64,000 nucleotides of DNA from Terriglobia bacterium (GTDB taxonomy: Bacteria > Acidobacteriota > Terriglobia > Terriglobales > Acidobacteriaceae), in contig JAIQGF010000013.1 of the NCBI GenBank assembly GCA_020072845.1, positions 1 to 64,000 on the forward strand, in the 5' to 3' direction. Under the pieces are notes generated by a model that ran no database searches, was not told the origin of the DNA, and was given only the letters and a program-made list of their open reading frames with translations. Shown here piece after piece: positions 1 through 64,000 of the stretch. The translations under genes were made by a program, and so were the position numbers. Position 1 is the stretch's first letter. Each line of letters begins with the position of its first letter.

Positions 1-206
1 TGTGCGGGTGGTTGAGGGCGGAAGCGGCCCGCGCTTCGCGCTGGAAGCGCTCCAGCGCCTGCGCGTCCCCGGCCACCTGAGCCGGCAGGAACTTGAGCGC
101 CACAAAGCGGCCCAGGCGCGTGTCCTGCGCCTTGTAGACAACTCCCATGCCGCCGCCGCCAAGTTGCTCCAGGATTTGATAGTGAGAAATCGTTCTGCCG
201 ACCATC
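1..206 (-). CDS. Serine/threonine protein kinase, N-terminal fragment (runs off window)
   Basis: Only the first 68 codons are inside the window; the gene continues past the left edge. The translation starts [18 protein letters not shown] and shows the glycine-rich nucleotide loop at residues 15-24 ([10 protein letters not shown]) and the ATP-anchoring lysine in VALKFL at about residue 38, followed by the start of the alpha-C region ([15 protein letters not shown]). This is the N-lobe of a bacterial Hanks-type (PknB-like) Ser/Thr kinase. Such kinases are often followed by membrane or sensor domains, which cannot be seen here. The ATG at 204-206 is chosen because it sits directly before the conserved kinase start. 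It lies downstream of map on the same strand, with a gap of about 98 nt. Confidence 0.85.
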
Positions 207-304
207 CGCCCCCCATAAAGCCGTGGCCGCAAGCATGCCGTGGCGACTCCCGCAAAGTCAATCTCCCGGCACGTGGTGGGACAACGAGAAGGAATGCAAG
301 CCGT

Positions 305-1051
305 TTATGCGGTCAGGATGATCGGCATGCCGCGCGTGATCACGATGGTGTGCTCGTAATGCGCGGAAGGCTTGCCGTCGGTGGTCTTTACCGTCCAGCC
401 GTCGTCCGCGGTATGCGATTCGCCGCTGCCCGCTGCGATGATCGGCTCAATCGTGATGACCAGGCCCTCGGTGAGTTCCTGGCGCGCCGTGGCAACATAG
501 AAGTTCGGGACCTCAGGCGCTTCATGAATTTTGTGGCCGATGCCATGGCCGCACAGGCCGCGGATGACGGAAAAGCCGCTGCGGCGGACCTCGTTCTCCA
601 CCGCGCGCCCGATGTCGTGCACGCGCGCGCCCGCCCGCGCCACCAGCAGCGCCCGCTGGAACGCCCGCTCGGCACAGCGCGCCAGCTTGTGATGAAGCTG
701 GCGCACAGGATCGACGGCGACGCTGAGTGCCGCATCCGCCATGTACCCGTTCTTCTCGATGGTGACATCGAGCTTGACCAAATCGCCGGGCTCGATGACG
801 CGCTCGCCGGGAATGCCGTGCACCGCTTCGTCGTTGACGCTGATGCAGTTCTCGCCGGGAAACTGGTAGACCATGCGGGGCGCGGAGACGGCGCCGCTCT
901 CGCGGATGACGCGCGCGCCAACCTGGTCGAGTTCGCGGGTGGTCACGCCGGCGCGCACCTGCTGCTTCATCGCCGCCAGCACGCGGGCCACGATTTCTCC
1001 CGCCGCTTTCATGCCGCGCAGATCTTCTTCCGAGCCGATGGACATGGTCAC
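305..1051 (-). CDS. map: Type I methionine aminopeptidase
   Basis: Removes the initiator methionine from nascent proteins in the cytoplasm. The 248-residue protein has all five metal ligands of the family: D95 and D106 (LDVTIEKNGYMAD), H169 (GHGIGH), E202 (ITIEP) and E233 (HYEHT), plus the substrate histidine H78 (DEAVHGIP). Length and spacing match the E. coli enzyme almost residue for residue. The start ATG overlaps the stop of era (1048-1050) as ATGA, so the two genes are probably translationally coupled. An ATG two codons downstream (MSIGSEED) is an alternative start. Confidence 0.96.
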   Translation of the reverse strand: MTMSIGSEEDLRGMKAAGEIVARVLAAMKQQVRAGVTTRELDQVGARVIRESGAVSAPRMVYQFPGENCISVNDEAVHGIPGERVIEPGDLVKLDVTIEKNGYMADAALSVAVDPVRQLHHKLARCAERAFQRALLVARAGARVHDIGRAVENEVRRSGFSVIRGLCGHGIGHKIHEAPEVPNFYVATARQELTEGLVITIEPIIAAGSGESHTADDGWTVKTTDGKPSAHYEHTIVITRGMPIILTA

Positions 1052-1992
1052 TCCAGATTTTTTTCGAATTGCTCGCGCGCGGCAATGTCTTCCAGTTGCC
1101 GGCGCCAGTCAAGCCCTTCGACGAAGTCGCTGGAATCGCGCCAGCCAGGACGCACCTTGACGAACATTTCGAGAAACACTTTCTTGCCCTGCGCGCGCTC
1201 GATCTGGTGGCGCGCTTCGGTCCCGATCTTCTTCAGCATGGCGCCGCCCTTGCCGATCAGGATGCCTTTCTGCCCCTCACGCTCGCAATAGATGGTCGCG
1301 GCGATGCGTACCAGGCCCTTGTCCTCTTCGAAGCGTTCGATGAGCACCGTGGTTGCGTATGGAATTTCCTGGTGCGTCGAAATCAGCACCTGTTCGCGGA
1401 TGATTTCGGCGGCCAGAAAACGCATCGGCTGATCGGTGAGCTGGTCGCTGGGAAAATATGCCGGAGCTTCCGGCAGCGAGCTGACAATCGCGTCGAGCAG
1501 GTCTTCCAAGCCAAGCTTCTTGCGCGCGGAAATAGGAATGATTTCGCGGAAGTCGTGCAGCTTCGACCACTGCTCGATCAGCGGCAGCAACTTGCGCTTA
1601 TCAACTAGATCAATCTTGTTGAGCAGCAGGATCACCGGCGTGTTGGCGCGCTTGGCCAGGTCAATGACGAACTGCTCGCCCGTCCCGAACCTCTGCGTGA
1701 TGTCGGTGATGAGCAGCACCAGGCCGCAGCCTTCGAGGGCGTCGCGCACCTCCTGCATCATTTTTTTGTCCAGGCGATTTTCCGGCCGATGCACGCCGGG
1801 CGTATCAATCAGGATCACCTGCGCTTTCGGCCTTCCCTTCTTCGCCGGAAGATTGAGGATGCCCTGGATGCGGTTGCGCGTGGTCTGCGGCTTGTGGGTC
1901 ACGATGGCGAGCTTCTCCCCGACCAGCGCGTTCAGCAGCGTGGACTTGCCGGCATTGGGACGCCCGAGAATGGTGACGAAACCGGACTTCAT
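1048..1992 (-). CDS. era: GTPase Era, 16S rRNA-binding ribosome assembly factor
   Basis: Era binds the 3' end of 16S rRNA and helps 30S maturation. The 314-residue protein shows the P-loop GRPNAGKST at residues 10-18, the effector stretch KPQTTRNRIQG, DTPG at 63-66 and NKID at 125-128, then a C-terminal KH domain with the core GILIGKGGAMLKKIG. The start codon follows immediately after a period-7 repeat (1998-2040); read on the minus strand the last repeat unit gives GAGAG seven bases before the ATG and may act as the Shine-Dalgarno. Downstream map overlaps by 4 nt. Era next to corC, ybeY and phoH is a common bacterial arrangement. Confidence 0.97.
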   Translation of the reverse strand: MKSGFVTILGRPNAGKSTLLNALVGEKLAIVTHKPQTTRNRIQGILNLPAKKGRPKAQVILIDTPGVHRPENRLDKKMMQEVRDALEGCGLVLLITDITQRFGTGEQFVIDLAKRANTPVILLLNKIDLVDKRKLLPLIEQWSKLHDFREIIPISARKKLGLEDLLDAIVSSLPEAPAYFPSDQLTDQPMRFLAAEIIREQVLISTHQEIPYATTVLIERFEEDKGLVRIAATIYCEREGQKGILIGKGGAMLKKIGTEARHQIERAQGKKVFLEMFVKVRPGWRDSSDFVEGLDWRRQLEDIAAREQFEKNLE

Positions 1993-1997
1993 AAATT

Positions 1998-2040
1998 AGC
2001 TCTCAGCTATCAGCTCTCAGCTTTCAGCTCTCAGCTCGTC
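1998..2040. repeat. Period-7 degenerate tandem repeat (agctctc phrase)
   Basis: Six units of a 7-mer, agctctc with variants agctatc and agctttc, fill the gap directly upstream of era. Read on the minus strand the unit nearest the gene supplies a GAGAG that is well placed as a ribosome-binding site. A related phrase recurs at 14810-14890. Confidence 0.85.
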
Positions 2041-2165
2041 TGCGTACCAACATTATCTGTTCCAATGAAAACCACTGGTGATCCATTCCGGCACGTATCG
2101 CCACATGACTGCCGCTGCCGCTATGAGTGCAAGACCGATGAGTAATCGTGACTTCTTCATTGGAA

Positions 2166-3434
2166 TTAAGTGCCACTCGTTCCGGTCTTCGCGTGCTGCA
2201 AGGTCGAGATGCGCAGGCGCTCGACGCGGCGGTCGGTGGACTGCAGGACCTCGAAGCGCAGGCCCTCGGCATTGATGACCTCGCCCTGCTGCGGGATGCG
2301 CCCGGCAATCTCGCTCACCAGGCCCGCCACGGTCGTGGCCTCGTGCCCTTCCGGCCGCATGCCGAACAGTTCATCGAGGCGATCCACGTCCATGCTGCCG
2401 GGAACGATGTAGGAATATTCGTTTTCGCGGATGATGTCCTTCTCGCGCTCGTCGCGAATCTCGCCCACGATCTCCTCGACCATGTCTTCGATGGTGACCA
2501 GCCCGGCGACAGCGCCGTATTCGTCCACCACGATCTCCATGCGGATGTTGTCGCGCTGCATCTCGCGCAGCAGGTCGCTGACGCGCTTGCTCTCGGGCAC
2601 AAACTTGACGTCGGTGTTCATCAGCTCGCGGACGGTCCGGGTGCGCGCCTCGGTGTCAGCAACCTGGAGCAGATCGCGGGCGTGCACGATGCCGACGATC
2701 TTGTCGATGGAACCTTCATACACCGGCACGCGCGAGTACGGCCGCGTGCGCAGCATGTCGGTGAGGTTCTCGACGGTGGTGTCGGCGGGCACGGCGAACA
2801 TCTCCGGACGCGGCTTGATCACCTCGCGCACCGTCTTGTCGCCGAACTCGACCACCGACTGGATGAGCTCGCGGTCGCTCTCCTCGAGGATGCCTTCCTC
2901 CTGGCCGGCCTCGATGAGCGCGTCCACGGCTTCCGACGGCCGCTCGGGTTCCGGCTCAGCGTGCTCGCGGGTGAGCGCGAAGACGGAGATGCAGAACCCG
3001 ATCGCAAGCGTCACCGGCATGGCGAGGTACAGCAAGGCGCGCAGCGGAATGGTAAACCGGGCGAGCCACAGGCCGCGGGTGCGCGAGAAGAGCACAAACG
3101 GGAGCAGGCGGTTGCACACCACCACGCTCAGCACCATGGCGAGCGCGGCCTGCGCAAGCTCGGCGGCGGTCCAGTTGCCGGTGTGGAAGACGCTGTACGC
3201 GGCCAGCATGGCGAGCGCCGCGGTGGCGAGCTGCTCGAGCACGGCGACGGAGAGCGCGGCGCGTTCGCGGCCCATCCTCAAGCGCGGTTCGACCGCCTGC
3301 TCAAAGGCTTCGATGTTCTCCTCGAATTCGCGCGAGAGAAACTTGCCGCGTTCGGTGTACACGCGCTCGACATAGGAGACGAGCCCGAGAATGAACAAGA
3401 GAACGATGAAGGCGATGGCAAGGGCGAGGTTCAT
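2166..3434 (-). CDS. CorC/HlyC-like transporter-associated protein with CBS pair
   Basis: A 422-residue membrane protein with an N-terminal hydrophobic part (segments near residues 3-22, 70-95 and 130-155; a divergent DUF21-like region), a CBS-domain pair at about 200-320 (EVIKPRPEMFAVP, GIVHARDLLQVAD, VVDEYGAVAGLVTIED) and a C-terminal CorC/HlyC domain at about 335-415 (GSMDVDRLDELFG). Family members are linked to Mg2+/Co2+ efflux or homeostasis; the older label haemolysin is not meaningful. Its ATG overlaps the ybeY stop (ATGA), so it is co-translated with ybeY and phoH upstream. The exact ion is unknown. Confidence 0.85.
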   Translation of the reverse strand: MNLALAIAFIVLLFILGLVSYVERVYTERGKFLSREFEENIEAFEQAVEPRLRMGRERAALSVAVLEQLATAALAMLAAYSVFHTGNWTAAELAQAALAMVLSVVVCNRLLPFVLFSRTRGLWLARFTIPLRALLYLAMPVTLAIGFCISVFALTREHAEPEPERPSEAVDALIEAGQEEGILEESDRELIQSVVEFGDKTVREVIKPRPEMFAVPADTTVENLTDMLRTRPYSRVPVYEGSIDKIVGIVHARDLLQVADTEARTRTVRELMNTDVKFVPESKRVSDLLREMQRDNIRMEIVVDEYGAVAGLVTIEDMVEEIVGEIRDEREKDIIRENEYSYIVPGSMDVDRLDELFGMRPEGHEATTVAGLVSEIAGRIPQQGEVINAEGLRFEVLQSTDRRVERLRISTLQHAKTGTSGT

Positions 3435-3907
3435 CGGGCTCGCCTCGGGCGGTCGTTGGTCGTTGGCCGTTGGCCGTTGGTCGTGCGGCGGATCAGGCCG
3501 TTGCCGAGGCCGAGTTTGCGGCGGAGACGCTCTTCCTGGCGCGCCATCTCGCCGCGGTCGGATTCGTGATCGTAACCTGCGAGATGGAGTATGCCGTGCA
3601 GGATCAAAATTTTCAGCTCCTGCGCGGGCGCGTGCTGGTAGAGGCGCGCGTTGCGGCAGGCGATATCGGTGGAAATCACGATGTCGCCGGAGAACGTATC
3701 GGCGACAACCGGAACAGGAGGAAACGAAAGCACGTCGGTCGGCTTATCCTTTCCGCGGAAGCGGCGATTGAGGGCGCGGATGTCGCGGCTGGAGGTCAAC
3801 ACAACATTGACCTGGCCGCGAAGGCCCGCGGCCTTGCGCGCGCGCCGCGCGAAACGGGCCAGCGCCTGCTCGGAAATTCCCGGCGCCGCTTTCCTGATGA
3901 TGATCAT
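3431..3907 (-). CDS. ybeY: Endoribonuclease YbeY (rRNA maturation)
   Basis: YbeY is a zinc endoribonuclease needed for 16S rRNA 3'-end maturation and ribosome quality control. The metal motif HGILHLAGYDHE holds H104, H108 and H114; the upstream LNRRFRGKDKPTDVLSF is also diagnostic. The body ends near residue 137. The last about 20 residues (RRTTNGQRPTTNDRPRR) are encoded by a period-7 repeat at 3451-3487, so the normal C-terminus has been replaced or extended by repeat sequence, yet the ATGA overlap with corC is kept. Lies between phoH and corC as in many bacteria. Confidence 0.95.
   Translation of the reverse strand: MIIIRKAAPGISEQALARFARRARKAAGLRGQVNVVLTSSRDIRALNRRFRGKDKPTDVLSFPPVPVVADTFSGDIVISTDIACRNARLYQHAPAQELKILILHGILHLAGYDHESDRGEMARQEERLRRKLGLGNGLIRRTTNGQRPTTNDRPRRAR
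3451..3487. repeat. Period-7 repeat (gtcgttg phrase) inside the 3' end of ybeY
   Basis: About five units of gtcgttg/gccgttg lie within the ybeY reading frame and encode its C-terminal tail. The same phrase occurs at 17163-17226 and 60025-60092, both intergenic. Confidence 0.85.
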
Positions 3908-3956
3908 AAAAGCGAACGGGAGGGCACGTGCAGCCCTCCCGTGACCGCCGTCAATT

Positions 3957-5018
3957 TTACTCTTCGACGTGCTCCGGGGCCGTTTCCATCACGGGCGCGA
4001 CCGGCTCGACCGGCGGCGGCGAACCGTTGCGGCCGGACTTGCCGTTGATCGGCAGCACCATCTGGTCGTCGCTCAGGCGCGTCTTGTAATCGTCGTAGGC
4101 GCGAATGATGCGCTGCACCAGGTGGTGGCGGACCACGTCGCTCTCGTCGAAATGCACAAACGAAATTCCGTCGACGTTGCCCAGGATGTCCATCGCTTCC
4201 AGCATGCCGCAGCGCTTGCTGGTGGGCAGGTCGATCTGGGTGATGTCGCCGGTGATGACCGCCTTGGAGTTGAAGCCGAGGCGGGTGACGAACATCTTCA
4301 TCTGCTCCGAGGTGGTGTTCTGCGCCTCGTCGAGGATGATGAAGGAATCGTTGAGCGTGCGCCCGCGCATGAAGGCAATGGGCGCGATCTCGATGATGTT
4401 TTTCTCCAGGTAACGATCGATCTTCTCCGGGTCCATCATGTCGTAGAGCGCGTCGTACAGCGGCCGGAGGTAGGGATCGACCTTCTCCTGCAAGGTTCCG
4501 GGCAGAAAGCCGAGGCGTTCGCCGGCCTCGACCGCGGGCCGCGCCAGGATGATGCGGTTCACCTTCTTGGCGAGCAGCGCGGAGATGGCCATGGCCACCG
4601 CGAGGTAGGTTTTTCCGGTGCCTGCCGGCCCGATGCCGAAGACCATGTCGTTCTTCTCGATGGCCTCGACGTAGCGGCGCTGGTTGGCGCTCTTGGGCTG
4701 CACCGGGCGTTTCCCAAAGGAGCGCTGGCGTCCGGCTTCGGCGAGACCGCGCAGGGTCGCCGCCGGGTCGGAGGCAAGGATGCGCAGAATGGAGCCAAGA
4801 TCGCCGTTGTTGAAGACGAAGCCGGTGCGCTGGAGATGCGCGTAGTCGGAGAAAACCTGTTCGGCGCGGGCGACGTCGCGCGCCGCACCTTCGATTTCGA
4901 CGGATTCCGCCTTCAGGTCAATGGTGACGTTCAGGCCTTCTTCGAGGAGGTGGAGGTTTTCGTCCCGGGTTCCGAACAGGGTCTCGATGTTTTTGGCGAT
5001 GTCGATATTCTTCTTCAT
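3957..5018 (-). CDS. phoH: PhoH family ATPase (YbeZ-like)
   Basis: A 353-residue cytoplasmic ATPase. An N-terminal KH-like stretch at about 25-65 precedes the PhoH core: Walker A GPAGTGKT at 130-137, the conserved [16 protein letters not shown] loop and Walker [11 protein letters not shown], followed by the arginine-rich sensor region [11 protein letters not shown]. PhoH/YbeZ proteins partner with YbeY in rRNA processing, which fits the next gene. The residues after about 325 are low complexity (proline/glutamate rich). A GGGAGG lies about 16 nt before the ATG, rather far. It probably heads the phoH-ybeY-corC operon. Confidence 0.93.
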
Positions 5019-5194
5019 TTAATGCTGAGCGTTAACCTCCCGCCGCGGCACCGGGAACGCCGGCGCGCGCGCGTACGGACATGGAGATGACTGGAGTGGG
5101 GAGATGGGCCGATGCTCGCCACCAAGTGGAAGCAACTACCATTGCGCCTAGAGTACGACGGGCTCGGGACAGAGTCAATGGCACAAACAGTCCC

Positions 5195-5240
5195 CAGTCG
5201 TCGGTCGTGAGTCTTCAGTCGTCAGTCTTCGGTCGTCAGG
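5195..5240. repeat. Period-7 repeat (agtcgtc/agtcttc phrase)
   Basis: About six degenerate 7-mers (cagtcgt, cagtctt, cggtcgt) in the 369-nt gap between phoH and rpsT. The same phrase recurs as an inverted pair at 16109-16207. No gene is seen elsewhere in this gap apart from the rpsT promoter region. Confidence 0.8.
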
Positions 5241-5311
5241 AAAGACAAGACCTGGAGACTGTAAATGGCGCGTTTTCAGGAGATTCGCTTCCGGGCGGAA
5301 GCAGGGCGCGA

Positions 5312-5340
5312 TTGACCGATGCGCCGGCAGCCCGTAAAAT
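5312..5340 (+). promoter_or_regulatory. Sigma70-type promoter of rpsT
   Basis: TTGACC at 5312-5317 and TAAAAT at 5335-5340 are separated by exactly 17 nt, close to the -35/-10 consensus, and lie 48 nt before the rpsT start codon. Transcription should start near 5347, giving a short leader. Confidence 0.75.
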
Positions 5341-5387
5341 ACAAGTCTGGCCCGCAGGAAAAATTCTCAGAGGACAATCAGTCGAAT

Positions 5388-5654
5388 ATGGCAAATCACT
5401 TTTCGGCCCTGAAACGCGCCCGGCAGACGGAAAAGCGCACCGCCGCCAATCGCGCCAACAAGTCGCGCCTGCGCAGCGCCCTGCGCAAGTTCCGCACGGC
5501 GCTCGCCAGCGGCAACAAGGACGAGGCAGGCGTCGGATATCGTGAGACCACCTCGGTGCTCGACAAGGCGGTACAGAAGGGCGTGCTGCACAAGAATACG
5601 GCGTCGCGGTATAAGTCGCGGCTCGGCAAGCGCCTGAACGCCATTGCGAAGTAG
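5388..5654 (+). CDS. rpsT: Small ribosomal subunit protein bS20
   Basis: The 88-residue basic protein [17 protein letters not shown]... has the family's Lys/Arg-rich N-terminal helix ([19 protein letters not shown]) and C-terminal helix ([20 protein letters not shown]). bS20 binds 16S rRNA at the bottom of the 30S body. The start ATG is fixed by the conserved MANxxSA beginning; longer in-frame extensions upstream cross the promoter and are not coding. An AGAGGA lies about 13 nt upstream. It is a lone plus-strand gene among minus-strand neighbours. Confidence 0.97.
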
Positions 5655-5770
5655 TTGGTAGTTAAGCGGATCAGAGTTTTGGCGAGACACAGCAATACGT
5701 ATCTCTTGCTCCGCCAGGATGGATCGCTTTGGCAGCGGCTGAAGTCATCAGACGCGTTCGTGAAAGCAAC

Positions 5771-7741
5771 CTAGTACTTCAGCAAGAGTCCGGTTTGCAC
5801 TGTATTCACGCGGATAAATCGTGGCGGAGAAAACCCATTCTTGTAAGCAATATTCACCGAGAAGTGGCCTGCATTATCAAGGGCTAGATTCCCGCTGAGA
5901 ACTCCGTACGCATTCCAACCGCTTACCGCCCTTAGTCGTAATGTATGGTCTTTCTGCTCAACGACTGTATTCTCAGTCGTTGCCAAATACCTTGGGGTGC
6001 CGGTAGCATCAATGGTGAAGTTCCCAATTTCGATCTGACCGTGTATTTGCGGCACAACGCGTGCAATCGAATACGTGGGCAGTAGCAGCGTGGCCTTGCC
6101 GACGGACGCCGTGACCGTGGTGTCACGCAACGCGCCGCCAATCTCAGTGCCAGAGTGGAAATCTAGTGTGTATCCGAGCCGGGCACGGGGAAGAGTTTCT
6201 GGCGCCAGGGTAATACCGTGTGCCTTCGCAATTGCCTGTCGCTTGCTGAATTCTCTCAACGTGCGAACCCGTCTCGGTGCATAAAGGCCCGCAAAATAGT
6301 ATGTCAAGTCTGGATTTGCCAATAAGTTATCGCGATCCAACTCCTTATCGGTCTCGAAGGTTATTCCCGGACTGAAAAAAATGCCTTGTAAAACTGTGTT
6401 CGGCCGAAACACGCGAGTAAATGTCACACCGAAATTTATCGTGTCGGTATAGCTTATGCCACTTACTTTGTTCTGCCCTACATCCGCAGCTGCAACCGGG
6501 TAGAACTGGAATCTTCGGTGCAACGTCCCCACCGGAGGAGCTATCCGGCCTTCTAGCACCCATGCGGGTTGCGCATGGGCACCGGCCGCGTGGTCCAACT
6601 TGACATAGTAGCTCGCGGCATCTTTCGTGGCCGGGGCCTGCTGTGCTGCGAGCTGCGCTTTCGCCTCGAATTTAGGCTCGGCCGCGTACACGTTTAGAAG
6701 CCCTGGAATCCTAAGTGGAAACAATGAGGAATTATCCGGCGCGTTCTGAAGCTGTACTCGTAGGCGCCCCACCCCTCCCAACTCTTGTAAGAAGTGCGGC
6801 GTCAGATGGTCGGGGACGGGAACCAAGAGATTGCAGTCGCCGCTTACTTCCACCGGTTTGGCGGCGTAATCTTGCATGATAAATTGACACTTGCCATTGG
6901 GCCCGGCCCTAAACCCAACGTGGGATTCAAAAATGTAAGTATTGGCTTCAGCTTCGGTCAGAGGTTGGATCACCGAAAGTGTACCAGCTGTATCCAGATC
7001 CTGTTCTACCTTTCCTTGTATTGGCGGCTGTGATGTGGACACCAACTGTAGGACCAGCCGATACTTGTGCTGTTGTTCCAGCACCTTCTTGTCCATGGAG
7101 CTTGCCGAAGGAGCAAGATTGATTAAGAGCCACTGCAGGGTGTCTGGTACCGGAGTGACGCTAACCACGTCTATCGGCTTTTTGCCGAAATCCGCAGTTT
7201 CCAGTGAAAATATCGCGCCGGATGATAGGGACAGTCCCGAAACATCCGCCTCCGTGCACCGGATCCCCAGCACGCGGTCGGAAAGGACTTTATAGTCTTT
7301 GACGTTGCAAAGTGACGTTGAACCAGAGGCGGTCTGGAATTGCATTTCCGTCGCAGATGCGGTTGCAGCCGCAGCTTGTGGTACGAAATGAAGAACCATC
7401 CGGTATTTGTTGTCGTTCTCAAGCAAGTGAATGCCAGCCCCGGACGACGAAACGGCCAGCATGATTGTCAGCCATTGCGGAACTTCCGGGACCGCCAATA
7501 CGCGGATAATCTTAATTTTCGGGCCACCTCCATCAACACGCTCCACGAATGACTCCTCATTCGTGGACAACGTCAGTTGCGAGACGTTAGCCTCGACACA
7601 CTTGATTAGAAACGCAGTGTCGGAAAGAACCTTATAGTCCAATGGGCGGCAAAGCTGCGTCGATTGACCAAGCGCGATAACCGGCATCAGCAAAGAAAAG
7701 CAGAAGACGATTGTATGCGGTCGGATCGTGGTCATGGTCAT
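5771..7741 (-). CDS. Unknown exported protein with two tandem repeats of a ~110-residue domain, possibly outer membrane
   Basis: No family recognised. From the ATG at 7741 the protein has about 656 residues and begins with a signal peptide (TIVFCFSLLMPVIALGQ, cleavage expected near AxG). Residues about 25-125 and 140-250 are related: both contain a cysteine, DYKVLSD, a second cysteine followed by an acidic VS-L-LS stretch, and a P-P-LQW motif, so this is a duplicated domain. The second half (about 410-656) is rich in alternating hydrophobic/polar segments and ends in an aromatic residue (LLKY), as outer-membrane barrels do. A TTG at 7774 extends the frame to touch the upstream gene but would spoil the signal peptide. 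The base composition is clearly less GC-rich than neighbours, suggesting transfer. Confidence 0.6.
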   Translation of the reverse strand: MTMTTIRPHTIVFCFSLLMPVIALGQSTQLCRPLDYKVLSDTAFLIKCVEANVSQLTLSTNEESFVERVDGGGPKIKIIRVLAVPEVPQWLTIMLAVSSSGAGIHLLENDNKYRMVLHFVPQAAAATASATEMQFQTASGSTSLCNVKDYKVLSDRVLGIRCTEADVSGLSLSSGAIFSLETADFGKKPIDVVSVTPVPDTLQWLLINLAPSASSMDKKVLEQQHKYRLVLQLVSTSQPPIQGKVEQDLDTAGTLSVIQPLTEAEANTYIFESHVGFRAGPNGKCQFIMQDYAAKPVEVSGDCNLLVPVPDHLTPHFLQELGGVGRLRVQLQNAPDNSSLFPLRIPGLLNVYAAEPKFEAKAQLAAQQAPATKDAASYYVKLDHAAGAHAQPAWVLEGRIAPPVGTLHRRFQFYPVAAADVGQNKVSGISYTDTINFGVTFTRVFRPNTVLQGIFFSPGITFETDKELDRDNLLANPDLTYYFAGLYAPRRVRTLREFSKRQAIAKAHGITLAPETLPRARLGYTLDFHSGTEIGGALRDTTVTASVGKATLLLPTYSIARVVPQIHGQIEIGNFTIDATGTPRYLATTENTVVEQKDHTLRLRAVSGWNAYGVLSGNLALDNAGHFSVNIAYKNGFSPPRFIRVNTVQTGLLLKY

Positions 7742-7774
7742 TTGTCGCTCTAATCGCGATAGCGCGGGCTGCAA

Positions 7775-8218
7775 TTACTGCGGTGCGGGACTCTGATCTA
7801 CGGCGTTCACGAGATCATTAACAGTTTTGATCTTGCCGCCCTTGTTCGTGTCTGCGTAGAAGTCTTTCGTCCTTGCCCGAATCTCTCTACGAACAGGGCC
7901 TTGCCTGAAATCGTCCTGAAGCCTCGTCACAAGTGACTGAACGCCTTCTGGATGGAATCGGAAATCGTGCTTTGAGATTGTTTCTGCCCAAACTACCTCC
8001 AGGACCGCATCGTCGGATGGGATCCTTGGGTATTTGGCCCAGGACTTTACCGACATTACAACTGTGTCATGGACGTTCATAGGTTTTGTCACCCCGACAC
8101 GTAGCCCTATTCGTACCATCAGCAAAGCTAATCCGAGGACGAGGCCAACCGCCACAAACGCCAACCAGTACTTCGTTTGTCTTCGCACTCGAGCGTCCTT
8201 TGGAGAGAATCGCGCCAT
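7775..8218 (-). CDS. Unknown single-pass membrane protein
   Basis: 147 residues, no family recognised. A positively charged N-terminus (MARFSPKDARVRRQTK) precedes one transmembrane helix at about 18-38 (YWLAFVAVGLVLGLALLMV); the remaining about 105 residues should lie outside the cytoplasm. It is transcribed just ahead of the repeat-domain protein at 5771-7741 and shares its lower GC content, so the two probably form one operon and one acquired unit. Nothing in the sequence gives a function. Confidence 0.55.
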   Translation of the reverse strand: MARFSPKDARVRRQTKYWLAFVAVGLVLGLALLMVRIGLRVGVTKPMNVHDTVVMSVKSWAKYPRIPSDDAVLEVVWAETISKHDFRFHPEGVQSLVTRLQDDFRQGPVRREIRARTKDFYADTNKGGKIKTVNDLVNAVDQSPAPQ

Positions 8219-8350
8219 TTAACACCAAGATCAGCTACTGTCAACAATTTCTTGGAGTTGTTTCATTTTCAGGAATGCCTTAGGCACAGGTGTGCGCGAG
8301 GCAGGCGGGTAGTAGGCTGGGAATTGTTTAATTTAGCTTTTAGCTTTCGG

Positions 8351-8380
8351 ACGGCAGGCTGCGGCCTGCCGTTTTCGTTT
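8351..8380 (+). terminator. Rho-independent terminator-like hairpin
   Basis: ACGGCAGGC (8351-8359) and GCCTGCCGT (8364-8372) form a 9-bp perfect stem with a tgcg loop, followed on the plus strand by TTTCGTTTT. No plus-strand gene is visible upstream, and the flanking genes are on the minus strand, so what it terminates is unclear. The rest of the 284-nt gap 8219-8502 shows nothing recognisable. Confidence 0.55.
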
Positions 8381-8502
8381 TGCTGGCAGGGCGAGGACGC
8401 TCAGTTGGCGTAGCGCGCGGCAGAACGTCGCCCCGTGAGTGAACCCGGGGTTAGCTGCCTGCCTGAGCAAGAGCTCGCTTTAGCGGGCGACAGAGCCGTT
8501 TG

Positions 8503-9318
8503 TCACGTGCCGGTGCTTTGCACCGCATCCAGCCGGATCCCAAAAAATCCTTCCAGCGCGGTGTCGTATTCCTGGGTAGTAGCAAGAGCAGATTCCCGGC
8601 GCTGGCCGCCTTCGGTGATCACCAGACGCGCGCCGGTCAAGGTAACGCGCCCGGTGGGGGTCAGAATGCTGCATACGCGATTGCGCGTGAAATGAGATTC
8701 CGGCGAGGTCTGGTGATGACGGCACATGCCCTCAAATTCGGAGAGGCGCCGGGGCACGAGCGTGAAGTCGTACAGCATGCGCCACTCCGAGGCCGAATCG
8801 GCCAGCACCGGCACGCCGCGCCGGTTGCCGGGCTCGGGAGAATAGCGCAGGACGCGCCAGCGCTCCTCCCGGGTATCGAGGCAGTAAAAAACATTGCGCT
8901 GAAACTGCTCCGCGTTGGGCAACAACGGAAGCGGCTCGATGAAAGACTCGCCGAATCCCACGTCGGCCAGCCAGGGCGTGTCCAAATCCACCTGGAGTGT
9001 GAGGTGATCGAATTCCGGGCCGACGCGGTTCTCCGCGATGGGAACGCGCGCCGAGAGCAGGGTTACGCGGAAACCGAGTTCACTCAGCAGGGCCGCGAAC
9101 AGGCTGTTCAGCTCGTAGCAGAAGCCGCCGCGGCGGCGGAGCACGATCTTATCGAACAGGTGCTCCTGGTCGAGCGCAATGGGCACGCCGCGGTGAATGT
9201 CGAGGTTCTCGAAAGGTACGGCGAGCAGGTGGGCATAGTGCACGGCGCGCAGGGTTTCCAGTGTCGGCGCGAGGGGGCCGGAGTAGGAGATGCGGCGAAA
9301 ATAGGAATCGAGGTTCAA
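8503..9318 (-). CDS. nat: Arylamine N-acetyltransferase
   Basis: 271-residue cytoplasmic enzyme that moves acetyl groups from acetyl-CoA to arylamines or hydrazines. The Cys-His-Asp triad is present: C67 in RRGGFCYELN, H105 in FDHLTLQV and D119 in WLADVGFG; the N-terminal helical part (VPFENLDIHRG) is typical. Start is TTG (MNLDSYFRRI), one base after the holA stop, so it is probably the last gene of the lptE-holA-nat unit. Physiological substrate unknown. Confidence 0.93.
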   Translation of the reverse strand: MNLDSYFRRISYSGPLAPTLETLRAVHYAHLLAVPFENLDIHRGVPIALDQEHLFDKIVLRRRGGFCYELNSLFAALLSELGFRVTLLSARVPIAENRVGPEFDHLTLQVDLDTPWLADVGFGESFIEPLPLLPNAEQFQRNVFYCLDTREERWRVLRYSPEPGNRRGVPVLADSASEWRMLYDFTLVPRRLSEFEGMCRHHQTSPESHFTRNRVCSILTPTGRVTLTGARLVITEGGQRRESALATTQEYDTALEGFFGIRLDAVQSTGT

Positions 9319-9319
9319 G

Positions 9320-10444
9320 CTACACGGGCAACTGTTGTTGTTCCCACCCGGCTTCTGCGATGTTGGGTTCGGCGCAGAGGTCGAGCACCAACCGCTCGAG
9401 GATGAGGCGTTTGCTGGGCGGGTTGGAGCGGAGGTCGAGGTCGGCGCGGGCGATGAGCCGCAGGGCGCGCGTCAGTTCGCGCCGAGACTTGTAGCGGCGT
9501 GCCTGGCGCAGGATGTCTTCGGCGGCAAAAGGCGGAACGCGGAAGCCCTGCCAGAGCGCGGCCCAGAGCGCGCGCGAGTCGCGCACGCGCTTCTCGAAAA
9601 TCACCAGCATCTGGCGGAAGGTTTTCGCCAGCATGTAGAGGTGGCCGATGGCGGCCTCCTCGCCTTCGCCGCTGCTGAGGATCGCTTCCAGCACCCCAAG
9701 CGCGCGCACGCGGTCCTTGGCGGAAATGGCGTCGGTGAGTTCGTAGAGCGAGCGCTGCTTGGCGGCCAGGACCATGGTTTCGACGTCGCCGAGCGCGATC
9801 CGCTTTTTCTCGCCGACGTAGAGGATGAGTTTTTCCAGTTCGTTGGCCACCAGCATCATGTCGCCGCCCAACGCGTCCACCAGTTCGCGCGCGGCGTCAT
9901 TATCAACCTTGACGCCTTCTGCGGCGCCGGTGTCGATGGCCCAGCGCACGGCCTCGCCTTCCTCAACGCGCGCCATCTCGACAATCCCACAATACTGGCC
10001 GAGAGTTTCGCGCAGGCGCTGGTAGCGGTCGCGGTCGGCGAGTTCCATGCGGCGGACGTCGGCGGGAATGCTGATGAAGTCGGCGACGAAGATGAGCAGC
10101 GCGTCGGGATTGGGATTGGCGGCGTAGTCTTCGATCGCCTTGAACTCGGCATCGTGCGAACCGCGGGTATAGAGCGCCTTCACGCCGCGAATGAAGAAGA
10201 CCTGGAACGGCGCCATGAGCGAAGGCGTGCGGGCGGCATCGAGGACTTCGATGAGCGGGGTTTCGGCGAGATCGAATTCGTGGAGCGAGAAGTCGCGCAG
10301 ATCGGGCGCAACCAGATGCTGGAGCACGGCCTCGCGGCACTGCTTGCGGAAAAAGGCTTCATCACCGGCGAGCACGTAGCAGGGTTTCAGCTTGCGCTGC
10401 ACGATGTCGGTAACGAATTTTTCCGCGGCGGCGAAGGCGCGCAT
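9320..10444 (-). CDS. holA: DNA polymerase III subunit delta
   Basis: The delta subunit opens the beta clamp in the clamp loader. The 374-residue protein begins with the characteristic YVLAGDEAFFRKQCREAV segment, followed by the partner-domain motifs SLMAPFQVFFIRG and a long helical C-terminal collar region. It has no ATP-binding site, as expected. The ATG abuts the lptE-like stop (TGA ATG), and holA next to lptE is a widespread arrangement. Confidence 0.92.
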   Translation of the reverse strand: MRAFAAAEKFVTDIVQRKLKPCYVLAGDEAFFRKQCREAVLQHLVAPDLRDFSLHEFDLAETPLIEVLDAARTPSLMAPFQVFFIRGVKALYTRGSHDAEFKAIEDYAANPNPDALLIFVADFISIPADVRRMELADRDRYQRLRETLGQYCGIVEMARVEEGEAVRWAIDTGAAEGVKVDNDAARELVDALGGDMMLVANELEKLILYVGEKKRIALGDVETMVLAAKQRSLYELTDAISAKDRVRALGVLEAILSSGEGEEAAIGHLYMLAKTFRQMLVIFEKRVRDSRALWAALWQGFRVPPFAAEDILRQARRYKSRRELTRALRLIARADLDLRSNPPSKRLILERLVLDLCAEPNIAEAGWEQQQLPV

Positions 10445-10969
10445 TCAGTACGCCTCCAGGATATTGGAGACCAGGGTGCGTGCGAAGTCGCGCGACAGGC
10501 GGTCCACGGCGGGCGAGTCTTCTTCGAAGAAGCTGGTAAGCTCGCGCGAGACCTGGTATTGCTCGCGGAAGGTGTAGTTCGGCTGGTCGAACAGCACCGT
10601 GCCCTTGCGGTCCACCAGCGAGACGCGCATGGTGACCGTGACTAGGGCGCTGGAGGCGCGGCCGGTCTGCGAGTCGTAGGTGAGCGGCGCCAGTTGCATG
10701 GTGGTGACCGTGCCGCGCAGGGTGGCGTCGGCATCGTCCGCCGGTTCGCTGATGATGCGGAATTTTGTGCGGGTGACGAATTCGCGAACCACGGCCGAGG
10801 TCAGCACCTGCTCAACCCGGTAGTTTTGCGTCTGATTGGTGAATGCGGGGACGGCGATGGTGTGGACGGAGTCAGGCAGGCGGACGTAGTGGGTGGTGGT
10901 GTGGTAGCCGCAGCTCACCGTCAGCAGCAAGCAGCAGAAGAGCGCGGCAATAGATAAGCGTTTCGTCAC
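10445..10969 (-). CDS. lptE: LptE-like LPS-assembly lipoprotein
   Basis: 174 residues with a lipoprotein signal peptide: hydrophobic stretch 7-18 and lipobox LTVSC, so Cys20 would be lipidated. The mature part begins GYHTTTHYVRLPDSVHTIAVPAFTNQT, the classic LptE (RlpB) start, with a later region of alternating strands and a helical end. LptE plugs the LptD outer-membrane pore that delivers LPS. Position just upstream of holA supports the call. Start is GTG; the preceding gap is filled by a palindromic repeat. Confidence 0.82.
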   Translation of the reverse strand: MTKRLSIAALFCCLLLTVSCGYHTTTHYVRLPDSVHTIAVPAFTNQTQNYRVEQVLTSAVVREFVTRTKFRIISEPADDADATLRGTVTTMQLAPLTYDSQTGRASSALVTVTMRVSLVDRKGTVLFDQPNYTFREQYQVSRELTSFFEEDSPAVDRLSRDFARTLVSNILEAY

Positions 10970-10978
10970 GTGTTGAGG

Positions 10979-11073
10979 AGTACCGAGTACCTAGTACCGA
11001 GTACCGAGTACCGAGCGTGGTACTCGTAATGCGGCACTCGGTACTAGGTACTCAGTACTCAGTACTCGGTACT
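10979..11073. repeat. Inverted pair of period-7 repeats (gagtacc phrase)
   Basis: Left arm 10979-11016 has five units of taccgag/tacctag; right arm 11034-11073 carries the complement (ctcggta, ctaggta, ctcagta). The arms can fold into a long imperfect hairpin spanning the whole gap between the Asd-like gene and lptE. The same phrase recurs at 40031-40063. Confidence 0.9.
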
Positions 11074-11074
11074 T

Positions 11075-12169
11075 CTACTGCAACTTCCCTTTCGGCATGG
11101 CGGCCGCCATTTGCTGGGCGGCGTCAATGGCGTTCAATGCCAGCACGCGCAGGTTGTCGGCGGCGGCCCAGATCCAGAAGCCGGTCTCGCGCTGGGCATC
11201 GGCGCGGATCCACACCATCATGTCCTCCGACCCGGCGGCGGCAACGTTGCTGGGCGACTCCTCGGAGCCGCGGGTGAGTTCTACGTGCTCGCCGGCGATG
11301 GCCTGCGAAAAATCGCCGATCGAATGTGCCTGCTCCAACTCAATGTAGAGCGAAAAGACGTGTCCATGAAAGATCGGCGCCTGCACCAGCATCAGCGAAG
11401 GCACCGGCACATCGGCGTGCGGCACGGACCCCGGCTGCGGAACTTGTCCGGTAATTTGGCGGTAGTGGCTGAGGATGCGGCGCTCGGCGCTTTCCAGCGT
11501 GGGCGAGGAATTCTCGCCGTAACGCGCCAGGACATTGAAGGCGACCTGCGCGTCGAAAACCGCCTTGGGCATTTCCTGGAAGGAGAGCAGGTTCACAGTC
11601 TGCTCGTGAAGTTCGTCCATGCCGGCGCGGCCGTGTTCGGAGGCGGGCTCGAAGACGGTGGCAACGGCGGAGCGCAGGTTGGCGACCTTCTGCGCGCGAG
11701 CGATCAGCAGCGCCAGCACAACCGCGGCGGGATGCGCCGTGACCACGGGCGCGGGCTCGAGTTCCGGTATTTGCGAGTGGCGCAGCTCGCGTTCCAGCCA
11801 CGGGGAGCGGACGCGGGCGCCGGGAGCGTCTTCCAGCGCGTGCGAGAGGTCCACGATCAGGCTTCCGGCCTGCTGCGCCATGCGCCAGTGTTTGCGGGTG
11901 AAATCCGGCTGCGAGGCAAAGAAGGTAAAGTCCACGTGCTCGAAGTTTTCCGCGCGCACGCTCTGCACGAACGTCACTTCCTCGCCGACGGGCTCGAGCT
12001 GGCCGAGGGATTCGTCGTCGTCGAGCAGCTTGATGTCCACCGCGGGAAAGGCAGTCTCGGGCAGCACCTCGGCGAGTTCCTTGCCCTTCAGGGTGCCGGC
12101 GCCGACGATGGCGACGCGGTAGAGACCGTTCTCCGAGCCCGATCGGCCGGGTTGGTGAGCGCGGTTCAT
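11075..12169 (-). CDS. Aspartate-semialdehyde dehydrogenase-like protein without catalytic cysteine (Usg-like)
   Basis: 364 residues with an Asd fold: an N-terminal Rossmann motif (YRVAIVGAGTLKGKELAEVL, residues 17-36), the dimerisation middle part and the C-terminal signature (WIWAAADNLRVLALNAIDAA). In true Asd the active-site Cys sits in an NCST motif after the first domain; here the aligned stretch reads TAHPAAVVLALL (about 144-155) with no cysteine. It is therefore unlikely to be a working dehydrogenase and resembles the E. coli Usg type of inactive paralogue. Overlaps pssA by ATGA, so it is co-transcribed with phospholipid genes. Role unknown. Confidence 0.75.
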   Translation of the reverse strand: MNRAHQPGRSGSENGLYRVAIVGAGTLKGKELAEVLPETAFPAVDIKLLDDDESLGQLEPVGEEVTFVQSVRAENFEHVDFTFFASQPDFTRKHWRMAQQAGSLIVDLSHALEDAPGARVRSPWLERELRHSQIPELEPAPVVTAHPAAVVLALLIARAQKVANLRSAVATVFEPASEHGRAGMDELHEQTVNLLSFQEMPKAVFDAQVAFNVLARYGENSSPTLESAERRILSHYRQITGQVPQPGSVPHADVPVPSLMLVQAPIFHGHVFSLYIELEQAHSIGDFSQAIAGEHVELTRGSEESPSNVAAAGSEDMMVWIRADAQRETGFWIWAAADNLRVLALNAIDAAQQMAAAMPKGKLQ

Positions 12170-13035
12170 GGTGCGGTGGTGGCCTCCAACGGCGGTGGCG
12201 GCGGGCTGCCGCGGCGCCGCAAGATGTACATCAGGCGCGCGATAACGCCGGAGAGCATGTAGAACAGCGCCAGGAAAAACAGGAAATACTCGGAGAAGTA
12301 GCGGATGCAGGCAATGACGATGCCGATGATGACGACTACCCAGAAGGGATGCCGGCTGCGGAAATCAATGTCCTTGAAACTGTAGAAGCGCCAGGTGCTG
12401 ACCATGAGATAGCTGGTGGCGAAGACCAGCGCGGCCCAGATCAAACCCATCCACCAGCTCAGGATGGGAACGCCGTCGGTGAAGTGCACGATGGCGGCGA
12501 TGACGCCGGCGCCGGCAGGAATCGGCATGCCGACAAAATATTTCTTGCCCGGGCGGCCGGGATTCGAGGGTTGCGGGTTCACCTGGATGTTGAAGCGGGC
12601 CAGGCGGCTGGCGCCGGCAATCAGGAATGCGAACGTCGCAATTGCGCCCAGGTGCACCACCCGCGCCAGGAGGTCGCTGCCATTGAGCGGGGCGAGAATG
12701 CGGAATCCCCACATCCAGGCAAGGATGGCGGGCGCGACGCCAAAGGTGATGACGTCGGCCAGAGAGTCGAACTCGCGCCCAAAGTCGCTTTCCGTATTGG
12801 TCATGCGCGCAATTTTGCCGTCGAGACCGTCGAAAATAATGGCGAAGCCGATGGCCTTGGCGGCATTGTCGTAATGCCAAGGTTCGGCCACCGAGCCCTG
12901 GATGGCGTGGTATAGGGCATAGTAGCCAAGCGCCATGTTCAGGGTGGTGAACAGCGACGGCAGCAGGTAGATACCCTTGCGGAAGCGGCGGCGCCGCGGG
13001 TCATCGTCGGCACGACGAAGTGGCGGCCAGTTCAT
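12166..13035 (-). CDS. pssA: CDP-diacylglycerol-serine O-phosphatidyltransferase
   Basis: Makes phosphatidylserine from CDP-diacylglycerol and serine in the inner membrane. 289 residues with six or more hydrophobic segments and the CDP-alcohol phosphatidyltransferase motif DGLDGKIAR...[11 protein letters not shown] at about 74-100, which carries the catalytic aspartates. The psd gene directly upstream overlaps by ATGA and performs the next step (phosphatidylethanolamine), a strong functional pairing. The proline-rich tail is not conserved. Confidence 0.93.
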
Positions 13036-13709
13036 CGGCAGGCTCCCTGTTCGCGCTGTGCGCCGGTCAGTTCGATGCGGCGGTCAGCGGGCTGCGTGAC
13101 CGGCGCGAGGGCAAGGATACTGGAACCGCCGGCGACGTGTTGTCCGATTTTCACCTGCACCGAGGCGGCAGCGTCGAAGATGACGTCGCAGCGGGAGCCG
13201 AACTTGATCAGGCCGATGCGCTCGCCGCGCGCGACCGTGTCGCCGACGCGCTTGGTGAAGATAATACGGCGCGCGATGAGGCCGGCAATCTGCTTGAAGA
13301 CCACCGTCTGGGCGCCGTCGTCCACGGTCACGATGTTCTGCTCGTTGCCGTCGGCGCTGGCCGCGCCCATGGCGTTCTTGAACTGGCCCTTGCGGTACTG
13401 CACGTCCCGGACAACGCCGCCGATGGGCGAGCGGTTGACGTGGACGTCAAACACACTGAGAAAAATGCTGATGCGGGTGCGCCCACGGCCCTCCACCTCG
13501 ATGGCCATGATGTCGGTGACGCGGCCATCGCCGGGAGAGACGATCGCGCCCGCCGCCGCCGGAACCTGGCGGTCGGGGTCCCGAAAGAACCAGGCACAGA
13601 ACGCGCCGAATGCGAGCGGGACGATGGCCCACGGCGGGGCAGCCAGCCAAGCGAGAAGCCCGGCAGCTACCAGGGACCCGAGCGCGTAATAGTAGCCGTC
13701 ACGAACCAT
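13032..13709 (-). CDS. psd: Phosphatidylserine decarboxylase proenzyme
   Basis: 225 residues, the short archaeal/actinobacterial-like type (PSD-A). An N-terminal membrane segment (about 10-42) precedes the motifs FFRDPDR, SPGDGRV and [13 protein letters not shown]. The self-cleavage site that makes the pyruvoyl group is G171-S172 in IKFGSRCDV. It produces phosphatidylethanolamine from the pssA product. Start ATG at 13709; pssA follows with a 4-nt overlap. Confidence 0.93.
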
Positions 13710-13740
13710 GGGATAGGGGAATTATAGACGGGGCAGGCCG

Positions 13741-13855
13741 AGTGAGTTTGTCAGTACGTCAGTTTGTGAGTTTTTCAGTGTCTGGGTTCGTCAACATTTC
13801 AGGAACAGTTGGCTCGACGGCGCAGAACTGGTGCACTGAAAACCTGACGAACTGA
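13741..13855. repeat. Inverted pair of degenerate repeats (gtttgtca phrase)
   Basis: Left arm 13741-13782 repeats agtttgtc-like units; the right arm 13831-13855 reads as its approximate complement (tgaaaacctgacgaactga). Lies in the 246-nt gap between psd and the YdcH-like gene. Confidence 0.65.
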
Positions 13856-13861
13856 GGCGCC

Positions 13862-13888
13862 AAAAGAAAAACGCGGCCGAAACCGCGT
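13862..13888 (-). terminator. Rho-independent terminator of the YdcH-like gene
   Basis: On the minus strand ACGCGG-TTTCGG-CCGCGT is followed by TTTTTCTTTTG: a 6-bp GC-rich stem plus T tract about 70 nt after the stop of the YdcH-like gene. Confidence 0.7.
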
Positions 13889-13955
13889 GTCAGGACATAC
13901 CGAACTTGTTTGCCGTGGTGGCGGCAAAGACCCCGTCATGGGGGCTGGTCGGTGA

Positions 13956-14186
13956 TTACGCTACGTTGTTCTCGCGATGCCGGAACTGCTGCTCCAAGGA
14001 TTCCATCTGGTCCTTGAGGCGCAGTTTCAACTTTTTCAGGCGGACCTCTTCGATCTTCTCATCCTCGGAGAGAAATCTCTTCTGGGTGAGGCTATCGAGC
14101 CGCTGGGAATATTGGGAATGTTCAGTAACAAGGCGCCGAAACTCTTCATTGCTGGCGATGAGCACGTCGCGTACCTGAGCTGCCAT
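13956..14186 (-). CDS. YdcH family (DUF465) small coiled-coil protein
   Basis: 76 residues, almost wholly helical. The pattern EHSQYSQRLDSLTQKRFLSE followed by EEVRLKKLKLRLKDQMESLE matches the YdcH/SlyX-like DUF465 family of small cytoplasmic proteins of unknown function. A GGAGG eight bases before the ATG supports the start, and a terminator follows at 13862-13888, so this looks like a monocistronic gene. Confidence 0.82.
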   Translation of the reverse strand: MAAQVRDVLIASNEEFRRLVTEHSQYSQRLDSLTQKRFLSEDEKIEEVRLKKLKLRLKDQMESLEQQFRHRENNVA

Positions 14187-14359
14187 CCAGCAGACCTCCT
14201 ACCAACAGTCTGGCAAGGACTTTAAGCTAGCACAGGGGCAAGGCCGCTTCAATCGGTTTTCAACAGATACACTGAATTTCGTAACTGCCCTGCGGGTGGT
14301 GCAATTTGAGAAAGTGGCCGGTGGCCAGGGGGTGGGAACCTCGGTAACCGCGAAGCGGG

Positions 14360-14809
14360 TTACTGATGGCTACCGATGACCCTGCGGTACAGGACCGCGT
14401 CTTCGTCGGGGTACTGGTAGTAGTTGCGGCGGAGTCCCGTCGCGGCGAAGCCGTACTTGGCGTAGAGAGCGCGCGCGGCTGCATTCGAGGCGCGCACCTC
14501 CAGGAAAACGCTTTCGCCGCCCTGCTGCTTCACCACGTCGAGGAAGTGTTCGAGCAGAGCGGAGGCGAAGCCGCGCCGCTGCGCACCGGGAGCGACCGCA
14601 ATGTTTTCCAGCTCCCATTCCGGGCCGATTTGATTCGCAATCAGGAAGCCCTGCACAGTGTCGTCTTGGATCACGAGCGCGAGGCGGCGCGGATCGCCGG
14701 CGAAAATGCGGTCGTATTCGCTTTCCTTCCAGTGCGCGGCGGTTGGGGCCTGCGCTTCAATCCGGCGCATGGCGGGAACGTCGGCGGAGGTGGCGGGACG
14801 GATGTGCAA
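14360..14809 (-). CDS. rimI: Ribosomal protein alanine N-acetyltransferase-like GNAT protein
   Basis: 149 residues with a full GNAT fold: MHIRPATSADVPAMRRIE start, the acetyl-CoA loop VAPGAQRRGFASALL (Q/RxxGxA type) and the C-terminal VRASNAAARALYAKYGF signature typical of RimI. RimI acetylates the N-terminus of bS18. It sits directly after tsaB, the usual tsaB-rimI pairing. The start is TTG, and AAGAG from the adjacent repeat is the only Shine-Dalgarno-like sequence. Confidence 0.87.
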   Translation of the reverse strand: MHIRPATSADVPAMRRIEAQAPTAAHWKESEYDRIFAGDPRRLALVIQDDTVQGFLIANQIGPEWELENIAVAPGAQRRGFASALLEHFLDVVKQQGGESVFLEVRASNAAARALYAKYGFAATGLRRNYYQYPDEDAVLYRRVIGSHQ

Positions 14810-14890
14810 GCTCTTAGCTCTTAGCTCTTGGCTTGTTCGGCTCCGCGCTTTGCATCTGACTAAGAGCTAAGAGCTAAAAGCTAAGAGCTT
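14810..14890. repeat. Inverted pair of period-7 repeats (agctctt phrase)
   Basis: Left arm: three or four units of ctcttag starting at 14810. Right arm at 14860-14890: ctaagag and variants, the exact complement. Separated by about 25 nt. It fills the whole gap between tsaB and rimI and overlaps the tsaB 3' end. Confidence 0.9.
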
Positions 14891-15597
14891 CCTTTCGAAA
14901 AGATTTCCGCGTCGGAGCGGCGGATGTAGTTGGCGTCCAGCGCTTCGGGCAAAATGACCTGGCCGGCGGCAATCTTGAGCGCCCCGATGCGGGCAATCAC
15001 GTCGCTTTGCGGACGGGCCACAACCTGCACCGGTTGTCCGCGGGCGAGCAGCAGGGAGGCGACGGATTCGTCGGGAGTGATGACCGGCATCTGCGGCGCC
15101 AGTTGCGCCTCGGCGGCGAATTCCTGCACCGGCATCAGCACCTCCCGCAGGAGCTGCGGTACCGCGTCCTCGCGGACCACGTATTCGCCGACGTAGACTT
15201 CGCCGCGCATGGCGTCGAGAGCGGCGATGACCTGGGCTTTGAAGGGTTGATCGGCAGTTCCGGGCTCGGAGAGCCGGGCCACATCTCTGGCGCCCGCCCA
15301 TGCCAGCGCCTCCAGCAGCGAGACGGCGGCGATGGGCTTGTGCGTGATTTCCGCCAGCGCCTTAATCGTGGAGAGCCCGACACGCAGACCGGTAAACGAA
15401 CCGGGACCGGTCGCGGCGGCGTAGGCGTCAATGGCACGTTTACCCAGCTTGTGGCGCGCCAGCAGCGCCGAAATCTGCGGCATCAGTTGCTCGGAATAGG
15501 TGCGGCCGGCGAGGGGAACGAGTTCGAGCACCTTCCCATCCCCAAGCAGCGAAATGCTGCCGTTCGAGCCAGCCGTATCTATGGCAAGAATCAACAT
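14881..15597 (-). CDS. tsaB: tRNA threonylcarbamoyladenosine biosynthesis protein TsaB
   Basis: 238 residues of the ASKHA-fold TsaB family: MLILAIDTAGSNGSISLL start, then RTYSEQLMPQISALL and the diagnostic AAATGPGSFTGLRVGLSTIKAL at about 60-82. TsaB is the non-catalytic scaffold for TsaD in t6A37 tRNA modification; tsaC lies elsewhere in this window (22202-22867). The last residues (SKGSS) run into the repeat at 14810-14890, which may have altered the C-terminus. Confidence 0.93.
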   Translation of the reverse strand: MLILAIDTAGSNGSISLLGDGKVLELVPLAGRTYSEQLMPQISALLARHKLGKRAIDAYAAATGPGSFTGLRVGLSTIKALAEITHKPIAAVSLLEALAWAGARDVARLSEPGTADQPFKAQVIAALDAMRGEVYVGEYVVREDAVPQLLREVLMPVQEFAAEAQLAPQMPVITPDESVASLLLARGQPVQVVARPQSDVIARIGALKIAAGQVILPEALDANYIRRSDAEIFSKGSS

Positions 15598-15599
15598 CG

Positions 15600-15698
15600 A
15601 TCAGGTGATCGGGTGATCCGGTGATCGGGTGATCCGGTGATCGGAACTCATGGTTTGAGATCACCCGATCACCAGATCGCCCGATCACCCGATGATCA
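15600..15698. repeat. Inverted pair of period-8 repeats (ggtgatcg phrase)
   Basis: Left arm 15600-15643 repeats ggtgatcg/ggtgatcc five times; right arm 15659-15698 is the complement (gatcaccc, gatcacca, gatcgccc). Occupies the gap between the epimerase gene and tsaB. The same phrase recurs at 25746-25782 and 63964-63992. Confidence 0.92.
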
Positions 15699-16103
15699 CA
15701 CTCCTTTGGGCTGCTCTTCGCACAACTCCAGCAGCACGCCACCCGCGCTGGAAGGATGCACGAAGACGTAGAGGTGGCCGCCGGCGCCGACCTGGATTTG
15801 CTCGTTGATGAGGCGCACGCCGGACTTCTTCAGGTTCTCTACCGTGCTCGCCAGGTTGTCCACGCGCAGCGAGACGTGGTGCAGGCCCTCGCCGCGCTTG
15901 GCGAGGAACTTGGCGATGGGCGAGTCGTCGGAGAGCGGCTCCAGCAGTTCGATGCGGCTCTCGCCGAGGGGCACCATGGCCAACCGGACCTTCTCCTGGG
16001 CAACGGTTTCTTCCGGCATCACCTGCAGGCCGAGGTTCTGATAGAAGGTTTTCGCCTGGGCAAGCGACTTGACCGCGATTCCCAAATGATCAATTTCGAA
16101 CAT
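15696..16103 (-). CDS. mce: Methylmalonyl-CoA epimerase
   Basis: 135 residues, a single vicinal-oxygen-chelate (glyoxalase-fold) unit pair: MFEIDHLGIAVKSLAQAKTFY start, RIELLEPL, GEGLHHVSLRVDN and GVLLELCEE, with metal ligands expected at H6, H75-76 region and the final E. It interconverts the (R) and (S) forms of methylmalonyl-CoA. Together with meaB two positions upstream it points to a B12-dependent propionate or branched-chain pathway; the mutase itself is not in the window. Repeats flank both ends. Confidence 0.9.
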   Translation of the reverse strand: MFEIDHLGIAVKSLAQAKTFYQNLGLQVMPEETVAQEKVRLAMVPLGESRIELLEPLSDDSPIAKFLAKRGEGLHHVSLRVDNLASTVENLKKSGVRLINEQIQVGAGGHLYVFVHPSSAGGVLLELCEEQPKGV

Positions 16104-16108
16104 GACGA

Positions 16109-16207
16109 GCAGTCTCCAGTCGTCAGTCTTCAGTCGTCAGGCGCGAGGCCCAAGGTATAAGCCAGAACGCGTCAGTGCTGAAGACTGACGACTGACGCCT
16201 GAAGACG
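16109..16207. repeat. Inverted pair of period-7 repeats (agtcgtc/agtcttc phrase)
   Basis: Left arm (cagtctc, cagtcgt, cagtctt, cagtcgt) from 16109 to 16140; right arm 16173-16207 is the complement (ctgaaga, ctgacga, ctgacgc). Fills the meaB-mce gap. Same phrase as 5195-5240. Confidence 0.9.
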
Positions 16208-16208
16208 T

Positions 16209-17162
16209 TTAGCGCCCGAGCTTGCTGACAATCTCTTCCACCAGCGAGTACGGGTCACGCTTGTGTTCGGCGATTTCGGCGGCGTAGCGGGAGATCGCTC
16301 CATCTCCCATTTCGTCGCGCAGAACGCGCTCCAGCAGCGACTCGCGCAGCATTTCGACCAGGCGCTCCTGCCAGTTCTGCACCTTTTTCTGCAGGCCGAG
16401 ATTGTGCGTCCGCAGGAAATCTTCGTAGGCGGCGATGGCTTTCGCCAGTTCCGGGACGCCCTGGCCGTCGCTGGCGACGGTCTTGACGATCGGCGGCGTC
16501 CAGCCATCGGAGCGCGTGGAGAGCGACTGCATGGCACGGATCTCGCGCTCCACGCGCTCCGCCCCCTCGCGGTCGCTCTTGTTGATGACAAACACGTCCG
16601 CAATTTCCATGATGCCGGCCTTGATGGTCTGCACGTCGTCGCCCATGCCGGGCACGAGAATGACGACGGTGATCTCGGCCAGGCGCACGATGTCCACCTC
16701 GTCCTGTCCGACGCCGACGGTCTCGATCAACACCAGGTCGCGCCCGCTGGCATCGAGCACGGCGGCGACGTCGGAGGAGGTGCCGGCCAGGCCGCCGAGC
16801 GAGCCGCGCGTGGCCATGCTGCGGATGTAGATGCCGGGGTCGGCGTAGTGCGAGCCCATGCGGATGCGGTCGCCCAAAATCGCGCCGCCGGTGTAGGGGC
16901 TGGTAGGGTCAACGGCGATGATGCCGACGGTCTTGTTTTGTTTGCGGTATTCCTTGGCGAGCTGGTCAACCAAGGTGCTCTTGCCTGCTCCAGGAGCGCC
17001 GGTCAGGCCGATGATGCGCGCGTGCCCGGTGTGCGGGAACAGCGCCTTGAGCAAATCGGTGGATTCGGGCGCACGGTTCTCGACCGTGGTGATGGCGCGC
17101 GCCAGGGCGCGGGGATCGCCGGAGCGAATGCGTGAAACCCAGTTGTCGTTGTCGGTGGCCAC
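16209..17162 (-). CDS. meaB: Methylmalonyl-CoA mutase-associated GTPase MeaB
   Basis: 317-residue G3E-family GTPase (ArgK/MeaB) that gates cobalamin loading and protects methylmalonyl-CoA mutase. Visible motifs: Walker A GAPGAGKST at about 55-63, DPTSPYTGGAILGDRIRM, the switch ETVGVGQDEVD and NKSD for guanine recognition. Start is GTG (MATDNDNW), placed at the edge of a repeat with no clear Shine-Dalgarno. Upstream is an acyl-CoA dehydrogenase, downstream the epimerase. Confidence 0.94.
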   Translation of the reverse strand: MATDNDNWVSRIRSGDPRALARAITTVENRAPESTDLLKALFPHTGHARIIGLTGAPGAGKSTLVDQLAKEYRKQNKTVGIIAVDPTSPYTGGAILGDRIRMGSHYADPGIYIRSMATRGSLGGLAGTSSDVAAVLDASGRDLVLIETVGVGQDEVDIVRLAEITVVILVPGMGDDVQTIKAGIMEIADVFVINKSDREGAERVEREIRAMQSLSTRSDGWTPPIVKTVASDGQGVPELAKAIAAYEDFLRTHNLGLQKKVQNWQERLVEMLRESLLERVLRDEMGDGAISRYAAEIAEHKRDPYSLVEEIVSKLGR

Positions 17163-17226
17163 TGTCGTTGGTCGTTTGTCGTTGGTCGTTGGCGCGAACG
17201 ACTAACAACCAACGACGACCGACTAG
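17163..17226. repeat. Inverted pair of period-7 repeats (gtcgttg phrase)
   Basis: Left arm repeats gtcgttg/gtcgttt four times from 17163; right arm 17198-17226 has the complement (cgactaa, caaccaa, cgacgac). It fills the acyl-CoA dehydrogenase-meaB gap and provides the dehydrogenase stop codon region. Same phrase as 3451-3487 and 60025-60092. Confidence 0.9.
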
Positions 17227-18365
17227 TCTTTCAGAAGCTGGCGGGCAATCACAAGCCTTTGAATTTCGCTCGTCCCTTCCCCGATGGTACACAGCTTAAC
17301 GTCGCGATAGAACTTTTCCGCGGGGTAATCCTTGATGAAGCCGTAGCCGCCATGGATCTGGACGCCCTCGTTGGCGCAGCGCACCGCAACCTCGCTGGTG
17401 TAAAGCTTGGCCATGGAGGATTCCTGGGTGGACTTCATGCCCTTGTCCTTCATGTCGGCGGCGCGCATGGTGAGCAGGCGGGCAGCGTCAATTTCGGTGG
17501 CCATGTCGGCGAGCTTCCATTGAATGGCCTGGAATTCGCAGATTGCTTTGCCGAACTGTTCACGCTCCTTGGAGTACTTCAGCGCCGCCTCGAACGCGCC
17601 CTGTGCCATGCCGAGTCCGAGGGCGGCGATGGAGATGCGCCCGCCGTCGAGAATCCGCATGGCGTCAATGAAGCCGCCGCCTTCCTTGCCGAGGAGGTTT
17701 TCGGCAGGAATGCAGCTGTCCTCGAAGATAAGTTCGGCGGTGTCGCTGGCGCGCAAGCCAAGCTTGTTCTCTTTCTTGCCCGGCCGGAACCCCTGGGTGC
17801 CCTTCTCGACGATGAACGCGGACAGTCCGTGGGTATGCGCCGCCTTGTCGGTGACGGCGAGAACGACCGCGACATCGGCATAGTGGCCGTTGGTGATAAA
17901 CGTTTTGGTGCCGTTCAGCACCCAGCAATTGCCGCGACGAACCGCCGTCATGCGGGCGCTGCCGGCATCCGATCCGCTGCCCGGTTCGGTAAGTCCCCAA
18001 GCGCCGATGTGTTCGCCGGTGGCGAGCTTGGGGACGTACTTGCGCTTCTGCTCCTCGCTGCCGGCAACAAAAATATGGTTGGTGCAAAGCGAGGTGTGGG
18101 CGGCCACAATGATGCCGATGGACCCGTCCACGCGAGAGAGTTCCTCGATGGCGAGCACGTACTCGATATAACCCATGCCGGCGCCGCCGTATTCCGGCGG
18201 AAAGATGGCGCCCATCAGGCCGAGGCGGCCCAGTTCCTTGACCGTCTCCAGCGGGAAGCGCGATTCCTCGTCCCACTCCATGACGTGCGGACGGATTTCG
18301 CGCTCGGCAAACTCGCGCACGCTCTTGCGGAGTTGCAGTTGCTCATCGTTGAGTTGAAAATCCAA
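17223..18365 (-). CDS. Acyl-CoA dehydrogenase
   Basis: A 380-residue FAD enzyme of fatty-acid or branched-chain acyl-CoA oxidation. [20 protein letters not shown] start, the [11 protein letters not shown] flavin-binding motif, the central [12 protein letters not shown], and the C-terminal [21 protein letters not shown] and [15 protein letters not shown] motifs; the catalytic glutamate is expected within the latter (IGEGTSE region precedes it in short-chain types). I chose TTG at 18365 because GGAGG lies 8 nt upstream and the conserved DFQL follows; a longer frame to 18410 is possible. Substrate chain length is not decidable. Confidence 0.93.
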
Positions 18366-18513
18366 AACCAGCCTCCGGTGCGGGTGGTTGCGGCCGCCAA
18401 GGTGGAACAAACACGTATAACATACGCTGGGGGCAGGGCAAAGCGCAGCTTATGGAGAAACCAGGTACGTCAGTAACTTAGGGGACGAGCTTGTCAGGAA
18501 TTCGGCAGGTTGC

Positions 18514-18604
18514 AGTGATTTAGCGATTTAGTGATTTGTGATTACTGGAAAGTCGACGAACTACGCGATGAGCTCCACCAATCACTGAATCGCTAAATCA
18601 CAAA
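18514..18604. repeat. Inverted pair of period-8 repeats (gtgattta phrase)
   Basis: Left arm gtgattta/gcgattta/gtgatttg from 18514; right arm 18579-18604 (atcactga, atcgctaa, atcacaaa) is its complement. Lies between the acyl-CoA dehydrogenase and the beta-propeller lipoprotein genes. Confidence 0.88.
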
Positions 18605-18609
18605 TGGTC

Positions 18610-19854
18610 CTACTGGCTGATGACCACGAAGGTGGGCTGGGGCGAGCCGGAAGCAATGGTGTTGATGACGGTGTCGTCGGAAGTGCGGATGCAGGAAATG
18701 CTGTTGGAATCGCGGTTGGCGACCACCACCTTGGTCGAGGCGGCATCGGCGGCCAACGAAACCGGTGTGCTGCCCACGGTGATTGTCTTGCGGACCGCCA
18801 GGCTGACGGCATCGAGAACGGTCACGGTCGTCCCCGAGCACCCCGTCAGGTTGACGGCATCGCTGCACCCGGCATTGGCCACATAGAGGCGCGTGCCATC
18901 GGGCAAGGCGGCAATGGAAGCAGGACCGGCGTCGACGGCGACCGTCTTGATCAGGGTGAGGCCGATATCGGCGTCGAAAACCGAAATGGTGTTGGACCCG
19001 GTATTGGCGACGTACAGGCGCCGCCGGCCGGGTTCGAACAGCAGGAACGTGGGAGAAGCGCCCGCGGCCACGGTCGCGACCACGGTGTTGCTGGCGACGT
19101 TGATCGCCGAAACTGTCCCGCTACCCTGATTCGCCACATACAAGGTCTTGCCATCCGAGTTGATGGCGGCGGCGACGGGAGAACTGCCGACGGGAATGGT
19201 GGCGACCACGGAATTGTCGGGTGGAGAAATCGCGCTCACGGTGCCGTCGCCCTTATTGACGCTGTACAGCAGGGTGGTGTCGGGCGTCTGCACCAACGCC
19301 ACCGGCGTGCGTCCCACCGGGATCGAGGTCTCCAAGGCATTGTTGAAAGTCGTAATCACGCCCACCGAGTTGGTCCCCGAGTTGGCCACATACATGAAAC
19401 CGACCTGGGTGCTGGCCAGGTAAACCGGCGCCGATCCCGCCGGCAACGTGATGAACGTCACCGTGGACCCCTGCGCCAAAGGCGTGAAGACTGACAGGGA
19501 ATCGTCATTCTTGTTGGCGACCAGCGCCTGGGCCGTGAGGGCTGCGAAGGCAGCGTGCACCGGGCTGCGTCCGACTACGAAGTTGCCGATGTTGGTGTCT
19601 CCGGAGATATCTACGGAAGTGGACATGCCCGGAGAACCATTGTTGTTGCTAAGGACCACGGCGACGCGGGCGGCTTGCGGGTCGCCGCCGGGCTTGAGAA
19701 CGGGATTGGCCACCGGACGGTAGACATCGCCGCAGCCGCTCAGCAACACCCACGCCAACGCAGCCGCAATGCCGGCGGGCACACTGCGACGCCGTTTCCG
19801 GAAGGTTACGGATGTTTGCACCGGCGGCAGGGAGTGTTCGACGTATTTGCCCAT
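18610..19854 (-). CDS. YVTN-type beta-propeller lipoprotein
   Basis: From the ATG at 19854 (MGKYVEHSLPP) about 414 residues. A basic stretch and hydrophobic segment lead to the lipobox LLSGC, so it is probably a lipoprotein. The rest consists of about seven blades with the YVTN-family repeat pattern (LYVANQGSGTVSAINVASNTVVATV, repeated with variation: LYVANTGSNTISVFD, MYVANSGTNSVGVI, VVVANRDSNSISCI), each about 42 residues. Such propellers are surface or periplasmic binding proteins; ligand unknown. An ATG-less extension to 19908 is unlikely. Flanked by repeats on both sides. Confidence 0.82.
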   Translation of the reverse strand: MGKYVEHSLPPVQTSVTFRKRRRSVPAGIAAALAWVLLSGCGDVYRPVANPVLKPGGDPQAARVAVVLSNNNGSPGMSTSVDISGDTNIGNFVVGRSPVHAAFAALTAQALVANKNDDSLSVFTPLAQGSTVTFITLPAGSAPVYLASTQVGFMYVANSGTNSVGVITTFNNALETSIPVGRTPVALVQTPDTTLLYSVNKGDGTVSAISPPDNSVVATIPVGSSPVAAAINSDGKTLYVANQGSGTVSAINVASNTVVATVAAGASPTFLLFEPGRRRLYVANTGSNTISVFDADIGLTLIKTVAVDAGPASIAALPDGTRLYVANAGCSDAVNLTGCSGTTVTVLDAVSLAVRKTITVGSTPVSLAADAASTKVVVANRDSNSISCIRTSDDTVINTIASGSPQPTFVVISQ

Positions 19855-19920
19855 GAGGAAATTTCTATTGTAATCGGCGGGCAGCCTGGGCGCTAGTTCC
19901 TGGCGCAAAGCTCAACATCG

Positions 19921-20037
19921 CAGGCTTCAGGCTCCAGGCGTCAGGCTTCAGGCGGCAATGTTTTTGGGTCTGCGGCGGAACTCGACGGTCCCCGGGATCC
20001 GACGCCTGAAGCCTGACGCCTGAAGCCTCAAGCCTGT
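19921..20037. repeat. Inverted pair of period-7 repeats (aggcttc phrase)
   Basis: Left arm 19921-19955 (aggcttc, aggctcc, aggcgtc, aggcttc); right arm 20001-20037 (gcctgaa, gcctgac, gcctgaa, gcctcaa) is the complement. It lies in the divergent gap between the lipoprotein and DUF92 genes. The same phrase recurs at 32034-32086. Confidence 0.9.
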
Positions 20038-20045
20038 TCCTGCCT

Positions 20046-20810
20046 TTGGTACGATGCTGGGCAGCGAACCTGGCGCCGCCAGTCATTTTGCACGCCCTGC
20101 TAACCCAGCACGTTTTGGTCGCCGTAGCCGTCACCGCGGCGTTTGCCTCGGCCGCATGGCTGTTGCGCGGAGCGACGGCGGGAGGAGCGCTGGCGGGATT
20201 TGCCATCGCACTGGCGTTATTCGTGACCGCTGGACCGGGCGGGTTCGCGGCGCTGGTAAGCGTATTCTCCGTTGCATGGTTGACGACGCGGCTTGGCTAC
20301 CGGCGCAAGCAAGTGCTGGGCATCGCGGAGAACGCGCGGGGGCGTTCCGCCGCGCAGGTGCTCGCCAACCTGGGAGCTGCCGCCGGGTTTTCAGTCGCTG
20401 CGCATGTCACGGGGTATCCCGCGCTGCTGGCGGCAGCGATGGCTGCCCTCGCCGAAGCGGCTGCCGATACGGTTGCCAGCGAATGTGGCGAAGCGCTCAC
20501 CGAGCGCGCGTACCTGATTACCACGATGCGCGCCGTGCCGGCCGGCACCAATGGCGGCGTCAGCATCCCGGGAACGGTCGCCGGAGTAGCGGCGGCGGCG
20601 ATGATCGGCGCCGTAGCGACAGCAACCCGCGTGGTGCCGTGGTCGGCCTTGCCCATCGTCATCGGGGCGGGAGTAGTGGCGACGGTCATCGACAGCGTGC
20701 TCGGCGCCACCCTCGAGGAACGTGGCCTCATCGGCAATAACGGCGTGAATCTCACCAGTACCATTGCGGCTGGGATGATCGCGCTATTGCTGGGGAAGCT
20801 CGGATCATGA
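20046..20810 (+). CDS. DUF92 family integral membrane protein
   Basis: About 254 residues with six or more hydrophobic helices. The central ALAEAAADTVASECGEAL and GGVSIPGTVAG motifs are those of DUF92 (TMEM19/VTE6-related) proteins, some of which are phytyl-phosphate kinases or CTP-dependent kinases; the bacterial role is not established. The start is uncertain: TTG at 20046 sits just after the repeat, and another TTG at 20086 is possible; no good ribosome-binding site is visible for either. Confidence 0.75.
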   Translation: MVRCWAANLAPPVILHALLTQHVLVAVAVTAAFASAAWLLRGATAGGALAGFAIALALFVTAGPGGFAALVSVFSVAWLTTRLGYRRKQVLGIAENARGRSAAQVLANLGAAAGFSVAAHVTGYPALLAAAMAALAEAAADTVASECGEALTERAYLITTMRAVPAGTNGGVSIPGTVAGVAAAAMIGAVATATRVVPWSALPIVIGAGVVATVIDSVLGATLEERGLIGNNGVNLTSTIAAGMIALLLGKLGS

Positions 20811-20966
20811 ACAAAACCGTATTCGCCTGGGTGCACAATGCGGGCCGGTGCGAGGGAGTGCTCGACCGCTCATCCCATTAACTCCAAAGTGCTATCTCCA
20901 AAGTCCTGTTTTTTTGGCGCAACATCTGGGCTAACATCCGCGTCTAAGTGGGAGGCAGTGCTCACT

Positions 20967-21479
20967 ATGCGGTGGCGGACCTTCATGATCGGCTGGACGA
21001 TGGCGCTGGCGGTGCTGTTGATCGCCCATCCTAAGCCTCCGGCCGGCAACGAAGACGTGGGCACCGCGGTGGTTGAACTCACCTACGCTGCCCCACCGAA
21101 CTCGCCGGCCAACCGGCAGTGGAACGCCAATGTCGGACATGCGCCGCGCATCGTGGCGCCGCTGGTCGAGCTGGATGTCACTCCGCGGATGCGTGCCGAC
21201 GCCAACTACCTGCTCAGCATGGAAGACATCGCGCGCTGGGAAGAACTGCACGGCCACGTGCCTCCATACGCCGTGGTGATGGCGCGCAGTGACGTGCCGG
21301 TCCGGTGGCGCTCGCAGCCCGAGAGGCGCGGACACGTTGACGGCAACGCCGGACGCTTTCCCGGATTCAGCGAGGACGCAATTCGTTTTCTGGTGGAAGC
21401 GCGCTACGCCTACGGCCTGGGCACCGAGACGCCGGCCAACGGGCGCTCGGTGGTGCTGGTTTATCGCCCCGGGAAATAG
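20967..21479 (+). CDS. Exported cyclase-family-like protein without the metal motif
   Basis: 170 residues from the ATG at 20967, which has GGGAGG 12 nt upstream. An N-terminal hydrophobic segment (residues 5-20) looks like a signal peptide. The central part (APLVELDVTPRMRADANYLLSMEDIARWEELHG and the later FPGFSEDAIRFLVEARYAYGLGTET) resembles the second half of PF04199 cyclase/kynurenine formamidase-like proteins, but the HxGTHxDxxxH metal motif is absent. It may be a truncated or non-enzymatic relative. Function unknown. Confidence 0.55.
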   Translation: MRWRTFMIGWTMALAVLLIAHPKPPAGNEDVGTAVVELTYAAPPNSPANRQWNANVGHAPRIVAPLVELDVTPRMRADANYLLSMEDIARWEELHGHVPPYAVVMARSDVPVRWRSQPERRGHVDGNAGRFPGFSEDAIRFLVEARYAYGLGTETPANGRSVVLVYRPGK

Positions 21480-21499
21480 CAGGCTCCTCCATACCCCAC

Positions 21500-21532
21500 G
21501 CTCAGAACTCACAACTCAGAACTCACAACTGC
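21500..21532. repeat. Period-7 repeat (agaactc/acaactc phrase)
   Basis: Four alternating units, agaactc and acaactc, in the convergent gap between the cyclase-like and DUF218 genes. No inverted arm. Confidence 0.8.
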
Positions 21533-21533
21533 T

Positions 21534-22205
21534 TCACTGCGGAAACCACGAAGGGTACAGCCGCCAGAAGACGTAGCTGGCCGATTCGCGAAGCACGGCC
21601 GAGATTTTCGCGCCGGCCGTGTGCGGCACCGAACCTGGGCGCGGCGAGCCGTAAGCGACAATGCCATAGCGGCCCATCAGCCGCTTGATGCGAAAGATGT
21701 GGTAGGCGTCGCTGACCGCGACCACGTTGCGCATACCGTTGGCGCGAAGGATGGCGCTGACGCGCTCCGCCGATTCGGCGGTGTCCTCGCCTTGGGTCTC
21801 GGCGATGAGGGAGCGGTCGGGAATGCCGCGGCGTGACAGGTAGTCGCGGCCGACTCCGCCCTCGGAGAACTTGGGATCGGCGCCGGCGCCGCCGGTGGTG
21901 ATCACCATGGGCGCCAAACCGCGCTGGAAAAGCTCGTAGGCATGATCGAGGCGCGCGCGATACACGGGCGATGGCCGGCCGGCGTATTCCGCCGCGCCAA
22001 AGACGACAATGGCGTCCGCACGCTGCGCTTCATCACGATTTCCCTGCCGCACAATGAAGAAAGCCGAGACTGCGAACGCCGCCAGCACAATCGCGACGCA
22101 CCCCGCCGCGAGTTGGCGCACGATGGCGCTTGTACGGCGAGCGGATCGTTGCAGAGCGGATGCGGCGGATGGATTCACGGCAGGCCCAAGTTCCGGCGGC
22201 TTCAT
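21534..22205 (-). CDS. DUF218 (YdcF/SanA-like) membrane-anchored protein
   Basis: 223 residues. One transmembrane helix at about 30-52 anchors a DUF218 domain: ADAIVVFGAAEYAGRPSPVYRARLDHAYELF, VITTGGAG, SEGGVGRDYLSRRGIP, ETQGEDTAESAERV and VVAVSDAYHIFRIKRL. SanA/YdcF relatives affect envelope permeability, but no reaction is firmly known. The ATG at 22205 overlaps the tsaC stop as ATGA; longer frames upstream would overlap tsaC and are not supported. Confidence 0.83.
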   Translation of the reverse strand: MKPPELGPAVNPSAASALQRSARRTSAIVRQLAAGCVAIVLAAFAVSAFFIVRQGNRDEAQRADAIVVFGAAEYAGRPSPVYRARLDHAYELFQRGLAPMVITTGGAGADPKFSEGGVGRDYLSRRGIPDRSLIAETQGEDTAESAERVSAILRANGMRNVVAVSDAYHIFRIKRLMGRYGIVAYGSPRPGSVPHTAGAKISAVLRESASYVFWRLYPSWFPQ

Positions 22206-22867
22206 TCTCCGCCGAGGGTGTCGGCGATCGCCTGCCGGGGGACTGCGCCTTCGCGCAGGACACGCCAGCCGCCCTCGCTGAGGTCCACGATGGTCGAGGA
22301 GACGTCGCGCGGCGACGGCCCGCCATCCACGATGATCGCAATCCTTTCCTGCAGTTGGTCGCGCACGGCAGAAGCCGTGGTGCACTCGCTCGCCCCGCTA
22401 AGGTTGGCCGAGGTGGCGGTGATCGGCACCCCGGCAGCGCGGATCACGGAAAGTGGAATGTTGGCCGAGGGAATACGCAACGCCACGTTGCCGGTGTTGG
22501 CGGTCACTTTCAACGGCAGGCGCGACGCCGCCGGAACGATGATGGTCAGCGGTCCCGGCCAGAATTTCCGCGCCAGCTCATAAAATTCGTCCGGCAGCGG
22601 ATCGCGCGCCAGCATCTCCGCCTGCTCCTCGCTCTCAATCAGCAGCGACAACGGCTTGTGGCGCGAGCGCGATTTGATTTCGTACACGCGCTCCACCGCG
22701 CGCAGGTTGAACGGATCGGCCGCCAGGCCATAGAAGGTGTCGGTCGGCATGCCCAGCACCTGGCCGGACTTGATCTGCTCCGCCGCATAGGCCACCAGCG
22801 AAGATTCGGGCGTGTCGCTGTTGATCTTGAGGATTTCGGCGCGCACGCTCATTCGTGTAGAACTCAT
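22202..22867 (-). CDS. tsaC: L-threonylcarbamoyladenylate synthase
   Basis: 221-residue YrdC-fold protein that makes threonylcarbamoyl-AMP from threonine, bicarbonate and ATP, the first step of t6A37 tRNA modification. Motifs: GMPTDTFYGLAADPFN, the basic KSRSRHKPLSLL nucleotide-binding patch, FWPGPLTIIV, ALRIPS and ITATSANLSG. The Sua5 C-terminal domain is absent, so it is the short TsaC type. It pairs functionally with tsaB at 14881-15597. A second start at residue 6 is possible. Confidence 0.93.
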   Translation of the reverse strand: MSSTRMSVRAEILKINSDTPESSLVAYAAEQIKSGQVLGMPTDTFYGLAADPFNLRAVERVYEIKSRSRHKPLSLLIESEEQAEMLARDPLPDEFYELARKFWPGPLTIIVPAASRLPLKVTANTGNVALRIPSANIPLSVIRAAGVPITATSANLSGASECTTASAVRDQLQERIAIIVDGGPSPRDVSSTIVDLSEGGWRVLREGAVPRQAIADTLGGE

Positions 22868-22956
22868 CCTGGCGAACCGCGAATACTAACTTACCATCGG
22901 CGCGAGCCGCAAGGGAAGCGGCCCGGAGCGAGGTGGCACGCCGAACCGCGCCCCCG

Positions 22957-22975
22957 CAGGCCCAAATTGGGCCTG
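22957..22975. promoter_or_regulatory. Near-perfect palindrome in the tsaC/rRNA methyltransferase divergent gap
   Basis: CAGGCCCAA and TTGGGCCTG are exact inverted 9-mers around a single central base, 40 nt before the methyltransferase start. It could be an operator or a small hairpin; there is no T tract. Confidence 0.4.
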
Positions 22976-23014
22976 GGTGATACTGGAACAGCGGGGCGGC
23001 GTATCATCGTGCCG

Positions 23015-23869
23015 ATGGCCGAATACGATCGCCTGCGCCGCGTATCCAGCCGCCAGAATTCGCTGGTCAAGGAACTCCGGCGCGCTTTTCACGATGGCGA
23101 ACCGGCCGCGGACGGATCCATCGCCATCGAGAGCGTCCGCACCATCGAGGAGGCAATCCGCAGCGGGCTGCGCTTTCGCGCCGTGTTCTTCGCCGAATCC
23201 GCGCAGCCCCGCGCCGGCCGCCTGTTGCCGCAATTCTCGGCCAATGTCGAAATCCTGCTCCTCCCCGACGACGTGTTCCAGAGCGTGGTTGCCACGGAAA
23301 CGCCGCAGGGCGTGGCGGCGCTGGTGCGCCTGAAGGTCCACAAGCTCGATGAGCTGCTGGCCGCGCCCGGGCCGCTGATCGTGGCCGCTGCCGGCGTGCA
23401 GGACCCCGGAAACCTGGGCACGATCATCCGTTCCGCCGAAGCATTTGGCGCCGCCGGCTTGCTGGTGGGAGCGGGGACGGTGTCTCCCTACAATCCCAAG
23501 GTCGTGCGCGCGTCGGCGGGTTCGCTGTTTCGCTTGCCAGTGGTGGGAGTGGAATTTCCGGCGGTGCTGGCCGCGCTCCGCGATCGCGGCCTGAAGTTGC
23601 TGGCCACCTCGTCGCACAAGGGCACGGCGCTGGAGGAAGCGGATCTTACCGGTGGCGTGGTGGTGCTGATCGGCAACGAGGGCGCCGGTTTGCCGAAGGA
23701 GATCATGCGGCAGGTGGACGGGCAGGTATCGATTCCGCACGCGCCGGGCGTCGAATCTCTGAATGCCGGCATGGCGGCGTCCATCGTGCTGTACGAAGCT
23801 TCGCGACAGAGGAGGGCGCCAGTTCACCACCGAGACACCGAGGCCACCGAGAAACACCGAGAAGAATAA
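23015..23869 (+). CDS. SpoU/TrmH-family RNA 2'-O-methyltransferase
   Basis: 284 residues: an N-terminal substrate-binding part ([28 protein letters not shown]) and a C-terminal SPOUT knot with the three family motifs [20 protein letters not shown] (about 130-149), [12 protein letters not shown] (about 226-237) and [19 protein letters not shown] (about 248-266). It should methylate a ribose in 23S rRNA or tRNA (RlmB/TrmH-like; target not decidable). The last 17 residues, [17 protein letters not shown], are encoded by the left arm of the repeat beside the GxxExxY gene and are not part of the fold. Confidence 0.9.
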
Positions 23870-24352
23870 TTTCGGAGGGTTGGGGACATATGAGCACAGG
23901 AGCCATGGCAGTGAGATCGGCAAGGTCGGGCGAGCGATTTTTTCGCGATCAGACCGACCCAGTTATTGGAGCAGCCATCGAAGTGCACCGGGTGCTTGGG
24001 CCGGGACTGCTCGAAGAAACTTACGAAAGCTGCCTCTGCCACGAGTTACATCTTCGTGATGTCGCTTTTCAACGCCAGGTTCACCTGTCCATTGTTTACA
24101 AAGGTATTCGCCTTGCTTCGGCCTATCGCATCGATCTGGTCGTGAATGACTTCGTAATCGTTGAACTCAAGGCAGTCGAACAGATCCTGCCATTGCACGA
24201 AGCGCAGCTCTTGACGTATATGCGCCACACCGGAAAACGAGTAGGGCTTCTGATCAACTTCAATGTTCCGATACTGAAGAACGGCATTCGCCGTCGCGTT
24301 CTTTGATTTCTCGGTGCGCCTCGGTGGCCTCGGTGACTCGGTGGTGAAACAG
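23822..24352. mobile_element. GxxExxY cassette bounded by inverted caccgag repeats
   Basis: Left arm 23822-23865 (caccgag/acaccgag/gccaccgag units) and right arm 24309-24349 (ctcggtg units) are complementary and enclose the GxxExxY gene. The first 31 nt of the left arm are identical to the start of the gene-free hairpin at 29198-29284. The insert lies between two conserved genes and the left arm has been read into the upstream gene's 3' end. This is my interpretation as a mobile or once-mobile unit; no transposase is present. Confidence 0.6.
23890..24306 (+). CDS. GxxExxY family protein (PD-(D/E)XK-like)
   Basis: 138 residues with the signature GLLEETY (GxxExxY) after an N-terminal helix ([14 protein letters not shown]), then the acid-lysine core [21 protein letters not shown] that looks like a PD-(D/E)XK nuclease site, and [19 protein letters not shown] near the end. 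Members of this family commonly occur in several copies per genome; the biological role is not established. An ATG at 23905 with AGGAG just upstream is an alternative start. Lower GC than the neighbours and enclosed by inverted repeats. Confidence 0.88.
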
Positions 24353-24357
24353 TAATC

Positions 24358-25725
24358 GTGAGCCTGTTCAATCCAATTCGTCGCCCGGATGAGCCGCCGG
24401 ACCGGTCCACGCCGCTGGCCGATCGCATGCGCCCGCGGTCGCTCGAGGAATTCGTCGGCCAGCAGCACCTGCTCGGGCCCGGCAAGCCGCTGCGGCTGCA
24501 AATCGAGCGCGACGATCCCGGCTCGATCATCTTCTGGGGTCCGCCGGGAGTGGGCAAGACCACGCTGGCCAAGATCATCGCCCGCGTCACCAAGGCGGAC
24601 TTCATCGAGTTTTCCGCCGTGCTTTCCGGCATCAAGGAAATCAAGCAGGTGATGGCCGACGCGGAAAAAGCCCGCCAGTTCGGCACCCGCACCATCGTTT
24701 TCATCGACGAAATCCACCGCTTCAATAAGGCGCAGCAGGACGCGTTTTTGCCGCACGTTGAGAAGGGCAACATCCGGCTGATCGGCGCCACCACGGAAAA
24801 TCCTTCCTTCGAAATTATCGGCGCGCTGCTCTCGCGCACACGCGTGTACGTGCTGCATCCGCTTACCGAGCAGGAAATCGTGGTTCTGCTGCGCCGTGCC
24901 CTGGAAGATCGCGAACGCGGGCTGGGCGAAATGAAGGTGCGTGCCGGAGATGCCGTGCTGCAGCGCATTGCGGCCTATTCCAGCGGCGACGCCCGCTCGG
25001 CATACAACGTGCTGGAGGTTGCCGCCGGCATCGCGGGCGAGAACGCCGAGATCACCGACCCGATGGTGCGGGACGCGCTGCAGCGGCGCGTGCTGCTCTA
25101 CGACAAGACGGGCGAAGAGCACTACAACCTCATCTCGGCGCTGCACAAGTCGGTGCGCAACAGCGATCCCGATGCCGCGCTCTACTGGCTGGGCCGCATG
25201 CTCGAAGCCGGCGAAGACCCGCTCTACGTTGCCCGCCGCGTGGTGCGCATGGCGGTGGAGGATATCGGCCTGGCCGACCCCAATGCGCTTTCGCTGTGCA
25301 TGGCGGCGCGCGATGCGGTGGACTTCATCGGTATGCCGGAGGGGAATCTCGCGCTCGCCGAGGCGGTGGTCTATCTCTCCGTCGCGCCCAAATCGAATGC
25401 GCTGTACACGGCGTATGGCGCGGTGCGAGCCGACGTCGAGACCACCGCCGCCGAACCGGTGCCGCTGCACCTGCGCAACGCGCCGACCGCGCTGATGAAG
25501 AACCTCGGCTACGGCGCCGGCTACCAGTACGCCCACGATCTCGACCAGAAAGTCGCGGACATGCAGTGCTTGCCGGACAATCTCCGCAACCGCACCTACT
25601 ACTATCCGACGGTGGAGGGAGTGGAGAAGCGCATCCGCGAACGGCTGGAGGAGATCAAGCGCAAGCGCGCCCAAAAGCGAACTACAAAGGACACGAAGGA
25701 CGCAAATGCGAAAGAAACAGAATAG
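24358..25725 (+). CDS. rarA: Replication-associated recombination protein A (RarA/MgsA, AAA+ ATPase)
   Basis: 455 residues. AAA+ module at about 35-200: Walker A GPPGVGKTT, Walker B FIDEIHRFNKAQQD, sensor 1 GATTENPSFE; then the tetramerisation domain with YDKTGEEHYNLISALHKSVRNSDPDAALYWL and GNLALAEAVVYLSVAPKSNA. RarA acts at stalled replication forks with SSB. Start is GTG at 24358. The last about 16 residues (KRTTKDTKDANAKETE) come from a short repeat-like sequence (aaggacacgaaggacg) at 25680-25710. Confidence 0.94.
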   Translation: MSLFNPIRRPDEPPDRSTPLADRMRPRSLEEFVGQQHLLGPGKPLRLQIERDDPGSIIFWGPPGVGKTTLAKIIARVTKADFIEFSAVLSGIKEIKQVMADAEKARQFGTRTIVFIDEIHRFNKAQQDAFLPHVEKGNIRLIGATTENPSFEIIGALLSRTRVYVLHPLTEQEIVVLLRRALEDRERGLGEMKVRAGDAVLQRIAAYSSGDARSAYNVLEVAAGIAGENAEITDPMVRDALQRRVLLYDKTGEEHYNLISALHKSVRNSDPDAALYWLGRMLEAGEDPLYVARRVVRMAVEDIGLADPNALSLCMAARDAVDFIGMPEGNLALAEAVVYLSVAPKSNALYTAYGAVRADVETTAAEPVPLHLRNAPTALMKNLGYGAGYQYAHDLDQKVADMQCLPDNLRNRTYYYPTVEGVEKRIRERLEEIKRKRAQKRTTKDTKDANAKETE

Positions 25726-25745
25726 AAGATGGACCCTTGCGGCTC

Positions 25746-25782
25746 AGATCACCCGATCACCGGATCGCCCGATCACCCGATA
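25746..25782. repeat. Period-8 repeat (gatcaccc phrase)
   Basis: Four to five units (gatcaccc, gatcaccg, gatcgccc, gatcaccc) in the short convergent gap between rarA and the CoA-binding protein gene. Same phrase as 15600-15698 and 63964-63992. Confidence 0.9.
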
Positions 25783-25785
25783 GAT

Positions 25786-26196
25786 TCATCCGAAACGCGC
25801 GCGGTGTTCCTTCAGGATGCAGTGGTCCATGACGACGAAGATGCCGGCGCGGCGGGCCTTTTCGGCCGCCTGCTCGTGAATGACGCCCTCCTGCATCCAG
25901 ATGGCGGGAACTTTCAACTGGATGGCCTGGTCCACGACTCCGGGCACAAATTCCGGCCGCCGAAAAATGTTGACGACGTCAATCTTCTCTTTCACCTCGA
26001 GCAGCGAGCCATACGACGGCTCGCCGAGCGCGTCGGTGATGGTCGGATTGACGGGAAGGATGCGGTATCCCTGCGACTGCATGTACGCGGCGACTCCGTG
26101 ACTGGGGCGCAAGGGACTATCGGAAAGCCCGACCACGGCGATGGTACGCGCGTTCTTGAGCAGTTCTCCGATCGGATCGGCCTTGCTGATCGGCAC
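25786..26196 (-). CDS. CoA-binding domain protein (YccU-like)
   Basis: 136 residues, a stand-alone CoA-binding Rossmann domain: RTIAVVGLSDSPLRPSHGVAAYMQSQGYRILPVNP, then VDVVNIFRRPEFV-like and AIWMQEGVIHEQAAEKARRAGI and a final cysteine in VVMDHCILKEH. YccU relatives are small cytoplasmic proteins with no settled function. GTG start at 26196 has AGGAG about 9 nt upstream. It follows the 26236-27363 gene by about 40 nt on the same strand. Confidence 0.85.
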   Translation of the reverse strand: MPISKADPIGELLKNARTIAVVGLSDSPLRPSHGVAAYMQSQGYRILPVNPTITDALGEPSYGSLLEVKEKIDVVNIFRRPEFVPGVVDQAIQLKVPAIWMQEGVIHEQAAEKARRAGIFVVMDHCILKEHRARFG

Positions 26197-26235
26197 GGCG
26201 GTTCTCCTGGCTGGCTCAGCAATTGTAGCTAAGAG

Positions 26236-27363
26236 CTACCCGAAGCTGCTCTTCTTCTCCGTCCGCTCGTGGAACATCTTGAGCGCGACCTTGCGCACGG
26301 TCTCGGAGATATTCTTGTTCATGGTGAGCGTGCGGAGATCCATATTCAGCAAATTCTTGATGATGGTGAGTTGCACATCCAGCGGGCAGCGCGGGTTGTT
26401 GGCCAGGGCCCGCACGATGGCGTAGGTCTTCATGAACTTACGCTTGCCGGCGATGCCGCGCAGCACGCTTTCCTGCACGTTTTTCATCGAGGCGAACATC
26501 TCCACTTCCTGGTCGTTGATCTTGGGCGACTCCAGCACCGCCGACGACACCACCTTGGAACCGTCGCGAATCAGGATGAAGCGCTCCTCCTTTTTGCCCT
26601 TGATGGCCAACTGCACGCGCTCGCCGACGGTGAGGCGCGAAATTTTCTGCAACGGCGAGATGCGCTCATCGTCTTCTCTTTTCGCCGCTTTCTTCACCGC
26701 CAAGGCGGCGGCCGCCGGGACCGCGGCCGAGGGCACAGTTGCACCCGGCACTGGTTCCACGGCCTGCGGCTCCGCTTCCGCGTCACCCACAAGCTGAAAG
26801 CCCTTCCCTTCCTCGGCCGCGATTTCCGCCGCATGCTCGGCCACGTATTGCGCGACTGCCTCCTCGTACTCGGCATCCTCGGTGAGCTCGGCCGCTTGCT
26901 CCGTGGTTGCGGTCCTCTCCAGCGCCTCGCGTACCTGCTGCACCTGTGACGGCATCAGCACCGGGTTCGAAGCGAGCGCCTGCAGCACGTTCGCCGACGC
27001 CTTGGCGCGCGCGGTGGCCAGCAGCAACTGCACCGATTCCGCCGATTGTTCCTGCGCGATCTCCAGCAGCGCGGATTCCGGAATGGCGGGATTGTCGAGC
27101 AGCGCCGGCATCAGGCGCGGGCGGCGGTTGTGCAGGAAGTATTCGAGGACATCGTTTGGACTGGCGGGATCGGAGCACACCGCGCGGCACGCTGCCTCGT
27201 CCCAACTGGCGAGAGTCAGCCGCGCGTCTTCCCCGAACAGCGGCGTCGAGGCCAGGTACACCAGGATCTCGATCATCTCGGCGGCAGGCAGCGCGAGCGC
27301 GCCCTTGGACGCCGAGCGCATCACGTTCGCGGGCACCGCCGATTGGCGCATCAGGTCGATCAT
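26236..27363 (-). CDS. Conserved hypothetical protein with helical-repeat ends and a charged linker
   Basis: 375 residues, no name recognised. Residues about 1-170 and 270-360 are alpha-helical with leucine-rich, HEAT-like spacing (NVLQALASNPVLMPSQVQQV; IVRALANNPRCPLDVQLTII); an alanine/glutamate-rich linker at about 175-240 separates them. The stretch GERVQLAIKGKKEERFILIRDGSKVV followed by LESPKINDQEVEMFA is the best-conserved-looking part. No signal peptide or membrane helix. The ATG at 27363 overlaps the stop of the HD gene as ATGA, so I prefer it over 27372. Probably co-expressed with the HD hydrolase and prfB. Confidence 0.65.
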   Translation of the reverse strand: MIDLMRQSAVPANVMRSASKGALALPAAEMIEILVYLASTPLFGEDARLTLASWDEAACRAVCSDPASPNDVLEYFLHNRRPRLMPALLDNPAIPESALLEIAQEQSAESVQLLLATARAKASANVLQALASNPVLMPSQVQQVREALERTATTEQAAELTEDAEYEEAVAQYVAEHAAEIAAEEGKGFQLVGDAEAEPQAVEPVPGATVPSAAVPAAAALAVKKAAKREDDERISPLQKISRLTVGERVQLAIKGKKEERFILIRDGSKVVSSAVLESPKINDQEVEMFASMKNVQESVLRGIAGKRKFMKTYAIVRALANNPRCPLDVQLTIIKNLLNMDLRTLTMNKNISETVRKVALKMFHERTEKKSSFG

Positions 27364-28043
27364 CCGCGGCATGGATTCACTCCCCTTCCGCCGGAGCGGC
27401 GCTCCAGTTCATCCACGACCCGCTCCAGCTTATCCATCATCCGCCTGCGGCCTTGCGCAGCGTCATCGTCAGGATGGCGGTCACGGGCTTCGGCGGCGCG
27501 GAACGCATCCGCCAGCGCGCGGTAATACCACAGCGTGCCCTGTTTGCCTTTGCTGAAGCGGTTGAATACTTCGTCGCCAATCTCGTAGTGGTCGGCGAGA
27601 ACGGCACGCGCATTGTGTACCTTGTCGGCGATGGAAACCAGGCGCACCTCCGGATCGGCCGCGCGCTCCACGTGCGCGATGTACTTCTGCTTGCGCTCGC
27701 ACCAGGACGCCTTTTTGTCGGGATCGACTTCGTAGGAATCGGTACAGCCGTCCACGATGCGCGCCACCTTCGCGCCGAACAGCTTGCGGATCTCCTCCAA
27801 CCTGGGCTGCCCGCCCTGGTCTTCGACCGCATCATGCAGAAGCGCCGCAATCGCCATCTCCTCGTCGCCGCCCGATTCCAGCACCAGCGACGCCACCCCA
27901 AGCAGGTGCCCGACATAGGGAATGTCCTTGCCCTTGCGCGGCTGCTCGCGGTGCAGCCGGGCGGCGTACACCAGCGCGTCGTTGAACTTGTCGCTCAGCG
28001 GGCGCGAGAGAACGCGCTTCTTGTGCTTGTGCGAATCGGGCAT
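27360..28043 (-). CDS. HD domain phosphohydrolase (SpoT/MESH1-like hydrolase domain)
   Basis: 227 residues of the HD_4 type. Metal-binding pattern: H46 (VGHLLGVASLVLE), the HD pair in AIAALLHDAVEDQGG at about 67-72 and a later aspartate in VRLVSIADKVHNARAVL. This is the arrangement of (p)ppGpp hydrolases and MESH1-like small hydrolases; no synthetase, TGS or ACT domains are present, so if it acts on alarmones it would only degrade them. The start lies 2 nt after the prfB stop. Substrate is inferred from family only. Confidence 0.8.
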   Translation of the reverse strand: MPDSHKHKKRVLSRPLSDKFNDALVYAARLHREQPRKGKDIPYVGHLLGVASLVLESGGDEEMAIAALLHDAVEDQGGQPRLEEIRKLFGAKVARIVDGCTDSYEVDPDKKASWCERKQKYIAHVERAADPEVRLVSIADKVHNARAVLADHYEIGDEVFNRFSKGKQGTLWYYRALADAFRAAEARDRHPDDDAAQGRRRMMDKLERVVDELERRSGGRGVNPCRG

Positions 28044-28045
28044 GA

Positions 28046-29156
28046 TTATTTCGCCGCCTGCTGCTCCTGCCGCCGCATCATCAGGTACGCCCGGATGAAG
28101 GGCTGCAAATCGCCATCGATAACGCGGTCCACGTCGCCCATCTCCATGCGCGTGCGCAGGTCCTTCACCATGCGATAGGGCGCCAGCACGTAGGAGCGAA
28201 TTTGCGAGCCGAAATCGATGTCGAGCTTCGAGTCCTCTATCTTCTTCGACGCGGCGCGCTTTTTCTCCAGCTCAAATTCGTACAGCCGCGAGCGCAGCAT
28301 GCTCATGGCACGGTCGCGGTTCTTGTGCTGCGAGCGCTCGTTCTGGCAGCTCACCACAATCCCGGTCGGGAGGTGCGTGATGCGCACCGCTGAATCCGTG
28401 GTGTTGACGTGCTGCCCGCCCTTGCCGCCGGAACGATAAGTGTCCACCCGCAGGTCTTCCGGCTTGATGTCCACCTGGATGGACTCGTCGATTTCCGGCG
28501 AGACGAACACGCTGGCGAACGAGGTGTGGCGCCGCTTGGCCTGGTCGAAGGGCGACATGCGCACCAGCCGGTGCACGCCGATTTCGCTGGTCAGCAGCCC
28601 GTAGGCGTAATCGCCGTTCACGGTAAACGTCGCCGACTTGATTCCCGCCTCTTCACCGGGCTGATAATCGTTGAGCACGGTCTGGAAGCCTTGGCGCTCC
28701 GCCCAGCGCATGTACATGCGCAGCAGCATCTCCGCCCAATCCTGCGATTCGGTTCCGCCTGCGCCCGGATGAATGGTGACGATGGCGTTGCGCGCGTCGT
28801 TCTCGCCGGAGAGCAGCGTCTCCGTCTCGAGCTTCTCGACGCGCTCGCGCAAGGAGGCGATCTCGCGCCGCAGGTCGGCCGACACGTTTTCGCCCTCGCG
28901 CCCCAGCTCGAAATAGGCGTCGAGGTCGCTGATGCGCCGCGCCAGCTCGGCCTCGGTGGACAGCATGTCCTCCAGGCGCTTGCGCTCGCGCATTACGGTC
29001 TGCGATTTTGCGGGATTCGACCAGAGGTTCGGGTCGGAGGCTTCTTTTTCCACCCGCTGCATCTGCTCGCGCAGCCGGGGTACGTCAAAGATACTCCCGC
29101 AGCTCGCGCACCTTGTCGCGCAACGGGAGATATTCCTGTTCCAGTTCTTCCAGCAT
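28046..29156 (-). CDS. prfB: Peptide chain release factor 2 with programmed +1 frameshift
   Basis: Terminates at UGA and UAA. Frame 1 runs from ATG 29156 for 23 codons (MLEELEQEYLPLRDKVREL...) to an in-frame TGA at 29087-29085; skipping T29087 gives GAC and continues to 28046, for about 369 residues in total. The body contains the SPF codon-reading tripeptide (RMSPFDQAKRR) and the catalytic GGQ (SGGKGGQHVNTT). A shorter reading from the internal ATG at 29062 would lose the conserved N-terminal helix. The next gene starts 2 nt after the stop; lnt is upstream, with an 87-bp hairpin element between them. Confidence 0.95.
29081..29100 (-). promoter_or_regulatory. prfB autoregulatory frameshift site
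   Basis: Minus-strand GGGAGTATCTTTGAC: a Shine-Dalgarno-like GGGAG three bases before CTT TGA C, almost the same as the E. coli site. Low RF2 lets ribosomes slip +1 on CUU U and make full-length RF2. Confidence 0.93.
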
Positions 29157-29197
29157 ACGACAACCTTGTCACAACTTCAGGGCAGCCGCAACGACTT

Positions 29198-29284
29198 GTT
29201 CACCACCGAGACACCGAGGCCACCGAGAGTTATTTTTTCGCAATTCTCGGTGAGTCTCGGTGATCTCGGTGGCTCGGTGATGAA
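29198..29284. repeat. Gene-free inverted caccgag hairpin element
   Basis: 87 bp: left arm 29198-29228 identical over 31 nt to the left arm of the GxxExxY cassette, a spacer of about 18 nt, and right arm 29246-29284 of ctcggtg units. Lies between lnt and prfB on the same transcript. It has no coding capacity and looks like an empty version of the cassette at 23822-24352. Confidence 0.88.
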
Positions 29285-29292
29285 TCGGACCA

Positions 29293-30957
29293 TCAAGACT
29301 GCAGGGTCGCCCGGCGGACGGCAACTCGCAAAACGAGCACTACCAAAGAAATTATCGCACACAGCCACACGAACCAGTTCCCATGACGGGTGTAAAACGT
29401 GGTGCCGCTCACCACGCTGTAGGGCACGTCCAGCGAGGTGCGCACGTTGCGCGGGGCCTGCGCCACCACGCGTCCAAACGGATCAATCACCACCGTGAGG
29501 CCGGTGTCGGTGGCGCGCACCAGCCAGCGATGGTTCTCGATGGCGCGCATGCGCGCCTGGTTCAGGTGCTGTACCGGCGCGGCGGTCTGGCCGAACCAGG
29601 CGTCGTCGGAGATGTTGACGAAAACCTGCGCCCCGTTGTTGGCGAACTCGCGAATCTCCGCCGGGTACACCGCCTCGTAGCAGATGAACACCCCCATCTG
29701 GTAGTTCCCCAGCGCCAGCGGCCGGCGCGATTCACCGGGAAGGAAATCGCCGACCTCGCGCGTGAGCTTGCCGGCAAAAGTCAGCAGCCGTTTATACGGA
29801 ACGTACTCGCCAAACGGGACGAGGTGGATCTTGTCGTAGCGCGCGATCCAGTCGCCATTGGGCGCGACGACCGCCGCCGAATTGTAGAGTTGCGACGCCG
29901 GCTGCCCGGGGTTGGACACGCCCAGGCTGCCCACCACCATGGTCGCATGCGCGCGCCGCGCGACGTCGCTGACTGCGGCGCGGAATTCCGGACTTGTTGT
30001 GAAGAACGGCGCCGGCGACTCCGGCCACACCACCAGGTCCGGAGCCGGTTCGGTGGGGCCCAGCTCGCCCCCACGCGCGACGCTCAAATCGCTCAGCTCA
30101 CGCAAGGTGGATTGAAAGTACTCGGGCGTCCACTGGTCGGCATTCAGGATGGGGATATTCGCCTGCACCAGGCGCGCGGTGCGGTCTGCGGCCAGCCTCG
30201 GCGGTTCGACCAGTTCGCCCGCTTGCAGCAGCCCGGCGACAACGATGGCAGCCAGCAGCACCATCTTCCGCCGTTTCGAGTCCACCAGGAACGCCGCCGC
30301 GAATGCGGTGTTCACCAGCACAATCTCGAACGTCAGGCCGTAAACCCCGGTCGCGGTCGCGATCCGCGTCAGGGGAATGTTGTTCACCAGCACCGTGCCG
30401 AGCGGGTTCCAGGGGAAATCGAAAGGAAAGCCGCGCACGATCTCCAGCGGCACCCAGAGGAACGGCGCCAGGAACAGGGCTTTTTCGCGCAGCAGACCGT
30501 TGGCAAGAATCGCCAGCAGCAAACCGAACCCGCCCCAGATCACGCCCAGCGCAAAACAGAACAACACCAGCAAGCCCAAAGACGTCGGGCCATTCAGCCC
30601 GCCGTAGATGTGCATGACGTGGTAAATCCAATACGTGGTCCCGAATGACCACATGACTCCGCCGACGTAGGCGAGCAGAAACCCCTGCCCGGCGCTGACC
30701 GGTTGCGCGTCGCCTCCGCCCACCGGCACGCGCCCGCGCAGGATTGCGACCAACAACGGCGCCAGCGCCACCCAGCACAGAAACGTCAGACCGGGGAGCG
30801 GGTAGATCAAGCTCTGCAAGACGCCGGAGAGCACCGCCAGTATCCAGGCGCCGGCGCTCAGGCGCGAGCGCCCGCCGAGTTCGCCGCGCGGCGCCAGGAA
30901 AAGCCGTGCGCCCGCGCCGAGTCCCACCCGGCGCGCAGGTTTGCGGTGGTTATCCAT
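29293..30957 (-). CDS. lnt: Apolipoprotein N-acyltransferase
   Basis: Adds the third acyl chain to the N-terminal cysteine of lipoproteins in the inner membrane. 554 residues: about seven membrane helices (residues 40-225, last one near the C-terminus at 525-545) and a periplasmic nitrilase domain with the Glu-Lys-Cys triad: E in VVWPESPAPFF, K in RYDKIHLVPFGEYVP and C in GVFICYEAVYP. The predicted lipoproteins in this window (LptE-like and beta-propeller) are potential substrates. The N-terminal about 35 residues are basic and poorly conserved. Confidence 0.94.
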   Translation of the reverse strand: MDNHRKPARRVGLGAGARLFLAPRGELGGRSRLSAGAWILAVLSGVLQSLIYPLPGLTFLCWVALAPLLVAILRGRVPVGGGDAQPVSAGQGFLLAYVGGVMWSFGTTYWIYHVMHIYGGLNGPTSLGLLVLFCFALGVIWGGFGLLLAILANGLLREKALFLAPFLWVPLEIVRGFPFDFPWNPLGTVLVNNIPLTRIATATGVYGLTFEIVLVNTAFAAAFLVDSKRRKMVLLAAIVVAGLLQAGELVEPPRLAADRTARLVQANIPILNADQWTPEYFQSTLRELSDLSVARGGELGPTEPAPDLVVWPESPAPFFTTSPEFRAAVSDVARRAHATMVVGSLGVSNPGQPASQLYNSAAVVAPNGDWIARYDKIHLVPFGEYVPYKRLLTFAGKLTREVGDFLPGESRRPLALGNYQMGVFICYEAVYPAEIREFANNGAQVFVNISDDAWFGQTAAPVQHLNQARMRAIENHRWLVRATDTGLTVVIDPFGRVVAQAPRNVRTSLDVPYSVVSGTTFYTRHGNWFVWLCAIISLVVLVLRVAVRRATLQS

Positions 30958-31095
30958 GGCTGCAACCAGATTCTATCGCGCCGCCCGCGCGCGCCTCTGC
31001 TACAGTGTCCGGTTCCAGAGAAGTAACGAGTCGCGAGTCCCGAGTCCCGAGCTGCTTTGGAGCACGTGCTGGGGCGCGCGTCACACGGAGAATTC

Positions 31096-32031
31096 ATGCG
31101 CTCGGCCCTGCTTCGCATCACCGCCGCTGTCGTTCTGGTCGCTCTGGTAATCCAGCCCGCTTTTGCCTGGTGGGACACCGGACACATCCTCATCAACCGC
31201 ACAGCGGCGCTGAAAATCCCGAACAGCATGCCGCAGTTCATGCGCGCCGCTGCCGAGCGCATCGCCTACCTGGGTCCGGAGCCCGACCGGTGGCGCGAGC
31301 GCTCCGAGTACACCCTGAAAGATTCGCAGGAGCCCGACCACTACCTCAACATGGAGCTTGTTGCCGACATCCCCGAACTCCCCCGTGGCCGTTACGATTA
31401 CTACCGCCTGCTGTACGCCAAGCGCGTGGCCGCCAAGGAACATGGCGACGACTTCTTGCCCGAGAAAGTCGGCACGCAGCCCTATATCACCATGGAAATT
31501 TATGACCGCCTGAAGGTCGCGTTCCGCGAATATCGGCGCATGAAGCAGCAAAACCTGCCGACGGAAGCGGTGGAACAAAATGCCGTGTTCTACGCCGGCT
31601 GGCTCGGTCATTACGTCGGCGACGGTTCCAATCCCATGCACACCACCATCAGCTACGACGGCTGGGTCGGTCCCAATCCCAACGGCTACACCACGCAAAA
31701 AGGCGTGCACGCCGAATTCGAAGGCCGCTTTGTTTTGCGCGTCCTGGATAAGATTGATGTCGCCAGCCTGGTCCACGATCCCGTCCGGCTGCAGGATCCG
31801 TGGCGCGACTACCTGCAGTATCTCCGCGACTCCAACAAGCTGGTCGAAAAGATCTACCAAATGGAGAAGGCCGGCGAGTTCAAGGACACGGGCACACCGG
31901 AGTCACGCGAGTTCCTGCGCCAGCGCCTTGCCGCCGGCTCACAGATGCTGCTCGACCTGTGGTACACGGCGTGGGAAGAAAGTGCAGTGCCGTTGCCGCC
32001 GCGCACTCCAGCGCCAGCGAGCGGGAAATAG
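31096..32031 (+). CDS. Exported S1/P1-nuclease or zinc phospholipase C-like hydrolase
   Basis: 311 residues from the ATG at 31096 (GGAG 6-7 nt upstream). A signal peptide (residues 1-24, ending QPAFA) exposes W-W-D-T-G-H, matching the N-terminal tryptophan and first histidine that bind zinc in S1/P1 nucleases and Zn-PLC. Further ligands are seen in SQEPDHYLN, WLGHYVGDGSNPMHTTI (HxxxD then H) and GVHAEFEGRF. It should be a periplasmic or secreted trinuclear-zinc phosphodiesterase; whether nucleic acid or phospholipid is the substrate cannot be decided. Confidence 0.83.
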   Translation: MRSALLRITAAVVLVALVIQPAFAWWDTGHILINRTAALKIPNSMPQFMRAAAERIAYLGPEPDRWRERSEYTLKDSQEPDHYLNMELVADIPELPRGRYDYYRLLYAKRVAAKEHGDDFLPEKVGTQPYITMEIYDRLKVAFREYRRMKQQNLPTEAVEQNAVFYAGWLGHYVGDGSNPMHTTISYDGWVGPNPNGYTTQKGVHAEFEGRFVLRVLDKIDVASLVHDPVRLQDPWRDYLQYLRDSNKLVEKIYQMEKAGEFKDTGTPESREFLRQRLAAGSQMLLDLWYTAWEESAVPLPPRTPAPASGK

Positions 32032-32033
32032 GA

Positions 32034-32086
32034 CCTTAGGCTTTAGGTCTTAGGCTTTAGGCTTCAGGCTTTTGGCTTCAGGCGCT
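32034..32086. repeat. Period-7 repeat (ttaggct/tcaggct phrase)
   Basis: About seven units drifting from ttaggct to tcaggct immediately after the hydrolase stop codon. A second short period-7 run (actgacc) follows at 32104-32130. Confidence 0.88.
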
Positions 32087-32224
32087 ACCCGGCAGTTCCC
32101 AGCCACTGGGCACTGACCACTGACCACTGTTTTCAATTACCCCGGTGACTCAAGCTGGTTACCCGCGCCATCTTTCCTCGCCATGCCAATGCGCATAGAG
32201 TCGCGGACAATGGGGGTGAGGGCC

Positions 32225-32359
32225 ATGGAAGCGATCATCATCTGCTTCGAGTGTCGCAAACGAACGACGCTGGAAGATATCCAGTCGGGCTACCACAGCC
32301 ACGCGGACGTCCTAGAGGCAGAGTCCCCGTTCGATCCCGCGGTCAACGCGGAAGACTAG
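32225..32359 (+). CDS. Putative small CxxC protein
   Basis: 44 residues: MEAIIICFECRKRTTLEDIQ..., with one CxxC pair (CFEC) and an acidic C-terminus. GTGAGG lies 5 nt before the ATG; an in-frame ATG at 32189 would add 12 residues. Its stop overlaps by 4 nt the end of the convergent ankyrin gene. No family recognised; supported by the ribosome-binding site and composition only. Confidence 0.4.
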   Translation: MEAIIICFECRKRTTLEDIQSGYHSHADVLEAESPFDPAVNAED

Positions 32360-33024
32360 CCGGCGGCACGCGACCCCTGTTGCAATAATCGCGCCAATTC
32401 AGTGTGCCCGCGCTCGCGAGCCACATCGGCCGGGGTTTTTCCGTCATCATTGCCGGCGGCCGGATCGGCCCCGTGGCGCAGCAATGCTTCCGCCATCTCG
32501 CGATTGCCCTGGTTCGCCGCCTCATGCAGCGCGGTCCAACCCAGGTGCTGGCGCCCATTGACCGGCGCGCCTCGTTCCAGCAACACGCGGACGATCCCCA
32601 ACCGGCGTCCCGCGGCGGCGCTGTGCAGCGGTTGCACGCGCATCGGATTCCGGGCGGCGGCGCCGGGGTCCGCCCCGCGCTCCAACAGCAGTCGCGCCAC
32701 CGCTTCCTGCCCGAAGAAGCAGGCCAGGTGCAGGGGCGTAAAGCCGTCGGGCGAGCAGGCATTCACCTGCTTCGGATCTCCGTCAAGAAGCTCCGTGACC
32801 CGCGCGGTGTTGCCCAGCGTTGCCGCCTCGAACACATCGAGCGCGACGCCACAAGCCAGCAGCAGTTCCACCAACTCCGTTTGCCCGCGATAGCGCGCGT
32901 TCATGGTTGCCGAAACGCCGTTCTCGTCGCGTTCCTTCGCCAGCGCGGGATTCGCCCGCAGCAATTCCTTGGCGCGAGCCATGTCGTTGCCTTTGATGGC
33001 GGCAATCAGATCTGTGCCAGTCAT
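32356..33024 (-). CDS. Ankyrin repeat protein
   Basis: 222 residues from ATG 33024 (MTGTDLIAAIKGNDMARAKELL). Five to six ankyrin repeats of about 33 residues are visible, for example DGFTPLHLACFFGQEAVARLLLERGAD, LGWTALHEAANQGNREMAEALLRHGAD and DGKTPADVARERGHTELARLL. No signal peptide. Ankyrin repeats mediate protein binding; partner unknown. A longer frame to 33309 overlaps the neighbouring gene and is not supported. Confidence 0.87.
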   Translation of the reverse strand: MTGTDLIAAIKGNDMARAKELLRANPALAKERDENGVSATMNARYRGQTELVELLLACGVALDVFEAATLGNTARVTELLDGDPKQVNACSPDGFTPLHLACFFGQEAVARLLLERGADPGAAARNPMRVQPLHSAAAGRRLGIVRVLLERGAPVNGRQHLGWTALHEAANQGNREMAEALLRHGADPAAGNDDGKTPADVARERGHTELARLLQQGSRAAG

Positions 33025-33089
33025 GGTGCGCCACCCCTGCGCCACCCATGCTAATCCGGCGGGACAGATGCGGCAAAACAATCCGCCGG

Positions 33090-33599
33090 CTACGCCTGAT
33101 CGCTCAGACGCTTCTTCAGATACATCTCGATGTCCGGGCCGCGCGGGTTCGCGAGCACTTTTTCCACCCACGCGTTGCGCTCGAACCACAGGATCTGCAA
33201 GTCCCAAACCGTGCCGGAGCTTCCCGTCGCCGTCACGTCGTGAAGCGCGTCGGGACTTTCCCGTGCGGAGCGATACACATGCCGCTGCAGCTCGCTTTCC
33301 CGGTTCCACCAGTTGACGAAGACGAAATTCGCGTCGCGGGCTTCATGGACAGCGAGAAAGCCCACGCCGTGAGCGTCATCGTGATCGCAGGCCGACGGCA
33401 ACCGCTGCGCCGCGATGTGCTTGGCGGCCGCGATCAGTGCGGCTGGGGGCCGCTGGTGGTGTCGCGAGATTCCGTACACCTTCAGCCGCCATCCCCGATG
33501 CTCCCACAGCTCCAGAAAGAGTACGGGAAGCGGACGGAACGATTCGGTCAGGTGAACCGGCTTGCGTTTTGGGGTTTCGGAGGCCGTGGCGTCAGTGTC
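33090..33599 (-). CDS. Conserved-looking hypothetical protein, start codon unclear
   Basis: The frame is open from 33599 to the stop at 33090. The only standard start within it is GTG at 33479 (129 residues), but the codons before it read like real protein (HLTESFRPLPVLFLELWEH, then GWRLKVYGI), so translation probably begins further upstream at a non-standard codon such as CTG, or the true start codon has been lost. The middle contains GFLAVHEARDANFVFVNWWN and the end EKVLANPRGPDIEMYLKKRL. No named family recognised. It follows the methyltransferase at 33624-34364 on the same strand. Confidence 0.55.
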   Translation of the reverse strand, partial: DTDATASETPKRKPVHLTESFRPLPVLFLELWEHRGWRLKVYGISRHHQRPPAALIAAAKHIAAQRLPSACDHDDAHGVGFLAVHEARDANFVFVNWWNRESELQRHVYRSARESPDALHDVTATGSSGTVWDLQILWFERNAWVEKVLANPRGPDIEMYLKKRLSDQA

Positions 33600-33623
33600 C
33601 TACATTCGCGGAAATCAGTACAT

Positions 33624-34364
33624 TCAGTAAATCTGGTACGCCGGCGCCATGGAACGAACGTCCGGCTTGCGCCCGATCAGCAGCAGTGCCCCGATGCGCT
33701 TGAAGTCGCGCAGCTCCTCCGCGTTGCGGAACCACTTGCCGCTGTACTCCTCGGGCGTGGGAGTATCGTCGGGAATGCGCATCGCCTGCACGTCCTCGAA
33801 GGCATGCGCCTTCAAAAGCTGCACGTACTCCGCCTCGGAACGCACGTGCACCGGCACTTTCAGCTCGTCCACCCAGCGCAGCGAATAGGGATTGTCCCGG
33901 TAGAGGTTGATCAGCAGGAAAAAGCGTCCGTGGGGCGCCAGCACGCGGAACAGCTCTGCCAGCGTGCGCTCCTGGTCGGGGTAGTAATAGAACGCCTCGA
34001 CGGAAAGCGCCTTGTCGAAGAAGTTCTCCTCCCACGGAATCTGCTGCGCCGAGCCCCAGACGAACATGACGTTGTCGAAGTCCCGGGAGGCGGCGCGTGC
34101 CTGCCGGATCATCTCGTCGGAAAGGTCCACGCCGACCACCTGGCCGAACCCTTGTGGCCCCTCGCCCACCAGGCGCGCCAGCAGGCGTGTCGCCCAGCCG
34201 GTGCCGCAGCTCAGGTCGAGCACGCGCTCGCCGGCACGCAGGTCCATTAACCGGATGGTCTTTTCTGTGATGTCGAGATGGTGCTTCTCCATCTCCGCAC
34301 CGCGGCCGGTCTCGGCCCAGCGGTTGAACTCGTCGCGCAGTTGTTGCTCGGGGGTCATGAGCAC
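33624..34364 (-). CDS. Class I SAM-dependent methyltransferase
   Basis: 246 residues. Motif I VLDLSCGTGWATRLLARL at about 48-65, acidic VVGVDLSDEMIRQAR, and motif post-I EAFYYYPDQERTLAELFRVLAPHGRFFLL follow the UbiE/Methyltransf_11 pattern. The C-terminal part (FRNAEELRDFKRIGALLLIG) may shape the substrate pocket. Substrate unknown. Two start candidates (MLM) lie within three codons. Confidence 0.85.
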   Translation of the reverse strand: MLMTPEQQLRDEFNRWAETGRGAEMEKHHLDITEKTIRLMDLRAGERVLDLSCGTGWATRLLARLVGEGPQGFGQVVGVDLSDEMIRQARAASRDFDNVMFVWGSAQQIPWEENFFDKALSVEAFYYYPDQERTLAELFRVLAPHGRFFLLINLYRDNPYSLRWVDELKVPVHVRSEAEYVQLLKAHAFEDVQAMRIPDDTPTPEEYSGKWFRNAEELRDFKRIGALLLIGRKPDVRSMAPAYQIY

Positions 34365-34391
34365 ATTCTAATAAACTCAGGAGCTCGACGG

Positions 34392-34464
34392 GACTGCGGA
34401 ATTGCGGAACTGCAGAATTGCGGAATTGAAATTCCGCAGTTCGGCAATTCGGCAATTTCGGCAG
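34392..34464. repeat. Inverted pair of period-8 repeats (tgcggaat phrase)
   Basis: Left arm actgcgga/attgcgga/actgcaga/attgcgga; right arm attccgca/gttcggca/attcggca from about 34430. The two arms abut around ttgaaatt. Located in the divergent gap upstream of the zinc-ribbon gene. Confidence 0.88.
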
Positions 34465-34486
34465 TAACCGATAAACTCTTTCTTCG

Positions 34487-34648
34487 ATGTCCACCCAACC
34501 CTCACCCGACGGGAAGCCTCCGCTCCTCTACTGCCCGCAATGCGCCCAGGAGGTCTCCGATCCGCTCACCTGCGGCGACTGCTCGGCGGTGATTTGCCGC
34601 ATCTGCGGCACACCCCTGGAATCCCCCGACGAACTCGGCATCGGCTGA
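34487..34648 (+). CDS. Small zinc-ribbon protein
   Basis: 53 residues with four CxxC-type pairs: YCPQC, LTCGDC and ICRICG, plus a leading proline-rich stretch (MSTQPSPDGKPPLL). Two zinc-binding knuckles are likely. ATG at 34487. It precedes the Clp N-domain protein on the same strand by about 40 nt. No function can be assigned; the cysteine spacing makes a chance frame unlikely. Confidence 0.7.
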   Translation: MSTQPSPDGKPPLLYCPQCAQEVSDPLTCGDCSAVICRICGTPLESPDELGIG

Positions 34649-34691
34649 TCGCATCGACCGAACCACCGTCCTACCGATAAACTAGAAGCGC

Positions 34692-35210
34692 ATGCTCGGC
34701 TGGTTCAAGCTGGTATCGGCAATCCTGGCGGTAGTCCTTCTTTGGTGCGCCTATTTCTGGATCTGGCGCTCCACCCGCCGCCGCCAACCGCGCTTCAACA
34801 GCGAAGCGCAACGCGCCATCGCTTTTGCGCGCGTGGAAGCCGAGCGTTTGCAGTCGCCGACCATCGAACCTGTCCACCTGCTGCTCGGCCTGCTGCACGT
34901 GCCTGTGCCGGCCATCATCCGTAACCTGCCGCCCGACTCCCACCAGGCTATCCGCGATGAGATTAAGGACCGCGTCGGCGGCGGCGCCATCGTGGATTAC
35001 CGCGATGACCTGCCCTTCGGCGACGACGCGCGCCTCGCGCTGGTCGCGGCCGCCCGCGAGGCCCGCGGCCTCAGCTCGCGGCAGATCGGCGCCGAACACC
35101 TGCTCCTCGGCCTGCTGCACTCGGACACCTCGCTCGCCGCCCTGATCCTCCGCGAACGCGGCCTGCGCCTGGAACCGCTGCGCGCCGCCATCGGCGGATG
35201 GACCCAATGA
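34692..35210 (+). CDS. Membrane-anchored Clp N-terminal domain protein
   Basis: 172 residues. A transmembrane helix at about 5-24 (FKLVSAILAVVLLWCAYFWIW) is followed by a Clp_N-type double repeat: AERLQSPTIEPVHLLLGLLH (about 50-69) and ARGLSSRQIGAEHLLLGLLH (about 124-143), each followed by a helix. In ClpA/ClpC this domain binds adaptors and substrates, but no AAA+ ATPase module is present here. It might be a membrane adaptor or decoy for Clp machines; that is inference. Confidence 0.8.
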   Translation: MLGWFKLVSAILAVVLLWCAYFWIWRSTRRRQPRFNSEAQRAIAFARVEAERLQSPTIEPVHLLLGLLHVPVPAIIRNLPPDSHQAIRDEIKDRVGGGAIVDYRDDLPFGDDARLALVAAAREARGLSSRQIGAEHLLLGLLHSDTSLAALILRERGLRLEPLRAAIGGWTQ

Positions 35211-35279
35211 GTCCAGACATTGCTTTGCCTGCCGAAGGTTCGGTAACCTGACCGTTTGCGCAGCACGGAGGTGTGGACG

Positions 35280-36467
35280 GTGAAGCTACTCGTGATTGGC
35301 GCAGGCATGATGGGTTCGGCGGCAGCCTACGACATGGCGCGCGCCGAGGCAGTCGATTCGGTCACCCTGGCGGATACCGACCGCAAGCGCGCCCGGGAGG
35401 CGGCGTCGCGCATCAACAAGCTGGCGCGCACCAACAAGGTCCGCGCCGTCGAGGTGGACGCGCGCAGTGAAAAGGCCGCGGCCAAGCTGATGCGCGGCCA
35501 CGACGCCGCGCTCTCCGCCGTTCCCTACTTCTTTAATCTCGGCCTGGCCCGCGCCGCGGTCGAAGCGCGCTGCCACTTTGCCGATCTCGGCGGCAACAAC
35601 ACCGTTGTCCGCGAGGAATTGGCGCTCGACAAGAAGGCCGCCAAGCGTGGCGTCGCCATCGCTCCCGACTGCGGCCTCTCGCCCGGCATGGCCTCGGTCC
35701 TGGCGGGCGAGCTGATGCGGCGAATCGGCGGCGAAGCCGGCGCGCTGAAGATCTATGTCGGCGGATTGCCGCAAGATCCCAAGCCACCGTTCAATTACCA
35801 GCTCGCGTTTTCCGTGGAAGGCCTCATCAACGAGTACGCCGAGCCCGCCAAAATCCTGCGCCACGGCAAGATCTTCGAAATCGAACCGCTTACCGAAGCC
35901 GAAGTCTTCCGCCTGCAGGACTTTCCGCCCTTGGAAGCGTTTCACACCTCCGGCGGCACCTCAACCCTGCCGGAAACGTTTCGCGGCAAGGTGGGCGAGT
36001 GCTTCGAAAAAACCCTGCGCTACGGCGGTCACCTGGCGATGCTCCGCGCGCTCTATGACCTGGGCCTTTTTTCGAAGGAAAAGAAAAAGCTGGGAGAGGT
36101 GGAGGTCAGCCCGCGCGAGCTGATGGCCAAACTCTTCGAGGAGCGCTTCGCCGGAAAGGATCCCGACTTCACCATCCTGCGCGTCGAAGCGCACGAGAAG
36201 CGTCCCTCCGGATTGCGCGCGTTGCTGGCGGAAAAGCGCCCGGCCCGCGTGCTCTCCTTCACCCTGGTGGATCGCTCCGATGCGCGCACCGGAATGACTT
36301 CCATGATGCGCACCACCGCCTGGCCGGCTTCCATCATCGTGCAGATGCTCGCCGCCGGAGACATCGCCAAGCGCGGCGCCGTACGCCAGGAGCTGGACGT
36401 CCCGGCGGAAGCATTCTTGGGCGCCATGGCGCGCCGCGGCATCCAAGTTCATTACGAAGAGAGATAA
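35280..36467 (+). CDS. Saccharopine dehydrogenase-family oxidoreductase
   Basis: 395 residues from GTG 35280, which has GGAGG 8 nt upstream. N-terminal Rossmann motif VKLLVIGAGMMGSAAAYDMA, then DLGGNNTVVREEL and APDCGLSPGMASVLAGEL, the pattern of saccharopine or lysine-6/1-dehydrogenase-like enzymes. The C-terminal catalytic/dimer domain follows (GYxGH-like signature replaced by FHTSGGTSTLPETF). The reaction is an NAD(P)-linked amino acid dehydrogenation, but the substrate cannot be fixed. A DoxX gene follows 4 nt later. Confidence 0.85.
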   Translation: MKLLVIGAGMMGSAAAYDMARAEAVDSVTLADTDRKRAREAASRINKLARTNKVRAVEVDARSEKAAAKLMRGHDAALSAVPYFFNLGLARAAVEARCHFADLGGNNTVVREELALDKKAAKRGVAIAPDCGLSPGMASVLAGELMRRIGGEAGALKIYVGGLPQDPKPPFNYQLAFSVEGLINEYAEPAKILRHGKIFEIEPLTEAEVFRLQDFPPLEAFHTSGGTSTLPETFRGKVGECFEKTLRYGGHLAMLRALYDLGLFSKEKKKLGEVEVSPRELMAKLFEERFAGKDPDFTILRVEAHEKRPSGLRALLAEKRPARVLSFTLVDRSDARTGMTSMMRTTAWPASIIVQMLAAGDIAKRGAVRQELDVPAEAFLGAMARRGIQVHYEER

Positions 36468-36471
36468 ACCG

Positions 36472-36894
36472 TTGACGAAATTTCTTGACCGCCTGCAGCC
36501 CTTGGCCCTGTTGGTCCTGCGCCTGGTCCTGGCCGCCGTCATGATCGCGCATGGCTCGCAAAAGGTGTTCGGCGGCATGCCGCGCTTCCAGACGATAGTC
36601 TCTGGGATCGGCCTTCCGGCGTGGCTCTCTTACCTGTCGGCGGCCGCCGAGTTCGGAGGCGGAATCCTGGTGCTGCTCGGCGTGCTGACGCGCTTTGCCG
36701 CCCTCGCCATCACCATTGACCTGATGGTTGCCATCGTCAAAGTTCATTTCAAAGCAGGCCTGCGCGGGCCCGGAGGCTTCGAGTTCCCCATGTCGGTGGT
36801 TGCGATTGCGTTCGCGCTCATCTTTTTCGGCGCGGGGCCGATCGCCCTCGATACCGTTTTCAGAGGTCGCACCACGGTGGACCGCGGGCGTTAG
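36472..36894 (+). CDS. DoxX family membrane protein
   Basis: 140 residues with four membrane helices (about 10-30, 50-70, 75-95, 105-125) and the family signature LRLVLAAVMIAHGSQKVFGG at the N-terminus. DoxX relatives are associated with quinone-linked or thiol redox processes. The start is TTG at 36472, four bases after the upstream stop, so it is probably translationally coupled to the dehydrogenase. Confidence 0.88.
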   Translation: MTKFLDRLQPLALLVLRLVLAAVMIAHGSQKVFGGMPRFQTIVSGIGLPAWLSYLSAAAEFGGGILVLLGVLTRFAALAITIDLMVAIVKVHFKAGLRGPGGFEFPMSVVAIAFALIFFGAGPIALDTVFRGRTTVDRGR

Positions 36895-36920
36895 GACAAG
36901 AAAATCATCGCGGAGTTTGA

Positions 36921-36980
36921 GGCTCGGTTTCAGCGAAATCTCCGACCGTGGCACTGAAACCGAAACTGAAACTGAAACCT
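36921..36980. repeat. Inverted repeat with gaaact units
   Basis: A left half containing ggctcggtttcag and a right run ctgaaac-cgaaact-gaaact-gaaac (36952-36979) that ends in the stop codon region of the E1 gene. The same phrase with the same layout recurs at 40896-40986. Confidence 0.8.
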
Positions 36981-39183
36981 AGAATTCGCTCAGCTTCAGC
37001 ATGGCCCGGTAGAGATCGTCGGCTTGAGGCAGGATCGCGTCTTCCAGGATAGGTTGGTAAGCGACAAAGGTGTCCTTCGCTCCCACGCGCTTCACGGGCG
37101 CGTCCAGATACTCAAACAGCTCGTCGGCAATTCGCGCCGCAATCTCGGCGCCATAACCCCAACTCTGCATATCTTCGTGCGCCACCATCACCCGGCTGGT
37201 CTTGCGCACCGAGTCGGCAATCGCCTCCCAGTCGTAGGGATTGATCGTCCGCAGGTCGAGGAGTTCAGCCTTGATTCCGTGCTCGCGCTCCAGCCGCTGC
37301 GCCGCTTGCAGGGCCCGCGGCACCAGGGCGCCATAAGTCACGACCGTCAAATCCTCCCCGTGCTGCACCACGCGCGCTTTGCCGAACGGCAGCATGAACT
37401 CCGGCCCGGGATAGGGCGCGCGGCCGAAGGTTTCGCGGTACAGCCGCTTGTGTTCCAGGAACAGCACCGGGTCGTCGCTGCGGATGGCGGTGCGCAGCAG
37501 GCCCGCGGCATCCAGCGCGTTCGACGGAAACACTACGCGCAGGCCCGGAATGTGGGTGAAGATGCTCTCGCCGCACTGCGAGTGATAAATCGATCCGCCG
37601 GTCAAGTATCCGCCGATCGCCACCCGCACCACCAGCGGGCAAGAGAAGGCATTGTTGGAGCGCCAGCGGATCAGCGGCATCTCGTTCCGCAGTTGGTGCA
37701 TCGCCGGCCAGATATAGTCGAAGAACTGGATCTCCACCACCGGCTTCAGGCCGCGCGTGGCCATGCCGATGGCCCGCCCCACGATATTGGCCTCGGCCAG
37801 CGGCGAGTTGAAGACGCGGTCGGAGCCGTACTCGCGTTGCAGCCCGGCGGTCAGCTTGAACACCCCGCCCTTGCCCTTGATCAGCTTCTCCTGCAGGTAC
37901 TGCTCGCGCGAGCAATCGGCCACGTCCTCGCCGAACATGACAATCCGCTCGTCGCGCCGCATCTCGTCGCGCAGCGTGGCGTTGACCAGGTCCGCCATCG
38001 TCTTTTCACCCGGTGAGGGCTTGCCCGGCTCGGCGTGCGGGAACTGCGGCTGGGTGTGGAACGCCTCGCTACGAGGGTCCAGAACCGGCGAATAGACGAA
38101 GTCGGTCACGCTGCTCGGCTTGGGAAAGGCGGCGGCGGCGGCGCGATCGCTGGCTTCCTGCACTTCCTCCTCGACTTCCTTCTCCAGCTTGTTGATTTCC
38201 TCTTCGTCGAGGATGCCCTCGCGCAGCAGCAGCAATTGCAGCCGCGTGATCGGGTCGCGCTTGGCTTCGTCCTCGCGCTCCGACACCGGACGATACAGGC
38301 GCTCGTCATCCGACAGCGAATGGGAATACGGCCTCACCACGTGCCCGTGCACGAACGCCGGGCCGTGGCCGGCACGAATGTGCGCCACTGCCTTCGTGAT
38401 CGCCGCATAGCTGGCAATCGCGTCCGTACCATCCACCTCGGCAAAATGGAAATTCGGGAAGTTCGCCACCAGCCGCGAGATGTTGCCGCCCGGCGTTTGC
38501 ACCTCCACCGGCACAGAAATCGCGTACTCGTTGTCCTCGATGACAAACAGCACCGGCAGCTTGCCGGTCGAGGCGGTATTCATCGCCTCCCAGAATTCGC
38601 CTTCGCTGGTAGTTCCGTCACCGCAGGAGACGTACACCACTTCGTCGTCGTGGAAGACGACGTCCTTGAATTCGCGGTAATCGCCTGGCGCTTTCTGCGC
38701 TGAGCTGGCATGCCGGCTGAAGTAACGTCCCGCCTGGGCGCAGCCCACCGCCTGGAGAAGCTGTGTCCCCGTGGGCGACGACTGCGTAACCACGTTCAGC
38801 TTCTTGCTGCCCCAGTGCGACGGCATCTGCCGCCCGCCGGAAGCCGGATCGTCGGCGGCGCCCACGGCCTGCAGCAACTGCTCGTACGCCGTCATTCCCA
38901 GCGTCAGGCACAGCGTGCGGTCGCGATAGTAGGGGTAATACCAGTCGTAGCCGGCCTTGAGCGCCTGCCCGGCGGCCGCGCCCAGCGCTTCGTGTCCCGC
39001 ACCCGAAATTTGGAAGAAGATCTTCTGCTGCCGCTTCAGCAGGATTTCGCGATCGTCCACCCGCCGCGAAACAAACATCAGGCGGTACATCCGGACGAGT
39101 TGTTCCGCCGTCAGCCCTTCATAGCTGCGCTCCGGCCTGGCCTCGCGCCGCGCCGGTTTCGGCTCGGTTTTGGTGGTCGCCAT
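36979..39183 (-). CDS. Fused alpha-beta E1 component of a 2-oxoacid dehydrogenase complex
   Basis: 734 residues in two halves. Residues about 25-345 are the ThDP-binding alpha subunit ([39 protein letters not shown] with the downstream N-E-Y-A-I-S). Residues about 395-730 are the beta subunit ([71 protein letters not shown]). It should decarboxylate a branched-chain 2-oxoacid or pyruvate and pass the acyl group to an E2 lipoyl domain. E2 and E3 are not adjacent. An acidic coiled linker ([18 protein letters not shown]) joins the halves. Confidence 0.92.
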
Positions 39184-39292
39184 TCGGTATCCTCAACCCG
39201 TGTGGATGTGCCCGACCATTGTAAATGCACCCGCAAAACAGCGGATATACTCAACTAGTACCGTGCGGCACTTGGCCGGTTACTTTGGTGCG

Positions 39293-40021
39293 ATGCTCAA
39301 AATCAACAAACCCGTTCCCCGAGACGCTATCCGGCTGATCCTGTTTGATCTGGACGGCACGCTGGTGGATTCGCGCGTTGACTTGGCCAACTCCGTCAAC
39401 GGCATGCTCCGCCACTACGGCCGTCCCGAGCTGCCGGAACAAGTGATTGCCGGCTATATAGGTGATGGCGCCCCCATGCTGGTCCGCCGTGCGCTTGGAG
39501 ACCCGGACGACGAGGAGTTCTTCAAACAAGCGCTGGAGTTTTTCATTCTCTATTACCGCGCGCACAAATTGGATACGACCGTGGTCTATGGCGGAATCGT
39601 GGAAGCGTTGCGCGCAATGCGCAACGGCAACGGCTTTGAGCGGCGTATGGCGGTGCTCTCCAACAAGCCGGTGAACCCGTCGCGCGGGATCGTCGAGGCG
39701 CTCGGGCTCGGTGAATTTTTTGTCCAGGTATACGGCGGCAATAGTTTTCCCACCAAGAAGCCCGATCCGCTGGGCGCGCTGACGCTGGCCCGGGAAAACG
39801 GGGTGGAGCCCGGCCAGGCGCTGATCGTTGGCGATTCCGACATTGACGTCCTCACCGCGCGCAATGCCGGCATGTGGAGTTGCGGGGTCAGCTACGGTTT
39901 CTCGCCCCATTCCCTGGAGCAGGCGCCGCCCGATGTCTTGGTGGATTCGCCGCACGAGCTGCCGCTGGTCTTCGAAAACAAGCCGCCCGAGTCCGACGAC
40001 ATTCCCGGCGTTCCGGTGTGA
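39293..40021 (+). CDS. gph: HAD hydrolase, phosphoglycolate phosphatase-like
   Basis: 242 residues from ATG 39293. HAD motif I ILFDLDGTLVDS at about 16-27, motif II VLSNKP, motif III lysine in FPTKKPDP and motif IV VGDSDIDVLTARNAG. The helical cap between motifs I and II (RVDLANSVNGMLRHYGRPELPE) is that of Gph. It removes phosphate from 2-phosphoglycolate formed in DNA repair, though other small phosphates are possible. The C-terminal 20 residues are acidic and poorly conserved. Confidence 0.88.
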   Translation: MLKINKPVPRDAIRLILFDLDGTLVDSRVDLANSVNGMLRHYGRPELPEQVIAGYIGDGAPMLVRRALGDPDDEEFFKQALEFFILYYRAHKLDTTVVYGGIVEALRAMRNGNGFERRMAVLSNKPVNPSRGIVEALGLGEFFVQVYGGNSFPTKKPDPLGALTLARENGVEPGQALIVGDSDIDVLTARNAGMWSCGVSYGFSPHSLEQAPPDVLVDSPHELPLVFENKPPESDDIPGVPV

Positions 40022-40030
40022 TTTCCGGCG

Positions 40031-40063
40031 CTCGGTACTCGGTACTAGGCACTCGGTACTAGC
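40031..40063. repeat. Period-7 repeat (ctcggta phrase) forming the end of a methyltransferase gene
   Basis: Four units (ctcggta, ctcggta, ctaggca, ctcggta) between gph and the convergent methyltransferase. On the minus strand it encodes the last residues (LVPSA) and stop of that gene. Same phrase as 10979-11073. Confidence 0.88.
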
Positions 40064-40809
40064 TGTCCGTAAAACATCCTCGTTTCCTGTTCCAGCCTCA
40101 CCACGCCCCCGCCCTGGTACTCGTCAAACAAATTATCAATCGCGCCCAGCATCGGCGGAAACGACGGATGTCCCCGGTGCGGCATGTACGACGCCGAGAG
40201 AATTCTGCCCGTCAGGCAGTGGCGGTCCAGGGTCTGCGGGTTGTCGAACACTGCCTTTTGAAACCCTGCCTTGCCAAAGAATTCGGGCAGCGAGTTCTTG
40301 CTCCACAGCGGCTTCACCTTGTGGTAATCAACGCCGAAGCGCACCAGGAGCTGCTCGTATGCGGTCATGAACGGAGTGGCATCCGTGCGGCGCTCGTTCC
40401 ACAGCAGCACCACCCACCCGCCCGGCTTCAGGATGCGGGCGAACTCGCGGTGCGCTTCCCGCGGCTCGAACCAGTGAAAGGATTGCGCCGCGGTCACCAA
40501 GTCCACCAACCCCGATTTCAGCGTGGTCGCTTCCGCGCGGCCGAGCACGGCGACAAAATGGGCGCAGTCGCGCAGCGATTTGCGCGCGGCATCCAGCATG
40601 GACGCATTCGGCTCGACCCCGAACACGCGATTCCCGGCGTCGCACAACAGGCGCGACAAGATGCCGGTACCGCAGCCGACGTCGGCAATCACCGACTCCG
40701 CTGTCAGCCCACATTCCCGGCGCATGGTTTCCAGCACCTGCGGCGGGTACCCGGGCCGATACCGGGCGTAATCTTGCACGCGATTCGAGAAGCGACGAGT
40801 TGGATCCAT
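40045..40809 (-). CDS. Class I SAM-dependent methyltransferase
   Basis: 254 residues from ATG 40809 (MDPTRRFSNRVQDYARYRPGYP). Motif I VIADVGCGTGILSRLL, acidic VFGVEPNASMLDAAR, and AAQSFHWFEPREAHREFARILKPGGWVVLLW place it in the Methyltransf_11 group often annotated as trans-aconitate methyltransferase-like. The last five residues and stop are supplied by a repeat. Substrate unknown. Confidence 0.85.
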   Translation of the reverse strand: MDPTRRFSNRVQDYARYRPGYPPQVLETMRRECGLTAESVIADVGCGTGILSRLLCDAGNRVFGVEPNASMLDAARKSLRDCAHFVAVLGRAEATTLKSGLVDLVTAAQSFHWFEPREAHREFARILKPGGWVVLLWNERRTDATPFMTAYEQLLVRFGVDYHKVKPLWSKNSLPEFFGKAGFQKAVFDNPQTLDRHCLTGRILSASYMPHRGHPSFPPMLGAIDNLFDEYQGGGVVRLEQETRMFYGQLVPSA

Positions 40810-40895
40810 GCTTGAATGTGGCGCGGGCGCCCTCGCCCGCGATCCTCTTCGATGACGCGATGCTTGCGCATTCGCGCCCAGCACCGCATTATTGC

Positions 40896-40986
40896 AGTTT
40901 CAAGGCTCAGTTTCGAGTTACTGCCGGAGTGCGGCTCCGGTGCTCGCCCTGCGACTCCGCTGAAACCGAAACTGAAACTGAAACTC
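40896..40986. repeat. Inverted repeat with gaaact units
   Basis: Left part caaggctcagtttcgagt and right run ctgaaac-cgaaact-gaaact-gaaact ending 3 nt before the next start codon. Between them is a GC-rich hairpin (ccggagtgcggctccgg). Same phrase as 36921-36980. Confidence 0.82.
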
Positions 40987-40989
40987 TCA

Positions 40990-41604
40990 ATGCCAAACAA
41001 CTCGCATCTTCAATTCTCTCCCGCGGAGCTGCGCAAGGTCCGCTCGCTGAGGACTCCTTACGGAGTCCAGAAATTTCTCGATTCCCTTCCGTACCACCTG
41101 GAAGACACCTCGTGGTCGCCGCGCAAAGTGCTGCACCACGGGACCGCGCATTGTTTGGAAGGCGCGATTTTCGGGGCGGCGGCGCTCCGGGTGCTCGGGT
41201 TTCCCCCGCTTCTGTGGGACCTGGAGGCCGACTACGACACCGATCACGTGCTGGCCATCTTCAAGGTCCGCGGCCACTGGGGTGCGGTAGCGAAGTCGAA
41301 TTGGTCGGGCTGCCGCTATCGCGAGCCGGTCCATCGCTCCCTGCGCGAACTTGCCCTCACTTACTTTAACCTTTACTGCAATCGCCGCAAGCAGCGTACC
41401 CTGCGCCGATACTCGCGTCCGGTCAACCTGGCGCGTTTTGATCACCTCAACTGGATGATCGCGGAAAAGGACCCCTGGTTCATTGCCGAGTACCTATGTG
41501 AGATACCGCACATTCCATTGCTGAAGCCTTTGCACGTGAAGCGGCTCTGCCCGGTGGATGATCGCCTGTTTCGCGCCGAATTGACCGATCATCGGTGGAA
41601 ATGA
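40990..41604 (+). CDS. Transglutaminase-like fold protein
   Basis: 204 residues from ATG 40990. The stretch HHGTAHCLEGAIFGAAALRVLGFPPLLWDLEAD then TDHVLAIFKVRGHWGAVAKSNWSG fits a transglutaminase/peptidase-like Cys-His pattern (C in AHCLEGA, H in DTDHVLA). The rest (REPVHRSLRELALTYFNLYCNRR) is rich in aromatic residues. Function unknown. Repeat sequence directly precedes the start and no Shine-Dalgarno is evident. Confidence 0.65.
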   Translation: MPNNSHLQFSPAELRKVRSLRTPYGVQKFLDSLPYHLEDTSWSPRKVLHHGTAHCLEGAIFGAAALRVLGFPPLLWDLEADYDTDHVLAIFKVRGHWGAVAKSNWSGCRYREPVHRSLRELALTYFNLYCNRRKQRTLRRYSRPVNLARFDHLNWMIAEKDPWFIAEYLCEIPHIPLLKPLHVKRLCPVDDRLFRAELTDHRWK

Positions 41605-41616
41605 CACCGTTTTGCG

Positions 41617-41692
41617 GCCTGAGTGAGCCCTGAGCGTAGCGGAGGGGCGAGCGGGAGACCGCAGGCGTTATCCTGAGCGAAGCGAAGGATCT
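41617..41692. repeat. cctgagcgaagcgaagga-type repeat
   Basis: Two related halves, ccctgagcgtagcggagggg and cctgagcgaagcgaaggatc, in the gap before the MutS-like gene. The second contains a small hairpin (atcct...aggat). Sequences of this type are commonly seen between genes in several soil bacteria. Confidence 0.7.
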
Positions 41693-41700
41693 CTTTTCGC

Positions 41701-43491
41701 ATGACCGCGCCCACACCAGCTTCCGAGTACACGCGTCGGGCCGAAGCCCGCGCCGCGGACGCCGCGCGCCTGGACCGCCGCTCCGTCTGGCTCGGCAACT
41801 TGAAACTGGCCGCGGTGATCGTGTTCTTCGTCGCCGGCGCCTTCTACGTCAAGCAGCACGCCTTCTCGCCCTACTGGCTGCTCATCCCGGTCATCGCATT
41901 TTTGGCGCTGGCCGTGGTTCACGACCGCGTGATCAACGCCCGGCATGCCGCTGAAAAGGCTGCCGAGTTCTATCGCCGCGGAATCGCGCGCATTGAGGAC
42001 CGGGGCGAAGGCGACACCGGCGAGCAGTTCCGGGTTGCGGACCACGTTTACGCCGACGATCTCGACCTCTTCGGCAAGGGCAGCGTTTTCGAACTGCTGT
42101 GCTGCGCCAGAACTCCGATGGGCCGGCAGACGCTGGCGCGCTGGCTGCTCGCCCCGGCGCCGGTGGATGAAGTCCGCGAGCGGCAGCAGGCGATTGACGA
42201 ACTCCGCTCCCGCCTCGATCTCCGCGAAGACCTCGCTATCACCGGGGACGATCTGCGCTCGCCGCGCCAGCCCGACTGGCTGGTCGAATGGGCGGAATCA
42301 CCCGTTGTCCTGAAAAACCCGGCGCTCCGCGTCCTCTCCTCCCTGGTGGCGCTCGCCGCCGTTGCCGCGCTCGTCTATCGCGGCCTCGGCGGTGATTGGA
42401 TCCCGCTGCTGGTGATCATCGGCGCAGCTTCTCTCATCGCCTCCAGGCTGCGCGACCGCGTGCACTCGCTGCTGGACGCCATCAGCGCCGCCGCCGATGA
42501 ACTCGCGCTGGTTTCCGCGCTATTGGCGCGCATCGAGCGCGAGCCGTTCACCGCCGCCTGGCTGCGCGCCCGTGCCGCCGGCCTGGAATCCACCGCTGCG
42601 ACTCCGTCGCGCAGTCTGGCGCGCCTGCGCTATCTCGCCGATCTCGCCAACGGCAGCCACAACTTGTTCGTGAAGTTGATTGACGTGCCGCTGCTGTATT
42701 CGGTGCAGGCCGCCTTCGCGGCCGAGTCATGGCGCCGCCAGCACGGCCATTCGGTGCGGCAGTGGCTGGACGCGCTCGGCGACCTGGAAGCGCTGGTCTC
42801 TTTGTCGGCGTACGCGTTTGAGCACCCCGACGACCCCTTCCCCGAATTTCTGCCGGAGCGCGTGCCCGCCATCTTCGACGCCGAACGGATGGGACATCCG
42901 CTCCTGCCCGCCGCGCACTGCGTTCGCAATAGCGTGCGCCTCGGCGACCCCGCGCAACTGCTTTTGGTCAGCGGCTCGAATATGAGCGGCAAGAGCACGC
43001 TGCTGCGCGCCATCGGCGTGAACGTGATGCTGGCGCAGGCGGGCGCGCCGGTTCGTGCCGCGCGCCTGGCCATGTCACCGGTGCGGCTGGGGACCTCAAT
43101 CCGTGTCACCGACTCGCTCCAGGCCGGCCGCTCCGGCTTTTACGCTGAAATCGTGCGCCTGCGCCAGGTCATGTCGCTCACCGACGGCGGCCAGCCCGTG
43201 CTCTTCCTGCTCGACGAACTGCTGCACGGAACCAACTCGTACGACCGGAAAATCGGCGCTGAAGGCATCGTGCGCGCGCTGCTGGAGCGCGCCGCCATCG
43301 GGATCGTCACCACCCACGATCTCGCGCTGACCGCGATCGGCACGACCGCCGTGGACGGCCGCGTCCGCAACGCGCATTTCGAAGATCACGTCGAAGACGG
43401 CGCCATGCGCTTCGACTACCGGCTGCGTGACGGCGTGGTCACCAAGAGCAACGCCCTGGAACTGATGCGCAGCATCGGACTGGACGTCTGA
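41701..43491 (+). CDS. Membrane-associated MutS-family ATPase
   Basis: 596 residues. Two membrane helices near the N-terminus (about 35-52 and 58-75) and perhaps two at about 200-250. A MutS core/lever region follows (TPMGRQTLARWLLAPAPVDEV), then the ATPase: Walker A SGSNMSGKSTLLRAIG (about 424-439), TSIRVTDSLQAGRSGFYAEI, Walker B VLFLLDELLHGTNSYDR and the switch histidine GIVTTHDL. There is no mismatch-recognition N-domain, so it is a MutS relative rather than the repair protein. Role unknown. uvrB lies downstream. Confidence 0.85.
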   Translation: MTAPTPASEYTRRAEARAADAARLDRRSVWLGNLKLAAVIVFFVAGAFYVKQHAFSPYWLLIPVIAFLALAVVHDRVINARHAAEKAAEFYRRGIARIEDRGEGDTGEQFRVADHVYADDLDLFGKGSVFELLCCARTPMGRQTLARWLLAPAPVDEVRERQQAIDELRSRLDLREDLAITGDDLRSPRQPDWLVEWAESPVVLKNPALRVLSSLVALAAVAALVYRGLGGDWIPLLVIIGAASLIASRLRDRVHSLLDAISAAADELALVSALLARIEREPFTAAWLRARAAGLESTAATPSRSLARLRYLADLANGSHNLFVKLIDVPLLYSVQAAFAAESWRRQHGHSVRQWLDALGDLEALVSLSAYAFEHPDDPFPEFLPERVPAIFDAERMGHPLLPAAHCVRNSVRLGDPAQLLLVSGSNMSGKSTLLRAIGVNVMLAQAGAPVRAARLAMSPVRLGTSIRVTDSLQAGRSGFYAEIVRLRQVMSLTDGGQPVLFLLDELLHGTNSYDRKIGAEGIVRALLERAAIGIVTTHDLALTAIGTTAVDGRVRNAHFEDHVEDGAMRFDYRLRDGVVTKSNALELMRSIGLDV

Positions 43492-43500
43492 GCGCCGCGA

Positions 43501-43506
43501 TATAAT
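43501..43506 (+). promoter_or_regulatory. Candidate -10 element upstream of uvrB
   Basis: A perfect TATAAT sits 10 nt after the MutS-like stop codon and 89 nt before uvrB. The -35 region is poor, so the call is tentative. Confidence 0.35.
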
Positions 43507-43566
43507 CAAGAGATGCTCACCGGCCAATACTCAGCTCTGTGGCGACAGCGTTCAGTCGGCCTCGGG

Positions 43567-43592
43567 TACTAATTGCTAATCGCTAATTGCTT
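43567..43592. repeat. Short period-7 repeat (gctaatt phrase)
   Basis: Three to four units (aattgct, aatcgct, aattgct) directly before the uvrB start codon. No inverted arm. Confidence 0.65.
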
Positions 43593-43594
43593 CC

Positions 43595-45586
43595 ATGCCC
43601 GACTTTAAGCTCGTTTCCGACTACCAACCCCGAGGCGACCAGGAGAAAGCGATCGAGTCGCTCAACCGCGGTGTCTTGGACGGCGACAAGCACCAGGTCC
43701 TGCTGGGCGTCACCGGATCGGGCAAGACTTACACCATGGCGAAGGTGATCGAGCAGATCAACCGCTCCACGCTGGTTCTGGCCCACAACAAGACCCTGGC
43801 GGCCCAGCTCTACCACGAGTTCAAGAGCTTTTTCCCGCACAACGCGGTCGAGTACTTTGTATCGTATTACGACTATTATCAGCCGGAAGCCTACATTCCC
43901 GCCGCCGACGTCTACATCGAAAAAGAAGCGACCATCAATGATGAGCTCGACAAGCTGCGGCTCTCGGCCACCAAGTCGCTGTTCGAGCGCCGCGACTGCA
44001 TCATCGTCGCCTCGGTGAGCTGCATCTACGGCCTGGGCTCGCCCGAGGCCTACTACGGCATGCTGCTTTTCCTGGAGAAGGGCCAGAGGATCAAGCGCGA
44101 GGACATCTTGCGCAAGCTGGTTGAAATCCTCTACGAGCGCAGCGATTCCGACTTCCGCCGCGGCACCTTCCGCGTCCGCGGCGACGTCATCGAAATCTTT
44201 CCCCCTTACGACGACAACGCCTACCGCATCGAGCTTTGGGGCGATCAGGTGGAATCGCTCAGCCAGATTGACCCGCTCTTCGGCACCGTCAAGCAAAAGT
44301 ACGCGCGCCTCCCCATCTACCCCAAGACGCACTACGTGATGAAGCCGGAGACCAAGAGCGCGGCGGTTGACTCGATCCTGAAAGAGCTGGCCTGGTGGGA
44401 AGCCGAACTGGAGAAGCAGGGACGCCTGGTGGAATCGCAGCGCGTTCACCAGCGCACCCGCTTCGATGTCGAGATGATGAAGGAAGTCGGCTACTGTCAC
44501 GGCATCGAAAATTATTCCCGCCATTTCACCGGGCGGCTGCCGGGGGAGCCTCCGCCCACGCTGCTGGATTACGTGGCGCGCGATTTCCTGCTGTTCATCG
44601 ACGAATCGCACCAAACCATCCCGCAACTCCACGGCATGTGGCACGGCGACCGCTCGCGCAAGGAAACCCTCATCGAGTACGGCTTCCGGCTGCCCTCCGC
44701 GCTCGACAATCGCCCGCTCACCTTCGAGGAGTTCGAGCACCGCGTCAACCAGGTGGTCTACGTCTCCGCCACACCCGGACCTTACGAGCTGACCAAATCG
44801 GCCGGCGTGGTCGTCGAGCAGATCATCCGTCCGACCGGGCTGATTGATCCGGAGGTCGAAGTCCGTCCGGTCAAGGGCCAGATTGATGACTTGCTGCACG
44901 AAATCCGCGCCCGCGTCGAACACGGCGAACGCGTGTTGGTCACGACGCTCACCAAGCGCATGGCCGAAGACCTGGCGGAGTACTACAGCGAGGTCGGCGT
45001 GCGCTGCCGCTACATGCACTCCGAGATCGAAACCCTGGAGCGGGTGAAAATCCTGCGCGACCTGCGCAAGGGCGAGTTCGACGTGCTCATCGGCATCAAC
45101 CTGCTGCGCGAAGGCCTGGATCTGCCGGAAGTCTCGCTGGTGGCCATTCTTGACGCCGACAAGGAAGGCTTCCTGCGCTCCGCCGGATCGCTGATCCAGA
45201 CCATGGGCCGCTGCGCCCGCCACCTGCATGGCCGCGCCGTTCTTTATGCCGACCGCATGACCGATTCCATGAAAAGGGCGATCGACGAAACCACGCGCCG
45301 CCGCGCCATCCAGCGGGCCTACAACGAGGAGCACGGCATCACGCCCGAGTCCATCGTGCGGCCGCTGGAAATGTCGCTGGCGCACATCGTGGAAGCCGAT
45401 TACGTGGATATCACCGAGCAAGCCGAGGGCATCCCGGAATTCAAGTCGCAGGAAGAACTCAACGCCTACATCGCCAAGCTGGAGGTCGATATGCGCGAGG
45501 CGGCCAAGCGCTTCGAGTTCGAAAAGGCCGCCCAGCTGCGCGATACCATCCGCGACCTGCGCACCAAAGAATTTCTTTTCGCCTGA
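43595..45586 (+). CDS. uvrB: Excinuclease ABC subunit B
   Basis: 663-residue damage-verification helicase of nucleotide excision repair. [20 protein letters not shown] start, Walker [13 protein letters not shown], beta-hairpin [16 protein letters not shown]-like [13 protein letters not shown], motif [33 protein letters not shown] and QTMGRCARH, then the C-terminal UVR domain ([27 protein letters not shown]) for UvrC binding. Complete and typical in length. ATG at 43595; the short repeat in front gives no obvious Shine-Dalgarno. Confidence 0.97.
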
Positions 45587-45593
45587 ACAGGTC

Positions 45594-45664
45594 TAGCCAC
45601 AGAGGACACCGAGGAAAACCAAGGTCAAAACGCCTTCCTTGATGTTCCTGACCTTTGTGGCTAG
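45594..45664. repeat. Inverted repeat after uvrB (tagccacagagg...)
   Basis: Left arm tagccacagaggacaccgag (from 45594) and right arm ending cctttgtggcta (45664) are complementary over about 12 nt at the tips and loosely inside. It lies in the convergent gap between uvrB and the MCP gene and might terminate both. Confidence 0.75.
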
Positions 45665-45702
45665 GTGTTCTTACTAGCGTCCGCGGGCTTGATCGCGCGG
45701 AA

Positions 45703-47139
45703 TCACGCCTGCCCGATCACCGCCGCCGAGATCGCTTCCGGCTTCTCCGTCCTTACCGCCGTGGGCGCCGGCGCCGGCCGGATCGGTGCGACCGCCTGCG
45801 TGAGCTGCTCGGATGAGCGCGCAACCTGCTCCATGATTTTTGCGCCCTGGCGCGCCTTGGTCGAGTTCTGGCGCAGGTTGGCGGCGATCTCCTGCACCGC
45901 GGCGGCAACGCTTTCCGTCCCTTGCACCTGTTGCGACGATGCCGCCGCAATCGCTTCGGCAAAATCGGCGGTCTGGTGCAGAACCGTGGCAATGCCGGTG
46001 AACGCTCGGTCTGCCTGCTCCATGAGCTGCGCGCCATTTCCCGCGACGCGGTTCCCCTGCTCCATCACCGCCACCGCTTCGTTGCTCTCCGCCTGGATGG
46101 ATTTCAGCAGGGTCACGATGTCGTGCGTCGCCGAACGCGAGTGGTCCGCCAGCTTTTTCAGTTCGGCCGACAGCACTTCCGTGGTCTGGCCGCCCTGCCC
46201 GCCGCGCGACGATTCCAGGATCGCGTTCTGCGCCAGCAGGTTGGTTTCGTGGATCAGGTTAATGACGTCGTAGACCTCCAGCGAACGGCTGGCCAGCGAC
46301 TTGATCTTTTCCGCCGTCGCTTGCATGGCGGCGCAGATGCGCTGCATGCTTTCGGCACTCTCACGCACCGCCCGGCTGCCCTGGTCGGAGAGGTCGAGCG
46401 CGCGCCGGGCCGCTTCGTGGGCCGCCGTGGCATGGCCGGAAACCTTTTGCGTGCTCTCGGCAAGCTGCGCGATGGCAGCGGCGGCGTCCATCGTCGCCTG
46501 CTCCTGCTGCGACGCCCCGCTGGCCATCTCGGAGGCCGCCGCGATCACCTGCGTGGCCGAGGCCGCGATCTCGGCGCTGGCCGCGCGGGCGCGCTCCATG
46601 CGGCGCGCATAATTGTCGGCCAACACATTGAACGATTCAGTCACCGCGGTCAGATGGGGATGAGCCGCGGCCTGGGCTCGGCCCGCCAGGTCGCCGCGCG
46701 ATACTTGGTTGATGACCTTTTCCAGTTCCGCCAGGTCGGACCGCAGCAATTCTTCGCCTGTCTTGATCGCCGCCGCCTGCGCCAGATTCTCCGCCGCGCG
46801 GTTCCAGTTCTCGGCAATCACGCCGAAGTCGTCGGGCGTGACGTTGGCGCGCGTCTCGTAATCGCCCGCGACCAGTTTCTCGGAGAATTCCAGCAATTCG
46901 CGGGTCGGCTTCACCACCTTGCCGCCGAGTTGCAGCAGCAGCGCCACGCTGGCCGCCAGCACCAGAAACAAGGCCGCCAGGAACTCCAGGCCCGCCACCT
47001 GCGGCAGCGCGCCGAAATCCAGCAGCGACAGCCCGCCCGATCGCGCACCGGCGGCATAAGACAGTCCCAATACCACGATCAGCACGAAAGCATTCACGCC
47101 AACCAACGTCCACACACGCGACTTCACTCGGTCCTTCAC
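45703..47139 (-). CDS. Methyl-accepting chemotaxis protein with degenerate signalling tip
   Basis: 478 residues: two membrane helices (about 12-32 and 48-70) with almost no periplasmic loop, a HAMP-like linker, and an MCP signalling domain. The tip that binds CheA/CheW, normally [18 protein letters not shown], reads ETNLLAQNAILESSRGGQGG and the following GFAVVA stretch is replaced by QTTEVLSAELKKLADHS. Coupling to CheA may therefore be altered. The start is GTG with GGAGAG 6-7 nt upstream. It lies apart from the main che operon and upstream, on the same strand, of nothing obviously related. Confidence 0.82.
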   Translation of the reverse strand: MKDRVKSRVWTLVGVNAFVLIVVLGLSYAAGARSGGLSLLDFGALPQVAGLEFLAALFLVLAASVALLLQLGGKVVKPTRELLEFSEKLVAGDYETRANVTPDDFGVIAENWNRAAENLAQAAAIKTGEELLRSDLAELEKVINQVSRGDLAGRAQAAAHPHLTAVTESFNVLADNYARRMERARAASAEIAASATQVIAAASEMASGASQQEQATMDAAAAIAQLAESTQKVSGHATAAHEAARRALDLSDQGSRAVRESAESMQRICAAMQATAEKIKSLASRSLEVYDVINLIHETNLLAQNAILESSRGGQGGQTTEVLSAELKKLADHSRSATHDIVTLLKSIQAESNEAVAVMEQGNRVAGNGAQLMEQADRAFTGIATVLHQTADFAEAIAAASSQQVQGTESVAAAVQEIAANLRQNSTKARQGAKIMEQVARSSEQLTQAVAPIRPAPAPTAVRTEKPEAISAAVIGQA

Positions 47140-47251
47140 AAATCTCTCCGGATTAGGATTTCAGAAAGAACGTAGACGGCTGGGGGAGGGTCGTCAGCCC
47201 CACTGTACTCAAGAAATGCGTCCGCGAACACCGGAAATTCGGACATGCACT

Positions 47252-47929
47252 TCAGCGCACGGCAGCGTAGGTAGGCGAGGGCGGATTCGTCTCAGAGTGA
47301 GATTTGGCGGCGAACTTCATTTCCGACTCCATCGAGCTGAAGCGCTGCACGATGTCGTGGATGCGAAGCGCCATGGTGTGAATGGTTGCCAGTTGATCGC
47401 GGATCTCGGCGGAAAACGCGCCTGGCTCCAGCAACATCAGTTCGGCATTGCCCAACACCGAGGTCAGCGCGTTGTTCACGCTGTGACGCATGTCGAGCAT
47501 GTACTTTCCCAGCATGGCGTGGCCTTCCGCCTGGGTCAGTGCCTGCTCGGCGCGGCGCGCGCGCGCGTTGGCGTCCAGGCGGCGCAGGCTTTCGGTGGCC
47601 AGCGCCACCACTACGTCCACCCAGCCTTCATGTTCCCGCACCAGCATGAATCGCGGATACTGGCTGCGCACGCGCTGTAAGTCAAGGCCATCCGGGGCCA
47701 GCAGAATCGCCGGCTTGCCCGATTCATCCAACTTCTTGAATAGCGGCGCTACAACTTCCTTGACCCCGGCGATGACCGCCAGGTCGCACGATGCCACCAG
47801 CGGCTCGCTCCACGCCGGCGTCGTCGTCAAGAGAAATGTCGGCACGCTGCGTTCGGTTTGCCAGCGCGCCATCATGGTGGACGCGAATTCCGGCTCGTCG
47901 GAGATGATCAATACCGATGGTTGCGACAC
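47252..47929 (-). CDS. Receiver-like plus DHp (H-box) protein without an ATPase domain
   Basis: 225 residues from GTG 47929 (GGAG about 9 nt upstream). Residues about 1-115 look like a degenerate receiver fold (VSQPSVLIISDEPEFASTMMARW). Residues about 145-205 form a dimerisation/phosphotransfer helix pair with the H-box MLDMRHSVNNALTSVLGNAELML, closely like HisKA of the downstream sensor kinase. No HATPase_c motifs follow, so it cannot autophosphorylate. It might be a phosphotransfer or scaffold protein in this signalling region. Confidence 0.65.
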   Translation of the reverse strand: MSQPSVLIISDEPEFASTMMARWQTERSVPTFLLTTTPAWSEPLVASCDLAVIAGVKEVVAPLFKKLDESGKPAILLAPDGLDLQRVRSQYPRFMLVREHEGWVDVVVALATESLRRLDANARARRAEQALTQAEGHAMLGKYMLDMRHSVNNALTSVLGNAELMLLEPGAFSAEIRDQLATIHTMALRIHDIVQRFSSMESEMKFAAKSHSETNPPSPTYAAVR

Positions 47930-48118
47930 GTTACAGCTCCAAGGACGCTCCGTTGCGTCCCACACTTCACAATGCACGGACAACTCCAAACTGCTGCTGG
48001 CCGTAAGTTATTGATGGTACAGGACTAGCGCCAGGATGGTGGAGCGCCGTCTCCGTCTCACCCTGAAACGCAGTCTCAACTCAGCAGAGTTCCTGGCCAG
48101 TGAGCCGACGACGGAGGC

Positions 48119-49549
48119 CTAGTTGTTCTGCGCCGCGCTGGCTGTACTTCCCTCGACGCCTGGGCCGGCGTCGATGTGGTAGCGCTTCAGCTTGCGGTAC
48201 AGAGTCGCGCGGCTGATGCCCAGCATCTTGCCGGCGAGCGCCTTATCGCCTCCCACCTGCTGGAAGACGCGCTCGATGGTCTGCCGCTCGATGTCTTCCA
48301 GGTCGGTGGAATTCGGCGTCGGCGCAGGGGCTCCCGTGGCGGGCGCTTCCGCCGAAACCGGCAGGGCCGGACCGGCCATGCGAATCGCCGCGGGCAGATC
48401 CTGCACGTCAATCGTCTTGTGATTGCCCAGGGCGATGGCGCGCTCGATGCAGTTTTCCAGTTCGCGCACGTTGCCCGGCCAGTCGTACTGGAACAGGCTG
48501 TGCATGGCCGCGGGCGTGACCTGCACGTTTTCCTCCGGCGCGTAGCGCGCCAGGAACGAGCGCACCAGCACCACCATGTCGGACTTGCGCTCGCGCAGCG
48601 CCGGCAGATGAACGGTGACCACGTTGAGCCGGAAATAGAGGTCCTTGCGGAAGGTGCCGGCGCGATACGAGGCTTCCAGATCGCGGTTGGTAGCGGCGAT
48701 GATGCGTACGTCCACTTTGACCTTGTCGTTACTGCCGACCGGACGAACCTCTTTTTCCTGGAGCACACGCAGCAGCTTGGCTTGCAACTCCAACGGCAGC
48801 TCGCCAATCTCGTCGAGGAAAATCGTGCCCGTATTGGCCGATTGGAAGAGGCCCTGCTTGGTTTTCATGGCGCCGGTAAAGGCGCCTTTTTCGTAGCCGA
48901 AGAGCTCGCTCTCGATCAGCGTCGGCACCAGCGACCCGCAATCCACGGCGACGAACGGCCGCTTCTGCATCGAGCCGCGGAAATGAATGGCGCGCGCCAC
49001 CAGCTCTTTTCCGGTCCCGCTTTCCCCGGTGATCAGCACCGGGGTGCGCGTGTCTTTCAGCCGCGAGACCATGCGGAGCACATCCTGGATTTTGGCCGAC
49101 GAGCCGTCAATGACGTTCAGCTCCTGCTGGTTGGTGACGCGGTCGCGCAGGTACTCGTTTTCGGCGACGAGGCGCACTTTTTCCTTCATGCGCTGCAGCA
49201 CCAGCTTCAACTGTCCCGCGCCGAAGGGTTTGGTGATGTAGTCGTAGGCGCCCATCTTCATGGCTTCGACGGCGGACTCGATGGAGCCGTGGCCGGTGAT
49301 GATGGCCACTTCCGTGCGCGGCAGCATGGCCTTGATCTGCCGCAGCAGGTCGTCGCCGCTCATGGGGCCGAGCTGGCGGTCGAGCACGACGATGTCGGGC
49401 GACTCGGTTTCCAGATAGGCGAGCGCGGCTTCGGCGCTCTCCGCCTCGGCGCAGTCAAAGCCGAGCGAGGCGCCGATCGCCATGCACAACTTGCAGATGC
49501 TCTGCTCGTCATCCACGATGAGAAAACGGACACGAAAGTCGTCGTTCAT
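48119..49549 (-). CDS. Sigma54-dependent response regulator (NtrC family)
   Basis: 476 residues from ATG 49549, which overlaps the preceding receiver gene stop as ATGA. Receiver domain 1-125 (phosphorylated Asp in IVVLDRQLG), AAA+ domain about 150-380 with Walker A GESGTGKE, GAFTGA loop (GYEKGAFTGAMK) that contacts sigma54, Walker B TIFLDEIGELP, and RDLYFRLNV; C-terminal Fis-type helix-turn-helix (ALAGKMLGISRATLYRKLKRY). It activates sigma54 promoters; a candidate site lies at 53030-53045 before the divergent che operon. Confidence 0.94.
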   Translation of the reverse strand: MNDDFRVRFLIVDDEQSICKLCMAIGASLGFDCAEAESAEAALAYLETESPDIVVLDRQLGPMSGDDLLRQIKAMLPRTEVAIITGHGSIESAVEAMKMGAYDYITKPFGAGQLKLVLQRMKEKVRLVAENEYLRDRVTNQQELNVIDGSSAKIQDVLRMVSRLKDTRTPVLITGESGTGKELVARAIHFRGSMQKRPFVAVDCGSLVPTLIESELFGYEKGAFTGAMKTKQGLFQSANTGTIFLDEIGELPLELQAKLLRVLQEKEVRPVGSNDKVKVDVRIIAATNRDLEASYRAGTFRKDLYFRLNVVTVHLPALRERKSDMVVLVRSFLARYAPEENVQVTPAAMHSLFQYDWPGNVRELENCIERAIALGNHKTIDVQDLPAAIRMAGPALPVSAEAPATGAPAPTPNSTDLEDIERQTIERVFQQVGGDKALAGKMLGISRATLYRKLKRYHIDAGPGVEGSTASAAQNN

Positions 49550-49938
49550 TTCGGGCCCCCGAAAACTTTGTCCACCACTCCGAGAAGCTGCTGCACGCGA
49601 AACGGCTTTTCGACGCAGGGGGCGCCGGTGCGGCGCAACGTGGCGGCGGTCTCCTCGTTGACGATGTCGCCGGTGATGAAAATGACGCGCGCCACCAGCT
49701 CGGGTTTGTGGGCCGAGATCCAGGCGTGAACATCGGCGCCATCCACGCCGCCGGGCGTGCGCATATCGGAAACCACGCCGAGAAAGTCGTCGCGGGCGAG
49801 CATGGTGAGCGCATCGGCGCCGCAGGCCACGGGCACGACGTTGTAGCCGGCGCGTTCCAGAGCGGCTTTCACGAACGAAAGCACGGCCGGCTCGTCCTCG
49901 ATCACCAGCACGGGATACTTGCTTGCCGCGGGCATCAT
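49546..49938 (-). CDS. Single-domain response regulator
   Basis: About 130 residues from ATG 49938 (or 49935), with GGGAGGGAAA just upstream. Receiver fold: VLVIEDEPAVLSFVKAALERAG, phosphoacceptor aspartate in GVVSDMRTPGG, IFITGD and the conserved lysine in CVEKPFRV. It has no output domain. Both start codons overlap the stop of the upstream sensor kinase and its own stop overlaps the sigma54 regulator, so the three are tightly coupled. Likely role: phosphate relay or sink within the kinase pathway. Confidence 0.88.
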   Translation of the reverse strand: MMPAASKYPVLVIEDEPAVLSFVKAALERAGYNVVPVACGADALTMLARDDFLGVVSDMRTPGGVDGADVHAWISAHKPELVARVIFITGDIVNEETAATLRRTGAPCVEKPFRVQQLLGVVDKVFGGPK

Positions 49939-52748
49939 CGTTTCCCTCCCGCGGCAGGGCCGATGCCGGTGGGGGCGACGGGCAGGCGAACCCGGAAGGT
50001 GGCGCCGAATCCATCGTCGTTGTTCTGGCACAGGATTTCGCCGCCGTGCTCGCGCACGATGCCGTAGCAGATGCTGAGGCCCAGGCCGGTTCCCTTGCCC
50101 ACCTCCTTGGTGGTGAAAAAGGGATCGAAGATGCGGTCGGGAAAGGAAATCCCGTGGCCGTTGTCACGGAACACCACCTCGGCGGAGGCCCCGTTCAAGG
50201 CGGTGGAGATTTCGATGCGCCCCTGGCGCTCGGTCTCGCGCACCGCGTCGTAGGCGTTGTTCAGAATGTTGAGGAAGACCTGCTGCAACTGGTGCGCATC
50301 GCCGATGATGTCGGGCACGCGCTCGTTGAGCCGCTCGACGACTTCCACGCCGTGGCTGGCAAAATCGTAGGAGCGCAGCGCCAGGGTGCGGCGCACGATG
50401 GTGTTCAATTGCACCGAGTCGCGCTGCGGCGGCATTTGGCGCGCGAAGCTCAGCAGGTTCTGCACGATCTGCTTGGAGCGCTGCGCCTCCTGCAGGATGA
50501 CGCGAAGGTCTTCCTTGGCGGGCGCGGGAATTTCCCCGCTTTCCAGCAGCAGGTCGGTGAAGCCCAGAACCGCCGTCAGCGGATTATTGAGTTCGTGCGC
50601 CACGCCGGAGACGAGCTGGCCGACGGCCGCCATCTTCTCGGTGTGCATCAGCTTGGCCTGCAGCATGGCGGCGTCGGTGATGTCGGTCATCACCACCACG
50701 ATACTGTTCACGTGGCCGGGCTCGTCGCGCATGGGGCTGAGGTTGATGGAAAACTGCCCGCCACGGCCCTGTCCCAGCAGCACCGGCAATTCCAGGTTGT
50801 CCACCTGGCGGCCGGCCAGGGTTTCCGCCAATCCGTCAATGAGCGCCTGCCGCCTTCCGGGCGGAACCAGTTCCACCAGCTTGCGGCCGAGCAGGTCTTC
50901 CTGGGTGTAGCCGCCGGCTTCGAAGCAGCGCTTGTTGGCGTAACTGATGAGCCCGGCGGTGTCCACCACCAGGATCATGCTCTGAGTGTTGTTGAGGATC
51001 TTGTTGTTGAAGTCGCGCTGGCGCTGCAATTCGGCCTGGAAGTTTTTCAGCTCGGTGATGTCGAGCATCAGGCCGCGGTACTGCACCACCTTGCCCTGGC
51101 TGTCGCGGACGGCGAAGGCATTCTGCAGGCTGTAGATGAGCGCGCCGTCCTTGCGGCGCAGCGTCTCCTCGTAATTGCGCACCACTCCCTTGGCGTTGAT
51201 CTCCTCCACGAAATGGCTGCGCTGGTCCGCCGAGACGTAAATCTGGCTGCCAATGTCCACCTGCAGGAGGTCTTCCCGGCTGTCGTAGCCGAGCATGCGC
51301 ACCAGGGCGTCGTTCACCTCGATGAAACGGCCATCGGGCGTGGAGAAGAACAGGCCCTCCTGGATGGTATCGAAGAGCTCGCGATAACGGCGCTCGGCCT
51401 CGCGCCGGTCGGTGATGTCCTTGAGCACGTGGATGGTCTGCATGCCCTCGTTGGCGGCGCCGTGAATGCGCGAGGTCGAGACCAGGTAGGTGCGGTCGAG
51501 CACCGGATGAACGTATTCGTCGGTGAGGTCGGGGCCGCCGCGGCAGAAGGGACACGACTGCGCGCTCTGGTCGCTGGCCATGGCGATCAGCGCGCGCACG
51601 CTGACCCCGATCAACTCCGACGGGCGCACCCCGATGAAGTCGGCCAGCGAGCGGTTGACGCGCAGCACGCGGTAGGACTCGTCGTGCACCACGATCAGGT
51701 CGGTGATGGCGTCAAAAATTTCCATCCAGTGGCGGTTGGCCTGGTCCATGCGCGTGAACCAGCGCGCGTTTTCCAGGGCCACGGCGGCGTGCGCCACCAG
51801 CGCCTGCAGCAGATGACGGGCATCGTGGGGCAGCGCGCCGCCGCAGTCGGCCAGGCAGAGCAGCCCGAGGAATTCGCCGTCGCCGCCGCTGAGACGGGCG
51901 ATACTGAGGTCCTTCCACCCCAGCTTGGCCGCCAGCGGGTCACCGAGCAGTTCGGCGGCGGTGCCGGAAATGATGTCTTCGGAGCGCTGGGCGGCGACGT
52001 CGGAGAGCGCCACGTCCAGCCGGCGGTGCGCGGTCGAGTCATGGCGCGCGCCCGGATCGTAAAGCACCACGGTGTCGAGAAGCTTGCCTTGCATCAGGGC
52101 AAGCGCGGCCGCGCGCGCCCCGAGCATGACGGCGGCGCGGACGGTGAACCCTTCCATGAACTGCGGCAAGCGCACGGTGGAGTTCAGTTCCAGCGCGGCC
52201 GCCATCAGGTTTTCCGAGCGCCGGCGATGCTGATCGGCGGCGTACAGGTTCTGCGTCGCTTCCAGGACCACGGCCGCTTCGGCGGCCAGCGTGGCGGCGC
52301 GGCGCAGATCTTCGGCGGTGACATTGCCGCCATCGCTGCGTTCCAACAGGCCGACAATTCCCAGCGGTTGGCGGTTGGAACCCAGCAGCGGAATGACCAG
52401 GCACTGCAGCGAGGTCAGCGCGGAGAAGGGCTCGGCGATGCCCTCGGCCCACTGGCTGATTTCGGTGGTCCAGAACGGCTCATCCACCGTCTGGGCTCGG
52501 CGCTCGAGCATGACGGGAAGCCGGGCGCGGACCGGACGCGCATGGCCGTGTTCCGCGACGTGGCGGATTTCATAGGAGCCGGATTCGGCCAAGGCAATGA
52601 AGACCCGGTTAAAACGGAGAAATTCAGCCGCCCGCAGGACGAAGCTCTCCAGGTACTCGTCCAGCATTTCCGCGCGCCGGCGCTCCAGCGCGACTGCGCT
52701 CTCGCCACCCGCAGAGGACAGCGCTACCGGATTTTCTCCAGTCTGCAT
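49935..52748 (-). CDS. Multi-sensor histidine kinase (GAF-GAF-PAS-PAS-PAS)
   Basis: 937 residues, predicted soluble. Two GAF-like domains (about 25-170 and 185-330), three PAS domains (about 335-455, 460-580, 585-700, each ending in a D-I-T linker: VLKDITDRREAER, MLDITELKNFQ, VMTDITDAAML), HisKA with the phosphoacceptor in VSGVAHELNNPLTAVLGF and HATPase_c with DNGHGI, FDPFFTTKEVGKGTGLGLSI. It should phosphorylate the two regulators downstream. PAS1 has a CPFC pair that could sense redox state. It is transcribed away from the che operon. Confidence 0.93.
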   Translation of the reverse strand: MQTGENPVALSSAGGESAVALERRRAEMLDEYLESFVLRAAEFLRFNRVFIALAESGSYEIRHVAEHGHARPVRARLPVMLERRAQTVDEPFWTTEISQWAEGIAEPFSALTSLQCLVIPLLGSNRQPLGIVGLLERSDGGNVTAEDLRRAATLAAEAAVVLEATQNLYAADQHRRRSENLMAAALELNSTVRLPQFMEGFTVRAAVMLGARAAALALMQGKLLDTVVLYDPGARHDSTAHRRLDVALSDVAAQRSEDIISGTAAELLGDPLAAKLGWKDLSIARLSGGDGEFLGLLCLADCGGALPHDARHLLQALVAHAAVALENARWFTRMDQANRHWMEIFDAITDLIVVHDESYRVLRVNRSLADFIGVRPSELIGVSVRALIAMASDQSAQSCPFCRGGPDLTDEYVHPVLDRTYLVSTSRIHGAANEGMQTIHVLKDITDRREAERRYRELFDTIQEGLFFSTPDGRFIEVNDALVRMLGYDSREDLLQVDIGSQIYVSADQRSHFVEEINAKGVVRNYEETLRRKDGALIYSLQNAFAVRDSQGKVVQYRGLMLDITELKNFQAELQRQRDFNNKILNNTQSMILVVDTAGLISYANKRCFEAGGYTQEDLLGRKLVELVPPGRRQALIDGLAETLAGRQVDNLELPVLLGQGRGGQFSINLSPMRDEPGHVNSIVVVMTDITDAAMLQAKLMHTEKMAAVGQLVSGVAHELNNPLTAVLGFTDLLLESGEIPAPAKEDLRVILQEAQRSKQIVQNLLSFARQMPPQRDSVQLNTIVRRTLALRSYDFASHGVEVVERLNERVPDIIGDAHQLQQVFLNILNNAYDAVRETERQGRIEISTALNGASAEVVFRDNGHGISFPDRIFDPFFTTKEVGKGTGLGLSICYGIVREHGGEILCQNNDDGFGATFRVRLPVAPTGIGPAAGGKR

Positions 52749-53029
52749 GGACAGGGCTAATTTTGCTTGTCTCGCTCAGAGAGAACCACGGTATCTCAAT
52801 TTGAGTCAAGACAAATGCAAGTGCGGTTACCAACTCGCTAACCTGTTTGCGAGCAATCGCAATCTCACGCTGAGATCGTTTGGAGCCGCCAATGCGTTGG
52901 AGTTGAGACAGAATCTCGCACGTTGGGACATGGTCGGGTCATAGACTTAGCCCGCTAGTAACAAATATCACCCATCAATTCAGCTACTTACCTTAGTAAT
53001 CGCAAACCGCGATAGGACCTGGACGGGGC

Positions 53030-53045
53030 TGGCAGCCACCGTGCA
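53030..53045 (+). promoter_or_regulatory. Candidate sigma54 promoter for the chemosensory operon
   Basis: TGGCAG at 53030 and GTGCA ending at 53045 keep the GG and GC dinucleotides 10 nt apart as in the -24/-12 consensus (one mismatch before the GC). It is 35 nt before the TonB-domain gene and a sigma54 activator is encoded nearby. The remaining 331-nt gap 52749-53079 shows no gene or known riboswitch. Confidence 0.35.
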
Positions 53046-53079
53046 ATTGCTGGCACTGGAGTTTTCCCTGGAGACGGCC

Positions 53080-53406
53080 ATGTTCGGGAAGGTAAAACCA
53101 CGTTGGCTCTTGGCGGTGGTTCTTGGCGCCGCAATGTGCCGGGCGTCCACCGCGGCGGAACCAGACCGCAAGGTGGTGTTCCGGGTGAAGCCTGCGTATC
53201 CCACACTCGCACGGCAAATGAATGTAACCGGGACGGTGAAGATCGAGGTGGTGATCGCGGCCAACGGAAGCGTCAAGAGCCTGAAGCCGATCGGTGGTCA
53301 CCCGCTGTTGATCCAGTCGGCAAGCGAAGCGCTGAAGAAATGGCGATTTGCGCCCGGCCCGGAGACGACAACCATCGTGGAATTCCAGTTCCACCACGGC
53401 GACTGA
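53080..53406 (+). CDS. Exported TonB C-terminal domain protein
   Basis: 108 residues from ATG 53080 with GGAG 7 nt upstream. Signal peptide at 1-25 ([18 protein letters not shown]), then a TonB_C fold: [54 protein letters not shown]. There is no membrane anchor or proline-rich spanner, so it is a free periplasmic domain rather than a working TonB. It is the first gene of the operon with mcp and the che genes; the link to chemosensing is unknown. Confidence 0.85.
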
Positions 53407-53432
53407 CGGTCCCCGACTGCGAAGGAGCAGCC

Positions 53433-55439
53433 ATGACGATCAGTAGAAAGCTGTACCTGAATTTCGGGGCGATCCTGGCACTGCTGCTGGTCCTGTTCAT
53501 CGTCAACCTCACCGCGGTGCGGCGCGAGCACGCGGCCCGCGCCTCGGCGTCGCGCGCGCTGGAACTGGCGCAGGAAGGCGCGTCGGTCCGCTTCCAGATG
53601 ATGCAGAACCGGCTGTACCTGCGCAATTACCTGCTCAGCGGCGACTCGCGGGAAGTGGACAGGATGGAGGAAGGCATCGCGCGCCTGCATGCGAAGCTCC
53701 AAGACCTGATGTCCAAGGTGAATTCCGAGGGCCATCGCACCGCCCTGCAGCGCCTGAGCGAGGCCGAGCGACAATGGGAATCCGGCTTCGCGCGCCCGCT
53801 GCTGGACAAGCGCAAGCTGGTGGACACCGGCGCCACCACCGTGGCCGAACTCCAGATTTACTACCTGCAGCTCAATCCCAGCTTGTGGATGAAAACCTCC
53901 ACCGGGTTCCTGGACGAGGGCGAAGCCGCCAACACCACCCTGCTGGAATCGGAACGGAAGAAAGGCGAAGCCGCAACCTCGGCCACGATTGTCTTCAGCA
54001 TCGTCGGCACGTTGCTGGCAATCCTGCTGGGCATCGTAATTTCGTACAAGACGGCGAAGTCCATCACCGATCCGCTGCAGCAATTGATTGGCGTGGCCCG
54101 CGATATCGGCAAGTCCGGCGACCTGGACCATGAAGTGGACAGCAACCGCAAAGACGAGGTCGGAGAGCTGGCGCGGAGCTTCAGCTCGATGGTGACTTAC
54201 CTGCGCGAGATGGCCGCGGTTTCCGAATCCATCGCCGGCGGCGACCTGGCGGTGGAAGTGAGCCCGCGGTCATCGCGCGACACCCTGGGCAATGCCTTCG
54301 TCAAGATGATCGAAGGCCTGCGCGCGCTGGTGAGCAGCGTCCGCGACAGCGCGGCGCAAGTAGCCAGCGGGTCCAACCAGGTGGCGGGGGCCTCCGACGA
54401 GTCGGCCAAAATCAGTCTCAACGCGGCCTCGGCGATTGATGAAGTCACCAGCACCATGCACGAGATGACGATCAACGTGCAGAACATGGTGAAGAACACG
54501 CAGGTGCAGGCCTCGAGCGTGAGCGAAACCTCGGCCTCGATCGACCAGATGGTCACCTCGATACAGCGCGTGGCCGACACGGCCAAGGTGTTGCTCGACA
54601 TCAGCCAGCGGTCGCGGGACGAAGTGCAGAGCGGCATCAGCACGATGGAAAAGGCGACCGACGGCCTGACGCGCATCAACCGCTCCATTTCGTCCTCCGG
54701 CGAAATCATCGGCGTGCTCGGACTGCGCGCCGACGATATCGGCAAGATCGTGGAGGTGATTGACGATCTGGCCGAGCAAACCAACCTGCTGGCGCTGAAC
54801 GCGGCCATCGAAGCGGCGCGCGCCGGCGAACACGGGCTGGGATTTGCCGTGGTCGCCGATGAAGTGCGCAAGCTGGCGGAAAAATCGGCGCAGTCCACCA
54901 AGGAAATCGCCGAACTCATCGCCAGCATTCAGAAGGAAGCGCGCAAAGCGGTGGACAACATGGAGAAGAGCACCGGCATCGTGAACGAAGGCATCAGCCT
55001 GGGCAACGACCTGAACCTGGCGCTGCGCAAGATCTCCACCGTGGTCACCGAGGTGTACAAATTCGCGCAAGAGATCGGCGCCGCCACCAACGAGCAGTCC
55101 CACGGTTCGTCGCAGATTGCCCGGGCGACCACGCGCCTCAACGAGATCACCCACGAGATCAACTCCGCCGTGGAGGAACAGGCTTCCGGCACGCAAGCGG
55201 TGGTGAAGGCCATGGACCGCATGCGCGAACTGGTGCAGCGCTCCACGTCGGGTTCCACCGAGCTGGCGGCCTCCTCCGAGCAGATGTCGAAGATGTCGCG
55301 CAGTTTGCTGGAAGCCATGGACCGCTTCGTGCTCGATGGCTACAACGGCAACGGCAACGGCCGCAAGGCGGCGCGGACGCCGGCGCCGGAGCGGAAACGC
55401 GTGTCACCGGAGAGCTACGCGGCCGTGGCGCAATCTTAG
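53433..55439 (+). CDS. Methyl-accepting chemotaxis protein
   Basis: 668 residues from ATG 53433 with AAGGAG 5 nt upstream. TM1 at about 10-30, a periplasmic four-helix sensor (about 31-180), TM2 at about 181-203, HAMP (about 204-258) and a full cytoplasmic signalling domain with the intact hairpin tip [19 protein letters not shown] and [14 protein letters not shown]. Likely partner of the CheW, CheA, CheR and CheB encoded next. The C-terminal tail has an asparagine/glycine-rich linker but no clear CheR-binding pentapeptide (NWETF). Confidence 0.95.
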
Positions 55440-55445
55440 AGGACG

Positions 55446-55904
55446 ATGGCGAAGGACCTACAGATCGTCGGCTTCCGCATCGGGCGCGAGACCTTCGGAC
55501 TGCCGATCTCGCTGGTGCATGAAATCGTGCGCCCGCCGGAGATCACCAACGTCCCGCACGCGCCGGAGTACGTGGAAGGCGTGATGAACCTGCGCGGGCG
55601 CATCGTGCCGGTCATCGACCTGCGCCGGCGGTTCGGCGGCGCCGCCACCGAGAACAGCCGGAAAAATCGCGTGCTGGTGGTGGACGTGGAGTCGAGGGCG
55701 GTCGGGCTGATCGTGGACAGCGCCTCGGAAGTGCTGAAGATCAGCGACGCGCAAATCGAGCCCCCGCCCAATGTTCTCACCGATGCCGCCACCAGCTACG
55801 TGACCGGCGTGGCCAAGTACCAGGGACGGCTCATCATCCTGGTGGACCTGAGACGGATTTTGCAGAGCGGCGAGTTGCGCCTGCCCGCGGCCGCGGGCGC
55901 GTAA
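55446..55904 (+). CDS. cheW: Chemotaxis coupling protein CheW
   Basis: 152 residues: KDLQIVGFRIGRETFGLPISLVHEIVRPPEITNVPHAPEYVEGVMNLRG start of the SH3-like CheW fold, then RIVPVIDLRRRFG and VGLIVDSASEVLKI. Bridges MCP and CheA. Six nucleotides after the mcp stop, in the same operon. Confidence 0.95.
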   Translation: MAKDLQIVGFRIGRETFGLPISLVHEIVRPPEITNVPHAPEYVEGVMNLRGRIVPVIDLRRRFGGAATENSRKNRVLVVDVESRAVGLIVDSASEVLKISDAQIEPPPNVLTDAATSYVTGVAKYQGRLIILVDLRRILQSGELRLPAAAGA

Positions 55905-55914
55905 GCAAACGATT

Positions 55915-56820
55915 ATGACGAGCGCGGCAGTTCCGTTGTCCGAACCCGAGTTGAAGCTGCTGCAGACCCTGGTCTACCAGGAATGCGGCATGTTCTTCGA
56001 CGAGCGCCGCGCTCATTTTCTCCAGGACCGCCTGCAGCGCCGGCTGCGCGCCTGCCGCCTGGAGTCGTTCTACAGCTATTACCGCCTGCTGACCAGCCGC
56101 GAGGGACGCACCGAACTGGCGGCGTTGCTGGAAAACTTGACCATCAACGAGACCAGCTTCTTCCGCAACAAGCCCCAACTCGACCTGTTTCACAAGGTGA
56201 CGATGGAAGAGCTGATGCGCAAGAAGCATTCCGAGCGCGACTTCTCCATCCGCATCTGGAGCGCGGGCTGCTCCACCGGCCAGGAGCCGTTCACCATCGC
56301 CATGCTGTTGTGCGACGGGCTGGCGTACTACACGCTGCGCAACGCGCCCCCGGCCGGCCTGGATCTTCCCTCACCCAAGCCGCTGGTTCCGCACCCGTGG
56401 AAGGTGGAAATCCTGGCGTCGGATATCAGTTATTCCGCCCTGCGAACGGCGCAGGAGGGCAGTTACAGCGAGCAGCAGATGGAACCGGTGGATTTTATGT
56501 ACCGCCTGCGTTACTTCGACAGGATCGGCGCGCATTACACGGTCAAGGACTCGGTGAAACAGGTGGTGAAGTTCGATTTTCACAATCTCAAGACCGAATA
56601 CCTGCCGCAGGGCATGGACATTATTTTCTGCCGCAACGTGATGATCTATTTCGACGAGCCGGAACAGAAACGGCTGGTGGAAAAGCTCTACCGCTGCCTG
56701 CGTCCCGGCGGGTATCTATTCGTGGGCCACGCGGAATCGCTGTTTGGGCTGAGCGACAAGTTCCGCATGATCCACCAGAACAACGGGACCGCCTACCAGC
56801 GCAACGAGGTGCAAGCGTGA
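55915..56820 (+). CDS. cheR: Chemotaxis protein methyltransferase CheR
   Basis: 301 residues. N-terminal helical domain with CGMFFDERRAHFLQDRLQRRL, then LLENLTINETSFFRNKPQL and the SAM site IWSAGCSTGQEPFTIAM, ILASDISYSALRTAQEG and DIIFCRNVMIYFDEP. It methylates glutamates of the MCPs. Its stop overlaps the GTG start of cheA. Confidence 0.95.
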   Translation: MTSAAVPLSEPELKLLQTLVYQECGMFFDERRAHFLQDRLQRRLRACRLESFYSYYRLLTSREGRTELAALLENLTINETSFFRNKPQLDLFHKVTMEELMRKKHSERDFSIRIWSAGCSTGQEPFTIAMLLCDGLAYYTLRNAPPAGLDLPSPKPLVPHPWKVEILASDISYSALRTAQEGSYSEQQMEPVDFMYRLRYFDRIGAHYTVKDSVKQVVKFDFHNLKTEYLPQGMDIIFCRNVMIYFDEPEQKRLVEKLYRCLRPGGYLFVGHAESLFGLSDKFRMIHQNNGTAYQRNEVQA

Positions 56821-58931
56821 GCTCTCATTCCGACGAACGCGCGACCGAAATGCGGGACTTGTTCTTCCAGAGCGCCCAGGAGCTGTTGCAGGCGCTCAAC
56901 GAGCAGGGTCTCGCCCTAGAAAAGGATGCGGCCAACCGGGAGGCGGTGCGCGAAATCCGCCGCGTGGTGCACACCCTGAAGGGCGATTCGGCCGCCTGCG
57001 GTTTCCGTGAACTCAGCGATCTGGCGCACGAATTGGAAGACGTTTTGTCACCCGAAATCGCCGCCTCCAACGCCGCCTCGCTGCCGGAAATCGTGCTCAG
57101 TGCCGCCGACATGTTCGACGCCATGTGCGCCGCCTACCGCGCCCGGTTGGACCCGCCGAACGGCGATCCGCTGCGCGCCATGATCTGGCGCATGGCCCAG
57201 CAGCCATCCGCGCCCAAAGTCCTGGGAAAGATGAAGCCCAGTTTCGCCTGGACCGAGTACGAGCAACTCGCCATGGCGGAAGCGGCGGGCCGCGGGCTGC
57301 ACGTTTACGAAATCGCCGTCGCCATCGAGGCCGGGTGTCCCCTGCGCGCCGCCGGCATCGCGTTGCTGAAGAAAGTTCTGCAGGAAGCGGGAACCCTGCT
57401 GGCCAGCTCGCTCGAGGAAGCGCGATGGGCGGACGCCGGCCAGGTGGAATTCGCCATCGCCAGCGATCGCGATCAGCATTGGTTGAGCAACAAGTGCCGC
57501 CTTCCGGGGGTGGTGGCGCAAGTTGCGGTCGAAAAGTTTGTACCAGCGTTGGAACTCACCCATGAGGACGTCGCCGCGGCAACCACTGCGGCCGCGCCCT
57601 CTGCGGTGGGCTCAACCCAGGCCGCTGCGGCGCCGCCGAACCACCACGGCGCTCCCGACGCCGCCGTGAACCGCATCGCCGCTTACGCGGAAAACACGCT
57701 GCGCGTGGATGCCGAGCGCATTGACAACCTGCTCGACCTGGTGGGCGAGCTGGTGATCGGTAAATCCATGCTGCACCAGTTGCTGCACGAATTCACGTCG
57801 AGGTCGCCGAAAGATCCGCTGCGCGCCAAGTTCGCCGATGCCCTGGCCTTCCAGTCGCAGGTATTGAACGCGCTGCAGCGCTCGGCGATGAAAATCCGCA
57901 TGGTGCCGGTTGACCAACTGTTCCGCCGCTTCCCGCGCCTGGTGCGCGATGTCGCGAAGCTCTGCGGCAAGGATGTCACCCTCGAGATGAGCGGCCAGGA
58001 AACTGATCTCGATAAGGGGCTGCTCGACGCGCTTGCCGAACCGCTGGTTCACCTGATCCGTAATGCCGTGGATCACGGCATCGAAACGCCGTCGGAGCGC
58101 AGCGCCGCGGGCAAACCTGAGCAGGGCGCCATCCGCCTGCATGCCTGCCATCAGGGCAACCAGGTGGTGATCGAGATCAGCGACGACGGCCACGGAATTG
58201 ACGCCGCCGCCGTGCTGGCCAAGGCGGTGTCGCGCGGGCTGGCGACCCCCGACCAGGCGGCGCGGATGAGCGAAACCGACGCCGTCGAATTCATTTTCGA
58301 GCCCGGCTTCAGCACCGCCGAGCGCATCAGCGAAATCTCCGGGCGCGGCGTCGGCATGGACGTGGTGAAAACCGCCCTGCAGAAGCTGAAGGGCAACATT
58401 AGCATCGAGACGCATCCCGGCCGCGGCACCACCTTCCAGTTGCGCCTGCCGCTGACCCTGGCCATTATCCGCGCCATGCTCTTCCGCGTTGCCGAGCGCC
58501 TGTATGCCATCCCGCTGGAGTCGGTGCTGGAAATCGCACGCGCCAGTGAGGCCGACATTCACCGCGTGGACAGCCACGAGGTGCTGCAACTCCGCAACGA
58601 GGTGCTCACGCTGGTCCGCCTGAACCGGCTGGCGCCCGCGGCCACCGGCCACGAAGACGGGCGCGTCTTCGTCATCGTGATCGGCAGCGGCGAGCGCAAG
58701 TTCGGACTGGTGGTGGACAAGCTGGTGGGCGAGGAAGAACTGGTGATCAAGCCGCTGGACGAGACCGTCGTCGCCAGCGAACTGGTCAGCGGCGCCTCCA
58801 TTCTCGGCGACGGGACGGTGGTGCTGATCCTCAACGTCGGCGAAGTCCTGCGCAAGTTCGCGCGCGCGCGCCTCAATCCCGCTTCGATTCCTGCTGCCGG
58901 CAACGGACGGTCGATGGAGGCCACGGCGTGA
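56817..58931 (+). CDS. cheA: Chemotaxis histidine kinase CheA
   Basis: 704 residues from GTG 56817 (overlap GTGA with cheR; ATG at 56850 is possible). P1/Hpt with H52 in VVHTLKGDSAACGF, a P2-like regulator-docking domain at about 150-240, P3 dimerisation (RVDAERIDNLLDLVGELVIGKSML), P4 ATPase (LIRNAVDHGIE, DDGHGID, GRGVGMDVVK, GRGTTFQLRLPLTLA) and a CheW-like P5. It phosphorylates CheY and CheB. All key motifs are present. Confidence 0.95.
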   Translation: MSSHSDERATEMRDLFFQSAQELLQALNEQGLALEKDAANREAVREIRRVVHTLKGDSAACGFRELSDLAHELEDVLSPEIAASNAASLPEIVLSAADMFDAMCAAYRARLDPPNGDPLRAMIWRMAQQPSAPKVLGKMKPSFAWTEYEQLAMAEAAGRGLHVYEIAVAIEAGCPLRAAGIALLKKVLQEAGTLLASSLEEARWADAGQVEFAIASDRDQHWLSNKCRLPGVVAQVAVEKFVPALELTHEDVAAATTAAAPSAVGSTQAAAAPPNHHGAPDAAVNRIAAYAENTLRVDAERIDNLLDLVGELVIGKSMLHQLLHEFTSRSPKDPLRAKFADALAFQSQVLNALQRSAMKIRMVPVDQLFRRFPRLVRDVAKLCGKDVTLEMSGQETDLDKGLLDALAEPLVHLIRNAVDHGIETPSERSAAGKPEQGAIRLHACHQGNQVVIEISDDGHGIDAAAVLAKAVSRGLATPDQAARMSETDAVEFIFEPGFSTAERISEISGRGVGMDVVKTALQKLKGNISIETHPGRGTTFQLRLPLTLAIIRAMLFRVAERLYAIPLESVLEIARASEADIHRVDSHEVLQLRNEVLTLVRLNRLAPAATGHEDGRVFVIVIGSGERKFGLVVDKLVGEEELVIKPLDETVVASELVSGASILGDGTVVLILNVGEVLRKFARARLNPASIPAAGNGRSMEATA

Positions 58932-60016
58932 GCCATCCCATCCGAGTGCTGGTGGTCGACGATTCCGCCCTGATGCGGAAGCTCATCCCGAGGATGCTGG
59001 AACGGGACGGCTCCATCCAGGTCGTCGGCACCGCCATGGACGGCGCGTTCGCGCTGGCGAAGATCGAAGAATTGAAACCGGACGTCATCACCCTCGACCT
59101 GGAAATGCCGCGCATGGATGGCACTGAAACCTTGCGCGAGATCACGCGCAAACACCGCATTCCCGTGATTGTGGTCAGCGCCCACACGACGGCGGGCGCG
59201 TCCGCGACCTTCAAGGCCCTGGCGTTGGGCGCGCTCGATTTCATCGCCAAGCCGGCCGACGCCGCCGCCGCGCGCATGGACGAAATCGCCGCCGAGCTGA
59301 TTGCGAAGATCAAGGCCGCCGCCAGCGGCAAAGTCGGCGCCGTGCCCGCGATGACGCACGTGCCGCAGCCCGCCAAGCAGCCGCGGCCCCGCACCGCGCC
59401 CAGCAGGATCGTTGCGGTTGGAATTTCGACCGGAGGACCGAACACGCTGCAGTACGTCCTGGCGCAGCTCCCGGCTGATTTCCCCGGCGCGATTCTTGTT
59501 GTGCAGCACATGCCCGAGGGCTTCACCGAGATGTTTGCCCGGCGCCTGAACGACACGTGTGCGATCGAGGTCAGGGAAGCACGCTCGGGCGACCTGCTGG
59601 CCGCGGGCCGGGCGCTGATCTGCCCCGGCAACCGGCACCTGCGCGTGCGACGGATGCCGCTCGGGCCGGTCGCGGTCTTGTCGGATGAGGATCGCGTCAA
59701 CGGACACCGCCCGTCGGTGGACGTGCTGTTCCGCTCCGTCGCGCAGGAATTTGGTCCCCGGGCGCTCGCGGTGCTCATGACCGGAATGGGCGACGACGGC
59801 GCCGACGCCATGGGCGCGGTCAAGGAGGCCGGCGGGTTGACGATCGCGCAGAACGCGGAGTCGTGCGTCGTATTTGGCATGCCGAAAGCCGCCATCGAGC
59901 GCGGCCATGCCGCCCGCGTGCTCTCGCTCGACGCGCTGGTGAATACGCTCCAGGCGCAATGCGGCGTGGTGCATGCGGCGCCGGCGGGCAATACCGTGCC
60001 GCAGCCGGCAGTGTAA
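58928..60016 (+). CDS. cheB: Chemotaxis response regulator methylesterase CheB
   Basis: 362 residues from GTG 58928 (GTGA overlap with cheA). Receiver domain with D57 (VITLDLEMP) and methylesterase domain with S167 (VAVGISTGGP), H194 (VVQHMPEGFT) and D290 (MTGMGDDGADAM). It removes methyl groups from MCPs, opposing CheR. The alanine/lysine/proline-rich linker at about 125-158 is typical. Confidence 0.95.
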   Translation: MSHPIRVLVVDDSALMRKLIPRMLERDGSIQVVGTAMDGAFALAKIEELKPDVITLDLEMPRMDGTETLREITRKHRIPVIVVSAHTTAGASATFKALALGALDFIAKPADAAAARMDEIAAELIAKIKAAASGKVGAVPAMTHVPQPAKQPRPRTAPSRIVAVGISTGGPNTLQYVLAQLPADFPGAILVVQHMPEGFTEMFARRLNDTCAIEVREARSGDLLAAGRALICPGNRHLRVRRMPLGPVAVLSDEDRVNGHRPSVDVLFRSVAQEFGPRALAVLMTGMGDDGADAMGAVKEAGGLTIAQNAESCVVFGMPKAAIERGHAARVLSLDALVNTLQAQCGVVHAAPAGNTVPQPAV

Positions 60017-60024
60017 GGAAATTC

Positions 60025-60092
60025 GGTCGTAAGTCGTTGGTCGTTAGTCGTTCGCAGGTTGGTTTTGCCCAACGACCAGTGGCCAACGGCCA
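60025..60092. repeat. Inverted period-7 repeat (gtcgttg phrase) between cheB and cheY
   Basis: Left arm ggtcgta/agtcgtt/ggtcgtt/agtcgtt from 60025; right arm 60069-60092 (cccaacgaccagtggccaacggcc). It is the only sizeable interruption in the che operon. Same phrase as 3451-3487 and 17163-17226. Confidence 0.88.
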
Positions 60093-60105
60093 AGGGAGGT
60101 GGGTC

Positions 60106-60552
60106 ATGGAACAATTCGCGGCGCTGCTGCGCACCAAGGACAAGCAGCCGATCCGTTACCTGGTGGTGGACGATTCCATCTTCGCGCGCAAGAACCTGGC
60201 GCGCATGGTGGAGTCTTTCGGCGGACGCGTGGCGGGCGAAGCCGGCGACGGCTGTACCGCCATTACCGAATACACCCGCACGCTGCCCGATGTCGTGCTC
60301 ATGGACATCATCATGCCGCAGATGGAAGGCATTGAGGCGGCGGAGAAGATTCTCCGCTTGCACCCGCAGGCGCGCGTGGTCATGGTATCGTCGGTCGGCT
60401 ATCAGGAAAACATCATCGCCGCGCTGCAGAAAGGCGCGCGCCATTTCGTGCAGAAGCCGGTCAAGCCCGAAATCCTCTACGAAGTGGTCAAGTACGTGAT
60501 GGACGAAGACGCGACCACCGCGGTGGCAGCGGCGGCAGGAGCGGCGCGATGA
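60106..60552 (+). CDS. cheY: CheY-type response regulator
   Basis: 148 residues from ATG 60106, with GGGAGG 7 nt upstream. Receiver domain: D22/D23, phosphoacceptor D67 (VVLMDIIMPQMEG), S95/S96 and K117 (FVQKPVKPEILYEVV). Alanine-rich C-terminal tail. It carries the CheA signal; its output target is not known since no flagellar or pilus genes are near. ATGA overlap with the cheX-like gene. Confidence 0.93.
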   Translation: MEQFAALLRTKDKQPIRYLVVDDSIFARKNLARMVESFGGRVAGEAGDGCTAITEYTRTLPDVVLMDIIMPQMEGIEAAEKILRLHPQARVVMVSSVGYQENIIAALQKGARHFVQKPVKPEILYEVVKYVMDEDATTAVAAAAGAAR

Positions 60553-61022
60553 GACTGGAACTGATCCAGCCGTTCATCAACGCCGCCGACGCGGTGCTGG
60601 CGCAAAGCCTGGCGTGCAACACGCGCGTTTCCAACGTCACCATGGAACCGGAGGTTTATCGCACGCGTGGCCTGGCCGCGATCGTGACCATGAAGGGAGA
60701 CATCGAGGGGCGAATCGTCTTCGATCTCGACCGCAGGATTGCCCTGCGTGTCGCCTCGGCGATGGCCGGCAGCGAACTGTCGGATTCCGACGGCTTCGTC
60801 AGTGAAACCATCTGCGAGCTGGCCAACCAGGTGATCGGCAACGCCATCACCAGCCTCAACGATCAGGGCTTCCACTTCCGCATCCAGCCGCCCGAAATCC
60901 ACACCGCCGAACACGGTCTCGGCAGCAGCGAGGATACCGAGGCGCTGGTCATGTGCTTCGATACGCCGAGCGGCAGCGTGTTCATGAACATCGCGCTGCG
61001 CTTCCCGAAGTTTGTCGCGTAA
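60549..61022 (+). CDS. cheX: CheX-type CheY-P phosphatase
   Basis: 157 residues of the CheC/CheX/FliY family: MRLELIQPFINAADAVLAQ start as in CheX, a single phosphatase helix with the E-xx-N pair E90/N93 (ETICELANQVIGNA) and VFMNIALRFP at the end. It would dephosphorylate CheY-P encoded just before it. No CheD or CheZ is present, so this is the likely signal-termination enzyme. Confidence 0.9.
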   Translation: MRLELIQPFINAADAVLAQSLACNTRVSNVTMEPEVYRTRGLAAIVTMKGDIEGRIVFDLDRRIALRVASAMAGSELSDSDGFVSETICELANQVIGNAITSLNDQGFHFRIQPPEIHTAEHGLGSSEDTEALVMCFDTPSGSVFMNIALRFPKFVA

Positions 61023-61029
61023 GAACGAG

Positions 61030-61138
61030 GCCACGGATTTCCGCGGATCGGCACGGATAAAACAAAATCCGTGTGCATCCGCGCAAATCTGTGGCCCGTT
61101 TTTCCTCTGCGATCCTCTGCGCACTCTGTGGTTAAGAA
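61030..61138. repeat. Inverted repeat (ccacggattt...aaatctgtggc) and ctctgcg run
   Basis: Left arm gccacggatttccgcggatc and right arm gcgcaaatctgtggc around 61030-61094 can pair; a cctctgcgatcctctgcgc run follows. Located after the che operon in the convergent gap, so it may act as a bidirectional terminator. Confidence 0.75.
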
Positions 61139-61142
61139 GCGT

Positions 61143-61601
61143 TCACGAGCGCGCCAGCTCTTCGCGCGCGATCTTCTCCGCCTCCGTCTTCAGCGCTTCC
61201 AGCCAATCCTTGTGCATCGCCACCAGCGATTGCTTCATGCCGCTACCGAACAACGCCGCCACCAATCCCGAAATGTCTTCCCAGGTCTTGATCAGCGTGG
61301 TCCCATCGGGCTGCGCCTCGAAGCTGAACCAGTGCTCGCCGGTAAAGCCGGTCGTCTTGCCCACCCAACCGATCCGGTTCGGCGGAAGCGCTTCGATGAT
61401 GGTGGGCCGGAAAGAAATTCTTCGCGGATACACCAGGTCCATCAGGAACTGGCTTCCCTTTTCCCACGGCTTTCCGCTCAGCCACTTTGCCCGCCCGACC
61501 ACGCGGTTCCACCACGGCCACTCTTCCAGCTTGTGGAACTTCTGCCACACGTGTTCCGGCTTGCACTTCGCCGTGACGGAGTATTCCAGCCTGGTCGCCA
61601 T
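61143..61601 (-). CDS. SRPBCC (START-like) family protein
   Basis: 152 residues from ATG 61601 (GTG at 61607 also possible). MATRLEYSVTAKCKPEHVWQKFHKLEEWPWWN is the typical start of a polyketide cyclase/dehydrase-type START fold; then GSQFLMDLVYPRRISFRP, EHWFSFEAQPDGTTLIKTWE and a long C-terminal helix (LVAMHKDWLEALKTEAEKI). Such proteins bind hydrophobic ligands in a central pocket; the ligand is unknown. Confidence 0.83.
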   Translation of the reverse strand: MATRLEYSVTAKCKPEHVWQKFHKLEEWPWWNRVVGRAKWLSGKPWEKGSQFLMDLVYPRRISFRPTIIEALPPNRIGWVGKTTGFTGEHWFSFEAQPDGTTLIKTWEDISGLVAALFGSGMKQSLVAMHKDWLEALKTEAEKIAREELARS

Positions 61602-61613
61602 CCTCACCCCAAA

Positions 61614-61706
61614 CTAATTTGTAATTTGTAATTGGTAATTTGCAGTGTCAAGGAGCTGCTGCCGGCGGAAGTTCAAATTGCAAATTACAAATTACCAATT
61701 ACAAAT
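61614..61706. repeat. Inverted pair of period-7 repeats (tttgtaa phrase)
   Basis: Left arm tttgtaa/tttgtaa/ttggtaa/tttgca (61615-61643); right arm 61674-61706 (caaattg, caaatta, caaatta, ccaatta, caaat) is its complement. AT-rich, unlike the surrounding DNA. Fills the gap between threonine aldolase and SRPBCC genes. Confidence 0.92.
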
Positions 61707-61714
61707 CCAGCTCC

Positions 61715-62806
61715 TCATTTGACTCCGCAAATCTCGCGCACTACCTCCAGCGCCTGTTCGCAGCCGGCGCGGTCAACGTCCATGTGGGTCACGAATCGCA
61801 CCAGTTCGTTGTTCACCGTTCCGCAGAGGACGTTTTTCTCGCCGAGCTTGCGCGCGAAATCGGCGGACGCCATCCCGGTTCCGCTGATGTCGCAGATCAG
61901 GATGTTGGTCGCCACCTTGGCCGCATCCAACTTGAGCCCGGGCACGCGCGCCAACCCTTGCGCCAGGAATTTTGCGTTTTCGTGGTCCACGTGCAGGCGC
62001 TTGGGCATCTGCTCCAGGGCGATCAATCCCGCGGCGGCGAGCACGCCCGCCTGCCGCATGCCGCCGCCGAGCGATTTGCGATAGACCCGCGCTTGCGTGA
62101 TGAATTGTCTGCTTCCCACCAGCAGCGAACCCACCGGCGCGCCCAGCCCCTTGGACAGGCAGAACATGACGGAGTCGAACTTGCGCGTGATCTCCGCCAC
62201 CGGCTTGCCCAGCGTTACCGACGCGTTGAAGACGCGCGCCCCGTCCAGGTGGACCGGCAAACCGGCGGCGTGGGCGCCGTCGCAAATTTCGTCCGCGACA
62301 TCTTGCGGGTACACGGTGCCCCCGGCCATGTTGTGCGTGTTCTCCAGCGACACTAGCCCGGTCTGCGCGTAGTAATAAGTCTTGGGCGAGATCTTGCGCT
62401 CCACCTGCGCCCAGCGCAGGATGCCGTCCTCGCCGTGGATCGGGCGGGCCAGGCAGCCGGAAAAGTGCGCCATCATCGCCATCTCGTAGTTGAAGACGTG
62501 GCAGCGCTCCTCGCAAATAATTTCCTGGCCGGGCCGCGTATGGATCTTGATCGCGACCGTGTTGCCCATGGTGCCGCTGGGCACGAAAATCGCGGCTTCG
62601 CGCCCGAAAATTTCCGCTGCGCGCTGCTCCAGGCGGTTGATGGTCGGGTCTTCGCCGTAAACGTCGTCACCGACCTCCGCCTCCGCCATCGCGCGCCGCA
62701 TCTCCGGCGTGGGCTTGGTGACGGTGTCGCTGCGCAGGTCGACCGTGATGACGTGCGTGCGCTGCCCGGTGTTGGCCGCGGATCCGGTGGAGGTAAGGGT
62801 GCTCAT
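61715..62806 (-). CDS. ltaE: Low-specificity L-threonine aldolase
   Basis: 363-residue PLP enzyme that cleaves threonine and allo-threonine to glycine and acetaldehyde. [32 protein letters not shown] is diagnostic; [22 protein letters not shown] and the PLP lysine in [19 protein letters not shown] are present. The N-terminal about 20 residues (serine/threonine-rich) are extra, so the true start could be later, but the ATG at 62806 is the only good one. Confidence 0.93.
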
Positions 62807-62924
62807 GGAAGTTCTCGTTGAAAACGATAGAATCGATTCGCCAGTCTAATGAATTCGACTTGCAGCGGGCAAGGTATCCACCCTGGATGACCTGAAGTCA
62901 AAGACGATCGGACAGTTAATTCTG

Positions 62925-63191
62925 GTGGTCGGTTCTATCTGGTACGTCCTTGTTTTTTTTTGGCTACCACCAATTGCGCTGGTCCTTGGTTCTCTAGGAT
63001 TGCCGGATGTCGCGGGTAAGGCTGTTCTGCGTGCGGAATTTGCGGTTTCGGCTGCGTTGGCCGCCTTCGGGTTTGTAATTTGGCGCCGGGCGGTTGGAAA
63101 GCCGTGGCTGGCGACTTATGTTGTCGTCATCTCGTGCGCGCTTTTGGCCGTTTTCGGTGTCTTCTGGATGTATGACTGGATTCACCTGTGA
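62925..63191 (+). CDS. Putative small membrane protein
   Basis: 88 residues from GTG 62925, with three hydrophobic helices (about 3-25, 33-52 and 60-84) and few charges. The frame is open further upstream (LDDLKSKTIGQLIL), but without ATG/GTG/TTG. Lower GC than neighbours. No family recognised and no strong ribosome-binding site. Confidence 0.45.
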   Translation: MVGSIWYVLVFFWLPPIALVLGSLGLPDVAGKAVLRAEFAVSAALAAFGFVIWRRAVGKPWLATYVVVISCALLAVFGVFWMYDWIHL

Positions 63192-63199
63192 AACTGAGA

Positions 63200-63412
63200 G
63201 GGCCGCCCCAGCGGGGCGGATGAAAATAGCCCAGCACTTCAGTGCTGGGAAGAAGCACGAAGTTTGTCCGCAAGTCCCGTAGGGACGACTGAATGGAACT
63301 GGACAGCACTCCTGCGGATGAACTCAATCGTCCCTACGGGACTCCGATCGTTGTGGCAACCAGACCCGGCGCTGAAGCGCCGGGCTATTTTCATCCGCCG
63401 CTGCGCGGCTCG
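63200..63412. repeat. Nested palindromic element (about 210 bp)
   Basis: Left arm 63203-63291 and right arm 63326-63412 are complementary in three blocks: the outer ggcggatgaaaatagccc, the small hairpin blocks cagcacttcagtgctggg versus cccggcgctgaagcgccggg, and the inner agtcccgtagggacga. No coding capacity. It has the look of a MITE or REP-type element. Confidence 0.85.
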
Positions 63413-64000
63413 AGGGACCGAGCGATCGATTGACCGATAGACCGAACCACCAGGAATTTCTGGAACACTTCATTCGACAGCAAGCGCCCGCGCGACGTCA
63501 GCCGTGTCGCCCCCTCACAGATCTCAACCAGGCCCAACTCACGCAGTTCCGCGATCTGCTCGCGAAAAACCGTCGCCGCCTCCGGCCCGTAGCGCTCCGC
63601 CAACTCGCGCGCCTGCAGGCCGCGATTTAATCGCAGCCCGAGGAAATACGCCTCTTCCAGCGCCGCCGGATAAGTCACCGGAGTACGCTCGTGCGGCTTG
63701 CCGGCCAGGTACGCGTCCAGCGAATCCGGCGTGGCCAGCCGCATCGACTCCACTCCCATGCGAGCGTAGAAATTGGAATCCTCCGACTCGCGCGCGCCAC
63801 CGAAGTTCGGCGCGTGCTCCAGGTAGTCGCTGATCTCACGCTCCATCGCGGCGCGCGCCTGCCGCGAATCCGCCGCCAGCATGGAATGTGCGTCCACTCC
63901 GAAGCCGAGATACGGTTGCCGCGTCCAGTACTTCAGGTTGTGGCGCGACGAATACATCGGGAGATCCGGTGATCGGGTGATCGGGTGCTCGGCTGCGCCG
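63391..64000 (-). CDS. hemW: HemW-like radical SAM protein, C-terminal part (runs off window) with in-frame repeat
   Basis: The frame is open from the right edge to the stop at 63391. From ATG 63957 it reads MYSSRHNLKYWTRQPYLGFG and then VDAHSML, the part of HemW (oxygen-independent coproporphyrinogen oxidase-like haem chaperone) after the radical SAM barrel; RLNRGLQARELAERYG and the C-terminal winged-helix-like end follow. Upstream in frame the codons give EHPITRSPDLP from a period-8 repeat (63964-63992) where NFARPG-like residues are expected. The radical SAM CxxxCxxC motif is outside the window. Confidence 0.85.
   Translation of the reverse strand, partial: GAAEHPITRSPDLPMYSSRHNLKYWTRQPYLGFGVDAHSMLAADSRQARAAMEREISDYLEHAPNFGGARESEDSNFYARMGVESMRLATPDSLDAYLAGKPHERTPVTYPAALEEAYFLGLRLNRGLQARELAERYGPEAATVFREQIAELRELGLVEICEGATRLTSRGRLLSNEVFQKFLVVRSIGQSIARSLEPRSGG
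63964..63992. repeat. Period-8 repeat (ggtgatcg phrase) inside hemW
   Basis: Three to four units (ggtgatcg, ggtgatcg, ggtgctcg) within the hemW reading frame near the right edge. Same phrase as 15600-15698 and 25746-25782. Confidence 0.85.

Follow-up and report, generated by a model that had tools for sequence, protein, structure and literature searches.

The gap between lnt and prfB in this Terriglobia genome holds a short hairpin that contains no gene and whose arms resemble those around a GxxExxY gene at 23822. This raises the question whether the hairpin serves prfB, in whose leader it lies, or is one copy of an element found at many places. The window, the whole 64,000-nt stretch of DNA that was analyzed, contains the following features:

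23823..23862, plus strand: left arm of the gene-bearing cassette; TTCAC and four CACCGAG, linkers A, GC and AAA
23890..24306, plus strand: GxxExxY gene in the hairpin loop (TIGR04256; PF13366, PD-(D/E)XK nuclease superfamily)
24310..24348, plus strand: right arm of the cassette; four CTCGGTG, linkers CGC, GC and A, then GTGAA
28046..29156, minus strand: prfB; start codon at 29154-29156, programmed frameshift motif CTTTGAC at 29084-29090
29199..29227, plus strand: left arm of the gene-less hairpin; TTCAC and three CACCGAG, linkers A and GC, fourth heptamer lost
29228..29245, no strand assigned: loop of the gene-less hairpin, 18 nt
29246..29284, plus strand: right arm of the gene-less hairpin; four CTCGGTG, linkers AGT, AT and G, then ATGAA
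29293..30957, minus strand: lnt (apolipoprotein N-acyltransferase), stop codon at the hairpin side
45593..45664, no strand assigned: related gene-less hairpin, CACAGAG/CACCGAG words
61021..61103, no strand assigned: related gene-less hairpin, CRCGGAT words with 3-3 linkers; this word type is also present around some GxxExxY genes

The left arm of the lnt-prfB hairpin starts with TTCAC (29199-29203), followed by CACCGAG at 29204, 29212 and 29221; in the right arm CTCGGTG starts at 29246, 29256, 29265 and 29273 and is followed by ATGAA (29280-29284). With three heptamers on the left and four on the right the hairpin is an imperfect copy, as the fourth heptamer is gone from the left arm. The initial annotation had described an arm-spacer-arm unit without a gene, which we can confirm, but its extent is 86 bp (29199-29284) instead of 87 bp (29198-29284). 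The hairpin lies 8 bp from the stop codon of lnt and 42 bp from the start codon of prfB. RNA folding of the two strands yields -47.2 and -52.5 kcal/mol (z -7.5 and -7.8), a stability matched by none of 200 shuffles, and an Rfam search of region 29100-29400 gave no match to a known RNA family.

The cassette at 23822-24353 is a CACCGAG hairpin with a GxxExxY gene in its loop. The identity of the gene product was confirmed by profile matches to TIGR04256 (E 8.9e-44) and PF13366 (E 2.6e-43), and the arms show linkers of 1, 2 and 3 nt (1-2-3), like the gene-less copies of the same genome. An open reading frame upstream of the cassette extends into the left arm (23828-23869), which supplies its last codons and stop. 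The lnt-prfB hairpin was reported to share a 31-nt left arm with the cassette. The identity is real, but 26 of the 31 nucleotides are family consensus (TTCAC and three heptamers), leaving only five variable positions (a flanking G, the linkers A and GC, and one more A). Linkers A and GC also recur outside this pair, for example at C8:180202, and between the right arms five of the six linker bases differ. The identity is therefore no proof of copying between the two, and the derivation of the lnt-prfB copy from the neighbouring cassette is unsupported.

Both belong to a larger family, with many intergenic sites. In the 4.23-Mb genome the 16-mer CACCGAGACACCGAGG has 95 matches with at most two mismatches, compared to 3 for the reversed control, and exact matches to the spaced pattern number 66 (control, 0). 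We counted 40 CACCGAG clusters; as the cassette accounts for two of these with its two arms, there are about 39 loci, against two GxxExxY genes; 33 of the clusters are two-armed, one of these with another word. The left arm consists of TTCAC and four CACCGAG heptamers separated by linkers of one, two and three bases, and the right arm is its mirror image. These linker lengths are exact in 62 arms, 28 on the left (of 36) and 34 on the right (of 37). Heptamer cores are near-invariant across copies, linkers and loops are near random, and conservation ends abruptly five bases beyond the outermost heptamer, at the TTCAC/GTGAA ends (base -5; 73 arms). Apart from one local duplicate pair, copies do not share linkers beyond chance (two pairs with at least 9 of 12 identical linker bases, null mean 1.72). 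Such a lack of shared linkers is odd for a copied element: either the copies are old and have kept their cores, or the cores are rewritten. The former conflicts with the turnover that we observed between sister species.

This turnover is evident at the lnt-prfB gap itself. Among 30 genomes of the family, our own included, inspection by eye identified the CACCGAG hairpin only in our genome, with a remnant in G001, where two CACCGAG units are followed by a hairpin of GGTCTCT words. The gap contains a GATTTGG-type hairpin in G002, an AGCT-type hairpin in G004 and a single array of the word AACTGGC in G006; no such array was seen by eye in the gap of the remaining genomes among the 30. In G001 (C217, L073) the GGTCTCT hairpin directly abuts the two CACCGAG units, an arrangement that would result if the rest of the first element had been replaced by a second one. 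The initial annotation had placed the hairpin in the leader of prfB, whose expression is autoregulated. The intergenic position and the stability of the fold agree with a regulatory leader or terminator of lnt-prfB. However, the hairpin is absent or different in sister species with 94-97% identical prfB, the TTTGAC frameshift motif lies inside the gene and is present in all 30 genomes, and Rfam yielded no match here, so that this explanation is very improbable and a fixed regulator of prfB is rejected on the basis of the survey of the gap. The hairpin is thus neither a lone sequence nor one that is continuously conserved in the lnt-prfB gaps of relatives.

The site of the cassette is polymorphic as well. 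Our genome and G001 (about 95% identity) carry the gene-bearing allele, G002 carries a gene-less CACCGAG hairpin at the same position, and G003 has a 9-bp gap without insertion. The proposed parallel with pairs of autonomous elements and MITEs is supported in this respect, as full and empty forms coexist in the genome and also occur as alleles of one site. The loop of the gene-less G002 allele includes an 11-bp match, resembling a ribosome-binding site, to that of the gene, which is not significant (34 of 500 shuffles equally good). Where hairpins persist at orthologous positions, mutations are found in cores as well as in linkers, suggesting that no strong constraint acts on individual copies. 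Among 41 comparable gaps of G001-G003, a strict score identifies hairpins in 8, and 7 of these are unlike our own element; site 1993, with other-word hairpins in both relatives, falls outside this count because of the anchor rule. It would be too strong to say that hairpins of other words occupy the majority of orthologous gaps. A target-site duplication, which the initial annotation had proposed to define, does not rise above the control: direct repeats at the ends average 2.0 in 30 elements, compared to 2.25 for swapped controls. Matches to the CACCGAG pattern number 18 in G001, 11 in G002 and 3 in G003, and G002 has retained CACCGAG hairpins although its only GxxExxY match belongs to another scheme.

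To place the cassette in a wider context, we collected GxxExxY genes from other genomes. The family is present in 47 of 150 genomes of the order, and 23 of 29 loci (29 from the search and two of our own, minus two at contig ends) are flanked by inverted arrays according to our score; the other six lack arms. At least 80 loci were found in named genome contigs. The matches listed derive from Acidobacteria, Planctomycetes, Chloroflexi, Verrucomicrobia, Proteobacteria, Bacteroidetes, Cyanobacteria and other phyla, and also from a Methanosarcinales archaeon. Among the matches listed, 66 of 78 loci reach the array score; in 56, each arm contains at least two CRCNRAG words. The score is also reached frequently by randomly cross-paired arms (181 of 800), since the words are common to different loci. 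Spread on plasmids or phages is rejected, as GxxExxY matches occur in 8 of 72,556 plasmid records and in none of 50,697 phage records.

The linker schemes vary from locus to locus (1-1, 1-2, 2-2, 2-3 and others), yet the two arms of a locus mirror each other in 81 of the 96 loci in which both could be parsed (109 were given, 13 remaining unparsed); shuffling gave a mean of 27.2 and at most 41 in 5000 shuffles. In a further 40 loci, 34 were parsed, with agreement in 21 and disagreement in 13, and several of the rest are of the CRCGGAT word type. On a tree of 70 GxxExxY proteins the scheme changes 23 times, compared to 33.3 ± 1.9 expected, and none of 500 shuffles required as few changes. Four spaced patterns were counted in 21 genomes and reach up to hundreds of occurrences, for example 345 arms of the 2-2 pattern in G147; reversed controls, per strand, gave 0 or 1 for three of the patterns and up to 8 for 1-1. 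In 19 genomes, gene-less arms favour the schemes of which the same genome has a gene copy (share 0.584 compared to 0.429 ± 0.051, p 0.0011). Arms belonging to gene-bearing copies, a few in each genome, are part of these counts; our own genome was entered under 1-2 as well as 2-3, since both patterns fit a 1-2-3 arm; for G120 and G146, some schemes were read by eye where arms were parsed only in part; and unresolved copies, 3-3 copies, G001 and G124 were excluded. An earlier version with one gene per genome (p 0.011) is superseded by this test, which uses more gene copies. We conclude that gene and hairpin belong together, as the scheme follows the GxxExxY tree and gene-less arms favour the schemes of gene copies in the same genome. 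The link between scheme and tree could, however, also reflect joint travel of gene and arms without recognition. In G147 an identical 24-mer is found in 9 of 20 matches to the 1-2 pattern, and the common identical arms of this and other genomes are what plain copying predicts.

An alignment of 40 GxxExxY proteins shows invariant residues E42, D82, E92 and K94, among others (numbering of the 138-aa product). The predicted structure (pLDDT 92) best matches SSO0001 (Z 10.1, rmsd 3.3, 98 residues), which we take to be a Cas4 nuclease. Other nucleases, archaeal Holliday-junction resolvases among them, match less clearly (Z about 6 to 7); according to the warning of the tool itself, values under 8 may mean little. 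By sequence, no relatives of solved structure were found up to E 1, and Foldseek with the model returned no match at E 0.001 or better. Based on profile match, motif residues and model, the GxxExxY protein is of the PD-(D/E)XK nuclease fold, and nuclease activity is predicted.

What could have distributed the hairpins can be considered against several alternatives. The arms might be arrays of binding sites for a host DNA-binding protein, with the nuclease gene as a hitchhiker or later invader. A protein that reads heptamers would account for near-invariant cores between random linkers and loops, and paired sites of the CACGGAG type have previously been described as predicted global regulator sites, according to the part of that report available (PMC2700814). 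Against this, relatives do not retain the sites at orthologous positions, as the lnt-prfB gap of 30 genomes illustrates, orthologous cores are mutated, the scheme agrees with the GxxExxY tree, and gene-less schemes match the gene copies of the same genome. We consider this reading unlikely. At least equally doubtful is a REP-like origin, in which a Y1 transposase (RAYT or IS200/605-type) moves the hairpins and GxxExxY is cargo or helper. Y1 transposases of these types insert without target-site duplication, in agreement with the ends of the CACCGAG hairpins; PF01797 matches are present in our genome (9), G001 (9), G002 (12) and G003 (1), and the CACCGAG count of G001-G003 is lowest where Y1 is lowest, in a comparison of three genomes only. 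Yet the gene in the loop is GxxExxY and not Y1, at loci that were found by a GxxExxY query, and the foot of the hairpin has no tag like the GTAG/CGTC described for REP elements (available part of PMC3733652), conservation stopping at TTCAC.

A further possibility is that the hairpins act as RNA, the transcript being folded and processed in a manner comparable to that of 23S rRNA intervening sequences, which RNase III cuts, with the mirrored internal loops tuning the processing. The folds are very stable in the four sequences tested (z -6.6 to -8.6) and the sizes of the internal loops are mirrored. In our own family, moreover, the linkers avoid Watson-Crick pairing: 22 of 138 linker bases pair across the arms, compared to 44.6 ± 5.0 after right arms had been exchanged among loci (none of 20000 shuffles as low; 23 hairpins, 24 minus one local duplicate). 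However, the same test gives a mere trend in nine hairpins of G001 and G002 (8 of 54 compared to 13.6 ± 3.6, p 0.075), and gene-bearing elements elsewhere show no avoidance (0.56 paired compared to 0.45), so that avoidance of pairing holds for our own family and is rejected as a general rule. Base-pair covariation is likewise weak as a proof of pairing (p about 0.035 at two of three positions), the agreement being mostly due to homogeneity of the words. Overall, an RNA function appears quite improbable.

The hairpins were also compared with known systems. MITEs are short, gene-less, multi-copy sequences whose arms are common to a gene-bearing element of the same genome. The CACCGAG hairpins resemble them in these respects and in the insertion polymorphism at the orthologous site 23822; they differ in the lack of target-site duplication, in arms made of 7-nt words with graded spacers, and in having no known transposase. 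RAYT is the transposase associated with REP elements, and our genome does encode Y1 transposases (the nine PF01797 matches). As described in the accessible part of one report, REP elements are likewise short extragenic palindromes of high copy number (PMC3733652); the CACCGAG hairpins have longer, word-built arms without the GTAG/CGTC tag and a loop gene of nuclease fold instead of Y1. The closest description that we compared concerns Geobacter metallireducens, where paired inverted arrays of three classes (classes 1-3) were reported in 2009 as predicted global regulator sites (PMC2700814). In the part of that report available, these are paired inverted arrays of tandem 7-9-nt repeats at variable inter-array distance, and the class 2 consensus TCTCCGTS is the reverse complement of SACGGAGA, a word of the same type as CACGGAG. 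By description only, the CACCGAG hairpins thus share the inverted-pair layout and the word type with class 2 sites. Unlike our elements, the Geobacter sites were read as sites for a regulator or for IHF/HU, and the same part of the report mentions no linker scheme, nuclease gene in the loop or comparison of orthologous alleles (PMC2700814).

Heptamer repeats also occur in two other known systems. In the 23S rRNA intervening sequence of Coxiella, heptamer repeats (GACAGAT) precede an S23 ORF, and a small gene (S23/four-helix-bundle ORF) lies in a long hairpin, as far as the accessible text describes it (PMC4990558). The lnt-prfB element is not in 23S rRNA; the present element has a GxxExxY gene, is located between protein genes and uses CRCNRAG words. 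TAACTGA repeats of Beggiatoaceae are also abundant intergenic heptamers, but nearly all are direct, unpaired and of one word in the description available (PMC4679880).

Arrays of other words are also frequent. Our genome has 10 four-helix-bundle (TIGR02436) genes, and in this bacterial family 31 of 35 such genes lie between inverted heptamer arrays that reach the score, compared to 47 of 1190 cross-pairs. The word of these arrays (L033-L042, L161-L189) differs from locus to locus. By eye, most words of the 5' arm seem to combine YYRG (TCAG, TTAG, TCGG, TTGG) with a word-specific triplet, a pattern that does not fit the window words GAGTACC and GGAATTGC. Hairpins of other words in the window include 10976-11076, 14808-14890, 15596-15696, 16112-16206, 17161-17227, 18515-18601, 19921-20036, 34393-34465 and 61617-61706, with 7-8-nt words such as GGTACTC, AGCTCTT, GTGATCGG, AGTCGTC and GTCGTTG. 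A strict detector found 10 hairpins in the window, one of which (16508-16561) looks coding, and none in five shuffles, and 24 of the 35 gaps of at least 60 bp bear a word array (arrays listed by eye). Hairpins and arrays of this general kind thus make up much of the intergenic DNA of the window. Two inverted copies of the Acido-Lenti-1 RNA (RF01687) of Rfam, at 63204-63249 and 63365-63410, form one long inverted repeat.

Taken together, we favour, with a probability of about one half, that the hairpin at 29199-29284 is a non-autonomous copy of a mobile element and has partly decayed, and that GxxExxY mobilises hairpins of matching scheme through recognition of the arms and nicking or resection. 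Mobility is suggested by one site at which gene-bearing and gene-less alleles occur beside an allele without the element, and by the occurrence of the lnt-prfB hairpin in our own genome only, apart from one remnant. The hairpin is probably processed by GxxExxY, an enzymatic role that we infer from fold and association. In such a mechanism GxxExxY would recognize the arms, probably extruded as a single-strand hairpin or a cruciform, and would nick or resect them; hairpins of matching scheme, both in cis and in trans, would then be mobilised or copied with no target-site duplication. The data require no function of its own for the lnt-prfB copy, which is tolerated owing to its intergenic position.

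Beyond this locus, we tentatively propose a widespread and so far unrecognised class of elements, a generalization that is possible but doubtful as a whole. Its members would consist of 7-bp helices with mirrored internal loops, in which the loop sizes (1-1, 1-2, 2-2, 2-3, 1-2-3 and others) serve as an address, each read by its own GxxExxY lineage, whereas S23 four-helix-bundle proteins would serve a parallel class of heptamers. In our own genus the cores would be rewritten at new sites while the linkers stay free and unpaired, so that the element would propagate as a structure and not as a sequence. Hairpins linked to GxxExxY extend across many bacterial phyla and to at least one archaeon and seem undescribed as one system; we found no literature linking GxxExxY to hairpins by title or abstract, in a search with most subscription journals and preprints outside its scope. 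The proposed class ties together three things that have been viewed separately: paired tandem-repeat sites, the common GxxExxY protein family, and S23/four-helix-bundle genes. Should the nuclease act on hairpins that have its own scheme, these would constitute a simple, structure-addressed mobile system in many phyla.
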